64,000 nucleotides of DNA from Berberis thunbergii (taxonomy: Eukaryota; Streptophyta; Magnoliopsida; Ranunculales; Berberidaceae), in NCBI GenBank assembly GCA_003290165.1, contig QNQO01000557.1, forward strand, positions 310,001-374,000. The letters run 5' to 3'. Positions 1-64,000 of this stretch are shown in pieces. The notes below the pieces were generated by a model. It was not told where the DNA came from, searched no databases, and saw nothing but the letters and a program-made list of their open reading frames with translations. Both the position numbers and the translations under genes were made by a program. The stretch's first letter is position 1; every line of letters starts with the position of its first letter.

Positions 1-1927
1 GGTAGCTACTGAAATATCAAAGGGCGATGATATAAATAATGATATTCAACCACGAAAAATCTATGAACGTCAATAAAATGAAATGATTGGCCAAATAGAA
101 AGATGTTGTTCAAGTGACTTGGGTTCCGTTGAGAAATGTGGTGTCTTTGGATTTATAGTACAAATACTAGTGTGTAAACCTTGTTAGTTTTAAATGAGTG
201 TTTGTAAGAAAACAAAAAGAGAGAATGAAACTGTTAGCTATATGACAAGATTCTTGGCACAAGGGTTCCTGCAGAAACCCAACATTTGATAAAATGATTC
301 CCGGTTATGGATATAAATACATTCCATTAAGTATTGTTGTTTCTAATAACTTGGTATGTAAATTATGAAAGTCATAACTACTTATTTATATGAGAATTTA
401 GACACAGATAGATATTATAAACCCCCTGAAGGATTTACTTTGCTTGAAGCAAAACCATTAAATAATCACTCAATACAAGCAAGATATGTTTTATACAATT
501 TGAACAATTTCAAAAGAATGTGGTATAATTGTCATAGATAAGATTATGCAAATCGAGTAAAGTAATACTAGAATCTTGGTCCGTTAATCAAAATATATTG
601 ACAAGATTTGTAACACTTTTAACATGGACAACTCCCATCTACTTAGTACGTCCATGGTTATCCTATTTTTAGATCTCAAGAAAGACTTGTATCAACTAAT
701 TAAGGATACTCGGTTGTGAAATACCATATGTAAGTATCATTGGTGCATTGTTATATTTGGCACCAAGTGCATAACCTCATATAATATTATATATGCAATT
801 ACTAGCAAGGTATAGCTTTGCACTGACTTGTAGATATTGTGAAGTTACACTTATATCTTCATGAGATCATTGATCTGAGTTTATTCTTATGATTAATCTA
901 ATCATTCCCACCTAGTTGGCTACGCAAATTCAGGTTCTCTGTTTAGCCCTTATAAGGGTTGCTCACAGGTAGGTTCCGTATTTATGCATTGTAGTGCTTA
1001 TTAAACAAACTTATTGGTCTATCGATTACAATATATGACGACAATGTTGCATGTATTGTTAAAATGCAAGACGACTTCATCAAAAGAGATTGAACGAAAC
1101 ACATTTCAATAAAATCCTTCTACCCATATGAGTTTCAAAAAAACCATGTGATTGAAGTCGATTAAGTTCAATATAGTGGCAACCTTGTAGATATTATTTT
1201 CATCAAATTGGTTTAGCAGAAACTTAATCATCCAAGAAATTCAAGTTCTACTATCATAAGGGAGAGTCATTATCAGGGGAAGTATCCAGAAGTATACCCC
1301 CAGTGTACCCAGAAGTATACCCTCGGTGTACATCTAGAAGTGTACTATGAAATCATCCAGAAATATGTTTTAAAATTTTATATAAGTATGTTATATTTTA
1401 TTTATGTGTGTTGTACTCTTTCCCTCGACAAGGTTTTTCCCACTGAGTTTTCTTGTCAAGGTTTTAGTGAGACAACATTATGCACATGTAGTATCCTGAA
1501 GTATGCAAAATTGGTGACTGTACTCTTTTTCCTCCGACATAGTTTTATCCCATTGGGTTTTCCTGTCAAGGTTTTAACAAAGCAGCATTATGCACATCTA
1601 CCATCTTCTTGAAGAATGTTGTATATTTTTTTTTTTTACCTTCGTCTAGGATTTTTCCACAGGGATTTATTGGCAATGTTTTTAATGAGACAATGGTGGA
1701 AATACAACTTCTATTGCACAAAGATATACTCATACTCAAGAAGAGACGCATGACTGAATATCACTTACATAATCCGATGTATGGAAGTAAAACATGCCGA
1801 TTTTACAATCTCTTCATTTGTTGTACTTTTCAAGGGGAACATTTTATCAGGATGAGACCTAATTCACTTTGATCTTTTCTATCGGAGGTTTTAACGAGAC
1901 AACATGCGGTGAACATCCAAGGAGGAG
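1..1927 (+). pseudogene. Copia element A, RT-RNase H relic (5' end cut by window)
   Basis: Frame-broken remains of the C-terminal half of a Ty1/copia polyprotein. Readable blocks in order: an RT block around 227-300 with the RFLAQGF/LQKP pattern; a block at 365-450 reading YLYENLD then PPEGFT (copia YLYG-LD--IYM--PEGF); a YVLYNL / MWYN block near 485-540; an RNase H entry near 715-840 matching VSLVHCYIWH; and an RNase H C-terminus at 1090-1240 with KHISIKI then NLVDIFIKL. Stops and shifts occur every 20-60 codons, so no protein is made. The YLYG, MWYN and tail patterns fit the Tork/TNT1-like copia group, but the lineage is inferred by eye. Confidence 0.8.
1412..1905 (+). repeat. Degenerate tandem repeat between copia A pol and PPT
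   Basis: Four diverged copies of a module built around 'GACAAGGTTTTTCCCACTG ... TTTTCTTGTCAAGGTTTTA ... GAGACAACATTATGCACAT', starting near 1416, 1521, 1628 and 1823 (spacing about 105, 107 and 190 bp). It lies between the RNase H end and the polypurine tract. I have seen such pyrimidine-rich modules just upstream of the PPT in plant copia elements. No coding function is apparent. Confidence 0.7.
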
Positions 1928-2220
1928 TGTTGTAAAATATTGTGGAACATAATGAATGTCCACCTCCTCAACACATGGGTATTGAGGTGACATCACTACC
2001 ATTTTTTTGAAAGGCCGGCGTGCCGTTGGTGGGTATAAGACCCAAGACGTGGGAGTTAAACCACTACAACCTTAACCAACCAGGCTACCATTGGCGTGGC
2101 ATCGCTACCTTATGCATGGGTAGTTGATGTCCACCTCATGTTAATTTTAAAAGCATATAAAATGGATCTATGCTATTGTAAGAGATTTTTTCACATTTGT
2201 ACAAAAATTTAGAAAGAAGA
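1919..2220 (+). mobile_element. Copia A polypurine tract and truncated 3' LTR
   Basis: AAGGAGGAG (1919-1927) is the polypurine tract and is followed directly by TGTTGTAAAATATTG (from 1928), a typical copia 3' LTR start. The LTR is interrupted by a SINE and ends at 2220, where the left inverted repeat of the MULE starts. The LTR end beyond the MULE is not convincingly recognisable after 16455. The matching 5' LTR lies outside the window. Confidence 0.72.
1987..2109 (-). mobile_element. tRNA-derived SINE, old copy, inside copia A LTR
   Basis: Element body 2001-2095, read on the minus strand: an A-box-like CCTGGTTGGTTAAGGTT near its start, a B-box-like GGGTCTTATACCC, and a 3' end GCCGGCCTTTC followed by A7. 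The flanks GTGACATCACTACC (1987-2000) and GTGGCATCGCTACC (2096-2109) are an imperfect 14-bp target duplication with two mismatches. The 3' end GCCGGC-TGCCTTTCAAAA is shared with the SINE at 58559-58737, so both belong to one family. This copy is shorter (about 95 bp) and older. Confidence 0.75.
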
Positions 2221-2930
2221 AATAGTTCTACACTGCCTTGTTTGGGTGCCTCTCATGCGCTAGACGTGCTGCTCTTCACGTGATTGCTGAGGTGGCATTA
2301 AAACTGGCTTTATGGGTATGGGAATAAACTTACAACCAAACACCAATAGTTGTTCTCCCCCAAATACGCTCTAAAGCTTCAATTGTATCATATAACACAA
2401 CACAATCTTCTCTTCGTCTCACCCAAGCAGCAAGTTATCCCCCAAATCCCCTTGAGTAGCAGAACACAACGTCTTCTTCCATATGAATGCAGGGCCCTTC
2501 GTAAAACTACGCTTAATTTCGTTTACTTCTCATCGCAGTGAATCTTCAGCACACCCAAGATCTTCAGCGACTGTCTCGTATTTATTTCTGCCCTTCAGTC
2601 ACTTTCTCAGGTATTATTCTCCCATTCTCTTTGTTTGTATCTTTACCATTGCAAAAAAAACAAATCAATTTTCACAATTTGAACTACTATGACCTTCCTG
2701 ACTTTTGGGTTAAAATACAAAGTGCATGGTCTGAGGTTGGAATTGTATTGAGTTAACTAGGAAACATTCCAACATCAATCCATATTGAGCGCTTCATCCG
2801 CTCTGTTACAAATAAAAGATAGATATATGCCAATGGTCTTTTTCTTTTTTTTGGGTTGATATTCATACATTTATTTGTTTGTATTGTTAAGTCGGTTCAT
2901 TCCCTGCCAATTCAGCCTGAAAAGGTCCAA
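2221..2930 (+). repeat. Left terminal inverted repeat of the MULE
   Basis: About 710 bp, matching the reverse complement of 15754-16455 almost throughout with scattered substitutions and small indels. Its inner end is at the GCCTGAAAAGGTCCAA block. Short open frames inside (for example 2350-2541 and 2483-2692) are not conserved as protein between the two repeats and I do not call them genes. The inner part is pyrimidine-rich, like the 5' leader of a transposase gene. Confidence 0.88.
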
Positions 2931-3202
2931 TCGATTTCTCGATGTTGGTAATGTTATGGGCTTTATCAATTTTTGGACGTTGGTTGTTGATTGTGGATCA
3001 AGAAGGGGTTTTGTTTGTATGTGTGTAAAGTTGCACTTTGGTATCTATAATTGTTGGTTTTATTTGAGTGTTTTTGTCGATGGTTTTGTATATGTTGGAA
3101 ATGGACTAATGGGTTTACATTACACATTTTTTGTGACCGTGATTTTTTCCCAAATTGATGAATTTGCTTGCTTTTATGTTGAAATCAAGATTTTAAACAG
3201 GA

Positions 3203-3450
3203 ATGACATACAAAGCATATATGGTGTATCACGGTCGTGATCCGGGAGTACGCCTAACATGGCAGGTTGTTTATCCCAAGTATCCCACTATAATGGTAGT
3301 TTGTATAAGGGTCTATATCAGTTGTCGAAGCATATGAAAATTATGATTTTTGGGTTCTCTTAGAAAAGGTGAGAAAATATCGTGAAGCAAGAAAAAACGA
3401 TGAAGAGGTGAAAATTCACGATCACATTTGTGAGGGTCAAGTCGAATAAA
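3203..3450 (+). pseudogene. Caulimovirus viroplasmin / RNase H1 N-terminal-like domain relic
   Basis: Starting at the ATG at 3203 the frame reads MTYKAYMVYHGRDPGV then LTWQ, the typical start of the small RNase H1 N-terminal (viroplasmin-like, hybrid-binding) domain with its Y-VY-GR-PGVY--W signature. After 3265 the match continues with a frameshift (CLSQVSHYNGSLYKG) and after a second shift reads EAYENYDFW at 3328-3354. So the fold is recognisable across two frameshifts. It lies just inside the left MULE repeat, on the strand opposite the transposase. It may be a captured host or transposon domain, or the relic of a second MULE ORF. Identification is by motif only. Confidence 0.6.
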
Positions 3451-3588
3451 ATAATGATCGAAGACATGAAACCCAAGCAAATATCGATCATTGGGCATTG
3501 ACAAGGAACATGATCAATCCATTATTAGTGATGATTATTATGACACTTGTAGTTGTTTTGATGAAGCTTGTGGTTGGTGAATGATATG

Positions 3589-4269
3589 TGATGATACACC
3601 AAAGCGGTCCCAAATCTGCGCCGTACCTGTGTAATGATGATCTCGAGGAACAACGGGTCCTAGCATTAGTCGAACACTGATCCTGCCCAAGCGGTTTTAA
3701 GCTCGCCCAATGCAATCTTCCAAACGGACAAGGATTCTTACAGCTTGCAAAGCCCATGTGTCTCACAACTATCCTCAATACCCGTAAAGCTCTATTAAGG
3801 CAAATATCTCGAGGATTAGTTTCGGATGGGCAGGTATAACAACTCTTTGCTTCCAACTAGTAAGCAGATTATAGAGTATATGTCACATAAGGAGACTTCT
3901 ACCTATAAACTACTCTTAGAACTGGAACTATTTCCTGCGTATCTAGGAGCATATGGTTAATAGGGAAACCTCCTTCCACAACACGACTCCTAATTAGAAA
4001 AGGATCTCCACGAAGATCTTCTTCCCTAAACTACGCCATCGATGACTTGGTCGAACCAGGACTCCTACACTATAGATAAGACATGAGGTTGGTAAGATAA
4101 GGTACGCTACAAATTCCCCGTTTAGAACATTATACCTTCCTCAAATCCCTGTCCGACTTTAGCATCAGAGTGCCATCGGCCACCACAATGGTGGTCTGTG
4201 GCTCACGTGCGTTCCTAGTGCAGGTTTGCAGGTCAAGGTCAAAGCATGGAACGAAAAAATTTTGCATCA
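3589..4269 (+). repeat. 5' LTR of Tat A
   Basis: 681 bp, from TGATGATACACCAAAG to TTTTGCATCA. From TTAAGGCAAATATCTC (3795) onward it aligns with 11828-12299. The reverse complement of the same family is seen at 61434-62125 and, more diverged, at 37212-37895 and 38129-38668. A TATA-like box TATAGATAAGACATGAGG lies near 4071-4090. Confidence 0.92.
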
Positions 4270-4272
4270 GTT

Positions 4273-4290
4273 TGGCGCCGTCCATGGGGA
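4273..4290 (+). other. Primer binding site of Tat A
   Basis: TGGCGCCGTCCATGGGGA starts three bases after the 5' LTR. TGGCGCCGT-(TG/CA)-GGGGA is the usual primer binding site type in plant gypsy elements; I do not assign the exact tRNA. Confidence 0.8.
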
Positions 4291-4344
4291 CGACAATGTT
4301 CCTAACATTTCACTAGCATCACATCTCTTCAAAATACAAAGGGA

Positions 4345-4880
4345 TGGTGACCACTAGATCACGCAACAATGAAAAATGAGGGGACACGTCGAACGCTCAG
4401 TCTGGCACTACTTCACCAGTCTTGACGGTGCAAGCGTTGCACTGGCATCAAACTCACATTCTCGAAACAACACCAACGAACCCCGAATCGAATCCAATAT
4501 CACTTTCTATGCAACAAATCTTGTTAATGATGAAGATGCTCAAGTCGATGAAACAGAAGCTCGACGAGACACTAAAGGCGTATCTAATTCACTTCAGCAG
4601 TGATCTAACTGCCGTCAACGTGTGCAACTAGACGACGGCTATCTCGGCTTTCATCAACGGTTTGAGGAAAGGTAAGTTCTATAACTTCCTAACTCTGTAC
4701 TCACAAACGGATATGATAGACTTGGAAAGGGAAGCACAGAGCTACATCGACCTAGAAGAAGAACGGGAAACCAGGAGCAAAGCCAGGCCCAAGGAGAAAT
4801 CGCTCGACAGGATATGCGTGCTACATGGAGCCCACTCCAAGTCCGGACTATCAAATAGGTTTAGGAAAAAAACTTTTTGA
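4345..4880 (+). pseudogene. Tat A gag, degenerate and shortened
   Basis: Starts at the ATG at 4345 with a stop soon after. The recognisable gag core is split over two frames: TLKAYLIHFSSDLTAVNVC (4570-4630) followed by AFINGLRKGKFYNFLTLYS (4640-4695) and a region with RARE/DLEEER-type charge (4715-4800). This is the Tat gag pattern of LRAYI-RF---A followed by AF--GL--GKF. The later gag motif with FH-D-GH-TE, visible in element B, is not seen between 4860 and 4980, suggesting an internal deletion joining gag to protease. Confidence 0.8.
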
Positions 4881-4929
4881 GGTATGAGGGTTCAAGTACT
4901 ACACAACGAACAACTAGCATCGCGCACTC

Positions 4930-5330
4930 AGAGGCATGACCATTCCATGCCACTAGCATTTACGGACAAATACCTCCATGGCATCCAACTCCCGCATATT
5001 GATGCCTTGGTAATAATGATCTCTCTTGTGAATTGGGAAGTAAGGAGATCCCTGGTGGACACTGGAAGTTCATTGAACGTCCCATTCCTTCGAACGTTCC
5101 GCAACATGCAATTAAAGGAACAGGCACTGACCCCTGATAACCGTTTGATGCTTGATTTTAGCGGCAAAAAATGATTTTCGGTTGGGAAAAATACAACTGA
5201 CGGTAATAGGGAGAGAGAAGACAACTCAAAATACTTTGTTGCAAGAGTTCATAGTGATCGACACACCTTCAACATATAATGCAGTCCTGGGGAGACGCTA
5301 GATAAACCAAATGGGAGTGGCTATCTCCAC
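4930..5330 (+). pseudogene. Tat A aspartic protease relic
   Basis: Contains PHIDALVIMISLVNWEVRRS followed by LVDTGSS (DTG codons 5058-5066), the retroviral-type protease active site in the Tat context PHNDALVV-I-I----V-RVLVD-GSS. Further on, in other frames, come a VIGREKTTQNT block and FIVIDTPSTYNAVLGR (5248-5297), the conserved protease-RT linker. The domain is frame-shifted and not functional. Confidence 0.82.
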
Positions 5331-5689
5331 CATACACCAGTGTATCAAGTATCCGATAAACCAAGCGGTCGCTAGGGGCCAGTGCATGACGACACTGCTA
5401 CCAAACGATCCTCAGTTAGCAGCCCTGTGACTAAAATGCCAATCATCTTCGCCCGAGGAACAAGGGGAGATCAACCTATCCCAGAGGATGAGGCCCTTAT
5501 AAGCTTCCGCGGCAGGCCCAATTGGAGTAAGAAACTATCACGGTTTACCTCGACAACCCTCTTAATAGCATGACTAGTCAGATAGGGTCCCGCTTGAGCA
5601 AGAATTTGGCAGAACAACTCACAAAGCTGCTATAATGGAACATGACATCTTTGCCTGGACCATGCGAGACATGGTGAGAATCGACTCAT

Positions 5690-6380
5690 CAATAATCACT
5701 CATCGCCTAGAGGTAGACCCCATAAGGTACGACAGAAAAAGAGGCATGTGGCGCTTGAAAGAAACACGATCATAAATGAGGATGTCTAGCTGTTACTTAA
5801 TGTAGACATGATTAAAAAAGTGTGATACCCAGACTGGCTGGCATACACTGTTTTTGTAAAAAAGAAAAATGGAAAGTGGAGACTGTGTGTAGACTACACG
5901 AACCTGAACAAAGCCTACCCGAAAGACAACTTCCCACTCCCCGCATTGATCAGATCGTGGATGCCACATATGGGCACAACTTACTAAATTTCGTGGATGC
6001 CTACTCAAGCTACAATCTAATATTGATGTACCCCTTGGATCAAGAAAATGCCTCTTTCATAACTGAAAGAGGGACATATTGTTATAGGGTGATGTCGTTC
6101 ATCTTAAAGAATGTAGGTGCTACATACCAACGACTGGTAAACCGAATGTTTAAAGAACAAATCGGTAGGAACATGGAGGTCTACATTGACGATATGCTAG
6201 TCAAGAGCCTCCGCAACCGACCACATAAGAGACCTCACTGAAGCGTTCAACCAGCTAAGGAAATACTAGATGAAGCTCAACCCGCAGAAGTACACGTTCG
6301 GAGTTGAGTCTGGAAAATTCTTAGGATTTATAGTGAACAAGAGAGGAATCTAAGCTGACCTGAAGCAGATTCAGGCCCTT
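5690..6380 (+). pseudogene. Tat A reverse transcriptase relic
   Basis: Begins with the conserved HRLEVDP and YDRKRG block (5700-5745). The longest frame (5822-6241) reads through KEKWKVETVCR, LPTPRIDQIVDAT, NFVDAYSSYN, YCYRVMSFILKNVGATYQR and NMEVYIDDMLVKS. The catalytic YVDD box is present as YIDD near 6180. It then continues out of frame with QLRKY, LNPQKYTFG and ESGKFLGF. Two frame breaks flank the core, so no active enzyme is expected. Confidence 0.88.
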
Positions 6381-7560
6381 ATCATTAGACAAATTCCTTT
6401 CTTTTTACAAAATACTAAGGGGAAACAAAGGGTTCTCGTGGAACGAATAGTGAAAATAAGCCTTTCAAACCCTTGAAGCATACACGGAGAGTCTAGAGCT
6501 ACTCTCAAAACCAACAACGGGGGAAACACTTTACTTATACTTTTCTGTTTCCAAGCATGTCATGGGCTCAGCCCTCGAATGCGACCGGGGAACCAAAAGA
6601 CCACGCCAGCAAAACCTTTGTGGAGGCGGAAGCACACTATCCGGACCTGGAAAAGTTAGCTTTAGAGCTGGTCACACCCTCTAGAAATCTAAGGCCCTAT
6701 TTTCAGGCCCATTCTATAACGGTTCTAACCAAGCATCTACTCCGCTCGGTATTGCATAAACTAGAGTTATCCGGCAGGATGGTGAAATGGTCAGTAGATG
6801 ACGCTGGGCAAAATAACGATTATTCTGTAGGTTAGTTTCATTAGATAATTAACTTGGAAGAACACAAGAGAATTGCCCAAAATACAGAGAAATAACTCTA
6901 ATGTTTAATTAAATTACTCAAATCAAAGGTATCTCTAAAATTAGCCCACAAGCGAAGCTTTATAGCTAAAACTCGTGATTATTAGAGTTTTACCAAAAAT
7001 AGCAAAACCCCAATAATCATGCTCAAACAAATATGTAATAAAAGAAATAAACTACCAGAAATCTGACCCAAATTGGGTTCAGAATAAATTCCTAAACAAT
7101 AATTGAAATATTACTATAAAGGGGAAAAAACTACTAAATTTGTGGATTCGAAAAGGAAAATGGTGGATTTTGGCCTTGAAAAGATGTGAAACGAATATCG
7201 CTAGTTGACCATAACGTGCGTACCGAAAAGATCTTTCTGAATTGGGGTCGTATGCGCGATTCTGATACTTGTAGCCAAAGTTATGGCCAAAATGTTAAAA
7301 CGCACCCAAAACTGCCAAATTAGAAAAATGACTATGATTTTCCTACCATCCTTGCGCTGATCTACTAATTCAAGATATTTTAGTGCTAACAACGTGTTAT
7401 TTGACAGCTCAACATCATCTGACTCGGATCCTTATGCATCAGTAGAACTTGGGTAGTTTGACATAAACTATGCCCCAAGAACCGCCGTCAAAGCACAGGC
7501 ACTGGCGGACTCCATCGCCGAGTTCGCTAGTGGAAAAGAGCCCAGGTAGATCACCAGACT
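6381..7560 (+). pseudogene. Tat A gypsy RNase H domain, interrupted by an insertion
   Basis: Before the insertion: WNE, the PTTGETL-like block (6515-6535), KTFVEAEAHYPDLEKLALE (6616-6675), RPYFQAHSITVLT and LRSVLHKLELSGRMVKWSV (ending 6797). After the insertion the same domain resumes at 7439 with SVELG, FDINYAPRTAVKAQALAD and SIAEF (to about 7530). The insertion therefore splits the W-(S/A)-(V/I)-EL codons. Confidence 0.88.
6799..7438. mobile_element. 640-bp insertion with 8-bp target duplication in Tat A RNase H
   Basis: Flanked by TCAGTAGA at 6791-6798 and again at 7439-7446; removing it restores the RNase H codons. The insert starts TGACGCTGGG and ends CCTTATGCA, has no coding capacity, and is AT-rich in its first two thirds. 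An 8-bp duplication suggests a hAT-like non-autonomous element, but TG...CA ends recall a solo LTR. I see no clear terminal inverted repeat, so the class is open. Confidence 0.75.
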
Positions 7561-7569
7561 TCGGATTCA

Positions 7570-8022
7570 AACATCTAGGAATGGACCTTGCACTGCGATG
7601 GGTCATCAATGGGAAAAACAAGTGGAACATGGATCACATTTCGCTCTCCCAGCGGTTTCGCACTCGAAAATGCCGTCAAATTCAGCTTTCCCGCTTCGAA
7701 CAACGGGGCTGAATACGAGGCCCTCTTATCCGGCTTGAAGCTAGCCTTGGGGATCGGGATAGATCACCTAACGACATACAACGACTCTAGACTGGTAGTC
7801 AACCAAGTCAAAGGAGATTTCAACAGCAAGGACCCTCGCATGATAGCCTACCGTGAAAAGGTACTCTGCGCAATGAGCGGGTTCAAGAGGTGCGAGATCG
7901 TACAATGCCCTCGGGACAACAATAAAAGAGCTGACGCGCTAGCTAGAGAAGCCTCAGCCTCAGTCGGAGTCTCAAGCGGTCTCATTGAATACCAAGAGCG
8001 ATCAAACCTCGACGAAGAATAA
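7570..8022 (+). pseudogene. Tat A second RNase H (aRNH) domain
   Basis: Open frame 7588-8022. It reads HCDGSSMGKTSG, then ASNNGAEYEALLSGLKLAL, YNDSRLVVNQVKGDF, KDPRMIAYREKV and NNKRADALAREAS. All four catalytic acids of a type I RNase H can be placed: D in CDGS, E in AEYEA, D in NDSRL and D in RADAL. This extra domain between RNH and INT is diagnostic for the Tat lineage. It is one of the best preserved frames here, but its neighbours upstream and downstream are broken, so it is read as part of a dead pol. Confidence 0.9.
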
Positions 8023-8061
8023 CCTAGAGATGTTTGCGCTGTAGACGCGTCACCAAATTGA

Positions 8062-9270
8062 ATGATTTCGATCGTCAAATACATCACAATCAGAGCCCTA
8101 CTGACCAAGAAGGTCAAAGTCAAAAGACTTAAAAACATAGCAGTGAGGTACACTATCCTAAATGATAAGTTATATAAGAGATTAGTGATAGGACCCTTGC
8201 TCCGATGTCTTTCACCTTTAGAGGCAAGTCAAGTCCTGGGAAGAATCCACGACGGTATATGTGAAAATCATCTGGAAGGAAAAACTTTCGCCCATAAAGC
8301 TGTAACTCTAGGATACTATTGGTCGACAATGCAACGAGATGCCAAAGATATTGTCTGCAAGTGCGACAAATGTTAAAGGTTCGCGCCGTACACACACATG
8401 CCTACTCAGCCACTGATACCGATGACAAGTCCGTGGCCATTCGTGTAGTGGGGGATGGACATCGTCGGACCGATCCCAGCTACGTTTGGTAAAAGGTTCA
8501 TTCTTGTGGCTTTCGACTACTTCACCAAATGGGTTGAAGCCGAGCCCTTATCCAAGATAGGGCAGGTCCAGATAAAAAATTCATATTGGCCACCATCGTT
8601 TGCAGATTTGGCATCTCCAAAGTAATGGTCAGCGACAACGAAACTCAGTTCGAAGATATAAAGGTTAAAAACTTGTGCAAAAGTTTGAACATCAATCACC
8701 ACTTCTCCTCGCTAGGGTGCCCACAAGCTGACGGCCAAGAAAAGGTTGCCAACCGAACAATCCTATAGGCGATCAAACGGAAGCTTGATGCTGCCAAAGG
8801 GAAATGGGTTCCAAAGCTACTAGGAATACTCTGGGCATATCAGACAACTAATAGAATCCCTACCGGAGAAACACCTTTCGCCATTGCATACGGGTGAGAA
8901 GCTATGGTTCTGGTAGAACTTGAAGTGCCTACCTTCCGAACGTAAGAATTCAGATCGGATGGTAACGATGAAGCCTTATGCGTTGGACTAGACCTCCTCG
9001 AAGAAAAGTGGGATTTAGCCTCCACCAAGATAGTTGCCTACCAACAACGGATAGCACAATACTACAACAAGAAATTTAAGCCACGTGAATTCATGGTGGG
9101 AGATTGGGTACTCAGAAAGACCCCAGCAAAACACCAAAGAAGTTGACACGGGAAGCTAAACCCAAATTGAGAAGGACCCTACAAAGTAACCAAGGTCAAC
9201 AAGCTAGGGACGTACTGGTTGGAAAACGTAGACGGCGACAGGCTTAAATGACCATGAAATGTAGAGCATC
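8062..9270 (+). pseudogene. Tat A integrase relic
   Basis: Zinc-binding region: RIHDGICENHLEGKTFAHKA followed by DIVCKCDKC (to 8376). Core: WGMDIVGPIP (8452-8480, first Asp), ILVAFDYFTKWVEAEPLSKI, MVSDNETQFED (8626-8660, second Asp), ADGQEKVANRTI (8730-8765, catalytic Glu in GQ-E). Then WAYQTT--IPTGETPFAIAYG (8830-8895) and a C-terminal GPYKVTKVNKLGTYWLENVDG tail (9175-9240). Stop codons after CDKC, in FV*WGMD and elsewhere break it. Confidence 0.88.
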
Positions 9271-9329
9271 TCAAAATTTTTATCAATAAAAATATTTGCA
9301 TTTACTAAAACTTCCATTGTTGTCCGTTA

Positions 9330-10010
9330 CGATCCCCGCTACGGCCAAAGTCGAATATCAACCCCAACGCCTGGTCCACTTCGCGCCGACGAAGACGACC
9401 GAGGAAGTGGGAGTCTAGTCAGTGCTCTCCCTCTTGATGATGATGACTGGCCAATGGATCATTGCTTTCTAACAAACAATGGTCATCGAACTTACCTAGT
9501 AAGCTTAGTTAGTTCGCGACTGATGACGATGGCTTTTGTTGCCCAATGCCTAGTCCGCTGTGGGAGCTAGTCAGCGCACTCGCTTGATGACGACGAATCG
9601 CCAAGGGATCATTGTTCTTTAATAGATAATGATCACCGAACTTACCAGGTAAGCTTAGTTAGTTCGCGACTGATGTCGATGGCTTTTGGTGCCGGATAAT
9701 GACCGAGGGAGTGGGATTCTAGTCAGCGCTCGCCCGCTTGATGATGACGACTCACCAAGGGATCATTGCTCTCTAACAGACAGTTGTCGCCGAACTTACC
9801 AGGTAAGCTTAGTCAGTTCATGACTGATGACGATAGCTTTTGGTGCCTAACGTCTGGTTCGTTGCGCGCGGACGACGATGGCGGAGAAAGTGGGAGTTTA
9901 GTCAGCGCTCACACTTCAGATGATGATGACTCGCCAATACATCATTACTCTCTAAACAAACAATGATGACGATGGGTTCTGGTACCCAATGCCTAGTCCG
10001 CCGCGCACAA
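9330..10010 (+). repeat. Tandem repeat array in the Tat A 3' region
   Basis: Four to five diverged units of about 150-180 bp. Anchor GATCATTG-TCT-TAA at 9457, 9607, 9761 and about 9940 (spacing 150, 154, 179). Other shared blocks are GAACTTACC-(A/T)GGTAAGCTTAGT-AGTTC, GACTGATGACGATGGCTTTTG and GTGGGA-TCTAGTCAGCGCTC. It is GC-richer than its surroundings and non-coding. Tandem repeats in the 3' untranslated region are known for Tat/Ogre elements and can seed satellites. Confidence 0.85.
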
Positions 10011-11827
10011 ATGACGACGATCGACGTAACCAATGTCTCATCGACATCCTCGCGCACGACAGGACAACCCGCTGAGCGATCAACGCTCTCCGAATGATAA
10101 CAATTCTTGGAGCGTCACAACACACAAACTGCACTATGTGGATAACAATGACTACCCATAAACAACAACAGACAAAAGTAGTCAGTTTCGATAAAACTCA
10201 ACAGACAAAAGTGGGCATTTTGCCAGCAGCTAGGCAAGATAACGCTAATTCTACGATCTACAAAGCTTCTAAAGGAAACACGATAATGCAAGACAAAACA
10301 ATACTTTCATTAAAAGTTTGGTCTGTCCCAGTAATGACGTTACAACTAATTTAAGAGAAAACGTCATCCTTAGTAGCACATCGTGTGGAACTAGGGCCTT
10401 CCTCTCGAGAGATGGGTTCGAAAGCAACCCTCATATAACGGGCAAAGTCAAGGTCAATGCCGGGATTCTCTTATCTGATAAGCTCCAAAAGCTCTAATTT
10501 ACCCCGAATGACCTCTAACGAGATTAGCGGGTTCCGGCCTGAGATGTCAAAATCTACCGCGCCTACCAAGGCAGCATAGTGTGAATGCTATTCCAACTGT
10601 AAGCGTTCTACTTCGCAAATGAGGTGAAGTCCTTCATCGACTTTCGACCCCAGCTGCCGTCGTATAACGACCCATTCTGTCTCCGTCCGCTTCCTTTCAG
10701 CATCTTGGGCTTGCAGATCGGATGACCATTTTGTCCACATCTGCATCTAAGCGCTCCAACTCGACCCCAGTCCATCCCAGTTCAGCAAGGACTGACGCCA
10801 AATCCGATTTGGCCTACCTCAGTGGAGATCTTATGCTCCCAAACTCCGCTTCAGAGGCAAAAACTGTGGCCTTCATGACCCCCAAGTTCGCGGTAGTACC
10901 AGAATTCTGCAGCTGACCAGTCAAGGAATCCACCCTATAGAGAGCATCCGGGTACGACATCCGCAGGTCCGCAAAAGCCTACTCCAAGGCAAGGACTTGC
11001 CTGCGAGCTTTAGGATGCAGTGAAACCAGACTATGCGATTCAAGGGCGTGAACATCTGCCTCAGATCCATGGTGACATGAAACATCAACGCGTGGTCCAA
11101 TGTTCTCTCCCTTTAAGTCAACAGGGGGAGTAGCAGCATCAAGCAAGAGACAACGACCCCTTGAAGTTGTCGCTTGAGCAGAACACGACAGCCCAAGGGT
11201 AGAAGCCGCACGATCAGAGGACTGCCTCCTTTTCGAAATACCAACATGAGGCACGCTCACTTCCAATTCTGCTAACCTAGTCGGGCTAGGCATGGACAAA
11301 CTTTTCTTCCTTGAACGGCGACTGACAACCCATCAGCCGGTGAACCAGACGCAGCGAAAACACCATAGCAACCCGCTATGCACAACATTGCCTGGCATTA
11401 TGATCTCAGCGAACGACGGTGAGAACTTGATGAACTCCCTCTCTATCCGTATTTCCTCCTCAGTGAGTTGAAACTGCAAACTTCCTTGAAAAAAGAAATG
11501 ACATCAAACTAGCATCACATCTTGGATCAGAAAAATAAGCTGACAACTAAGAAACTTACGAAGGTCGAACTTGAAGTATCTTGGGACTCTACGACCCCGA
11601 AGCTTGAAGTATGAAGAATTCACCGAAGCCAGTAACCAATACCTCTCCAAGAGCTCAGTGTCATCAGCTACTGAACACAAACAAACAGAGCAATTCAGTA
11701 TGCAGAGGCCCCTAGAATCCAACCAAGCAATGGTCATATGATGGATTACCACCAAAGTCAAACGAAGGCCAATATCATGCGCCCTCAGAAGAATTGCAGT
11801 CAAAACCTTGAACCCGCTTGGAACCAT
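10011..11827 (-). pseudogene. Tat A antisense accessory ORF (aORF), broken
   Basis: The minus strand between the tandem repeats and the 3' LTR encodes the remains of the extra protein carried antisense by Tat elements. The best frames are 11504-11827 (MVPSGFKVLTAILLRAH ... ERYWLLASVNSSYFKL) and 10979-11299 (Ser/Ala-rich, MSMPSPTRLAELEVS). The first aligns by eye with 62670-62900 of element C (LVPNWYMILLLILIRAK ... QKYCFLAPVDSKYL) and resembles the 'putative gypsy type transposon' family (PF04195 as I recall it). Its C-terminal part, 10370-10980, is broken. A splice-donor-like CTTC|GTAAGT sits at the same codon in A and C. The N-terminus was removed by the deletion that also took the LTR start. 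10011-10370 has no recognisable coding content. Confidence 0.7.
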
Positions 11828-12299
11828 TTAAGGCAAGTATCTCACGAATCAGGTTTGGACGGGCAAGTACAACAACTCTTTGCTTCCAACTAGGAAGTAA
11901 ATTCTAGAGTATATGTCACATAAGGAGACTTCTACCTATAGATCACTCTCGGAACGTGAACTATCTCTCGCATATCTAGGAGCACATGGCTAACAGGGAA
12001 ACTTCCCTTCACAACACGACTCCTAATTAAAGAAGGATCTCCACGAAGATCTTCCTTAAACTATGCCATCGATGACCTGTTCGAACCAGGACTCCTGTAC
12101 TGTAAATAAGACATGAGGTTGGTAAGCTAAGGTACACTACAAATTCCCTGTTTACAACATTACACCTTCCTCTGATTTATGTCCGACTTTAGCATCGGAA
12201 TGCCATTGGCCACCACAACGGTGGTCCATGGCTCACGTGCATTCCTTGTGCAAGTCAGCAGGTCAAGGTCAAAGCAGGGAGCGGAAAACGACTACATCA
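11828..12299 (+). repeat. 3' LTR of Tat A, missing its first ~206 bp
   Basis: Aligns with 3795-4269 of the 5' LTR and ends ACTACATCA. The first part of the LTR, the PPT and the N-terminus of the aORF are gone; the junction at about 11828 lies at a shared TTAAGG. The following ATATG is the right target duplication. Confidence 0.9.
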
Positions 12300-12304
12300 A
12301 TATG

Positions 12305-13521
12305 TAAGTCATATTTTATGTGAATGATATTTAGTTCTTATAAAGAGATTCAAACTTCTATTTTCGTATTTAAATACATGAGATGCGTATCCAATAAGTA
12401 AAAGTTATGATCTATTGTGTTTGTGTGGGTGATCACCTTTTCAATATGTATAGGGCAGCTACACACAATATGTTCAGGGGAGCTACGCACAATACTTCCA
12501 TGTTCTATATATCAATTGATGCAAACTGATTTATGCAGCAATCAAATAACAATTGTTACTTTCAGTTGTTATGAACTGAGGGGGCAATTTTTAATCGCAG
12601 GATACAAAGCCTGGCAATCACCAATTTGTACTCACACAGATTCTGAAAAACCCTTGGTTTATCATAAAATCAACACAGATTATGCAAAACAAACCATGTT
12701 TGTACAAACAAAATAGAGTCGCTTGTTAATTACACATTGCAACAGATAAAGCATGTCAGCTTAAGTTGAATAGCATAATCCGCTACTGTTCATTATGTTG
12801 CTAAGTTTATACAAAAAATAAAATAAATCTATGGAAACAAAAACATCAGCTTAAACTAAAACACAAGAAACAATGGAACAACATTCAATCCTCCATTAAA
12901 GTTAAAATAAAAATAAAAATCCAAGGATACAATTTAAACCAATAGACATAAACCCAACTAAAAAATAAAAAATAAAAAAATGGGATGATCTGCTGCATCT
13001 AACTTGGATTCACAAGGACCTATAGTCTCTCAACTCCATGTCATTGCTTGAAGCTGGTGATTGCAAAAATAAATAATAAAGTGTTATACTGTCGTCGTTA
13101 AAATTATATGAAGCAAAAACATGTATATACCCGTGTTAGAAGTGAGTAAATATGATAAAGTCCTTCAATTGTAGCACTAGCTTGTGAATAGTATGACCTT
13201 ATAGTTTCATCCGTCAAGCCGACAAACATACAAATCACAAGTGAACAACGATAGTGGATGATTTCATACCTTGTAAATTTACTAAAGACAAATTTGCGTA
13301 TTGAGATTTAATGGACCATATGACATAACATTGCTTGAATGAGGTGTCATACATTAACTTTCAAACCAAATGTGGGTAGAACTCTACAAATGACATGTGA
13401 AAATACAACTAAATATTCTTGACTTAAGAAAATATATATTCATAAAAGTAAAACATACACGTAAAAGTACCAAATTATTTCAATGGCATGCTCTTTCTGT
13501 GTTTTTTTTTTTTTTTTTGCG
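12305..13521. other. MULE interior, no gene seen
   Basis: AT-rich DNA between the Tat insertion and the transposase. It holds a short imperfect repeat GGGCAGCTACACACAATATG / GGGGAGCTACGCACAATACT (12449-12501) and T17 at 13502-13518. The open frame 12417-12716 shows no familiar motif. Confidence 0.6.
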
Positions 13522-15607
13522 TTATATCTTTTTACAAATTTTCTCCATGGTGAATTGCATCCTTGAATTAGAACATTGACCTTTACAACGAACCACCAAT
13601 GGACCATGAATTTTGTTCCCATAACCAGTAGTTTTAGTGCCTACTTCCAAAAACCCCTTTGAATCAACAGGACCATCACCATCATTAGTCTTAAGCTCCT
13701 TCATCTTCAATTTTATCCATTGTTGAACCTTATTTGTCATCTTTTAATCCTCAGTGACAAAGTCAACCATTTCATAGAAGGCATTGCACATCTTATCAAA
13801 CCGTTCATTTTCAGGCTTCATTGCCCCATCCGAATATACAATTTTAACCTTCTTGTGACACCTCTTAACATTTTTCATCCACTTCCGAAAAACATATTTT
13901 TCTAATACAACATGAATCTTTCTTTGAAACAATACTGTTAATACATATTTGCATAAGATCCCCATGAGCTCAAATAATTGGCAATTACACTTAATATTGA
14001 AGTCGTTATCATTAAAAAAAACTTTAAAATTGACTGAATATTGTCTATCTCCTATCGATATGTCTTCTGTAACATTGTATACTTGAAAGCCACTATCCTC
14101 CATAAATCTCTATGAAAGATACAACATATATTTCCTGCTAGCTTTTCTTGAAACTCGCTAAATTTAGTTGTGGTATAGGAAACTTGAAAATGTTTCTCTA
14201 CTGCATAAGAAGTGTTGCAAGGAAGTCACCGATTAAACGATCTAAAGTCCTCTTCAGCTTCTTTTTTAAACCTATTTCATAATGCATTCCCATATAGTTC
14301 TATGAATTGCTTAAGAGTGGTCTTCAAATTTACATAACCACAAAAAACATTCATGCTTTCACTCATTTGAGTCTCAAAAAATACTTCTTTTAAATGTTGG
14401 CGCCCAACGAATCATTGCATGGTATAATCCATTCAACCAATCATTTTCTTGAAGATTGTATTTCTCAATGAAACCATGCCAATTTCCTTCAAACTCTATG
14501 AGACAGGGAATCATAAATAACTCTTTGCATTGTAAACTTGATAGCCTCATATTGATTGCAACCGGACAGCTCTTTAAGAAACGTTTTCATAATATACCAT
14601 GAACACCATCTATGACGTGTGTTGGAAAATACAATTTCAATGGCCTTTTTCATTGCTTTGTCTTGATTAGTGATTATAGCAGTCGAAGCACAATCATTTA
14701 TACACACAAGCCAAGATTTGAAAAGACAAACAAATTTTTCTATTGTCTCACTACATATCAATCCACATCTAAAAAGTAATGACTGACCGTTAAGATTTAC
14801 CCCAACAAAAGGAGCAAATGACATCTCATACTTATTAGTTAAGTATGTAGTGTCAAAAGTAATAGCATCCCTAAACTCCTTGTACGTTGCTCTGCTCCAT
14901 GCATCGGCCCAAAAGACATTTCTTAACCTCCCTTCATTATCCAAATCTATCATATAAAAGAAATCAACATTGTTAGCTTGCATTTTTTTGGAAGTAGTTA
15001 TGAAGTGCCGTCACAACCCCCTCACCAAGTCTGAACCTTCTAATTTTATGCAGATAATTGTAACAATCTTTTTGGAAAAATGTCACAATATCATGCCCAC
15101 CAGCTTCAACCACACATGAAGAAAAACTCTCATTAGGCTTTATGGCCGCCCTGTCATTTAGTCAAACTTCTTCTTGACATATGAGTTCATAACTCGATTC
15201 TTCAGATAAAATCTTGATTTTTTTAGGCTCAAATCATGATTGTGATCAAATGTTATTCTTGTCACTAACATTGTTCCATTATGGCATACATGAGCTCTAA
15301 TCTTAGCCCGACATCCACATCTACCTGTAGCACACAATTTTACGACTCTTGTTGGCTTTACTTTCTTCTGCCCAGACTGGCCACCTGAAAAGATAAGGTA
15401 TTTAGGTTTTCCATTTTCATATTTTTCAGTATTCCTTACTTTCATCGAAAATTCTTTTATATTACCATAATCAAGATAATAAGCTTGGTACTTATCAATG
15501 TTGATGAATTCCATCCCTATTGTAGGTTCCCTTATCTCCATTAAATTTTCTTCATTTTTCATACATTTGTTATCTTCTACAATATTCATTCTTGAAATAT
15601 ACAACAA
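13522..15607 (-). pseudogene. FAR1/FHY3-like MULE transposase pseudogene
   Basis: Order from the N-terminus on the minus strand. 15158-15607: FAR1 DNA-binding domain (FINIDKYQAYYLDYGN ... GRCGCRAKIRA ... TRITFDHNHDLS, the WRKY-GCM1-type C-C-H-H zinc region). About 15000-15157: frame-shifted VVEAGGHDIVTFFQKDCYNY. 14489-14983: MULE DDE transposase domain (VFWADAWSRATYKEFRDAIT, FDTTYLTNKYEMSFAPFVGV, TAIITNQDKAMKKAIEIVF, HRWCSWYIM). 13744-14103: SWIM-type finger (IKCNCQLFELMGILCKYVL, the final His replaced by Tyr). 13522-13740: FAR1 C-terminal block GPLVVRCKGQ. The region 14104-14488 is full of stops. The family binds DNA and catalyses cut-and-paste transposition, and domesticated relatives are FAR1/FHY3 light-signalling regulators. 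Here it is dead. Confidence 0.9.
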
Positions 15608-15753
15608 CCACTATAAAATACAACTTCACATAGCGGCACAGATAACAAGGATGAAATAGCATGGGATATAATTTGAAATAAGCAAGTGAAAGCCAACTAA
15701 GAGAGCTCAAAATATCAACAATAGTTCAACCGATATCAACAATATTCTTATTC

Positions 15754-16455
15754 TTGGACTTTTTCAGGTTGAATTGGCAGGGAGTGAGTTGACTTAACAA
15801 TACAAACAAATAAACATATGAAAATCATACCAAAAAAAAGAAAAAGGCCATTGGATTGTAACAAAGTGGATGAAGCGCTCAACATGGATTGAAGTTGGAA
15901 TGTTTACCAATTAACTCAATACAATTCCAACCTCAAATGACACACTTTGTATTTTAACCCAAAAGTCAGGAATGTGATAGTAGTTCAAGATGTAAAGATT
16001 GATTCCTTTTCTTGCAATGGTAAAGATACAAACAAAGAGAAAGGGAGAATAATACCTGAGAGAGTGAGTGAAGGGCGAAAAAAAATACGAGATAGTCACT
16101 GAAGATCTTGGATGTGTTAAAGATTTGCCCCAATGAGAATTAAACGAAAATAAAATGTAGTTCTACGAAGGGCCCATGCATTGCATATGGAAGAAGACAT
16201 GTTTTGCTACTTGGAGAGGGGATTTGGGGGAGAACAAGATTTGAGTTGTTGCTTGGGTGAAACGAGGAGAAGATTGCGTTGTGTACGGATACAATTGAAG
16301 CTCTAGAACGTATCTGGGGGAGAACAACTACTGGTGTTTGGTTGTAAGTTTATTCCCACACCCAAAAGTTAGTTTTAATGCCACCCAGCAATCTCTTGCT
16401 AAACAGCTCGTCCAGATGCAAAAGAGGCACCCAGACAAGGGAGCGTAGAACTATT
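15754..16455 (-). repeat. Right terminal inverted repeat of the MULE
   Basis: 702 bp, inverted partner of 2221-2930. It lies upstream of the minus-strand transposase and so would hold its promoter and leader. It contains the complement of the same GTATTATTCTCCC donor-like context found in the left copy. 15608-15753 between transposase and repeat shows nothing else. Confidence 0.88.
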
Positions 16456-18380
16456 ATTTAGTTATACTTAGATTATTTCATATTCAGATTGATTTGGTTA
16501 TACTCGTCTTAAATTACAACTAAAATACTATTGTTTCAAAAACTACCTTTTAGAGTCTTGCCAAAATTCACATAGGGTCTACCAATAACAGCCACCTAAA
16601 AATAAGTGTTAGACAAGACAACATCAAACTTCCGTAATCAAAAGATGGGGTTGAGTTTTTGAACTTGGGTTTAGAATGCAAAAAGCCGGTTTAAAACCCA
16701 GTGGCCAGTGGGGGGAATGGTTTCCCTCTTGGCATCCTTGTTATGGAAGGTTTAGAAGAAGAAGAAACATAAGTCTCTTTTTCTAAACCTTGAGAAACAG
16801 AATTGGGTGGATCGTCTCGAAGAATAGATACTCATGCTGATAGAGATGGGATTCCATTCCATTCCATTCTCGGTAGACACAATGGAGTCCATCTTCAAAG
16901 GCAACCAAAACATACGACTTCCTAACTCATGCACACAAAGATCACTCTGTTGGAATCTCCTGTCATTCCTCTTTCCCAATCTATTTCACCCATCTCACCA
17001 ACTCCTTGCTTCTCACCCAAATTCCCAATCTCGATTCTTCATTTTTTTTGTCCAAATCCAAGTTGGGCAAAAGCTGGTTTTTGACGACCCTGATCATGTT
17101 TTTTTTGTCCCAATCTCGATTCTCTTATGCCAACCATTGTCCCGGGGTAAACTCTCCTGCTCCTACTTATTCTTTTCTATGATTCAATTACATGTATATA
17201 TGTAGCTTATATTGTTTTGTGGATTACATATTTGAATATGATCTTCTAGCTTTGTTACATTCAAACACTTGACAGCCCCTATTAATGGGGGTTTACCAGA
17301 GGTGAAAGAAGCACTCCTTAGGACTACTCTTCTTCAATCGACCCTTTAGTTTAAGGGGGTGTTTGTTTTCACTTCTTTATTAGTTTAGACCAATCGATAT
17401 TCGAATAAGGTATGAAGAATCAATCATCATGTACAGGTTGGAGTGGGAATTCACAAATGCACTTTGGCATTAATAATTCAGCTCTCTAATTACTTGCTCC
17501 GGCAGGGCATCCCCCTGGAGAAATACAATATCATCCATGTTATGATCAGTATCAAATGCTTACGCACTTTACAGTGTCTCCTTGACACCCCATCACACAT
17601 GACTGTTGTTTAGTTTTTTTTGTGTGTTCTTATGGCTATGAATACACCAATCGTCAGAGTAAAAGAGATTTTGCATCAAGGGTAGCGTTATCTTTGATGA
17701 ATGAAAGACATGCAGAAACAACATAAATGAAAAACTGCCTGAGATGCCAGCATATGAGTTGTATTTGGGTTGCCCTTGCAGAACTTGCCACTTCCACATG
17801 CATGTTCTTTTTGGACATGGAGTTCCATTGACCACTTCTGACACATCTTGAGAGAGTTAAATTTTAGCATTCTACAGTTGTTGAATTTATTCAGCTCCAA
17901 CTATGTTCTGTTAAGAAATGGTTTAGCTTATGAATCAATATTTTTTTCTTATTATTCAAAGAAATTGTTAACTTGTTTAGTCTCAAAAAACTGAAGAAGA
18001 TCACTAACATGCATACTTTATTGGGAAACCTGTTGAATTTAACCCTGGCTGACATTGGATAGCACCCCACACCAATGTTTGGATGTACTAATACTAATGA
18101 TGTTTATTATGTTTTTAATCTTCTTATTTGTGAAAGTTATGTAGTGTGAGGCTATTTGCGGAATAATAGTAAACTGATGTTGAAACTTCTTGGGAAGCTT
18201 CTCGGAATTATAGTATAGATGGTTCCAACCTCCTTTGTTCTGGTTATGTACACAGTTACGTGATTATAAAATACCTTGACTGATTGGTAAACCTATCTTT
18301 TATGATACTTGTCAATTCCAGGTGCTGTAATGTTCTTGTTTGAAGGCAGTTTTGGTAATATATTACAAATTGGAGATTGC
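16456..18380. other. Low-copy-looking DNA without an assignable gene
   Basis: No transposon domain is recognised. Small open frames at 16752-17205 and 17593-17900 (both strands) lack familiar motifs. A fivefold ATTCC run is at 16851-16870. Splice-like CAG|GT sites occur, but I cannot assemble a gene. Confidence 0.5.
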
Positions 18381-18391
18381 TGGCTAACTCC

Positions 18392-19142
18392 AGAGTGGTA
18401 GCAGAATTTACCAGAAAATACATGGGCAGGAAAGGAAGAGAGCTTATGTATCACCTTGATTATGCTTTCCTTGATTGTAAATTTGGAAAATCTTTTAGAA
18501 AGATGCCAAGCAAGCATTCAGCTATCCGACAGGTTACAGTCTAACCCTTGTTACCTCATTGTGATTTTCTTTGCTAGGCAAAGTTGCACTGGTTTCATAA
18601 AGAACTAAAAAAGGAGCATGTGCATTATCCGCCTTTCCTAACATTTTCCATTCCAGCTCTGAATGTCTTCCAGTAGGAAACTACATGGGTTTCATTACAT
18701 AACATGCTATACTTATAGTACTAGAAATTGAACGGTCATATATTTTGCTTTGGATTTAAATAGCTTGTGAAATTGGAAAGCTAAGAGATCGGGAGCCTGA
18801 GAATTTGATGCCTAACAGGATGTACATAAAAATTTTAAAAAAAGAAAGCAAGATATTACTCCAAAAACAAATTAGGGATTTGTAGAAAACCCTCAATTCT
18901 TTATTAACAGGTAACAATTGATGGTATGGGGTATAGAAGTTTGTTTCTCAAGGCTGTGATTATATCTCCTACCAATTCCAGGGAAGAATGATAGTCAACA
19001 TGAATTCATTGACAGTGATGAAGGTTTTATGCAATTGTTCTTTGTGCATCCATTCATGTGTTTAGAAGGATTTCGTTGCCTCCAAGTTCAGGTTTCCGAA
19101 GGAGGGAACACATGGAATGCTGATGGAAAGGGACACCTATAG
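18392..19142 (+). other. Exon-like blocks of an unrecognised gene
   Basis: 18392-18532 reads RVVAEFTRKYMGRKGRELMY, then HLDYAFLDCKFGKSFRKMPS and KHSAIRQ without stops. It is preceded by an acceptor-like CTAACTCCAG and ends at CAG|GTTACA, so it has the form of an internal exon. 18911-18985 follows an acceptor-like TTAACAG and reads VTIDGMGYRSLFLKAVIIS. 18984-19142 (another frame) reads KNDSQHEFIDSDEGFMQLFF and on to a stop at 19142. I do not recognise the protein. It could be a relic of a host gene or chance; splicing is not demonstrated. Confidence 0.35.
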
Positions 19143-20790
19143 GAAGGAGTGCATGCAAAGCTGATGGAAAGGGATGCGTGGAAATGTGATTCAGTGTGTA
19201 CTTGATTAATGAAAACACTTATATACATACTAACAGAAAATGTGACAGAACATTGTTTAGCTACTGCAAACACTTTTCTTTTTCTTTTCGGAAGGCAAGC
19301 ATGGGGTATAACTGGGCTCCCCCAGACCACTAAAAAAAGAGCTGTTACATATTACATTCCTTCATATTTTCTACCAGGAAGCACACACTTCACGGTTCAA
19401 CTCGAGACCCCACATAAGTAAATCCAGGAAGCACACGCTTCACAGCAGTAATAGGTAAACACAGTCTGTTGTGACATCGCACCAACAAATCTGTAATGAA
19501 TGCTACTACTCTGAACAGTAGAATGATCTGCAAGAAACTAGGAAGTTGGCTCCTTATCTAGCAAGTACAAGCCATTTCCTCATGCCCACTGCCAATTACC
19601 TTCCCTGTCTCCAGTTTCTGAAAGATTCAGTGAAATGGACAAAAAATGAGGTTACACTACGATTCTTACTTTCTGTAATGTATTTAATAGAGACAATGTT
19701 ATTGGTAAATTTGGGGACATGAAGAACAATAGTGAACAAGGTAATCTCTAGAGAGAAATGATTTAGGAAAGTTCAAACTTATTCCCTAATTCAATCTAGA
19801 GGGAGATGATTATTTAGACAGAGAGAGAGCTCGAAGTAAACTAGTAAAAATGGTTGAATAAAAAACCACAACTAGCCCTAATCTTTCCACGGTCTGGCAA
19901 ACAAAGATGAAGGCCAAAGTGTTTGTTTCTTTGTTTGTATATCTATATGGCTTTTTGGTGTAACACCACTATAATAATTTTGGAGATGGAGCAGGTTAAT
20001 TAACAAACATCAAGCTTGGTGTCGTTCGTGAAAGTGTCAAAACAACCAAAGCTAGGGTCAAGTGAAGGCCAAGGGTTAGGTAGATTCAATTCCTTAACAT
20101 GGGAGAAGTGGGAAAAAAAAGAAGAAAGAAAATGTCACAACAACGACCAAATAATGCTCAAGGGGTCACACATGTTGAAACGTGCTAAGGGGTCAAAATG
20201 GCATTATACCTGTGAACCCTTTAACACAAAACCTTTTATAGAGGGTGGGTTATTTATCGGCTGGGTCCTGGTCAAATTGCCAATTCTAGAGTCTTATGAT
20301 CAGAAGCTCCCAAAATGACCATGGGAATGTTATCTGAAGGAACATAAACATGAATGTTTAAACTGTAGCTAGCTGAGTGAGCAAATGTAGATGTGGAGGT
20401 ACTCGGAGGTCCCTCAAGCCGAGTAACTATTGATGAAGGAGATCAACATCAATTTCAATCCCATCAATCCCATGCATAAGACCCTGAGACACAGAAGTGA
20501 ATCTACTAGAAAATGCATTATCTTGAGTTGCGTTATAATTAAAGGGGATACCTTGAAGGTTACAGGCTTTGTTCAAGGAGGTGGTTGCTTGCGTGCATTC
20601 CAATGGGGGTATTTGGTGTGTTGCTTGTACCTGCATATCTTACATTGTAACTTGTATTTCTTATCTAGTTTGCTTCCTCTCTAGAGATTGTTTTTGTACG
20701 ATTTCTATCTGGCGATAGCAAACTTTTCAGACAATGGTACTTTAGGTCCAGAATTAGGATACGTCTATTCTTGTCATACTAAACTTAGAT
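19143..20790. other. Unassigned DNA left of copia B
   Basis: Open frames 19209-19421, 20016-20318 and 20427-20684 show no family motif and I do not call them genes. A short repeat GGAAGCACAC(A/G)CTTCAC occurs at 19377 and 19426. GA-rich stretch near 19818-19833. Confidence 0.5.
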
Positions 20791-20795
20791 ATAGG

Positions 20796-21082
20796 TATTA
20801 GGATTCTTAGTGTACATATTTACCAGATTGATTCACCTAGAATCGGTCAAAATACATGATTGTATCAGCAGCCAAGAATCAGTCCACATACAAGATATGA
20901 AGTTTCTAATCATATCCTAGCATAATATTTGCTAGGATATTCTTCCGTTCTGGGTTTATCTTACTTGATATGATTTATACTTGTTTTTAAATGTATTTCT
21001 AGTGTAAGTTATATAAACTCATCTTAGGTCTCTTGTAAGGTATCAATTCAATAAAGTTCTTCTTCATGTTCTAAACTTATTA
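20796..21082 (+). repeat. 5' LTR of copia B
   Basis: 287 bp, TATTAGGATTCTTAGTGT to TAAACTTATTA. It has a promoter-like TATATAAACTCATC (21009-21022) and a polyadenylation-like CAATTCAATAAAGTTC (21044-21059). Matches the 3' LTR except for a 36-bp duplication present only there. Confidence 0.9.
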
Positions 21083-21094
21083 TGGTATTAGAGC
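21083..21094 (+). other. Primer binding site of copia B
   Basis: TGGTATTAGAGC directly follows the LTR. It is the initiator-tRNA-Met complement TGGTATCAGAGC with one change. Confidence 0.9.
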
Positions 21095-21214
21095 AAGGTT
21101 AGATAAATTTTTTCTTTCGGTGAGCATTCCGCCGCACATCTCATCGTCCATATTCATTCAGTTCTTGAAGTTAGTTAAACATCATACCCGAAGGTGATAA
21201 TTCCCATGGCACGC

Positions 21215-22544
21215 AGCAGCAATTCGGTAAGCAAAATTCTGATGTTTGTTGGCTTATTGATAGTGGAGCCTCGCACCATATGACCGGTAATATTTCTATT
21301 TTATCTAATGTTCGTGACATTGCTCTGTCGCCTGTCGGTTTGCCCGATGGGGAACATACGTCTGTTGTTAAAGAAGGAACATGTGTTTTGCAACTCGGTC
21401 TTACTCTTCACCATGTGTTATTTGTGCCTAATCTGGCCGTGAATTTGATCTCTGTTAGTAAGTTGATTTTTGACACCAATTGCCTCGTGACGTTTACTGA
21501 TTACTTGTGTATTTTACAGAACCGCACCACGAGGAGCCTGATTGGATTGGGTGAGTCATGAGGAGGGGTGTGTACCATTATCAACCAATGGCGGTCGCGA
21601 CAACATCAGCGGCCCAAGCTCCAGAATCCTATGATACATGGCATCGTCGGTTGGGAGATCCTTCTTTTAAACCTATGTCGTTATTAAGTATTGATGGAAA
21701 TAAGGTCGATATGTCCGCCAAACAGTCTATTTGTGATATTTGTTGTCGAGCCAAACAAACTCGGTCTAGTTTTCCTTTAAGTAGTAATTGTGTTACGAAA
21801 AGGTTTGATTTGATTCATTGTGACATTTGGGGCCCTTATAGACAGTCTACTATTTCTGTTGCAAGATATTTTTTTACTATTATTGATGATTTCAGTCGTG
21901 CAGTATGGGTTTATTTGATGCATGAAAAAAGTGAGGCTAGTTTATTATTGAGAAAATTTTGTTCCCTTGCCAAAATGCAATTTGAAGCATCAGTCAAAAT
22001 AATTCGTAGTGATAACGGATTGGAATTCACATCTACACCCATGACTTCCTTTTATGCTCAACATGGCATTATACATCAAACCAGTATAGTCGATACCCCG
22101 CAACAAAATGGTCGAGTTGAAAGAAAACATCGTCATGTTTTAGATGTTGCCCGAGCCCTATTATTTCAAGCATCTCTACCTATTGAATTTTGGGTGAATG
22201 TGTCCTCACTGCCGCTCATCTCATTAACCGTACACTCACACCTCTTTTACAGGGCTTTACACCTCTCGAAAAATTATACTCCCAAACACCCTCTCTTACC
22301 CATCTCCGGGTTTTTGGTTGTTTGTGTTATGCCCATCATAAAAATAGCTCAAAATACAAAATTTCCCCTCGCAGTCGCCGATGTGTGTTCTTGGGTTATC
22401 CTCATGGAAAGAAAGGTTGGAAAGTTATGGATTTGGAGACCAATAAATTTTTTGTCTCAAAGGACGTTATATTTGATGAACAAAATTTTCCTTTCTCTCA
22501 ACCCAATGCCTCACCCATATGTCCTTCTTCTCCATTACCACTAG
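21215..22544 (+). pseudogene. Copia B protease and integrase
   Basis: Protease: CWLIDSGASHHMTG (active-site DSGA near 21258), then LTLHHVLFVPNLAVNLISVS (21398-21457). Pre-integrase zinc region: YDTWHRRLGD and ICDICCRAKQT (21630-21765). Integrase core: FDLIHCDIWGPYRQ (first Asp, about 21805-21845), IIRSDNGLEF (second Asp, about 22000-22030), TPQQNGRVERKHRH (Glu, about 22097-22137), FQASLPIEFW (to 22194). The frame changes between 21561 and 21558 (short overlap) and again near 22190, where integrase continues in another frame. Not functional as it stands. Confidence 0.92.
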
Positions 22545-23732
22545 CTAATGATTGGGCTTGGGAACAGTCGAGTACTGAGATCTTGGTGTCCCCACGTTTG
22601 GAGTCAGGGGGTGTTTCTTCCAATGGGTCTTCTTCTTCTCATGTTGAGCCGGTCAACACCCCTGCTCGGTCAGCTCCTGTCATGCCTACGGCCTCGGCGC
22701 CTCCTAGGGACGAGCAAGCTCTTGTCGTCCCATCTATTGTTGCACCAGATCAGGTCGTGACCACCCAACCTCTTGGTCGCGACCAACGCTCTAGACAGTC
22801 GTTTGCCCATCTCCGTGATTATGTATGCCACACAGCACAAGTTTTACACCCCCTCTTCGTCTCCTCCTTCCACCGGGTCCTCAGGTACGCGGTATCCTTT
22901 AGCCAATTATATTACTTGTGCAAATTTCTCGGCTTCTCATTCACAATTCTTGGCGGATGTAACTGCTAGGGTTGAACCCCGATCATTTACTGAGGCTGTG
23001 CAGGATTCTAATTGGCGTAAGGCCATGCAATCTGAAATCGATGCTTTGGAGCGCAATGGTACATGGACCATTACCAATCTTCCTACAGGTAAAAAGCCCA
23101 TTGGCTACAAATGGGTGTACAAATTGAAATATAATTCTGATGGTATTATTGAGCGATACAAATCCCGCGTTGTGGTCCGCAGGGACACTCAGATTGAAGG
23201 CATAGACTATGGTGAAACTTTTGCCCCGGTTGCTAAATTGGTCAGTGTTCGGACATTTCTTGCTGTTGCGGTTATTAAAGGTTGGGAATTACACCAACTA
23301 AATGTTAACAATGTCTTCCTTCATGGTGATCTTCATGAGGAGGTTTACATGCGTCTTCCGCCGGGATTCTCTTCTTCTCATCCTAATAAAGTTTGTCGGC
23401 TTCGAAAATATCTTTATGGTCTTCGCCAATCATCACAAAATTGGTTCGCCAAGCTTGTCACTGCTCTTCGTAATTATGGTTTTCTTCAGTCTCATGCCGA
23501 TCATACTCTGTTTACCTACCGTAAAGATGATATTTTTTTTGTCTGTTCTTGTCTATGTTGATGATCTTATTGTGGAGGCAATAATTCACAGGCTTTCATT
23601 GCTTTCAAGAAATATCTTAATGACTGTTTTCAGCTTAAAGATCTGGGGCCTCTCAAATACTTCCTTGGAATTGAGGCAGCACGCAACTCTTTCGGTCTTT
23701 TCTTATGCCAAAGGAAGTACACTCTTGATATT
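22190..23732 (+). pseudogene. Copia B integrase C-terminus and reverse transcriptase
   Basis: 22190-22545: VLTAAHLINRT, PLEKLYSQTPSLTHLRVFGC, RRCVFLGYPHGKKGWKVMDL, KDVIFDEQNFPF. A Ser/Pro-rich linker follows. RT from about 22960: WRKAMQSEIDALERNGTWTI, KPIGYKWVYKLKYNSDG, IERYKSRVVVRRDTQIEGID, YGETFAPVAKLVSVRTFLAV, LHQLNVNNVFLHGDLHEEVY, KYLYGLRQSSQNWF. A shift at the T8 run (23532-23539) separates the YVDD box (LVYVDDLI, about 23550-23575) from the rest. The usual DVNNAFL is NVNNVFL, so a catalytic Asp is replaced by Asn. Confidence 0.9.
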
Positions 23733-24509
23733 TTGAAGGAAGCGGGTCTTAGGGGTGCCAAGCCAGCTGCGACACCCATGGAGCAGAACCATACTCTTGC
23801 TCGTGCAACGGGTTGCCTTCTTGATGACCTGGGTCGCTATCGTCGACTGGTGGGACGTCTTGTCTATTTATCTATCACACGTCTGAATATTTGTTATGTT
23901 GTTCACATGTTGACCCAGTTTTTGCATGTGCCGCGGCAAGAACATCTCGACGTTGTGTTTCGAGTCCTTCGCTATCTCAAAGGGACCCCGGGTCAGGGTA
24001 TTGTACTTCGCTCAGATAGCTCTCTCCAACTCTATGCTTTCTGTGACTCGGACTGGGCCGCCTGCCCATTGACACGTCGTTTCCTCACGGCTTATTTCAT
24101 TCAACTTGGGTCCTCTCCTGTCTCTTGGAAAATGAAGAAGCAGTCCACTGTGCCTCGCTCATCCACGGAAGCTGAATATCGTGCCATGGCTGTAACTACT
24201 TGTGAGCTCACTTGGATGAAATCCTTCATGTCGTCTCTTGGGGTTTTCCATGCGAAGCCCATGCACCTTTTATGTAATAATCAAGCGGCACTTCACATCG
24301 CCTTGAATCCGGTCTTCCACGAGCGTACAAAACATATCGAAGTGGATTGTCACCATGTCCGGGAACAGTTACTCGCTGGGAATATTTCCACATCTTATGT
24401 TCCGTCTTCAAAGCAGCCTGCCGATATTTTCACTAAAGCCCTTGGTCATCAACAATTTCAGTTTCTACTTGGCAAGTTGGGTGTTCGAAATCCTCACTCT
24501 CCAACTTGA
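23733..24509 (+). pseudogene. Copia B RNase H, long open frame
   Basis: 259 codons without a stop, ending just before the PPT. Motifs: LGRYRRLVGRLVYLSITRLN, FCDSDWAACPLTRR (first Asp), SSTEAEYRAMA (Glu), LLCNNQAALHIALNPVFHER (Asp of CDNQAA replaced by Asn), TKHIEVDCHHVREQL, YVPSSKQPADIFTKALG. Typical copia RNase H with a KLGV C-terminus. Loss of the Asp in CDNQ suggests inactivity even where the frame is open. Confidence 0.92.
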
Positions 24510-24839
24510 GGGGGAGTATTAGGATTATTAGTGTACATATTTACTAGATTGATTCACCCATAATCAGTTCAAATACATGATTGTATCAGCAGCCAAGAAT
24601 CAGTCCACATACATGATTATATCAGTAGCCAAAAATCAGTCCACATACAAGATATGAAGTTTCTAATCGTATCCGAGCATAATATTTGCTAGGATATTCT
24701 TCCGTTCTGAGTTTATCTTACTTGATATGATTTATAGTTGTTTCTAAATGTATTTCTAGTGTAGGTTATATAAACTCATCTCAGGTCTCTTGTAAAGTAT
24801 CAATTCAATAAAGTTCTTCTTCATGTTCTAAACTTATTA
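24508..24839 (+). repeat. PPT and 3' LTR of copia B
   Basis: GAGGGGGAG (24508-24516) is the PPT and the LTR runs 24517-24839 (323 bp). It contains a 36-bp direct duplication (24575-24610 and 24611-24646, unit ACATGATT-TATCAG) that the 5' LTR lacks, so that duplication arose after insertion or in a recombinant. Confidence 0.9.
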
Positions 24840-24959
24840 ATAGGAGAACACTTGCTCAAGAGAGTTAGGAGGTGGATACGTTCCAGTACTTGCATCCTAT
24901 CATATTCATACTTTCATACTTATAAGTCAACAACTCAGAGATTTAGTTCCTTTCAACCA

Positions 24960-25170
24960 TAGCACGAAGTTATAGTGTGCATAATAACGATAATGATTAA
25001 TCTCTTCCCATTTATCCTACAAAGTGTGGTAATAGGTAGCCAAGGAAACATCCCCTTCCTTGAGGTTGGCAACATTTTATTGGATTTCAAACAATTTAGC
25101 AAAAGCTACCAAGTTTAGCTATTTAGTAAACGCTACCAAGTTTAGCTAAGTTACCACTCGGGAGTACGTC
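24960..25170 (-). pseudogene. Copia gag relic, minus strand
   Basis: The minus strand reads VAFAKLFEIQ*NVANLKEGD, VSLATYYHTL*DKWEEINHY, with two stops. This fits the copia gag (UBN2/Retrotran_gag_2) pattern -I--LQ--I--L-QG--S---Y-T-L--LW-E--. It belongs to an element other than copia B, which runs on the plus strand. The frame at 25200-25472 minus is not clearly part of it. Confidence 0.5.
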
Positions 25171-26152
25171 TTTGCACTTGCATCCCATTCCTTCTTTTGT
25201 TATCTCAAGGAAGATAATTCTCTTGCTGATTTGGAACTATTGGAAGACTCATTCAGTGCGATAACCATGGCATTTGTTCCCATCCATGTCATGGTTCTTT
25301 GAATATGGTTAATCTTCCCAGGACCAGTAATATTACATTTGAGCAGACACTGACCACTCCAAATAGTTAGTTCATCCTGCACGGGTGATTTAGTAAAAAT
25401 CATTTCTACTACCGGCTTCGAAGAAGCTGATAACACACACAGGCTACGCTTCTCAAACAAATCAAAGATCACTTCCCTTAAAAATAAAGTAACACTACTG
25501 CAAAGAACTTACATAGTCTTCACCAAGTGAAGCATTGAACTCGCAAAGTTGCAATCCGAGTCCCACGAAAAAGAAAAATCTCTTGCAACAAACAACCTCG
25601 AAGATCTCACAATCTGAAATGCGTGCACATAATTCAATGAGCTTCCATCTAACACCGTCTTGTTAGAATCTCTACAATGCCTTCACACTCACTAGGATTT
25701 TCACAACCTTGTCCCAGAGGTTTAACATCACTCTAAGGGATTTACACACCATGCTCGGAAACCATGTTGAACTTAAGATACTCTCAAACTAAGTATTTAG
25801 GTTAATTGGAAAGAGGAGAAAAACAAAAAGGGTTAGAAGAAAAGAAGAGAGAAATAATGGAGAAGGGTGAGAACAATGTTATCTCCATTGTTCCATTTCA
25901 CGTGTATTCATATTAAGAGAGTTTTACATAATTTATATGAATTTGCGCATAATACATAATAACCTATGCAGTTAAAACTTTGATGTAACGCCTGTATATC
26001 GCCTAACGGGGTTGAACCGTTAGTTTTTTAGTTTAGTGTTAGGTTATAACGACAAGCAATATAATGCCATTTTAATTACAGTAATGTGAATAACGTTTTT
26101 TTTTTGTTTTTTATAGTTTTATCGTAATGATGTTATAACTTTACTTATGATA
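25171..26152. other. Unassigned DNA
   Basis: No recognised domain. The open frame 25200-25472 on the minus strand has no family motif. A poly-T stretch is near 26097-26105. Confidence 0.5.
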
Positions 26153-26367
26153 CACTAAAAAAAATTCGACCATTTGCTATTTGCTTTCGGAGAACCATAA
26201 CCCTAGAGTCTCCAGAGCAGAGAAATAGGAGGGAAGAAGAAGAAGGATGGAAGTAGAGAAGAAGAAGAAGCAGGGAAGAAGATCGACTGAGTAATCATCA
26301 ACTGTCATCGATCGACACTTACAGTGAGATCTCAGGGAAGAGGGAAGAGGGAAGAGAAGAGGAATCA

Positions 26368-26388
26368 GAAGAAGAAGAAGAAGAAGAA

Positions 26389-26420
<32 letters not shown>

Positions 26421-26421
26421 G
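26368..26421 (+). repeat. (GAA)n-(GAT)n microsatellite
   Basis: About eight GAA units run directly into about ten GAT units, within a GA-rich stretch (26212-26421) that looks like a 5' leader. Confidence 0.95.
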
Positions 26422-26689
26422 GACTGACCTTTTTTTTAGTTCTTCTGCTGCGATTGCGATCTCTCCATCCTGCGATCGCTGACCTGTAAATTCCCTTCCC
26501 TTCTTCAGTTCTTTTCCAATTTCATAAATTTCTATCCTCTCTCTCTTTGTCTTCTTCTCTGTTGCTCAACTTAAGCCCCCTTCTTATTCTCTGTTGTTCA
26601 GCTGAAATTTATTGAGTGTAGATTACTCAGTTCAGTGTTCTGCAGTGCTATTGTTGCATTTTATGTAAGCTTCATTTCTTTAAATGTTT

Positions 26690-27240
26690 GTTAACTAAAG
26701 CAAATAATAGCAATGAGTAATGGCATGGTTTAATGCTATATTGCTATGAATTTTAACAGTATCTAAAAGGAAGTATAAAAAATACAGTAACATGTCTGAA
26801 TCTATAGTATGTAATACATTAATACTTAGCGGACATATAAAAAATATATTTAAAAAATATTTTGTTATATTATGGTGTGTATCCTTGCCACATATCAGAC
26901 ATGCCATTTTGCCATGTGTGGTGCACTCAGCAATATAGGCTGAAAAATCGTGTATGGTCCACATCAAGATTGCTTTAAGATTGAAGGTTGTTTTACCGAA
27001 GGCATCATAAGAACTCACCCCATTGGCCCATAAAAGTTGTAAATCTTCTGTGAGGGGATGTAAAAATATATCAATATCATTCTTTGGATATCCTGGAATA
27101 AGTGATGTTAACATAATCTTATCACTTTTCATGCATAACCATGGAGGCAAGTTGTATGCAAACATAACTGGCTAAGTACTATGCTTGGAACTCAAATTAG
27201 AGAAGAGATTAAAGCCATCAATGGCCAATCCAATTTATAT
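26690..27240 (-). pseudogene. CACTA (En/Spm) transposase fragment
   Basis: The minus strand reads GLAIDGFNLFSNLSS (near 27230), a stop, then from 27165 MFAYNLPPWLCMKSDKIMLT, SLIPGYPKNDIDIFLHPLTE, DLQLLWANGVSSYDAF, FNLKAILMWTIHDFSAY and CTTHGKMACLICGKDTHH. This is the signature of the plant CACTA TNP2-like transposase: YNLPPWLCMK, PG--NDIDV-L-PL--DL--LW--GV--YDA, LLWTI-DFPAY and the C--C zinc site. The C-terminal continuation after 26850 is not conserved. The catalytic core is incomplete, so this is a fossil. Confidence 0.88.
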
Positions 27241-29575
27241 GACTCAAACATTACCTTTCACTTTTGAACTTTGTAGCTAGAAAAAGGGACAATGAAGACT
27301 GGAAATCTGAAACCATGCGCACATTCTTATGGATTAGCCTATAACTTCCTTGGTTAAGTTAATGAACCCTAAGACAGGAACAAGCAGGAATGAGTTGTAG
27401 TGTACATGCTAATGAAATGCCCAGCTCAAAACGAGGTGTAATTTAGTTTGCACCACATTCAAGATATGGAATGATTGATTCTCTTTACTATTCAAGATAT
27501 GGAAACAATACAAATGCAAATACAATAATAATCGGATTCATAAATACATACCCTGGCTATTATACAATCATATTATACAAATCTGATCAAAATAAATTAA
27601 CTAATTCACTCTAACCGTAAAAAACAGGCGACTAGAACATAGTTCTGCATCACCCATCTAATCAATTTCAACCCTTAACATGAAAACAATATTCAAATCA
27701 GTTTCAAATAAAACCCTCAAAATTTCATACAATCCAATTACTTTAAGTAATACTATATTAAGCTCAGTTAGAGATCCAAACCAAACAAAACCCTTTTTAT
27801 AAACCTAACAACATGCAATTCAAACAGTTAAACTCATTAATTAATGTAACTTCCATCTCATATAAAGTATCGACTCAAGAAAATGTAAATACTTAATCAA
27901 GTTATGTAAAAAGAACAACTACAAATACATATATTTGTAAATCATGAATCGTACATTAATGTCCTACCATTGTTACCGAAAAGGCGAATGTTATAAGGTA
28001 ACTTTTGGCTGAAAACTTAAAGCACCACAAACAAACAAACAACTTACCTTTCTATTTCTAACAATCTAAAAAGTTCCATAAGTGTAAGGAACAATACCAA
28101 TGACAACCAAACAAAACCATAACCAACTTTATCTTACAACATTAACCTTTTCATGATAAGCAAGGATAACGAATATGATTAACAACAAAATTCTATAATT
28201 TAATAGGGATTGAAATGAATGCCAATGAACAACAATCTGTAAAAAAATTCAAATCTGTAAAGGAGACTTTCTAGCTATCTTCTTCTTTTACTACCAGAAG
28301 AGGGACCATAGATCTAGATAATGCCAATAGATTAATGTAATGTATTGTATGTGCACTAGTAGAAGATAATAGCAAATTAAATAAGAAAGACTCCAGATTG
28401 GGTCTCTTGACTTACTATACCAGCAGATCTGACTAGTTGGAAGGATACAAATGCACTTCACTATTCATTTGTTCGTTCATACACAATACTAATTAACAAC
28501 TAAACTCTTTCTTGGTTATATTATGATTTAGATCCATCTTGCTATCATATGATTACATGATATGTTGACAAACAAGAAAGTCAAGGATATCAATTCACCC
28601 AAATTGAAGTGAATGGACAGCCCGCATTATCAACTTTGTGTCCCTATTCTCGTTTCTCCTAAATCTTAATCAAATTTCAACACTGAGCATACCTTGCATC
28701 CACAAAAAGCTTGATCTATATATAGGTGCCAATGGTAGCCTTGATCTATATATAGGTGCCAAATTGGTAAAACTTGAGGTGTAGAAATAAAATTTACATA
28801 AATTAATTTTTTTTAAATGACTAGTCCTATTGGTATTTAAATATCATAATAATAAAAAAGTATGGAACATTGTAATCTTTGAAAAATAGTCTTCTTGAGA
28901 TTGTATCCTTTTCTACATGAGATTAGTCAACACTTAACTTAAGAACACACAAGGCAATTTAGATGTTGAAATCACATTACCACATCTTATTGCTAACACG
29001 TCAAATACATTGCTAAATTTTTTCAGAGGTATGCTAATGCAATTATGTTATGGTTTTGAACCACCCATCATATAAAACGTATGAGAAGTAAATTTTAGAT
29101 CTAGCTCTTATTGACAAAACCCATCTTATTAACATTTTGAGATTATTCCCTTTTATGCAACTCTTAACAAGAAAGAACAAATCAAGCAAAAGCCATAACA
29201 AAAAACAACTAAGAGGTCTAAAATCGAAACGTCGCCTAAAAAAGAGAAATCCAGCTACAGAGAAGATAATCTAAGGAAAGAAATCTATTCCGAGTTCCTG
29301 GAATGTGAAAAATAACAAAGTTAGGGTTTTCGATTTCAGTCCACCATAGATGAATCAAACAAAATGAAGACAAGGCAGGCCAAATCTGAGACTTACAGAC
29401 AAATGTGATCTTTCAAAGCCTTAAATCTACCATTCCAGAACTTCAAAAATTGATACAAATAAAAAAGTTAGGGTTTTCGATGAAAGCAAAACAAAACAAA
29501 AGAGAGTGAGGGAGTTGAGTATCTTGAATGACCATGAAAGTTCAAGCAAGTGAAACAAAGCTGAAACTGAATAGG
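27241..29575. other. AT-rich DNA, probable CACTA interior
   Basis: No coding domain recognised. A 30-bp direct duplication starts TTGATCTATATATAGGTGCC at 28711 and again at 28741. GTTAGGGTTTTCGAT occurs at 29321 and 29468. The minus-strand frame 29468-29650 runs into the retrotransposon LTR and is not a gene. Confidence 0.5.
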
Positions 29576-29580
29576 GAGAG

Positions 29581-29940
29581 TAATAGAGACCTTGACCTTT
29601 TTATTGGAAATCAAACCACCTAGATCCTTTGATTGGGAATCAACCACCAATAAACTAAAATAAAAACTTGTATTACTTGCCTAAACTCTATTACATCATA
29701 TGTATTTATAACTGAAAACAAAAATAATACTTCCTAATTGAATTCAAACCTAATTCTAATCAAACAATAACTCCTAATTCAAAACAAGCTAATATTCCCT
29801 AAAATAATACTTCCTAATTGAATTCAAACCTAATTCTAATAAAAAAATAACTCCTAATTCAAAACAAGCTAATATGCCCTAAAATAGAATATTTACATTC
29901 TAATCTTAAGTAAATACTATATAGGATTGGTATCCTAACA
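29581..29940 (-). repeat. 3' LTR of the LARP1 retroelement
   Basis: 360 bp. Contains an 80-bp tandem duplication (unit starting AATAATACTTCCTAATTG at 29723 and 29803), also present in the other LTR, so it predates insertion. Confidence 0.92.
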
Positions 29941-30085
29941 TCCCACGCCGCCTGAAACAAGGCTTGTCCTCAAGCTTGAAAATCTGGAAACGGATACGAA
30001 ACTGCTCGTAGTCTTCCCAAGTAGTTTCTTCCACAAGACGGCCGATCCACTTGTTAAGCCAGCGTGTAACAGACTTATTATTGTG
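29941..30085 (-). pseudogene. Leftover pol C-terminus (gypsy chromodomain-type tail)
   Basis: The minus strand reads VTRWLNKWIGRLVEETTWED then YEQFRIRFQIFKLEDKPCFR and RRG, ending one codon before the 3' LTR. This is the familiar end of Ty3/gypsy (Tekay/Reina/CRM-like) polyproteins: W----EE-TWED---------F-LEDK. It is in a different frame from the LARP1 part. It shows that the parent was a gypsy element and that the capture replaced the middle of gag-pol. No PPT of the usual length is visible; GGCGGCGTGGGA precedes the LTR. Confidence 0.85.
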
Positions 30086-31620
30086 TTTAAATAATCCTCA
30101 ATCAAGTAGTTTATCTGACGCTTAGTTGATTGGGAATCGTTTGACTTTTGCTTTGTCAAACAAGAGAGACTCCCAGTTCTAGGTTCAATAAAATCAACAG
30201 TTTCAACATCAGATCTGATACCGAAGTTGGTATTGAACTTCCCAGCATGTTCCCGAGCAATTAATTTAGTTGAATCTTTGTCTAATGCAGACATAAATTT
30301 GGTTTCAATCTCTAAAGCGTCAATGTTTGAACCCACGGAATTGACTATATTGTCTGAATCCCCATTTTCTCCATGGAAAGTTTCAACTATTCTGTCAGTC
30401 AAGACCTGCTCATTTTCATATTCTGAATTTTTCAGACAGTCAAAATCTGAAACTCCTTTATTTGATGGTAAGTCGTTGTTTGCATCCTTATTTAAAGGAA
30501 ATGTGGTGTGTCCTCCGGTGATGTCATTTTTACTGTTATCATTGCACTCACTGAGCCTTTTCATAGTAGCCTTTACATCGGCTTGCATCGTATGATCATT
30601 TGAAGATGTATTCTGTCCAGAAGCCAAAAGCCACTTCGACCAGCCATCACGCTTTCGTACTCTGCCATCCTGGACTTCTATCGTACTAGAACTATGTATT
30701 ACATCTAGAATTAAAGGAATGTTTGTAGTCATTCTCTTCACTTTATTAAAGTCAGCAATGTTGGTTATCGGAACCCATCCTTGGTCATCCATCAAAGAAA
30801 TCAAATGGTTGTCCTTTTGCAAATTCTCAGTACTGAAATAATACTCAATTTGCTTAACAATATTAGCCCTCAAAGGCAATGTCTCTGAGGCAGTTGCGGG
30901 AATCCAAGAATGTTGAGGATGTTGAATAACGCGAAGAGGAGGACCTTCTAATGCGTTTGGATGATGATACATAGGGGTAGGGCCAGAAAAACAAGGGCCC
31001 CCCATAAGCCCTGGACTAGGACCAAGATAGGGAGGAGGCCACACAAAAGGCCTTGGTCCACTTTGTTGCATGCTAATATTTTCTCTCGGATTGAATGCTC
31101 GATGATGGCGCCGTATTTTATTTAAACGACCATCATGTTCTTGTACAACTTGTCATCGATTAGCAAAATTGTCAGCATATGCATTGGGCTCTCTCGGTGG
31201 AGGCTGAAAGCTTCTATTATAATCCATAGCACCAACATGACCAGGTGGTGCACCAAAAGTATGTGCGGGGGTTCCATATGGAGATCTTAACATATGAGGA
31301 TCGAAGTTTCCAGGATAATGTTGGTAAGCATGAAGAACATGAATGTGTGGAGCAGGTACAACTGGTTGAAAAACAGATAGCATTGGTGGTAGGCGATAAG
31401 GCATGGTTACAGGAAAGGGTGGCATGCCATGTGAAGGATGGGTATGCTTATTAGTACTCGCTTTCTGATGATGGGCCGATGGATGTTTATGGTAAGGATT
31501 ATTGCTACCAAGCCCATTTGTTTTTTGTGGCACGAATGGTCCCTGCACAGGATTGTGCCTTGGAGTGGCGGGCACTGTTGGTGGTGCCTTGGAAACAACA
31601 ACATCAAAAATAGGAGATTC
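30086..31620 (-). pseudogene. Captured LARP1-type La-related protein, N-terminal half
   Basis: Plant LARP1 binds mRNA 5'/3' ends through a La module plus C-terminal DM15 repeats and controls translation and decay. Here the frame covers the Pro/His-rich N-terminal region (HPSHGMPPFPVTMPYRLPPM, then VVPAPHIHVLHAY), the DPNAY-like REPNAYADNFANR block, RRHHRAFNPRENISMQQSG, and a complete La motif at about 30628-30876: LPLRANIVKQIEYYFSTENL, HLISLMDDQGWVPITNIADF, NKVKRMTTNIPLIL and VRKRDGWSKW. It continues into the acidic spacer up to about 30090. DM15 repeats are absent. One in-frame TGA (31153-31155) interrupts an otherwise open frame that is continuous with the upstream gag-like part. No introns interrupt it, as expected for an RNA-derived copy. 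Confidence 0.92.
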
Positions 31621-31812
31621 CTTGCTAGAATTAGGAATAATTGGCCGTTGTTGTTCCGGGTGAACGTATGGGGCCGGGCGATATGGCTGGAGATTCCTTA
31701 ATGCCTCAAGAATAGCGGCATTGGTGGTCTCAAGTGCGTGGAGGTGGGATGAGATCCCAGTAACTTGAGCAGTAAGCGCATCGAATTTCTCGTGCAATTC
31801 AGCAACAGACAT
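31621..31812 (-). pseudogene. gag-like N-terminus fused to LARP1
   Basis: From the ATG at 31812 the minus strand reads MSVAELHEKFDALTAQVTGI, then SSHLHALETTNAAILEALRN and LQPYRP, a coiled-coil-like start as in gypsy gag leaders. It is in frame with the LARP1 segment downstream. The exact junction (about 31600-31680) is inferred. The open frame extends further upstream through the leader to 32127 in the LTR, but I choose 31812 because a translated LTR and primer site is unlikely. Confidence 0.65.
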
Positions 31813-32101
31813 TATAAAAAGGGTGGTTGGTGTGGTGTGAATATCCGAAATAAGATTAAGGGACGGTCTAGGGAGAATCCCTATGGGTGCAAATAGCGAT
31901 GAAGGGACGATCTCAGAATTGGATGAATCGATGATTAAAGGGACGATTTCTGAATTGGATGGCTGCGATGGAGAAGTGGAGACTGGACGACGGTTCCTGT
32001 TGCTGTTGCGAGGATGGTGATTGGGAGTTGCTGATGACGGTGAGTTTTTTTTTTTGACAATGGTGAAGTAACAAAAAAAAATTTGGCTCAAAATCGATGA
32101 T

Positions 32102-32113
32102 GCTCTGATACCA
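32102..32113 (-). other. Primer binding site of the LARP1 retroelement
   Basis: The minus strand reads TGGTATCAGAGC, the perfect initiator-tRNA-Met complement, two bases inside the 5' LTR. Confidence 0.95.
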
Positions 32114-32115
32114 GA

Positions 32116-32473
32116 TAATAGAGACATTGACCTTTTAATTGGAGATCAAACCACCTAGATCCTTTGATTGGGGATCAACCACCAATAACTAAAATAAAAC
32201 TTGTATTGCTTGCCTAATCTCTATTACATCATATGTATTTATAACTGAAAGCAAAAATAATACTTCCTAATTGAATTCAAACCTAATTTTAATCAAACAC
32301 TAACTCCTAATTCAAAACAAGCTAATTTTCCCTAAAATAATACTTCCTAATTGAATTCAAACCTAATTCTAATCAAACAATAACTCCTAATTTAAAACAA
32401 GCTAATATTCTCTAAAATAGAATATTGACATTCTAATATTAAGTAAATACTAAATAGGATTGGTATCCTAACA
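32116..32473 (-). repeat. 5' LTR of the LARP1 retroelement
   Basis: 358 bp, aligned end to end with 29581-29940. It has the same internal 80-bp duplication. Right flank GAGAG is the target duplication. 32479-32530 next to it holds a short duplication of GAGCACAACGAGAGGGAGA-type sequence belonging to the host. Confidence 0.93.
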
Positions 32474-32814
32474 GAGAGTAGCTCGGAGAGCACAACGAGA
32501 GGGAGATGGAAAGCACAACGAGAGGGAGAGTGGGAGCATAGCAGACAGGGAAAGCAGAGCAAGAGGGATAGGTTGACCAGAGAGGTTTCTTTCCTTTCCT
32601 TGTTTTCTTTCTTTTTTTTCCTTCCTTCTTTTCGATCGAGAAGGAAACTTTGGCGCCTTGCATGTGTTTGTGAAATTTTATCTCCCACTCACTTTGACAA
32701 CATTTTAGCAATGTTAAGGGATCTCAAATTGGACAAACCTTGGGCTTTTCATAGCACCAAGTGCAAAACTATTATTGCCACATGCTAGTAATGGGCAATT
32801 ATGGTGTAGTGAAA

Positions 32815-33990
32815 GGTATCATCTGGTCCCAGGAATGCTTGTTTGAGTCCTTCTGGCAGTGGAGCTAGGTCGACTTTTGGGGTCCTCAAAGTGGATGGCT
32901 GTGGTTTCTCTCTTTCTCTTGGCAACTCCTCAAAGCATGGTTGCCATTGTCGTCCTCCTTTATCCGTTGACCCTGAAACATAAAAAACTTTGTCAAGATA
33001 AAGTGGACTCTCAAAATTGGAAATACAAAGGAGGTACTCTAAAGATTCATAATTGTCGCTCATGAGAGCCTCTTTTGATATCAGTGTGACTATCATGTAA
33101 GTGTGATAATAGTCATCATTATCACATGGTTGCTTTCCAATGTTGAATATGTTGACCTCCAGAGTCATGTTCCCAAAATACAGTTTCATTAGACCATTTT
33201 TGCAATTGATAAGAACATTAGCTGTAGTAAGGAAAGGTCAACCTAGAATGATTGGAACTATAAACTCCATATTAACCACAAAATGGGTATCCAAGATAAG
33301 AACGACAATGAGGTAGTAGAACTTATCGATTTGCAATACATCATCGACTATTCCTCTTGGTTTCTTAGTCGATTGATCGGTCAGTTGCAGTACCACAAAT
33401 GTGGGTTTGATCTCTCCTAGACCCAGTTGCAAGTAGATAGAATAAGACATTAAACTCACATTTGAAGTAGATAGAATAAGGCCTTAAACTCACATTTGTT
33501 CCTAGATCCAGCAAAACTTGGACGAACTCATGAGTTCGATCTGGCAGGTGACCATGGGACACCCTGGATCTTTGTACTTGGGTGGTATCTTCTGCTCTAT
33601 CACCACACTTACCTATTCAATCAAGAAAGCAGTCTTGTTGACATGATGCGTTCTCTTGATGGTGCATAGATTCTTGATGACTTTCGCATAAGTTGGTACC
33701 TGTTTAATCACATGCAGAAAAGGTTGGTTAATCTTAGCTTCTTTCAGATGTTCTAGAATCTCACCTTGTATTTTTGGACTTTTTCCAGTAGGTCGGAGCA
33801 CTTTGGGAAAGGGGACTTGGACCGGAATGTTTTTATTTGGCTCATCCTCAGGGGTGCTCTCCTTTGTACTTGGAGAGTTGCCTGTAATGGTTAATGGGCT
33901 TGGTCCATCTAATATCTTACCACTCTGAGTAGTTATGCATTGACCTCTTTGATGTTCTAAGAGTTTGAAGTGGAGGTTCGTGCCATATGT
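32815..33990 (-). pseudogene. Athila-like gypsy protease region relic
   Basis: The minus strand, in order: EILEHLKEAKINQPFLHVIK, QVPTYAKVIKNLCTIKRTHH, KIPPKYKDPGCPMVTCQI, VQVLLDLGTNVSLRPYSIY (protease site, LDLG for L-D-G), QLGLGEIKPTFVVLQLTDQS, PRGIVDDVLQIDKFYY, IIPIILG-like, NGLMKLYFGNMTLEVNIFNI and PLPEGLKQAFLGPDDTF. This is the Athila pattern between gag and RT. A 44-bp tandem duplication at 33431-33498 breaks the frame inside the protease. RT and everything after is missing to the left, where the putative CACTA end lies. Confidence 0.85.
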
Positions 33991-35250
33991 TGCCCCTTAG
34001 GATTTCTTGAGGTTGAGATGGAAATTGGCCTCGTTCTTACACTATTTAGATTTAGGATCAGTTGTCAGCTAATAACTAACTAATGGTAGAGCCGAGCCAA
34101 ACCGGATAGATTAAAGGTCTTATTTTGTAAGGAGACTAATAGCCACTCTCTCTTTATTTTCTCTCAAATATTTTTTAATACGGTAAAAAAAACATTAACA
34201 CAGAAAATAGAACCATTGAGAATCAAATTTCAACTCTTGTAGAATACCAAGCTATGTTGCATTACAGTTCTTGTAAATCAAGCATAGATAAGGTGCAAAA
34301 TACTGTAGGATAAAACAATAAAATCCTCTTCTATTTTCAAAAACTTGAGTATTTCATACTGCTGGGTGGAGTTGTGGTTGTTTAGTTCGTTCAATGTGTC
34401 ATCTGTAGACAGTCAGAATGAAGGAGTTTCCCTTCAGATTCTTTTTAGAATAATAGCATAAAGTTTGTTGAAAGTTTCTATTGGAAATATGGCTTTTTAA
34501 AATAAAAGAAAATGGGTGTGTATCTGGTTTCGATCTCTGGATCTCTCTCTAATTTTAGTCCCACATCTTCTATACAACTCATTGTGGTAGAGTTTATAAG
34601 GAGATTGTTTAGACTTGGGTTTGGACCCCTTGGGGGTACCACACTTTTGTGAGGAGGGGAGAGATAGACTCACGCGCCCGCAGCCGTTGTCCGTTCGGTC
34701 GGGTCATTTAGATAGCAACCAATTCTTTTTGCTGAAAATAAATTTTTGAATGTCTGAAGAGGGACTGAATCTAAATGGGATTTTGTCCATGTATCTAGAC
34801 GTCTTCCTAAATCACACGTTTGCCATAAGTTGCGTCGGGATTTTTTCCACGTTTTGAATTGCGTTCTCCACACGATTTATGTCAATGTATCTAGCCTGTA
34901 TTTTGTATTTCAACTGTACGGTTTTCTCCCTATAAATACAATACAAACTTAGAGTTTGAAATAAAAGAAGCAAAAAACAAAGCATTTTGCAAAAACAAGA
35001 GTTTTTATTTTGCAATCAGAGAGAACAAAACATTTTCGTTTTGCAATCAATTTTTCGTTTAGCATTTCAATCAAAGAAGAGTTTTTCTTGTTGTTGATTT
35101 ATATACATTGTATTGGTGATTCCGAGCAAACAAGAGATTAAGGGTGGATAGTATTCCGTTCATCAACATTGCAATTGTTTGAACGAGACAGAGAAGATTC
35201 TGGCCTGTTTATCCTGGGGACGGCGGGGGTACTAGACTGCTTGCACATTT
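33991..35250. other. LTR- or promoter-like non-coding DNA
   Basis: Contains AGTCCCACATCTTC (34559), a TATA-like CCCTATAAATACAATAC (34930-34946), a T/A-rich leader with repeated TTTTGCAATCA (35010, 35039), and GGCAGAGCCGCGAAACGTCT (35254). The order resembles an LTR plus leader reading to the right, but I cannot find its partner or target duplication. No protein domain seen. Confidence 0.4.
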
Positions 35251-35965
35251 TTGGGCAGAGCCGCGAAACGTCTTAAAGAGAGCAACCTAGTCCGCGACTC
35301 AACCCAAGAACAATTGGTACCTTCGTTCCTATCTTTTAATTTGAATTATTCAGCATTTACAATAGTTTCAAGTCTAGAACTAATGATATCGTGTTCTTCA
35401 TTTCATGACTTGGAACTAGATGGAATTCGGTTACATATAAATCTCCAGTGTTAATTGATATGGGGTCTGTTTCTCAATTTATAATTCATTCATGGTTGAA
35501 GGAAACTAACTTCCAGTGTGGAGATATTAGAAAACCAAGCAGTCTGCAACTGATGACAGTTAGAGGGCATATCTTGGACATGTTTCAAATCTTGTGCAAT
35601 GTAGAGATCCCAACTGCTTGTCAAGGTTATGAAACTTGGTTTTCAGATAAGTATAGAAACTTCCTAAAGAAGTTTTGCCCTAACATAATTCAGTATTCTT
35701 AGGACTGACTACAAAGACACAAATCCCTGAAATGATACCAACACCTGGTGAGCTTCATGCTCAAGTACAAGACGATTATCATTCAAAGATCCAGGTGTCA
35801 GATCAACTAGCTCGGAGTTCTATGGGATGGAGTTCAGATTTTTTCTACGGATTTGCATATATTTCTCCAACATCCAGACAAGCACATATTGATATCCATC
35901 ATGCTCCACATCTCCATGTGCTAATTAAAGCTACAGAAAACAATGATTTGTATATGGAGAAATAA
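35251..35965 (+). other. Unrecognised ORFs downstream of the LTR-like region
   Basis: Frames 35448-35702 (MLIDMGSVSQFIIHSWLKET ... CQGYETWFSDKYRNFLKKFC) and 35732-35965 (MIPTPGELHAQVQDDYHSKI ... ISPTSRQAHIDIHHAPHLHV) follow one another in different frames. The YETWFSDKYRNFLKKFCP block loosely recalls plant mobile domain proteins, but I would not name it. No stop for 70-85 codons in each; may be pieces of one decayed gene. Confidence 0.3.
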
Positions 35966-36071
35966 GAAATCCATAAACTCTGTATTGGAGGCAAGATGAC
36001 TAGTTTAATATTCTCATTGATACAACAACAATGAGCCTAAGAACACGAAAACTAAGATAATAAAACAGAAC

Positions 36072-36375
36072 ACGCACTACATCAAATTGGCATATTTGTA
36101 ACAACTTCCAAAATAGTAACGTTTTTGAGCTGTTACAATCCAACAAATAATTCCAAGTCAAAACTAAATTTAGTCAAAAAAATGGAAAATAGTTACACAA
36201 AAAAATGATGCAATAAATTAGATCACCATGAATAGTATCACTTGTAGGACCATACTATTCATGATGATACAATTATTGTTTTGAGAATATTTAAAATTGC
36301 ATTGTGAATTGTTATAGCTCAAAAGCGTTACTGATTTGAGAGTTGTTACAAAAATGCCAATTTGGTGTAGTGACG
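36072..36375. mobile_element. CACTA-type MITE with 3-bp target duplication
   Basis: Element 36075-36372 (298 bp). Ends CACTACATCAAATTGGCATA and, inverted, CACTACACCAAATTGGCATT; flanked by ACG on both sides (36072-36074 and 36373-36375). The arms stay inverted-repeat-like inward (GTTACAA-, AACG-TTTTGAGCT / AGCTCAAAAGCG). No coding capacity. Termini and 3-bp duplication are those of CACTA elements. Confidence 0.9.
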
Positions 36376-37206
36376 GCTTGCAGTAGATACAATTGCAAGA
36401 AAAGTGTCTCCACTCTATGTAGCAGAACCAAAATAAGATCTCCATTTTGAACTCTTCTTCCTCTCCATGTATGTCTTTTGTTTCACATTTTGGATCTTGA
36501 GTGAATCTTGAATTGGACTGCATAGCTACTAGAACACAGTAACTATCGTTCTCAACAAAAACAACAAAATTATATCTAAGAGAACCGTGGGGTGTGTCCA
36601 TTTGCTAAGGTATATAAAATTTGCATAACCTTAGGACTGTGACTAGATATTCAAAAACTAATGAGAATCAAATGTATACATGATCTCTTTATAGTTGGAT
36701 ACTTGGATATCAGTATAGTAAGATAAGAAGTAAGGTGGGAAGGACGTGAAATGTCTATTACTATGACTGATTAATTTATTAAAATAATAACCTATTGATG
36801 TTCATGAACTGTATAGTAACTTGTGACCTTTGTTTTGATTTTGAGGTTTTGAGTTATAGGGTTGCTCAAAAGTAAAAGATGACATGTGTGATAGAGATGC
36901 ATTTGCCTCAACTATACATGGAAACTTACTAATAAAATACTCTATTTAAATAAAAATCTCTAAATTTTCAACAAATTTTCTACCAAAAAATAAATAGCTA
37001 ACTATTCTTGTAGTTCACTTACATATAAATGATTAACATGTTTGACAACCTTCAAAGTTCATAGTATTCTTTCTTCTCTCCAACATGATCTTCTTTTAAA
37101 GTGTGAACGTCATATTGTTGAGCTTTAGTTCAAAAGTGAACCAGATTTCTATTTGCTGTGAACACTTTGGCACCTATTAACATGAATGAAATTAAAATGA
37201 ACATTA
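36376..37206. other. Unassigned AT-rich DNA
   Basis: The minus frame 36218-36601 crosses the MITE and is therefore not a gene. Nothing else recognised. Confidence 0.5.
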
Positions 37207-37900
37207 AAAGCTGATGTAGGCGATTTATGCTCTCCTTTCTCACTGCTTACCTATACTTGCTCAGGTAGGAAACATGAGCCAAAGATCACCGTGTGGTATC
37301 CGATGACACTCCGATGTTTAAGTTAGATAAGACTTAAGAGAGGCTTAAAACTGTAAACTGGGTTATATTGTGTACCTCTAGTTCATTTACCTTATCTCCC
37401 TTTTATAGTGAATGAGTCATTGTTCAGCTAGGCCTTTGGTGGTGTAGTTTAGGGAAAGTGATCTTGTTGTTGAAATCCTTTCCTGATTGGAAGCTGTTCA
37501 TGTTGGGTAGTTTCCTCGCACGACTCATGTTCCTAGATCTGCAAAAGAGGTTTCCTTTTCTGAGTGTTGTCCATGCAAAGAAGTTTTCTTGCCTGACTTA
37601 TACTCTAATATATGTTTCCTAATCTGATCCCATGTATTGCTGGCCTTGCTGTCTTGGGTAGATCTCTCAGATACTTGACTTAGAGGTTTTACGTGTATTA
37701 GGTCTGACCGCGTGACGTGTGGGCTTACTGGCTCATTGCAACTTGGACCCTACTATCTGGATTTTGCCAATGATGGGCTCACTGCTGTTTGGGCCTCGTT
37801 GGATTAAGCATGCAATCGAGTCTGCTTCATTCTGTTGACAAGATTATCTTGACACGTGTACGGTGCTGATCAGAGGACAATTTGATGTTTCATCAGAAGC
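37207..37900 (-). mobile_element. Solo LTR of the Tat family
   Basis: LTR 37212-37895 (684 bp) with ends TGATG...CATCA, flanked by AAAGC (37207-37211) and GAAGC (37896-37900), a 5-bp duplication with one change. Shares CCGATGACACTCCGATG and GTAGTTTAGGGAA with the Tat C LTR. No internal region follows on either side, so it is a product of LTR-LTR recombination. Confidence 0.82.
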
Positions 37901-38128
37901 GATAAAAAAATTTCAGGTTTATGTGAGCATAACATTATCTGTATTTTGTTTACTATAATTTAATCAATTAATATTTGAATTTTTTATGTAACATAGAAGT
38001 CACCTTATTACAAACAAATTTAATTTGACCTTAAATGTGCTTAAGCCATTATGAATTTGTGATCACTTTCAATATATATCTTCATCCAAATCTTTCATTT
38101 TCTCATCCTCTGAAACTTGGACAAAAAT

Positions 38129-38680
38129 TGATGCATCCAAAATCTGTTTTCCTGTAATTGTGACCAACAAAACAAATGTTAGATTGCCAAAGACCACCTT
38201 TTTGGTGGCCCAAGGCACTCCGATGCTTAAGTTAGTAACTCAGTTGGAGATGAAAATAAATCTGGATAGAACTCAGTTAAAGTTGCATACCTTTGTTGAA
38301 TGTTCCCTTACCTACCATATATAATGGTCGCTGTTAATTTCGTGCGTGACTTAAGCATGTGAGGCTCAACGAGAGGAGACGTTCTCTATAGCAGCCTCCT
38401 TCTTCATTAAGATACATCATTGGAGGTGTAACTCCCTCCACGATTCTTTTTTTCTATAACTTTCCTCCTCTTTAAGGGAGAACTTTATCGGGCCTGGATT
38501 TGGGCATTTAACTAAGGTTTATTCCGGTTGGCCCGGTTTGGGCTTTTATGATTGGATTCGCTTTTTGTGTTTTATGAATTGGCATGGTTTTAGGATACTT
38601 GATACTCGTGATGGACGATTTCTGCCACATGTACGACTGTGACGTCAATCTTATTTGATGTATCATTAGCTACCCCCCTA
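38129..38680 (-). repeat. 3' LTR and PPT of Tat B
   Basis: LTR 38129-38668 (540 bp), minus-strand start TAATGATACATCAAATAAG. CTAGGGGGGTAGC (38669-38681, minus) is the PPT, the same position and sequence type as in element C. About 140 bp shorter than the other family LTRs. Confidence 0.82.
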
Positions 38681-38719
38681 GTTAACGGGTATGCGCCTAA
38701 TTGTGCATCTTATTTGACG

Positions 38720-41200
38720 TAGCCACTAACTGTGCATCGGTTGGGTTTTCGATTTCACCATTGCAGAGCATTTAATGTCGTTACTAGATGTTGTTGTGTT
38801 TGTTCTTCCAATGAATCATCCACCTGTTCGTTTTGGTGTATTTTGGGATTTCGCGCGCCCATCGTGTCTCGTACATTTCCTATGAGTATTCCTTTTGTTG
38901 TTCAAGCCTATAAAAAGGAGGAGATGGATAAAATACTTCCTTATTTACGTTTTCTTCGTTCTCTGGCTTTGATTTATTTCTCTTTCATTTTTGCTTCATA
39001 ATAATGTATAGCTTCAAGGTTCTAAGTGGTGATGTGCTTGCTACATGTAAACCTTAGTTCTCGCCTAAGCAAGCGACACTAAAGACTCTGGATAACGTTC
39101 GTTATAGTTATTCATTGCCATCTGACTTCGAGTTCATTATGCCCGAAGAGGGTGACAACCCTTGTCTTCCAAGGCCTGGCTATATTGCGTTGTACTCGGA
39201 CATGTTTCAAGCAGGTCTTAGACATCCGGCTATAGTAGTATCTAGGTTTCTTGGGCATTGCTCCCGCGCAAATGGTTCCTAACGGCTGGAGGATAATGAT
39301 CGCGACTTTAGTGAGGGTCGTCTTATCTGGGATTTTGATGAACGTCAAGGTTTTGCACCCTGTGGTGGGGTTTTGTGTAAACGCAAACCACACCTGCTAT
39401 CTCCGTGGTCCATCCCGTTTCAAAAATATCCGAGACGAGTATAAGGGCTGGTCAAGGCTTTAGTTTTATGCGTCAATTTATTCTGATTATTTCAAGTTGC
39501 GCAATGTACAAATTCTGCGATCATTCCGAGAACCCAAGAGGAATGATTTATTTGTCTACGAATGAGCAAGGTTTTCGAGATTGATTTAATAAGTTGCCCA
39601 AGTCTTCAATAGAATCTTTTCTTACTACGGATATCCTCGACTGCAATGGTCTATATGTTTAAAGCGAGGGGGATCATGCAGTGCTTACGACGGCTTGTGC
39701 TTTGGAAGTTATTGTTGCGTGCATCAACCCTATCTTCATTTTTTATGAGGGGCGGGAGCGTACTCCCTAGCTGTAATTTGTGACATGAGCATTGATCGGG
39801 CAATGAGCTGCGCTAAGAGGCATATGGGTAGAGGTGTCGTTAATGCTGGCTCGAATGTTAGAAAAAGGAAAGTTCCTAGGCCCACTAGTCCATCTAAGCT
39901 GATGGCGATCAATCCTGATCATATCTCGAAGAAGAATAATCTCGCTACTTTGGTTCCTGGTATTACCATGCCTTCTTCTTTTCCTGCATCTTCTGGGAAT
40001 GGCGGTAGTGATGATACTGCTGCCCGAGAGATTGAGGAGATAAATCAAACTCTTGAAAGAAGCAAGAAAGAGGTTTCTCATCCTTTGGACAATCGCGAGA
40101 AAAACCTTGTATCTTCATATGGCGTACCTGATTTCGCCGGCTTGTCTGTTGAAAATTCTCGTGTTATTGACAACACGATGTTTTAGCTCTGTGTCAAAAT
40201 GTCTAAGAATCCGGATAGTACAAAGACTTTATCTGACTTCGATTTTGACTCATCGTTAGGAGATCAAGTCATTACTTGTGAGTAGGGTGGTTCTAAGGGT
40301 CTTGTTCTTTCTGTCATTGCCAGTACCTCGGAATCGCCTGTTACTCTCCCTCTTTCCCGTCCAACTGCAGTTACTTGTAAGAAGTTCAGCTAGCTTTCTA
40401 AGCCTAACATGCAATACATTGGTCATAATCTCATCGTCAAATGCCACGGGTGGTTGGTCGGATGGGCTCTTAAGCCCGTGCATTTGCCACACAATCATAT
40501 CGATGAAGGGCTTAGCATCTTATGGAGGGGATGAATCACCTCGTCTATGGTGGTGTTATGGGGTCAGATTATAAGGCCGCACGCGATCAGGTTGCGCTTG
40601 TTGAGCGGAAGCTGGTAGGGCATGCCTTGGTTTTCTATCATGTTCTCCATAAATTTGATTCACTGAGAGCGCAGTGTGGAGTATGCAAAGGCTGGACGGA
40701 CTTCACTGAAGGAAGTCAAGGATGCACGGAATAAGTTTACTTTCGACCTTGAAACTTCCAAGGTGGAGTTGGATCGATTGCGTTCTTAGTTGAGTATTGC
40801 TGAGAAGGAGTTGTCTGATCTAGTGGTTGACTTTGTCGAGGCCAAGCGTTCTGCTGCAGAGTGCTCTACCATTCTGAATGCTTCTGTGATGCAAGTCGCT
40901 TAATTGAATACCGAGTTTGCTACTGCCAAATCAACAGTTGCGGCTAGGCTTACTGCTATTGAGAGCAAACTCGCATTGACTCTGGCTGAGCTTGCATCAG
41001 TTATCGACAAATTAAAGGTTGCAGAAGCAGTGGATTGGAGGAGAATAATCGATGGTTGCAACGACTTCTTAAACTAATTTGAGTCGCAAGGCTTGGATTT
41101 ATCTAAGTATCGTTGCTACACCAAGCAAGTATTTGAGGACGAAGAGGAACCTGTTCTGGGTCCACTAAATTACCCTGTTAACGAGAATGCCTCTTCTTGA
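38720..41200 (+). pseudogene. Tat B antisense accessory ORF with coiled coil
   Basis: Runs opposite to pol. N-terminal part at 38992-39463 over two frames: DFEFIMPEEGDNPCLPRPGY, IALYSDMFQAGLRHP, then FLGIAPAQMVPNGWRIMIAT and PVVGFCVNANHTCYLRGPSR. This resembles the 'putative gypsy type transposon' family by the LG--P-Q--PN-WR pattern. 39785-40186 holds a basic, Ser-rich middle (RKRKVPRPTSPSK). 40690-41200 reads a heptad-like coiled coil: LETSKVELDRLRS, LSIAEKELSDLVVDFVEAKR, ESKLALTLAELASVIDKLKV and an acidic end VFEDEEEPVLGP. Stops interrupt it in at least five places. The role of aORFs is unknown. Confidence 0.75.
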
Positions 41201-41739
41201 GTACCTTTATTGAACCCTCTTGTTTTCATGTAATCTTTTTTGATGTAATGAATTTGGAAAATCAATGAGAATCTCATTTATTTTTATTATTTTTGCACAG
41301 TATGTCTTTCCGTCTATCTTGTTAGACTTAGCTTTTTGCTTTCGATATTCCTGAAAAAATTCTGATTTATTCGTCCGAATTCTTAGAAATGTGCTTTGAT
41401 GTTCGATGTAGTAGTCGTGTTTATGAAATCCGACTGTTCATGTCCGGATTTTGATGTCATACATTATAGTAAACATAAGGAAAGGTTCGGCTCGTGTGTC
41501 TAGGCACTTTATTACTTCGTGGTTGATCAGACAAGAAGTTTCATGCTTATACTCGATTTGTTTTTCCAGATACATATATTCAGATTTTACTCGTAGCTCG
41601 ATGCTTTGGTTGCGTTTTGCGTTGATTCAACTAAAACTTTTAGTCTGACTTTTTTGTCCCAACTTTACTTTGTCGCTTGTACGTGAAATGAGGATGTAAA
41701 GGAGTTTCTTTGATAATATTTATTCAATCGCTCTACATG

Positions 41740-42830
41740 TCATGGTCATGGTAGTTCTTCACCCTTTGTATTTTCTAACCAATATTTCATTGGTTTGTTG
41801 ATATTTATTACTTTGTATGGCCCTTACCAATTCAGATTCAGTTTGTCTATGCCTGGTTCCTTTGTGTTGAGTTGGATTTTCTGGAGTACCCAATCACCAA
41901 CATTGAATGTGCAAGGTTTTACTTTCCTATTATAAAACTAGCCATACGTTGTTGGTAGGTTGTTGTTTTGATAAAAACCTTTTTCTTTCTTTTCTTCAAG
42001 GAGATCTAATCCGACTCTTAGTGTTTCATTGTTGTCTTCTGCTTGGAATTCTTCTGTTCTGAATATTGGCATACCAACTTCTACGGATATCATTGCTTCA
42101 GCCCCGTATGCAAGGGTGAACAGAGTTTCTTCTGTTGGAGGCATTTTCGTTGTTTTGTATGCCCAAAAGATGCTAGGTAGTTCGGATGTCCACAATCTTT
42201 TTGATGCTTCAAGCTTCCCTTTGATTGCCTCTAGGATCGTCTTGTTGGTGACCTCGGCTTGCCCATTTGTCTGTGGATGGGCAGGTGCTGAGAAGTGTTG
42301 TTGGATGCCTAGATTTGTGCACAGCTCTTTAACCTTCTTGCCTTCGAATTGCTTCTCGTTGTCCATGACAATTACCCTTGGGATTCCAAATCTACGTATT
42401 ATGTCTTTCCAGAGAAAATTTTTCAACTTGAGCTTCTCCTATCTTTGCCAATGGTTCTACTTCCACCCACTTAGTGAAGTAATATACCGCTAATAGAAAG
42501 AATTTATTTTTGTCAGACATTGAGAGTGGTCCTTCGATGTCCATCCCCCATTGTGCAAATGGCCATGGATTGCTCATTGGGATTAAATTTTGGCTTGGCA
42601 TGTGAGTATATGGGATAAATCTGTGACATTTGTCACAAGTGCAAACGAGTTTATTTGCATTCGCTTGCATTGTCGGCCAATAATATCCCAGTGTTAGGGC
42701 TTTGTGGGCTAGCGTTCTTCCTCTTGGATGGTTTCCACATGTTCCATGATGAATCCCTTACAGGATATACTCAACATCATTAGGCGAAAGTCATCTTAAT
42801 AGCGGGCTAGTGACAGATCTCTTTTAGAGT
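41740..42830 (-). pseudogene. Tat B integrase relic
   Basis: Zinc region remnant CTCDKCHRF (about 42630). Core: WGMDIEGPLS (42535), AVYYFTKWVEVEPLAKIGEA, IPRVIVMDNEKQFEGKKV (42360), HPQTNGQAEVTNKTILEAIK (42260, catalytic Glu), FWAYKTT and FTLAYGAEAMI. C-terminal GPYKVINIKKPMKYWLEN lies at 41760-41830. The second Asp sits in VMDNEKQFE. Frames shift at about 42400 and at the C-terminus. 41201-41740 is the non-coding 3' region between the two opposed genes; unlike Tat A it has no tandem array. Confidence 0.88.
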
Positions 42831-43560
42831 CTGTCGTTGATCACCGTGTATAGTGCGGCTTGGTTTGGCAGTTTTTGGGTCTCCATCTTGTCCTCCTGAA
42901 GTTTTTTGTTTATTATATACACGAGGATTTGAATTGTCCAATTATTTTCCTGGTCTGTTTCGCACGTCTCTTGCACTTGGTTTTCCAGTATGGAACTCTC
43001 CCGCGTCGTGATGAGTGGATTATCATTTTCTTTAGTTCGTGATGCCTCTTTGGCTAGATCACCAGTTCTTTTATTCTCCGCTCTTGCACATCGACAAATG
43101 GTTGTAGTCTGAAAACTTTCTATCAGCTCAACAGTCTTTTGGAGGTATGCTTTCATCCGAGCATTTTGTACTTGAAACTCGTCGTTCAGCTGGTTGATGA
43201 CAAATTTCTAGTCAGTGAGTCACTAATCTCTTTTATTCCCAAGTGTTTTCCTAATTGTAGCCCGAAAATCATTCTTCGTATTCAGCTTTGTTGTTCGAGG
43301 CTTTGAAATTGAATTTTATTGCCTTTTCTTATGTTACGCCTTCCGAGTTGTACATGATCATTCCATCTCCACTTCCCACCTTGTTGGATGCTCCGTCACA
43401 ACGGAGGATCCATTCGTGGATTGTTTGTTTGGTTTGTTCCTCTTCACGATTGCCATCATGCTGGCGGTCGCTGTTGCCTATGAATTTTGTCATAAAATCT
43501 GCTAATGCTTGAGCTTTTATTGCGGTTTTGGGGGAATAGCTGATGTTGAACTCCCCGAGT
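42831..43560 (-). pseudogene. Tat B second RNase H (aRNH) and linker
   Basis: Linker: KWAIELGEFNISYSPKTAIK then AQALADFMTKF (43480-43575). aRNH: WILRCDGASNKVGSGDGM (first Asp) and, in another frame, FNFKASNNKAEYEE (Glu). 42824-43156 holds the end with RCARAENKRTGDLAKEAS, where RADALA has become RTGDLA. Frame broken at 43330 and 43150. Confidence 0.82.
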
Positions 43561-43580
43561 TCTATTGCCCATTTCACCAT

Positions 43581-44650
43581 TATTTAGAATAGCTCTAGTT
43601 TGTACAATACTGACCGAAGTGGTTGTTCGGTCATGACAATGATTGGGTGAGCTTGGAAGTATGGTCGTAGCTTTCTTGAAGATACGATTAGGGCGAGCGT
43701 TAGTTTCTCCAAAACTGGGTAGTTGATCTCCGCATCTACAAGTGTTTTGCTGATGTAATATACTAGATTTTGGGCGCCCTTCTCCTCCCATATCAATACT
43801 GAACTTACTGCATAGTAGGACACAAACAAGTATAAGTGCAACGTTTCCCCGGTGCTTGGTTTTGATAGCAGCTCTTTGCTCCCAATGTACGCTTTCAAGC
43901 TTTGGAAAGCCTTTTCGCATTCTTCATTCCACTTGAATGTCTTGTTCCTCTTCAAGATTTTGAAGAAATGTAGACATTTGTTCGAGGACTTGGAAATGAA
44001 TCTATTTAAAGCCGCTATCTTGTCATTGAGACTTTGCACACCCTTTATGTTCGTTGGTGACTACATGTTGAGTAGTGCTTGTATCTGTTTTGGGTAAGCT
44101 TCGATTCTTCTTTGGTTGACCATGTATCCGAATTTTTTTCCTGATTCTACTCCAAATGTGCATTTCTTCAGGTTCAGATTCATTTTGTATCTTTGGAGCT
44201 GGGAAAAGGCATGTTCGAGATCTCTGATATGGTCTGTTTGGCATAAGACATCGACTAACATGTCATCGACGTACACCTCTATCGTCTTACCGATTTGGTC
44301 TCTGAACATTCTACTGACTAGTCGCTGGTACGTGGCTCCTGTGTTTATTTAGTCTGAATGGCATCACCTGGTAGCAGTATGTACCTCTCTCCATTATAAA
44401 GATGTTTTTTCTTGGTCAGGAGGGTGCATATGTATATGATTGTACCCAGAGTACGCATCTATGAAGCTCAGGAGTTTGTGTCCAACAATGGCATCCACTA
44501 TTTGGTTTATGCGTAGGAGTGTGAAACTGTCTTTTAGGCCGGTTTTGTTCAGATTGGTGTAATCTACACACTCTCCACTTGTCGTTCGTCTTTACCAACA
44601 TCGTGTTAGCTAACCAGTACGGGGTAGTGAGATTCCTTGATCATTCCTAC
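43581..44650 (-). pseudogene. Tat B reverse transcriptase and RNase H relic
   Basis: RT: LVKTNDKWRVC (44570), frame-shifted INQIVDAIVGHKLLSFIDAY-type block (44450-44520), YCYQVMPFRLN (44350-44390), EVYVDDMLVDVL (YVDD at about 44262-44273), HAFSQLQRYKMNLNLKKCTF. RNase H: MQSLNDKIAALNRFISKSSN (44039), FKWNEECEKAFQSLKAYI, SVLIWEEKGAQNLVYYISKT, YPVLEKLTLALIVSSRKLRP, YFQAHPIIVMTEQPLRSVLY. The RNase H frame is open for 152 codons; RT is broken into three. Confidence 0.88.
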
Positions 44651-44899
44651 ACTTATCAGACGGTGCACTTCCTCTTTTATTGTTTGGTCACATTATGGGG
44701 CAACCGACCTTATTTTTTGTCGGATTAGTTTCTTGTCCGGATTGACTTGCAGTTTGTGAGTGATGACAAGCGAGTTTATTCCCACCATGTCTTTCATTGT
44801 TCAGGCAAAAACATTCTAATTATCCTTCAGCAGTTGGACCAGCTTCATGGCAAATTCTGGACAAATTTTTGTGTCAATCCTAACTATTTTGTCTCCTTA

Positions 44900-45490
44900 T
44901 CATTAAGGTAGACTATTGTCATTTCTTTTTCTGGTTGTCCAGTGTTTGGTCGATCTCTTGGACTAATTGGGGATGTATCGTCATTTGGAAGGTTGGGGTC
45001 TGTCTGACCAGATTGTTGCTCCTCTTGTTATTACAGTAATTGCTATTTGAGTCAAGCTTATATTGCTGCATAGTGGCATTCGCGTGCAGCTGGCTGATCT
45101 CCTTTGACTATTCTGCCGTTACCGTTGGTATGGTACTTTTAACATTGATGCATGGTAGAGGATACCTCGCCCATTATCTAAGGCCTTTCGAGAAGTATGT
45201 TTTATGCGGATGGGGCGTCGACAACAAGAAAATATGTCAACAAGACTCGTTGTCTTCCTAGTTCTCTTGCTTTGATTGGCAGTTGGATAGTTCCGAGTGG
45301 ATGACATTGTTCTCCGTTGAAACCTACCATTGGATGATCATTGGGCGTGAGCCTTTCTTCGATAAAATACATATTCAGAACGTTGTCAAGTACAGAAGGT
45401 TGGCTGAGCTACCTGTGTCGACCAATACTCTTTTAATCTCCAACCTTGCTATCAATACTGAAATTACCAGGACATCATTATGAGGGAAGT
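44900..45490 (-). pseudogene. Tat B aspartic protease relic
   Basis: The minus strand reads PHNDVLVISVLIARLEIKRV then LVDTGSSANLLYLTTF, with the DTGSS codons at about 45405-45419, the canonical Tat protease start. The following VVDAPS-like linker lies at about 45200. 44650-44900 is the poorly conserved protease-RT junction. Confidence 0.82.
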
Positions 45491-47052
45491 GGACTCCCTT
45501 CGCATCTTCCTTGGAGAATGTCAGAGTGCGCTGTGTCATTTTGGCACATTGTGAGGAAGGCTCTGGGTATCAGATCTTTGTTTGTAAATCCCAGATTGAT
45601 CATTTCTCCAATTATGACATTTAAGACATATATAAGCTCCCTTGATTCTCTAACTTGGCTTTTCCTTCTTTCCACCTAATGAACTCTCCGAGTCGTCCTT
45701 TTTGGATATGGCGCTCAATCTCGTCCTTTAAGTTGTACCAGTCCTCAGTGTCGTGCCCATAGTCCTCGTGGAAAGAGCAATATTTGCTTTTACTTTGCCT
45801 GTCTAGATCTCCTATCATTTTGGGTGGCCACTTAATGTTCTCTCACTTCGCTATAGTTTAGAGGACCTCAGTTCGACTCGCTTTCAAAGTCATGAACGAT
45901 TTTCTTGATGATCCGGGTTGTAGCCTTCCAAGTTCTTGTTGGTCGAACTCAGACATGCCATTGGTTTGATGTATTTTCGATTGGCTACTTTCCCTTCGAG
46001 GCCTTTGGTCATTCTGTCCTTCTTCTCTCATTTCCCGGTTGGCTGGAGTGTGTTTCTTCTCAAAATTGTTTTCCCTTTCGGCAGCCACCATCTCCTCGAT
46101 GGTGATGTGTTTTTGGGTGGTCTTTAATAGAGTCGCCATATTCTTCGAGGGGTCTAGATTCAGAAAATCATAGAATAGTCCCTTTTTAGTCTAGCGGTGA
46201 AGGTGACAATGGTCGTGTCGTAGCTGCAGCCGTCGATCATGGTCAACTCGTAAGTAAAATGAGTGACTTATTTCTTTATGGTCTCCTTAGGCTTCTGTAT
46301 GATGTATAGCAGATAGTGTGGGTTTTTTCTCATTCGTTGACTGTTGATGAACTTCGCAATGAAGGCGGTGGCCAATGCTTGAAAAGAGTATATCGATCTC
46401 GATGGAAAGCTCTTGAACCAATTCATTGTTGTGGAGGTGAGGCTGGTTGAAAATGTTCGACATAGGATGGACTATGTGCTCTCCTTCAACGCCATCGTGT
46501 GGTTGAAATGCAGCAGATAGTTGGTGGGATCGATAGTGCCATCGTTTGTCTCAAACTTTATTAGAGTGAACTTTGTTGGTAGAGGATTTATCGTGAGCGT
46601 GTCAGATAACGGTGGTCTGGCCAATTCGTACAGCACATTAAGATCTGTGACTCCGATTCTGAATGGAATTTGGACAGGGACCTGTCATTCTAAGGGGGGT
46701 CATCCGTTGGTGGTTTACTATTTTTCGAGGTTTGCTCTAGAGGTTCTGCAAAAATTTCATTACTTTCTAAGACGTGGTCAACAGGTTGAGCGTGCTCTTG
46801 AGTGAGTTTATCCATTGTTTTGATTAGGAAATCCATCTTTGTCATGAGTTGATCCATGCAAGGATCCGTGGCGGCGTCGCTGGTTTTTTGAGATGACTGG
46901 GCTATCACTCCATGTAGTGGCTCTCTGTCGTTAGGCATGCTTGGCTCGAGAGTTGTTGCTGGGATTGAAGCACAAATTATAGGTAACATGGCTTCTGCGG
47001 TGAAAGGATCACTTTGATTGTCGCTAGGTTGAAGATCTGTAGCGCGTTCCAT
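45491..47052 (-). pseudogene. Tat B gag, fairly complete but frame-broken
   Basis: N-terminus from the ATG at 47052: MERATDLQPSDNQSDPFTAE, then a predicted helical MDQLMTKMDFLIKTMDKLTQ. The capsid-like core lies out of frame at 46200-46650. MATLLKTTQKHITIEEMVAA (46139) is followed by an acidic/basic tail. C-terminal motif KYCSFHEDYGHDTEDWYNLK then DEIERHIQKGRLGEFIR (45621-45790), the Tat gag zinc-like FH-D-GHDTE block. The usual Cys in (E/D)CY is Trp. Not translatable as one protein. Confidence 0.85.
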
Positions 47053-47059
47053 TTTTTTT

Positions 47060-48240
47060 TGATTTAGTAGACAAATGTGTTTGTCATGTCCAAATTTTTG
47101 GCATAAAGCACACTTGCTTTATTTATTCTTCTTTGACTTCTCCATGCTACTTTGTATTCTTTGAGAACCATGAATATATTTTTTTTTCCATAGTCATCCT
47201 TCTTCCTCTCATTTGTTTGTGATAATTTGGATCCAAAAGCAATTTTTCAAAGTTGCTATCAGTATTAGAAACATCAGTTGTAGGCCCAGAATTATCTCCA
47301 TTTTGCATCACACAAATTTTCACTTCAATAAGTCTATTGGATAGTTTTCTCATTGTTTCCATGTAAATTTGATAGGCCTCGTATCAAGGTGCAACATAGC
47401 AAGCCAACTCAGTAGCTTGCCTACTCATATGACTTAGTTTCAATGCTTCTGATTGTTGTTTAACATGATTAATTACCTGTGGACTTGAGTCCATGTACCT
47501 GATCTTGCCTTCATCTATCAAGGATAGAGTGGGCGGGTATCTCATCAATATCTAACAGAAAACACTTTCAAAATATGAGTACACAATATTCCAACAAACT
47601 CAAACTTTTGACATTCACAATTTCCTTCTCGACTTTCAAAATGCAACTTTGCTAGAAACTCTTTTTGTCAGGTCGTTCACTGCTTTGGGCAAGTTCCTAT
47701 TTGACTTCATCTTCATTTCCTATATATATTGTAAAATTAGTTTGTATTTCAATCAATAATATTTTAATGTTTGGCTGAAAAATTAGCAATCCAATAGTAC
47801 CATTCACGTAAGAATACTAACAATCAAGTTCAGTGCATATCGCACTTGATGGACATGGACATTGTTTAATTTGCTTACTATACGTATCAATGAACTCTTG
47901 AAGAACCGAACTAAACATGACAAAAATACAAAATGATGACTTTCCCCAGGAGAAGATTCTTCCAAAATTACTTGCAGTTCATTGATATAGTGATAAGCAA
48001 TGTGTCATTTGATGGAATTCACACTTTCTGAAAATAGGGTTTCTTCAACCTTATTCACCACCCTTCCAAATGGACGTCTTTTCTTTTTTAGTAATGGCAT
48101 CTTCTTCATTTGAAAGAGTTGATTCATATGTTTTTGTCTCAGTGGACGAAACAACATATTTAGATGCAGTAATTGGGGATTGCTCTCTGAACCGAAAATG
48201 GAGATCTTGGAGTGCATCGCGAAAGCCCTTGTGCTAACGA
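47060..48240 (-). pseudogene. Second FAR1/FHY3-like transposase relic, C-terminal half
   Basis: The minus strand, in order: AKLHFESREGN, then an intact SWIM finger CECQKFEFVGILCTHILKVF (about 47575-47655), DEGKIRYMDSSPQVINHVKQ, SEALKLSHMSRQATELACYV, YQIYMETMRKLSNRLIEVKI (47147-47362) and a CCHC knuckle KCALCQKFGHDKHIC (47068-47112). This is the FAR1 C-terminal half: SWIM, helical tail, knuckle. The DNA-binding and DDE parts are not seen; 48005-48244 has no clear motif. Unlike the MULE at 2221, its SWIM C-x-C...C-x-H is intact. It meets Tat B gag at 47053-47060 with an A10 run on the minus strand. Confidence 0.82.
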
Positions 48241-49349
48241 ACAAGCTTGTGCGAAAGTCATTGCACTAACGCCCCCTGATGCTAGTAAGATACTTGTCCT
48301 TGTCCACTCTCACAATCTGTCATTTTCTTCCTTGCAATTTCAAATAAAAAATTATGTACTTTACTACTTAGCTTTTCAAGGTTCTTAATTGAGATAGAGA
48401 GTCTCAGAGCAAGCTTACTAGAATATACAACTCTTTTTGGGCAGGGGTTTAAGGTCGTCTTCTTAATGGAGGCAAGAGTATTGTTGTTTGGTAATTTGAG
48501 ATACCTTGTTGTCCTTCTTGTTGTCTGAGGGGTCTGCTGATGTTGTTGCTCTAATACTCAAGGGCTTCTCAAGAGGGATTCTTCTTTGGGTTTGGGGAAC
48601 GTTGTAGAGAACCCCGATTCTTCTTTGGGTTTGGGGAACCTTGTAGAGAACCTCCTACACAAGGAGCAGGAATGTTGAGACAGAGTTTGTGCTGCTACTG
48701 CAGCAGGGAAGGCCATGGTCACCACCTTTCAAGATAGATAACAAGACTAGTAGTGCACTAGTAATAATTGATAATGTGCTCTTTCACTTCATTTTTCGCT
48801 TGTTTTCTTCTCTGCCATTGGTTTTGCGAAATTTGCAGATAGGATCACCCTTTCACTTTATCTAATCTATCTTCACAATGACAATGTTTTTGTCAGGGTT
48901 ATTTACCTTTTAGACCCTAGTAATTCAGGTGAAACAAAAATTGAGTGCCACTGGTTATTTTAATTCAGTCTAACTCCCATTTTTGCGATTGACCATTATG
49001 TTCTTCCCTCACCAATACTTGCTTGTTACCTTCTATTCCCTCTTCCCTCTTTATCCCAACAAAACAAAGACCGTTGAAGAGGCGAATCGATGAACTGGAT
49101 TGAACTACATAATTGTTATGAGAGGCAAGTCTATTTGAGTCAATGCTCCCATAATCTCCACACACCCCTCAATTCTTGGTTGTTGGTTTAACTATTGCGA
49201 AGATCTATTTGAAGAGGATGGGTACCAACTGGTAAATGTAGGAATTATGTGGGCGTCAAAAAGAATAAATTTTATTTTTTGAATATGGATTATGTGTAAA
49301 TTATTGTATAATTGACTTGCTTTGTTTGTGAATAGCCATGATATTCTCA
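48241..49349. other. Unassigned DNA
   Basis: No domain recognised. A 39-bp direct duplication (48577-48615 and 48616-48654, unit GATTCTTCTTTGGGTTTGGG) is the only structure noted. Confidence 0.5.
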
Positions 49350-50080
49350 ATGGATGCCAATGCCAATGCAAGGACAATGATCAGTGCAATGACCATTATA
49401 ATGCAATGCAATGAGCTGAAATGCAATAAGCTGGACTGAATGCAACTTGCTGGACTGAAATGCATGGAGTGACATGTAATAAGCTGCTAAAACTAGAAAT
49501 GCAATGCTATTGACAACCTGTATATGAAATGCAATGCCATTCACAGCCTACTGAAACTGGAAATGCAATGCCATTTTCAAACTATATATGAAATGCAATG
49601 CAATGCAATTCAATGCAATGCCGTTCACAACCTGCTGAAATGCAATGCCATTCACAAACTGAAACTAGAAATCCATTCACAACCTGCTGAAAATGCAATG
49701 TCATTCACAAACTGAAACTGGAAATGCATTCACAGCCTACTGAAATGCAATGTCATTCACAAACTGAAAACTGAAACTGGAAATGCATTTACAACCTGCT
49801 GAACGCAAAGCCATCACAAACTGAAACTTGAAATGCATTCACAACATGCTGAAATGCAATGCTATTCACAAATTGAAACTAGAAATGCAATGGCATTCAT
49901 AACCTACTGAAATGATGAAACTGAAACTGAAAATGCAATGTTGTTTGTAACTGAAACTGGAAATGCAATATCATTCACAATCGATTGAAATGCAATGCAA
50001 TGTAATGGACTAAAATGAATAACCTGAAATGAACCATTCTCAATGGACTGAAATTGAAGCAACCATTCTCAATTGAAATG
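49350..50080. repeat. AT-rich minisatellite built on AAATGCAATG
   Basis: About 730 bp of degenerate tandem repeats with two alternating motifs, GAAATGCAATGCCATTCACA and AACTGAAACTGGAAATGCA, plus CCTGCTGAAATGCAATG. Unit length varies around 45-60 bp, with internal short-period AATGC runs (for example 49590-49610). Non-coding; the short frames inside are repeat artefacts. Confidence 0.9.
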
Positions 50081-51557
50081 AACCATTGACTAACATCAGA
50101 TTACTTACATACAAACTGCTCAACTGACATGACATTAGGTTAGTCTTACATACAAGCTACTCAACTATTTACATCACAACGTTTCTTGTCTAACATCAGA
50201 TTAGTCTTGCATCAAATACCCATTTGTCTAAACCAAGTAACCATAGTCATTTTTGCACATTCATGGCATGACATGCCATTGTATGTACCATTTTTACAAA
50301 AAAACATAAACCTATACCTAAAAAACTGTTTGTAACCATTCATTCTAACATATACATGACATCTACCAAAAAAATTGACATACCATGGTTACAAACAGCA
50401 AAACTAACATATAAATATCGTGTGATATGTACTAACTATACCAAAAAGCTACACATAAGCCACCAACCGTTACCTTAAACCCTGGGACTAAGTCAAATTT
50501 GACTCATCCTGAAATGACCTTCTCCACTAGCTGCTAGGGTACATGGCACTGTCTCTTCTTCCATCCTCATCCTCTGTTGTGGACCACCATCACCACCAAG
50601 TATGTTGCCCAAGCCAACAACACATGGCCTCCTATCAGAATTACGAGCAGCTACGCCTTTTCAAGTAGTAAAACCACCAAAGCAAGAATCCCATCAATAA
50701 AATCGGTTTGTAGAACAAATCCCATATCCTAAAAATACGAGTATACAATCGCATTCGGGGTGAGAGGGCCTGCTCAGGAAGGGATATTAGGCTGCAAACA
50801 AACATTGGTATTTGAAAGGGACTCACAGAAACAATAAGAAAATTGTAACTTTTGAAGAGATGCACTAGCCTCTCACTTTGGATGACTACTTTCCTATCCT
50901 TATTCCTAGCCAACACAATCATCATCAATAGCAAAAACAATTCCCAGCCAACACAATCATCATCAACATCATGATTAAAAACAATTGTCACTGCAACAAA
51001 AAAAAAATATTCGTAGACCAATCAAACCCTTCTCCATTGTCACCAATCATCCAGTCCATTATTGTTTCAATCATTGATCAATCCTCCAAACGCGGGCCTC
51101 CATCATCATCATCAACATCATCGTCACCGATCAGTTCATCATCACCAATCAGTCCATCATCATCATCACTGATCATTCCATCATCATCACCGATCAGTCC
51201 ATCATCATCATTATGAAGAGATTATATTTTCCTTGTTACCTTCACAAATCCAAAACTCTGCAGCAACAAGGAGAGCTTCCAACTTGCATCTAATAACAAG
51301 AGAGATCACAACAGATTCTCGCTCGATTGACTGGCGTGAAGAAATTCTCGCTTGATTTATTTGGCGTGAAGAAATTCTTGCTCGATTTTTGTGGATTGAT
51401 TCTTTTCCTTGACTGAACATGCTCTGACTTGTTGTGTGATCCCATTGCTATTGTGTTCGTAGCTGCTGTTGAAAAAGAAGACGAAGAAAAGAAGGAAAAA
51501 AAACTATTTGGACTCAAAGTTCAAATCCACCGGTACACTACATTGTCGTCGCCACCA
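50081..51557. other. Unassigned DNA with simple repeats
   Basis: 50081-51000: AT-rich, no recognised domain (a 126-codon minus frame at 50641-51021 has no motif). 51100-51212: imperfect (ATC)n with a recurrent CATCATCATCACCGATCAGT unit of about 24 bp. 51314-51390: 2.5 copies of a 30-bp unit starting ATTCTCGCT(C/T)GATT. No copia LTR or primer site is found before the gag at 51558. Confidence 0.6.
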
Positions 51558-52510
51558 TGGGCGACAATACAAACAGTGGTTCCAATACCACCACCTCACC
51601 ATACAAGAATCCTCATCACCCGTACTTTCTTCACCACTTCGATCAACTTGGAGTGGCTCTTGTTTCATAGCCGCTTACTCCTACCAATTACAACATATGG
51701 AGTCGAGCGATGACCATGACTCTCGAAGCAAAAACCAAATTAGGTTTTGTTGATGGATCTATCAGGAAAACCCGGCGACAAAGCTAAGAGTGATGAACTA
51801 CTACAATGGGATGGTTGCAACAGCTTGGTGAAATCATGGCTCATCAACGCCATCTCACCTGATCTTCAGACAAATGCTATGTACTGTGAATTGGCCTTTA
51901 ATGTATGGGCTGATTTGAAAGAAAGGCATGCACATACTAATTACGTTCATATCTATCATGTTGAATCTAAAATCTATGGATGCACTCAACGGACGATGAA
52001 TGTGAGTGCCAACTTTACCAAATTGAAGGCTTTCTAGGACGAATTGGATGTTATGGTTGATTTTGCTAAAGACACTAGCGATACCATGAAACATCGTTCT
52101 TGCATATGTCCACACTCATCGCTCGATCAAGTTCTTAATGGGGCTAACCGACGCCTACAAGTCTGTTAGGGGTTAATTTTTGTTGATGGATCATTTTCCT
52201 CCACTCAACAAGGTTTACTCCCTTGTGCTTCATCATGAACGCCAGCAAGAGATCTCCACTGGCAAACCCACCATACCTAATGCTACAGCTTTTGCCATGC
52301 GGAATATTGATCCCAAAGGTGCACGCAACACTGACAAGTCGGGAGGACCCCGAAAGCCCTTAATCCCGACGTCAAGTGTGGAACGTGTGACAAGGTAGGT
52401 CATGCTACTGCTGACTTTCATTCTTATCTCACTTGTGATTATTGTAGATTGAAGGCCCACACTGTCAACAATTGTTGGAAATTTAAGAAACTCGATCTCG
52501 CTAAATAATG
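51558..52510 (+). pseudogene. Copia C gag
   Basis: Starts MGDNTNSGSNTTTSPYKNPH, shifts, then TPTNYNIWSRAMTMTLEAKT followed by KLGFVDGS (51680-51755), CNSLVKSWLINAISPDLQTN, FNVWADLKERH (51815-51935). The C-terminus holds a perfect CCHC knuckle CDYCRLKAHTVNNC (52432-52473), preceded by a CGTCDKVGHA variant that lacks its last Cys. Ends LDLAK-stop at about 52508. Typical copia gag with several stops. Confidence 0.88.
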
Positions 52511-52699
52511 GCATTTTTAGAAAGATCGTTCGAGGGGCAACAACGTGTCTACTTCTTCGGATGTGCAACCATCCAATTCTTTCCATTCACTTCCGAGTAG
52601 TGCAAGCAAATCATGGCCTTGTTGACCAACAACAAGTTCAAGGCTTACAATATTGGTAATGACCTTTCTATTACAAAATTGACAGGTAAAGTATTTTCT

Positions 52700-54370
52700 C
52701 TCAAATCTCATGGCTCTCGTTCATTTTGGATCCTTGATAGCGGTACCACTGATCATATAGTTCATAACTTTCATTTACTCACCTTTTCCAAACCCATCCA
52801 CAATCGAACTGTTAGTTTTCTCATGGTACACTTGTTGTTATTACACACATTGGCACAATGACTTTCTCTTTTGTTTTACCTTGCATGATGTTCTCTGTGT
52901 TCACTCTTTTCATCTTAATTTAATTTTCATCAGCAAACTCACAAAACATTCTTTTTATTCTCAACAATTCTTGTCTGATACAGGACCTTCGTTCGGGAAA
53001 GATGATTGGGATAACAACTGAGCTTGATGGTTTATTCTACCTGGACGACACCACCACCACGCTTCCACCACTTGTCACATCACTCAAGACAACAATCCTG
53101 TGTTATGGCACAATCGCCTAGGTCACCTTTTGGACAAAGCTCTCCTTCTCCTTTCTATTTTTTTCGCGATGCTAGTACTTGTGTTTCCAATAAATTTGTT
53201 ATTTGTCCTTTGGCCAAACAAACTAGAAATAAATTTCCTTTATCCCATATTTCGGGTACTACTCATTTTTCCTTATTACATGTTGACATTTGGGGAGGAT
53301 ATCATGTTGCTTCCATTTCTGGAGCGCGTTATTTTCTCACCATTGTTGATGATTATAATGTACTTGGATTTATCTCATGAAACACAAGTCTTACATGCGC
53401 ACACTCTTAATTTCATTCATTAATTATCTTGAAATCCAATTTTCTTTCGAAATCAAACCATTTGCAGTGATAATAGACTTGAATTTTTTCTCACTGATTT
53501 TTATGCTTCAAAAGGCACTACCTATCAAACTTCTTGTGTTTATACGTCCCAACAAAATGGGGTGGTGGAACGCAAACATAGACATTTTTTGAATGTTGCT
53601 CGTGCTCCTTTGTTTCAAACACATCTCCCTAAACATTTTTTGGGAGAAGCAATTCTCACTGCGGCCTATCTCATTAATTGCACACCTTCCTCTGTTCTTA
53701 AAGGCAAAACGCCGTTTGAACTTCTCTACAACAAACCACCCACTTACTCTCACCTTTAAATCTTTGGTTGTCTATGTTTTGCTTCCACACATGCCGAACA
53801 TCCTAACAAATTTGATGCTCGTTCTAGTCAATGTGTCTTTTTTGAATACCCTCACGGGCAAAAAGATACAAAGTCTATGATCTCACCCACAAAAATGTCA
53901 TTTTTCTCTTGATGTCATCTTTCATGAGGAGACTTTTCATTATTTTTCTAACAAAATGCACAATCACCTCGTTGACCGATCTGACACACTTCCCCGACTG
54001 GTCGCCCATGCTCTGTTTTTTGTTCCTCCAACAGTGCTTTTCTCCAACCATTCGGACCACTCCCACCAACCGGTTTCCCAATCCAACACCTCCGTATTCG
54101 ATCGGTTTAAAACCCCAAAACCCCAACCCCGAGCGGTCACCCCTGCCACTGTTCCACCCCTAGACCCCCCTCTCCCACCTCGCATCTCCACTCGTGCCAT
54201 CCATGAACCATCTTATCTTCAACAATATCACCTTGATGTTCAATTGCCTTCCCGATCGCCCCATTCATCTGCTTCGAACGTTGGGCCTTCTACAGGCATT
54301 GTTTACTCCTTTCTAATTTTCTTTCCAATAACCATTTATCCACCTCTCACAAGGCTTACACCACTTCTCT
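52700..54370 (+). pseudogene. Copia C protease and integrase relic
   Basis: Protease FWILDSGTTDHIVHNFHLL (52724-52780; DSG-T). Pre-integrase VLWHNRLGH (53100) and FVICPLAKQTRNKFPL (53197-53245). Integrase: LLHVDIWGGYHVASISGARY (53275-53335, first Asp), SDNRLEFF (53469, second Asp), [20 protein letters not shown] (53561-53620, Glu), [20 protein letters not shown] (53660-53715). A Pro-rich linker runs 53990-54200. Many frame changes. Confidence 0.85.
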
Positions 54371-54398
54371 TTCTTTAGTCAAAGAACTCACCAATTTT

Positions 54399-55880
54399 AT
54401 GCAGGCTATGCAAGATCCAAAGTGGCGTCAGGCCATGAGAAGTGGGATCAATGTTCTAGAATCCAATAACACTTGGACTTTACAGCCTATTCCTCCTGGA
54501 AAGCATCCGATTGGTTGTAAATGGGTCTATAAGATCAAACTTAATCCAGATGGTAGTGTTGAGCGCTACAAAACTCGTCTTCTCGCTAAAGAATACAGTC
54601 AAGTTGAAGGTATTGATTACAAAGAGACCTTTGCTCCTATTGCTAAATTAGCTACTGTTCATTTTCTCATTGCTTTTACAGTAACATAGGGTTGGCATTT
54701 ATGTCAACGATGTTTTTCTTTATGATGATCTTTTTGAGGATATGTACACGAGTCTTCCACCTGGATTCGGCCGAAAGGGGGTGACCCGGGTATGCAAGTT
54801 GAACAAGTCTTTATGCCAATGGTTCCTTAAGTTATCCTCTGCTCTCATATCAGCATACTACAATCGGTCTACGACTGATTACTTATTATTTGTCCGATTC
54901 AAGGATAACAACTTTATTGCAATTCTCGTATATGTTGATGATTTAATATTGGCAGGTAATGATCTCCAATACATTGAAGAAATAAAGAAATTTCTGGCAG
55001 GAAAATTCAAGCTCAAAGATTTTGGAAAATTGAAATATTTCCTTGGCATTGAAGTCGAGAGGTCATCCAAAGGGATTGCTTTATCTCAACCAAAATATGC
55101 ACTTAAAATATTGGAAGACACATGGTATCTTGGAGCAAAGCCTTCACATTATCCTATGGATCAAAACTTGGTGCTCACACATGATGATGAAGATTTACTA
55201 CCAAAACCCGCAACGTACCGTAGGCTCGTTGGAAAGTTGATATACTTAACGATCACGAGACCATATTTGGTTTATTCTGTACATGTCCTAAGTCACTTTA
55301 TGGACAAGCCCTGAATACCACATTTGGATGTTGTTCAAAAGGTCTTGAGGTATATCAAGGCTTCACCAGGACATGGTATTTTTTTATCTTCATTACAGTT
55401 GAAAGCTTATTGTGATGCAGATTGGGCTAGATATAGAGATACTAGGAGATCCATTATAGGTTATTGTGTCATGCTTGGCAATTCACCAATTTCTTGGAAA
55501 ACTAAGAAACAAACTACAATGAAAAGATCTACAGTTGAAGCAGAATATAGGGCCATGGCTTCCACATGTTGTGAGTTAACCTGGTTGAGGTACATTCTTA
55601 ATGATTTGCACATTAATCATCCTCAGGCAGCCCTCTTATTTATGACAACCCTGCACTCCATATTGCTTCTAATCCAGTTTTTCATGAGCTAAAGGAAGCA
55701 TATCGAGATTTATTGCCATTTGATTAGAGAGAAGATACAAGAGGGTACTATTCAAACTAAGCATGTTGGAACACTACATCAACTGGCAGATTTATTCACT
55801 AAAGCTTTGAGCACTTATCAATTTGATAATCTTCTTAGCAAGTTGGGTGTTACAAACATACACTTCAACTTTAGGGGGAG
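54399..55880 (+). pseudogene. Copia C reverse transcriptase and RNase H
   Basis: RT: MQDPKWRQAMRSGINVLESN, KWVYKIKLNPDGSVERYKTR, EGIDYKETFAPIAKLATV (54399-54689). A stop and a deletion remove the DVNNAFL block (54690-54720). Then YTSLPPGFGRKGVTRVCKLN, AILVYVDDLILAGNDL (YVDD near 54935), FKLKDFGKLKYFLGIEVERS. RNase H: YRRLVGKLIYLTITRPYL, AYCDADWARYRDTRRS (Asp), KKQTTMKRSTVEAEYRAMAS (Glu), TIQTKHVGTLHQLADLFTKA (55750-55810). Ends LLSKLGVTNIH just before the PPT. Confidence 0.88.
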
Positions 55881-56056
55881 TGTTAAAGAAAGAAAATTTG
55901 CATAGGTTAAATAATAGGAAAATCAGTATAGAATATGTTAGAAAAGTTAGAATAGAATAAGATGTCTTAGATTTCCTGTTTCCACAATATTAGGTAAGAG
56001 TTTGCTATATAAGCTTGTCAATTCAATACAATTCTATGAATATTTTCTTTTCAGCA
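55871..56056 (+). repeat. PPT and 3' LTR of copia C
   Basis: TTAGGGGGAG (55871-55880) then TGTTAAAGAAAGAAAATTTG. TATATAAGCTTG and CAATTCAATACAATTC lie at 56005-56032. The right end, taken at TTTTCAGCA (about 56056), is uncertain because no second LTR exists to compare. Confidence 0.7.
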
Positions 56057-56395
56057 ATAGGCCTTATCTGAATAAAGATGGGGAAGAACACCACAACTAT
56101 AGTTATTATCATCACAAACACTGTTTTCCACCCTAATATGACATAATTGATTTGGTTTTTTTACCAAACAACTGGATTTTTACACCATTTGCTCCCGTTA
56201 AAGGCCTACGATTATTGCACCAAGTTTTTACGAACCCGAAAAAGGATTGGAGGAGTGCCTACAAAATTCATGTAATGAAATTACAAAAAGGTTTTCTCAA
56301 ATCTTATCTATATTTTGATTTGCTATGTACAAGTTTTACCTAGTAAGCCCCTATTAGATGGACGGCAATGCATATATTAGCGAATATGATGAGCC
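56057..56395. other. Spacer between copia C and copia D
   Basis: Frame 56152-56343 (WIFTPFAPVKGLRLLHQVFT ...) has no motif I recognise. Nothing else supported. Confidence 0.5.
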
Positions 56396-56400
56396 AAGAA

Positions 56401-56619
56401 TGTTAAGCGTAAATAGCACAACTAATGTTGTTAGTTAGTTAAGCAGTTTGTTAAGCATAAAGGTTGTTAGATTACCAAACACAAATGTTGTTACTGATAT
56501 TGTTAGTTTGTTACAAGTACTTTCTATATAAACATATCCAATTTACATTTGTAAGAAGATAATGAAATACAGAACTTTGGTTCATGACTTCCTTCAGAAA
56601 TTAACATGGTATCAGAGCC
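56401..56619 (+). repeat. 5' LTR and primer site of copia D
   Basis: LTR 206 bp (TGTTAAGCGTAAATAGC ... AAATTAACA), TATATAAACATATCC at 56525. TGGTATCAGAGCC (56607-56619) follows at once, a perfect initiator-tRNA-Met site. Confidence 0.95.
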
Positions 56620-56703
56620 ATCTCATTTCCCATTTTCTTTAGAAGTTCACATTGTTTTTCCTTTCGACCGTCTCCTTCATTTCAAGCTTTCTTAGTAGTA
56701 TCA

Positions 56704-57655
56704 ATGGTGGATTAACCCTCTTCAAATGTTGCATCACTCACAAATTCTGTCATGACAGAGTCCAAACCAGTGGTGTTCACTCATGTTCTGTCTGTCAAAC
56801 TCGATGAACACAACTACTTGTTGTGGAAACAACAAGTGTTGGCAACAATCGAAGGTCATAAACTTCAGAAATTTATTGACAAAGATTCATTTCCATCACA
56901 ATTTCTATCGGCTGAAGATCAAGCAAATAGCATTGTTAATTCAGAGTTCATGAACTGGGAGGCAGCGAGATCAACTTCTCTTTTCATGGCTTTTTTCCTC
57001 TATGACTCAACCATTGCTCACAAGGTAGTAGACTATGAAACTTTTGAACATATTTGGAAAACTCTTGAACCTACTTCAACTCTCAAACAGTAGCCAAAAT
57101 CTCCCAGTTCAGAACTCAATTGCATAATTTCAAGAAAGGAGATCTTTCTATCAACGATTATCTACTGAAATTGAAATCTGTCATTGATCAATTAGCATCA
57201 GTAGGACATCCACTTTCTTCAAGAGATCATATAATGCAATATTTGATGGATTACCACAATTATATGACACTTTTGTAGTCTCAGTAAGCTCAAGATATGA
57301 TGATTATAATGTAGCAGAGGTCGAGTCTCTGTTGCTTGCTCAAGAGACAAGAATTGAACGACATTTGAAAGATCTTGATATTTCTAGCTCTATAAATGTA
57401 GCTCACACATCATACAATCCATCACCAAAGTCCTTTGTTTCTAATTCACCTAGAGGTGCAAGGTATCCATTCAATTCACAGACTCAATCACCAAGAGGAG
57501 GAGCAAGAACTGGATCTGGGAGAGGATATAAGTATTCTGGTTATCAGTCTGGTAGACCCCAATGTCAAATATGTGGCAAACTTGGTCATCTTGCTTTCAA
57601 ATGCTATAATAGGTTTGATAACAATGTGTCAAATCCATGGAACTCCAATCTATAA
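56704..57655 (+). pseudogene. Copia D gag
   Basis: ATG at 56704 is followed by a stop three codons later. The frame resumes at 56752: VKLDEHNYLLWKQQVLATIE, EFMNWEAARSTSLFMAFFLY, VVDYETFEHIWKTLEPTSTL. It continues in another frame with AKISQFRTQLHNFKKGDLSI and NDYLLKLKSVIDQLASVGHP (57090-57220). 57332-57655 ends with a CCHC knuckle CQICGKLGHLAFKC (57562-57603). Typical copia gag, with a premature stop and two shifts. Confidence 0.88.
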
Positions 57656-57763
57656 ACCTCGTCATCAAGCACACCTTCTCATACAACAAATCTAGCACCT
57701 CACCATGCCTATTCTACTGCTTCAAGTCAGTATACTCATCCAAACTGGGGAGCTGAATCTCAG

Positions 57764-58865
57764 TTGTCAATACAAACAAGTGGTGCTTCTTCATCAACAG
57801 ATCATCGGTGGTATCCTGACTCTAGGGCAATTGATCACTGCACTCCTTTTGCTCAGAATTTGGCATCCTCAGTGCCTTATCATGGCAATGAACAACTTCA
57901 TGTTGGTGATGGTACTGCATTGCAAATTCAAAATATTGGTCAGTCCTTCTTACACTCTTCAAAATTTTCAAGAACACTGCTTCTTAAGAACATTCTTCAA
58001 GTCCCTAAACTTACTAAAGTTTTGCTAAGTGTTTCAAAGTTTGCAAGAGACAATGGAGTATTCTTTGAGTTTCATCCTGACTTGTGTTTTGTCATGGATC
58101 ATGTCACCAATCAAGTCCTCTTGGAAGGGAAGCTTAACAAGGGACTTTATCTTTTCCCTTCCATGTCCCTTGCTACCCGAAAGTCAGTGTCTTCTTCAAC
58201 TACTGCAAGCTCTTCTGGTTGCAATCAAACAACTTCAGTTCATACAACCACAACCACATCTGCGTCCCCTTCTTCTTTGCATATTTGGCATGCTCGCCTA
58301 GGGCACCCCTCATTCCCACTTGTGCACAAGATACTCACTCGATGTAATATTCATGTTTCTAACAAGAATAATGAATTGTGTTCTTCATGTTGTTTAGGAA
58401 AAATACACAAATTTCCATTTTCTTGTTTTTCTACTATATACAATAAACCATTAGAACTCATTCATACAGATCTTTGGGGTCCTGCTTCCACTGTTCTTCT
58501 AATATATATAGGTATTATCTTTATTTCATTGATGCCTATGGTAGGTTCACTTGGGTATCGCCAAAGGGGTCGTGGTCGATTGGTTAAGGCTTTGTGGACT
58601 TGTTCCACAGATCCTTGCTTCGAGACCCACTGGAGGCATCTTTATTTCGGGGTGGTATTCGACCCGTAGGTCGCATCTCGGGACTAGGTTACGGATCCTA
58701 GGCTGAAAAAACCGGCTTGCCTTTCAAAAAAAAAAAAGGTTCACTTGGGTATATTTTTTAAAGAACGAATCTGATGCTTATTCTACTTTTATTAAGTTCA
58801 AATCCCAGGTTGAATTAGACTTTGGTCTCCCTATCAAGTGTATTCAATCGGATTGGGGAGGGGAG
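57764..58865 (+). pseudogene. Copia D protease and truncated integrase
   Basis: Protease WYPDSRAIDHCTPFAQNLAS (57808): the active-site D-S-G-A has become D-S-R-A. Then LHVGDGTALQIQNIGQSF, NILQVPKLTKVLLSVSKFAR. Pre-integrase: IWHARLGHPSFPLVHKILTR and CSSCCLGKIHKFPFS (58280-58425). Integrase: ELIHTDLWGPAS (58455, first Asp). After the SINE it resumes with RFTWVYFLKNESDAYSTFIK and IKCIQSDWGGE (58840-58862, second Asp), where it stops dead at the 3' LTR. Confidence 0.88.
58544..58752 (+). mobile_element. tRNA-derived SINE with perfect 15-bp target duplication
   Basis: Element body 58559-58737 (179 bp). Target duplication GGTTCACTTGGGTAT at 58544-58558 and 58738-58752, identical. A-box-like GTGGTCGATTGGTTAAGGC near 58572, B-box-like GCTTCGAGACCC at about 58617, 3' end CGGCTTGCCTTTC followed by A12. 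Same family as 2001-2095. Inserted into the integrase codons of copia D. The identical duplication points to a recent event. Confidence 0.95.
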
Positions 58866-59064
58866 TGTAAATAGCACAACTGATATTGTTAGTTAGTTAA
58901 GTAGTTAGTTAAGCATAAAGGTTGTTAGATTACTAAGCACAAATGTTGTTACTGATATTGTTAGTTTGTTACAAGTACTGTCTATATAAACATGTCCAAT
59001 GTACATTTGTAAGAAGAGAATGAAATACAGAACTTTGGCTCATGACTTCCTTCAGAAGTTAACA
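58866..59064 (+). repeat. 3' LTR of copia D
   Basis: 199 bp, TGTAAATAGCACAACTG to AAGTTAACA, closely similar to the 5' LTR apart from a 6-base difference near the start and scattered changes. Confidence 0.93.
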
Positions 59065-59069
59065 AAGAG

Positions 59070-61433
59070 GGTGTATAGAATCCAGTGAGAATGTGTCAAG
59101 GCATGCCATTACCGAATACAACAGACCCTATGCAACCATTTAAGATATAGAATAATGTAGTCGTTGAGATTCCAATTGAAGTAACCTTTTTTCATGACTT
59201 CATTGTCAGGTGGACTTGATTTCAGGTATTCTACAATATTCAGGTATAATATTGTCAAATGGAAACATAAATACCACACCCACACAAGTACTGCCATGAG
59301 TTATGGAGCAATGGAACAACAAATACTTCAGGTTCAGTGAATGTTCATAGTGAGCCATGTAACAAATTATACTGTCATCAGGTGGTCCATAATATGGCTT
59401 GCAAGATTTACGATGGCATTTCTAGCTTATGCAGGTCACATGTTCTTCCTATTGCACCAATACGGATGCTTGTTTCTGTTCGGTGCCCATCTGCATCGAG
59501 TTCCACATTTGTATCACTGACAAAAATTCAGTAATGTAACTTGTGTATCTACGCACGCCCATCTCGTGAACATATATCTCGTGAAATTCAGGAACACTAT
59601 TCCGTTTTCATTGCGAGACATATTTGTGCGACTTTAGTAAAATGACCATAACTTGCTCATTTCAAAACATTTTCAAGTAATTCAAGTTGTATTTATTAGA
59701 TAACTCATAGTACTACAACTTTTATGTTCAGATGAACTTGTGAATCGGTCTCAATGAGGGTTTAAATTGGTCGAAAATTACCCTATTTTGTATTTTTTAT
59801 TTTGAGTTTGGGTTTCGCTGTTATGCATATTTATTGGTGGTGTGAGAAAGTAAAAAAAAAAAAACCTCAATAATGATCTGAGAAAGAGGATATAGTGGTA
59901 TGAAATAATGGCTGCCTTAGATGAAATAATGTAAAGTAAGGAGAGCTCGGGAAAGTTCGATATCTGTCTTAAAACAATTTGCACATGCATCCAATAATTA
60001 TCGTAAAGCAGGTCAAGTTTGATTGAGGGCAGTTTTCACTGTGGGGACACTGGACAGCCTGATTCAGTTAAAAAAAAGGTGGTAAATTTCACAAAATTGT
60101 AAATATAGTACCCTGTTGGTGATAAGGTTCGCAGGGGGTGAATTTGGCTTGCACATCACCACATCCACCTACACCAGCCAGCGTAGGCACAGTGCAAAGA
60201 TGGCTCTACAACCCCTGCAGATGCTCTAATTATTTTTAACTTTTCACAATGATCCATACAGGAAACCTCAGTTTTAGTTTTTCCCATGTACGCTCACTGC
60301 ATACTACTCATTGAGCCAGTAATGGTATATCCAATTGAGGCTGAAGCAATAGCAGTATATTGAGCAAAGCTACATATTTTAATCTTCATCCCAACCTGAA
60401 AAAAACAGAACCGAATCTATGGTTTGTTGACTAGCTTCTGTGACCCTGAACCATGGGGATTTTATCATTTCAGATCAATCAACTTGGATCTAGCTATTGT
60501 GCAAAATATAGATCCTAATGGCCTAGTTAGATTGAAGCTTGAAGCCTTTGATATCAAGATTGACTCTACAGAACAGAGAAATTCTTGAAACAAATTTGTT
60601 GACTTGGTTTTCTGGTTGGATGCATAACAGTCTTCTATACTTGTAAGAAACCGAGTTTGAACGTTTTCTTTCAAGTTTACACACATAATGTGCTTATTGT
60701 TTATGTTCATGATTGACTTCTTATTTTTGCAGTCACCTTGACTTTTTTTTTGTTTTTAATAAATTTATTTTTTTTTTAAATATTTTTTCCTTTCTTTTGT
60801 TAGATTATGATCACATGCTATCTTTCGATACAAGTATTATTTATTATTTAATATAATTTCTTTTTTGTTTGATACTATTAAGAAATAAATTTTAAATGTT
60901 TTATAACATGAGCAGATTCACATTCTCAAAAATGTAATACACTATGATCAATAGGACAATCAATTTGAAAAAAAAAAGTCATTTTGGGGATTTGTATCGT
61001 AAACACACATCATATGGTTAATGTTTATGTTGATTATCGGCTTCTTATTTTAGCAATCACCTTGACTTTTATTATATGTTATCTTTGGATACAAGTATTA
61101 TTCATTTTGATTACTTATTTTGTTTGTTGTTACTAAGAATTAAAATTTAAATATCTCATAACATTAACAAGTTGGCTAATTTTTTTTGGGAGTTGCTACA
61201 TGTACTCGATTGTTTGGCTCGGTTGCACCGGCATTTTAATATGTTTTACTTTGTCGCACCAATGTAAAATATGTAATATTTACTTTTCTTTTAATAAATG
61301 AAACCATTTGGTGATTAAATTTTCTCGTTTACGAGTGTCAATAAATAAATCATAAGAAATGTAAGTGATTGAAACTATTAAAAAAATGCATTCAACCCCA
61401 AGAACTCTACATCCTAAAATTTATAATAAGAAT
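59070..61433. other. AT-rich DNA with weak exon-like pieces
   Basis: 59337-59534 is open on the plus strand and contains CATCAG|GTGG and TGCAG|GTCAC splice-like sites. 60470-60588 reads FRSINLDLAIVQNIDPNGLV then RLKLEAFDIKIDSTEQRNS and a stop, which looks like a coding tail of an unknown gene. Neither is recognised. 60720-61430 is very AT-rich with two partial copies of 'GACTTCTTATTTTTGCA-TCACCTTGACTTTT' (60713 and 61040). Confidence 0.4.
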
Positions 61434-62138
61434 TGATGCAGTTGTTTTCCGCTCTCTGCTTTGACCTTGACCTTGCAAACCTGCTGACTTGCACAAGGAA
61501 CACACGTGAGCCACGGACCACTGTTGTGGTGGCCGATGACACTCCGATGCTAAAGTCAGACAGAGATCTGAGGAAGGTGTAATGGTGTAAACAGAAAATT
61601 TGTAGCATACTTTAACTTACCAACCTCATGTTTTGTTTATAGTGCAGGAGTCTTGGTTCGACCAGGTCATCGATGAAGTAGTTTAGGGAAGATGATATGC
61701 GTAGAGATCCTTCTATAATTAGGAGTCGTGTTGTGAAGGGAAGTTTCCCCGTTAACCGTGTGCTTCTTGATACGCGGGAGATAGTTCCCGTTCCAAGAGT
61801 ATTCTATAGGTAGAAAGTCTTCATATGTGATACGTACTCTGAAATATGCTTTTTAGTTGGAAGCAAAGAGTCATTGTAATTGTCCGTCCGAAGCTGATCC
61901 TCGAGATACTTGCCTTAGCAGGGCTTATAGGTATTGAGGATAGCTTTGAGACACGTGGGCCCTAGCAGGCTATAAGAATTCATTTCTATTTTGCGGACTG
62001 TATTGGACGGGCTTAGAACCGCATGGGGCGGATCAGTGTTGAGTTGACGCTAGGGCCTGTCTTTCCTCGAGATCATCATGACACGTGTACGACACAGAGT
62101 TGAGACTGTTTTGGTGTATCATCAGCTACTCCCCCAGA
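61434..62138 (-). repeat. 3' LTR and PPT of Tat C
   Basis: LTR 692 bp, minus-strand start TGATGATACACCAAAACAG and end CTGCATCA. CTGGGGGAGTAGC (minus, 62126-62138) is the PPT. Aligns with 3589-4269 over its length, including the first about 206 bp that the 3' LTR of Tat A has lost. Confidence 0.92.
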
Positions 62139-62364
62139 GTTATTGTGTCATCACATCGGTTCGCTAAGCTATATCTTGAAAACATACGCTGCTCATGATG
62201 ATTGAGTTTGAATCGTTGCTTGAGCCATGCGCTTTTTTAATTGAATGTTAGTCGATTTAGTGGAGAAGTGGTGAGAACCCAACCCTTATTTAGGTCATCC
62301 TTTGTGCGGAGACCAACTATTATATTTTCCTGCTTTTAGAGATATTGCTTTGTTCATTTTTTGA

Positions 62365-64000
62365 TTGAAAAGATTGTTCATCTTCTTTATAGCTCAACAA
62401 AACCTTCTTGATGACACAAATTTGGCCAAGGACCTTGAGTTTTTCGAAGGCAGATTGCTTTCTAAATCGGGCTTCGCTGAAATCCGTACAAAGTTCGGGG
62501 ACCCTGAGGACCTGCCATTATATGCTATGAAGGATGATCAAACGCCAATGTTGCCGCCGGCGGGGTTTATCAGCTTGCACCGCGGGATGTTCCAAATTGG
62601 AGTCCATTTTTTCCTATTCTAGATGTGATTTGGGACTACTTGAACTTCCTTGGAATTCCTCCGGCCTAGTTGGTGCCTAATTGGTACATGATCCTTCTTC
62701 TCATTTTGATTAGGGCGAAGGAAGCTAGCGTCCGCGTGACTCCGCGAGTGATCCAGTTGCTGACTTCTTTTCGATTGAACAATCATGTTGTCTGTAAAAT
62801 GATGTCGTCGCTTTGCTTTGAAAATTTGCCTGATGACTTTAAGTCCCGGCAGAAGTATTGCTTCTTGGCTCCAGTGGATTCAAAGTACTTATAGTTCAAG
62901 GGTTGTCCGCTCGAACAAGAGTTCAAGCCACTTCGTAAGTATAATTTTTTCTTCCGATTCCGTTGTGCTTGGTTGTATGCTAATCATTGCTCGTGTTTTC
63001 TCGTATGACAATTTCCACTACTCCTCTTACCCTAGAAGAGAAACACTATGGAGACATTCCGTGACTTGCTAATGAAGAATGTGGTGGAAGTCATATGTGT
63101 TCCCAACTTTATTCGTAGTGGGCTGTGGGATAACTGGCATGAGGCCCCCACGCTTTACCGATCGTCGCGAGTTAAGTATAAATGTGTGGTCAACTCTAGG
63201 AAAAGGAAAGCCTCCGGAGTTAAGTTTCTTGATTCGTCTGATGCGGAGGGGTTGTCTAAGATACTTGCCTCCTTCGTGAGTTCGAAGAAGTCTCGTGTTA
63301 GAACTGGGTCGTCTTCAAAATGATCTGCTCCAGTAAGTGAGGAGCGTAAGCCTGATCGACCTGTCGGGGCGGAAGCCGATGTATCCGGCTAGGAGAGGGA
63401 CCACTTGCGATTGACAGGGGTTGAAAAGGTATTGAATCTTATTGTCGCACAGGCAGAAGATTTTAGCGAGCAGTTGATGCTAGTTGCAATGGCAACTTCT
63501 GCTTGCACCAATCTTCCTGGGGCCATTTCGATATAAGGTTTCTGTGAGGATCCACTTGAAATTTTGGAATTCGATCGTCCCACTAGGGGCTATCCGATAG
63601 TGGCCATGGTGACACGGGCCAAGTTTCTCATTGTCTGCATCGTTCCTCGTCTCACTCCAGGTTGTATCTCAAGATGTTGGAAGGTCCGTTGGACAACCGC
63701 GTACTTCTCTTCCTCCAGATCCTACTAAGTCATCTCATACTAAGGGGTCAGCTGCTAGTGATAAAGAAAAGGTTGCGGATGAGGGCCTGGGAGCAGTGGT
63801 GATGGCGTAACTCCTCATCCGGGAGAGCTTCATCCGGATGTGTGAATTAGTCTGTTTTCCCTAGACTTAGTAAGGATGAGTACTCAGGTCTGGCACCAGG
63901 AGGTTGATGTGAATTATGCTTCGAAGAAGCATATAAGCAGGCGTCATAGCTGGCTGATGGATCACGCTCCAAAACTCGAGGAGGATACGGTAGAAGGGCG
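62365..64000 (+). pseudogene. Tat C antisense accessory ORF (runs off window)
   Basis: 62365-62622: LAKDLEFFEGRLLSKSGFAE then IRTKFGDPEDLPLYAM and AGFISLHRGMFQIGVHF. Shift, then VPNWYMILLLILIRAKEASV, RQKYCFLAPVDSKYL (62670-62894), ending EFKPL at a donor-like CTTC|GTAAGT (62933-62942). An acceptor-like TTACCCTAG lies at 63030-63038. 63048-63323 continues: RDLLMKNVVEVICVPNFIRS then GLWDNWHEAPTLYRSS, and a basic stretch NSRKRKASGVK. The rest (63324-64000) is open in parts (LTGVEKVLNLIVAQAEDFSE). Homologous to the aORFs of A and B, and the most complete of the three at its N-terminus. Confidence 0.75.

Follow-up and report, generated by a model that had tools for sequence, protein, structure and literature searches.

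We identified, on the minus strand of the 64,000-nucleotide stretch of Berberis thunbergii DNA analyzed here (the window), a 2.9-kb LTR retrotransposon copy that carries roughly the N-terminal half of plant LARP1 in the sense orientation, probably gained through template switching onto a spliced LARP1 mRNA. The LARP1 segment between the LTRs contains no intron-sized insertion, and the present copy is broken by one in-frame stop before the La motif. Capture of host genes by LTR elements is already known in plants, and the LARP1 element adds one more example to a known kind, because surveys count hundreds to thousands of genes in LTR elements per plant genome: 672 in rice, 1343 in sorghum and 424 in maize are reported in PMC3726574, and 1398 (rice) to 3898 (potato) across the six species reported in PMC5664825. 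What the locus contributes is a clean added case of an LTR element that has captured host mRNA, with LARP1 as the cargo. An earlier sequence-only reading of the locus was confirmed in its observation and partly supported in its interpretation; its view that "a few" plant LTR elements behave in this way is not supported by the survey counts.

Both LTRs start with TGTTAGGATACC and end with CTATTA on the minus strand, and they are 94.4% identical over 360 positions (blastn). Differences were found at 22 of the 358 aligned sites (8 transitions and 14 transversions), plus 2 gap columns, corresponding to the K2P distance given in Table 1. The flanks match over 7 bp in full (GAGAGTA); since the TA belongs to both LTRs as their own common end, a 5-bp GAGAG duplication is the natural reading. 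The perfect primer-binding site TGGTATCAGAGC is what we take to be the complement of the 3' end of initiator tRNA-Met, and the candidate polypurine tract before the 3' LTR, GGCGGCGTGGGA, is G-rich and not purely purine. Paired direct LTRs, a short target-site duplication and a tRNA primer-binding site at the 5' LTR, by which LTR retrotransposons are recognized, were all found, and the sequence-only reading had described each of them correctly. Because the LTR pair, the 5-bp duplication and the primer site enclose the whole chimera, we conclude that it integrated as one unit. Coincidence or an assembly error is barely credible and was rejected: the LTRs are matched but diverged, the target duplication is in place, the primer site lies 2 bases inside the 5' LTR, and the strand is consistent throughout.

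Table 1 Features of the LARP1-carrying element and its borders, in window positions
Feature	Position	Strand	Remark
Target-site duplication GAGAG, left copy	29576..29580	.	Read directly
LTR retrotransposon unit, 2.9 kb	29581-32473	minus	LTR pair, target duplication, primer site
3' LTR, 360 bp	29581..29940	-	K2P 0.064 vs 5' LTR
Pol-like tail, short	29939..30073	-	Frame differs from LARP1
Candidate polypurine tract, imperfect, G-rich	29941..29952	-	Adjoins 3' LTR
LARP1 N-terminal half, confident part	30244..31572	-, LTR-sense	Profile match; envelope 30082-31668
La domain PF05383	30697..30861	-	Pfam E 1.3e-22
In-frame TGA stop inside LARP1 segment	31153..31155	-	Upstream of La motif
Gag-like start, ATG at 31815	31669..31815	-	In frame with LARP1; border with LARP1 approximate
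Primer-binding site TGGTATCAGAGC, 12 bases, perfect	32102..32113	-	2 bases inside 5' LTR
5' LTR, 358 bp, TG...TA ends	32116..32473	-	Internal 86-bp direct duplication at 80-bp offset
Target-site duplication GAGAG, right copy	32474..32478	.	Read directly

The 86-bp stretch occurs twice, at an offset of 80 bp, in each of the two LTRs (29581-29940 and 32116-32473). No second copy of the element was found within the window (a blastn comparison of the two at E ≤ 1e-3), and the remaining self-matches of the element come from the duplication inside each LTR. CpG dinucleotides are absent from the LTRs (0 in 358 bases and 0 in 360 bases), whereas no CpG depletion is seen in the leader/gag-like part or in the tail.

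For the interior of the unit, we built a LARP1 profile from those LARP1 hits, 107 among the 156 fetched proteins, that are 800 aa or longer, and ran it against the three frames of the unit, to which its E value refers. The profile matched translation residues 301-743 (443 residues) at profile positions 67-517 of 943 with E 9.3e-129. The alignment runs in a single frame on the LTR-sense strand, with a largest insertion of 3 residues and no frameshift, and the other two frames gave no LARP1 profile match at E ≤ 10. The LARP1-type interior that had been proposed from the letters was thereby upheld, and it is comparable to that of maize Bs1. GC contents of 0.53, 0.42 and 0.31 at the three codon positions of the LARP1 part (443 codons) provide a coding signature.

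The best solved structure for the La region is the human LARP1 La motif 7soo (E 1.8e-16). When set against solved LARP1 structures, the motif is slightly longer (30628-30876, the extent first claimed for it) than the Pfam La domain at 30861-30697. In the segment La alone passes the Pfam cut-off; the C-terminal DM15/HEAT repeats (PF21071), which Pfam finds in the full-length LARP1 proteins P0042 and P0044, are absent, as the profile match stops at 517/943. The captured segment thus resembles plant LARP1A (DM15-type) in having the N-terminal region and the La motif, and differs from it in lacking the C-terminal DM15/HEAT half and in carrying an in-frame stop. The reading frame opens at ATG 31815, remains open until the TGA at 31155-31153, beyond which it runs on in phase as far as the LTR edge, and a separate predicted frame of 378 aa from ATG 31071 contains the La motif. 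Because the stop precedes the La motif, translation from the element's own start probably yields no LARP1-like RNA-binding protein in this copy. Three residues, Q333, Y336 and F348, are reported as critical for poly(A) binding by human LARP1 (PMC9458460). By a residue mapping that we took from the alignment with the solved LARP1 structure, the segment keeps the residues at Q333 and Y336 and has His at F348, as do the Aquilegia, Coptis, Stephania and lgn52 rows; this gives a faint hint that the poly(A)-binding site of the captured segment may be intact.

The stretch that opens at ATG 31815 had been called a gag-like start. The frame from this ATG is present, and we infer the gag identity from position: the stretch matches no Pfam family above the cut-off, and its residues 1-62 have no relative at E ≤ 1 in the database search (17 candidates). 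The short tail had likewise been read as the C-terminal end of a gypsy pol. It presumably resembles the end of gypsy pol (about 30073-29939), and it has no Pfam match in its own frame, with which the LARP1 frame is out of phase. Pfam detected no retroelement domain (gag, protease, reverse transcriptase or integrase) in the two long ORFs, the gag-like start or the tail, and the element interior of about 2.2 kb is mostly LARP1. A Ty3/gypsy parentage of the element is likely. As no pol domain was found, its mobilization presumably took place in trans. In the leader upstream of the gag-like start, a 22-base motif, GGGACGATYTCWGAATTGGATG, was seen by eye twice on the plus strand (31904-31961). In viral and prokaryotic collections the search pattern was matched by 1, 20, 40 and 0 stretches, none of which was confirmed.

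Of the 6390 candidates in the database search, 189 proteins reached E ≤ 0.001. Among the matches listed (120 of the 189), a Macleaya cordata LARP1 was the best (E 2.6e-117), followed by proteins of Aquilegia, Coptis and Protea. The top identity was 49% over 486 columns, to one Macleaya cordata LARP1, so there is no close host LARP1 among the hits. In a LARP1 tree of the segment and 31 of the 156 fetched proteins, the segment grouped with nine Ranunculales-side rows (including lgn52 and lgn56) with a support of 97/95 over 1034 columns, and the same grouping was obtained from the captured part only (505 columns, support 90/86). Constraining the segment to five Proteales rows (p 0.076) or to eight core eudicot rows (p 0.16) was not rejected, nor was pairing it with Macleaya, Kingdonia or Stephania alone (p 0.27, 0.28 and 0.45, respectively); placement with four monocot rows was rejected (p 0.0099). 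The captured segment therefore appears to group with Ranunculales LARP1, with other eudicot placements remaining compatible. Its end branch measures 0.77 against a median of 0.21 and a next longest value of 0.59 (Stephania) among the 31 other LARP1 rows. A recent capture from an ordinary host gene does not in itself explain so long a branch, which counts against such a capture. The point is weakened by two facts: a row whose close relatives are also in the tree necessarily has a short end branch, and other lines are fast as well, the one leading to Musa in the monocots totaling about 0.84 from its fork.

The maize LARP genes surveyed in PMC11057080 all have introns, with 14 exons in ZmLARP1a, which has DM15, and 6 in ZmLARP1b-e, so that the intron-free LARP1 half is best explained by a spliced template. 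We favor template switching between co-packaged RNAs because LARP1 is flanked within the unit by element sequence on either side. By this route, LARP1 mRNA would have been packaged together with the RNA of the gypsy-like element, and reverse transcriptase would have jumped into the LARP1 mRNA and back; about 440-530 LARP1 codons would now replace most of gag-pol. Integration, with enzymes supplied in trans, may have occurred about 2.5-6.4 million years ago at assumed rates, and neutral decay of the cargo after insertion would have left the frame with its present stop ahead of the La motif. In PMC5664825, pepper NLR retrogenes are attributed to spliced mRNAs captured by LTR elements. The review PMC13317346 takes its examples of such switching in plant LTR elements from element sequences and puts Bs1 under transduction, so that template switching is here the probable, not the established, RNA-level route. 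The RNA-mediated capture claimed in the sequence-only reading is supported by inference from the lack of an intron-sized insertion in the LARP1 half.

Of the marks of a LINE-type retrogene, neither a 3' poly(A) nor a target duplication of its own around the cDNA was found. No A-run longer than 6 occurs in 30000-31720, and the junction zones share one 8-mer against 0.56 expected. The sense strand, the truncation at both ends and the absence of an A-run longer than 6 together argue against LINE retroposition of a whole mRNA. Assembly at the DNA level, with an intronless LARP1 retrocopy (for example LINE-made) entering a defective LTR element by recombination or insertion before that element moved, is an unlikely alternative that requires two events, not one, and must also accommodate a LARP1 piece truncated at both ends and without a poly(A) run (longest A-run 6), although it would likewise yield an intron-free segment. 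The junctions, which are not mappable and whose zones share only the 8-mer mentioned above, leave room for it, and in dicots LINE-1-like elements reportedly take part in RNA-based gene duplication (PMC4838847). The LARP1 part has an observed/expected CpG ratio of 0.52, compared with 0.94 for the leader/gag-like part and 1.04 for the 142-base tail; both LTRs have a ratio of 0, and the window as a whole has 0.61. The contrast is loosely compatible with parts of different origin and makes no clean split.

From the K2P distance of the LTRs, the insertion is 2.5, 4.6 or 6.4 million years old at 1.3e-8, 7e-9 or 5e-9 substitutions/site/year, respectively; these rates are assumed, 1.3e-8 being the rate used in PMC5664825. 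The LARP1 frame contains 1 stop in 512 codons (31623-30088). Under simulated neutral mutation at half the LTR divergence (d = 0.032), 1.9 stops are expected and at most 1 stop was seen in 43% of runs. Neutral decay after insertion thus fits the cargo and suffices for it, and selection on the cargo is not needed, because 1.9 stops are predicted and one is present. At a neutral d of 0.10, at most 1 stop was seen in only 2.4% of runs. Purely neutral evolution over d ≥ 0.10 is therefore disfavored, and the long branch mostly predates the insertion. It was either mostly inherited from a fast host lineage or built inside the element under constraint, both being compatible with the data.

Indels and conserved columns bear on the same issue. 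About 4.5 indels are expected at the LTR rate, which rests on 2 gap columns, against no frameshift in the LARP1 match, a point that speaks against simple decay. Conserved columns were compared over 107 other LARP1 rows for residues 74-420 only, with a fill of at least 90% required of each column. Changes in the segment affect 1/19 of the invariant columns (single other rows at most 1/20) and at 1/24 of the 99%-conserved columns (at most 1/25). At the 97%-conserved columns it is the most changed row, with differences at 3/29 against at most 2/31 in the other rows.

A Gag-LARP1 fusion kept functional over several transposition rounds, with the long branch representing evolution inside the element, is very improbable. 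The end branch of 0.77 against a maximum of 0.59 in the 31 other rows would suit it, but a fast host lineage accounts equally for the branch, as the values for Stephania and the monocot line to Musa indicate. The gag-like start and the LARP1 segment share one phase, and no frameshift is present despite the indels expected; in-phase joining, however, has a one-in-three chance. Whereas only 1/19 of the invariant columns have changed, the 97%-conserved columns have changed more than in any other row, the single stop is accounted for by neutral decay since insertion, and no second copy is known. A more elaborate form of this idea, in which a gypsy-like element hijacked the poly(A)-binding La module of LARP1, used it within a Gag-LARP1 fusion to protect its own RNA or help to package it, and kept it working through repeated transposition, the present copy being a recently decayed member, would be a longer shot still.

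Maize Bs1 reportedly lacks most of pol. As in the LARP1 element, host exons without introns lie between its LTRs (PMC13317346, PMC4717578). According to PMC13317346, three genes (proton ATPase, xylan endohydrolase and glucanase) have contributed pieces to Bs1, whose chimeric ORF is transcribed and translated, whereas the LARP1 element carries one gene and its ORF is broken. Soybean GmaRetroS15 is also described as an LTR element with host exons and no introns, namely casein kinase exons 5-9 (PMC4717578), but it is a TRIM-type element with a gene other than LARP1. The LTR-captured genes of rice, sorghum, maize, pepper and potato likewise place host gene sequence inside an LTR pair; they were called genome-wide, whereas the LARP1 element is a single locus with detailed anatomy. 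About 72% of the retroduplicated NLRs of pepper are stated to lie in elements without gag or pol coding potential (PMC5664825). Among the matches listed from the open-licence literature (titles and the starts of abstracts), there was no report of LARP1 or La-domain capture by an LTR element, and the word LARP is absent from the main texts of PMC13317346, PMC3726574 and PMC7264820. In Arabidopsis, LARP1 is reported to act in translation and heat-induced mRNA decay (PMC11057080). Other copies of the element, if there are any, would allow the capture to be dated and would reveal whether an element ever keeps an RNA-binding cargo.

Several other mobile-element remnants were observed in the window. 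Pieces of a copia-type element (integrase, GAG-pre-integrase and RVT_2) lie on the plus strand at 21558-24509, and more copia-type fragments (RVT_2 and GAG-pre-integrase) at 54742-58669. Beside the LARP1 element, a minus-strand ORF at 32785-33189, with nothing above the Pfam cut-off, presumably resembles a section of a gypsy polyprotein. The decayed pol-like pieces that lie at 41938-44039, also on the minus strand, include RNase H and an integrase core just below the Pfam cut-off, and relics of DNA transposons, represented by a MULE transposase domain and Transposase_21, occur at 14489-14983 and 26695-27165.
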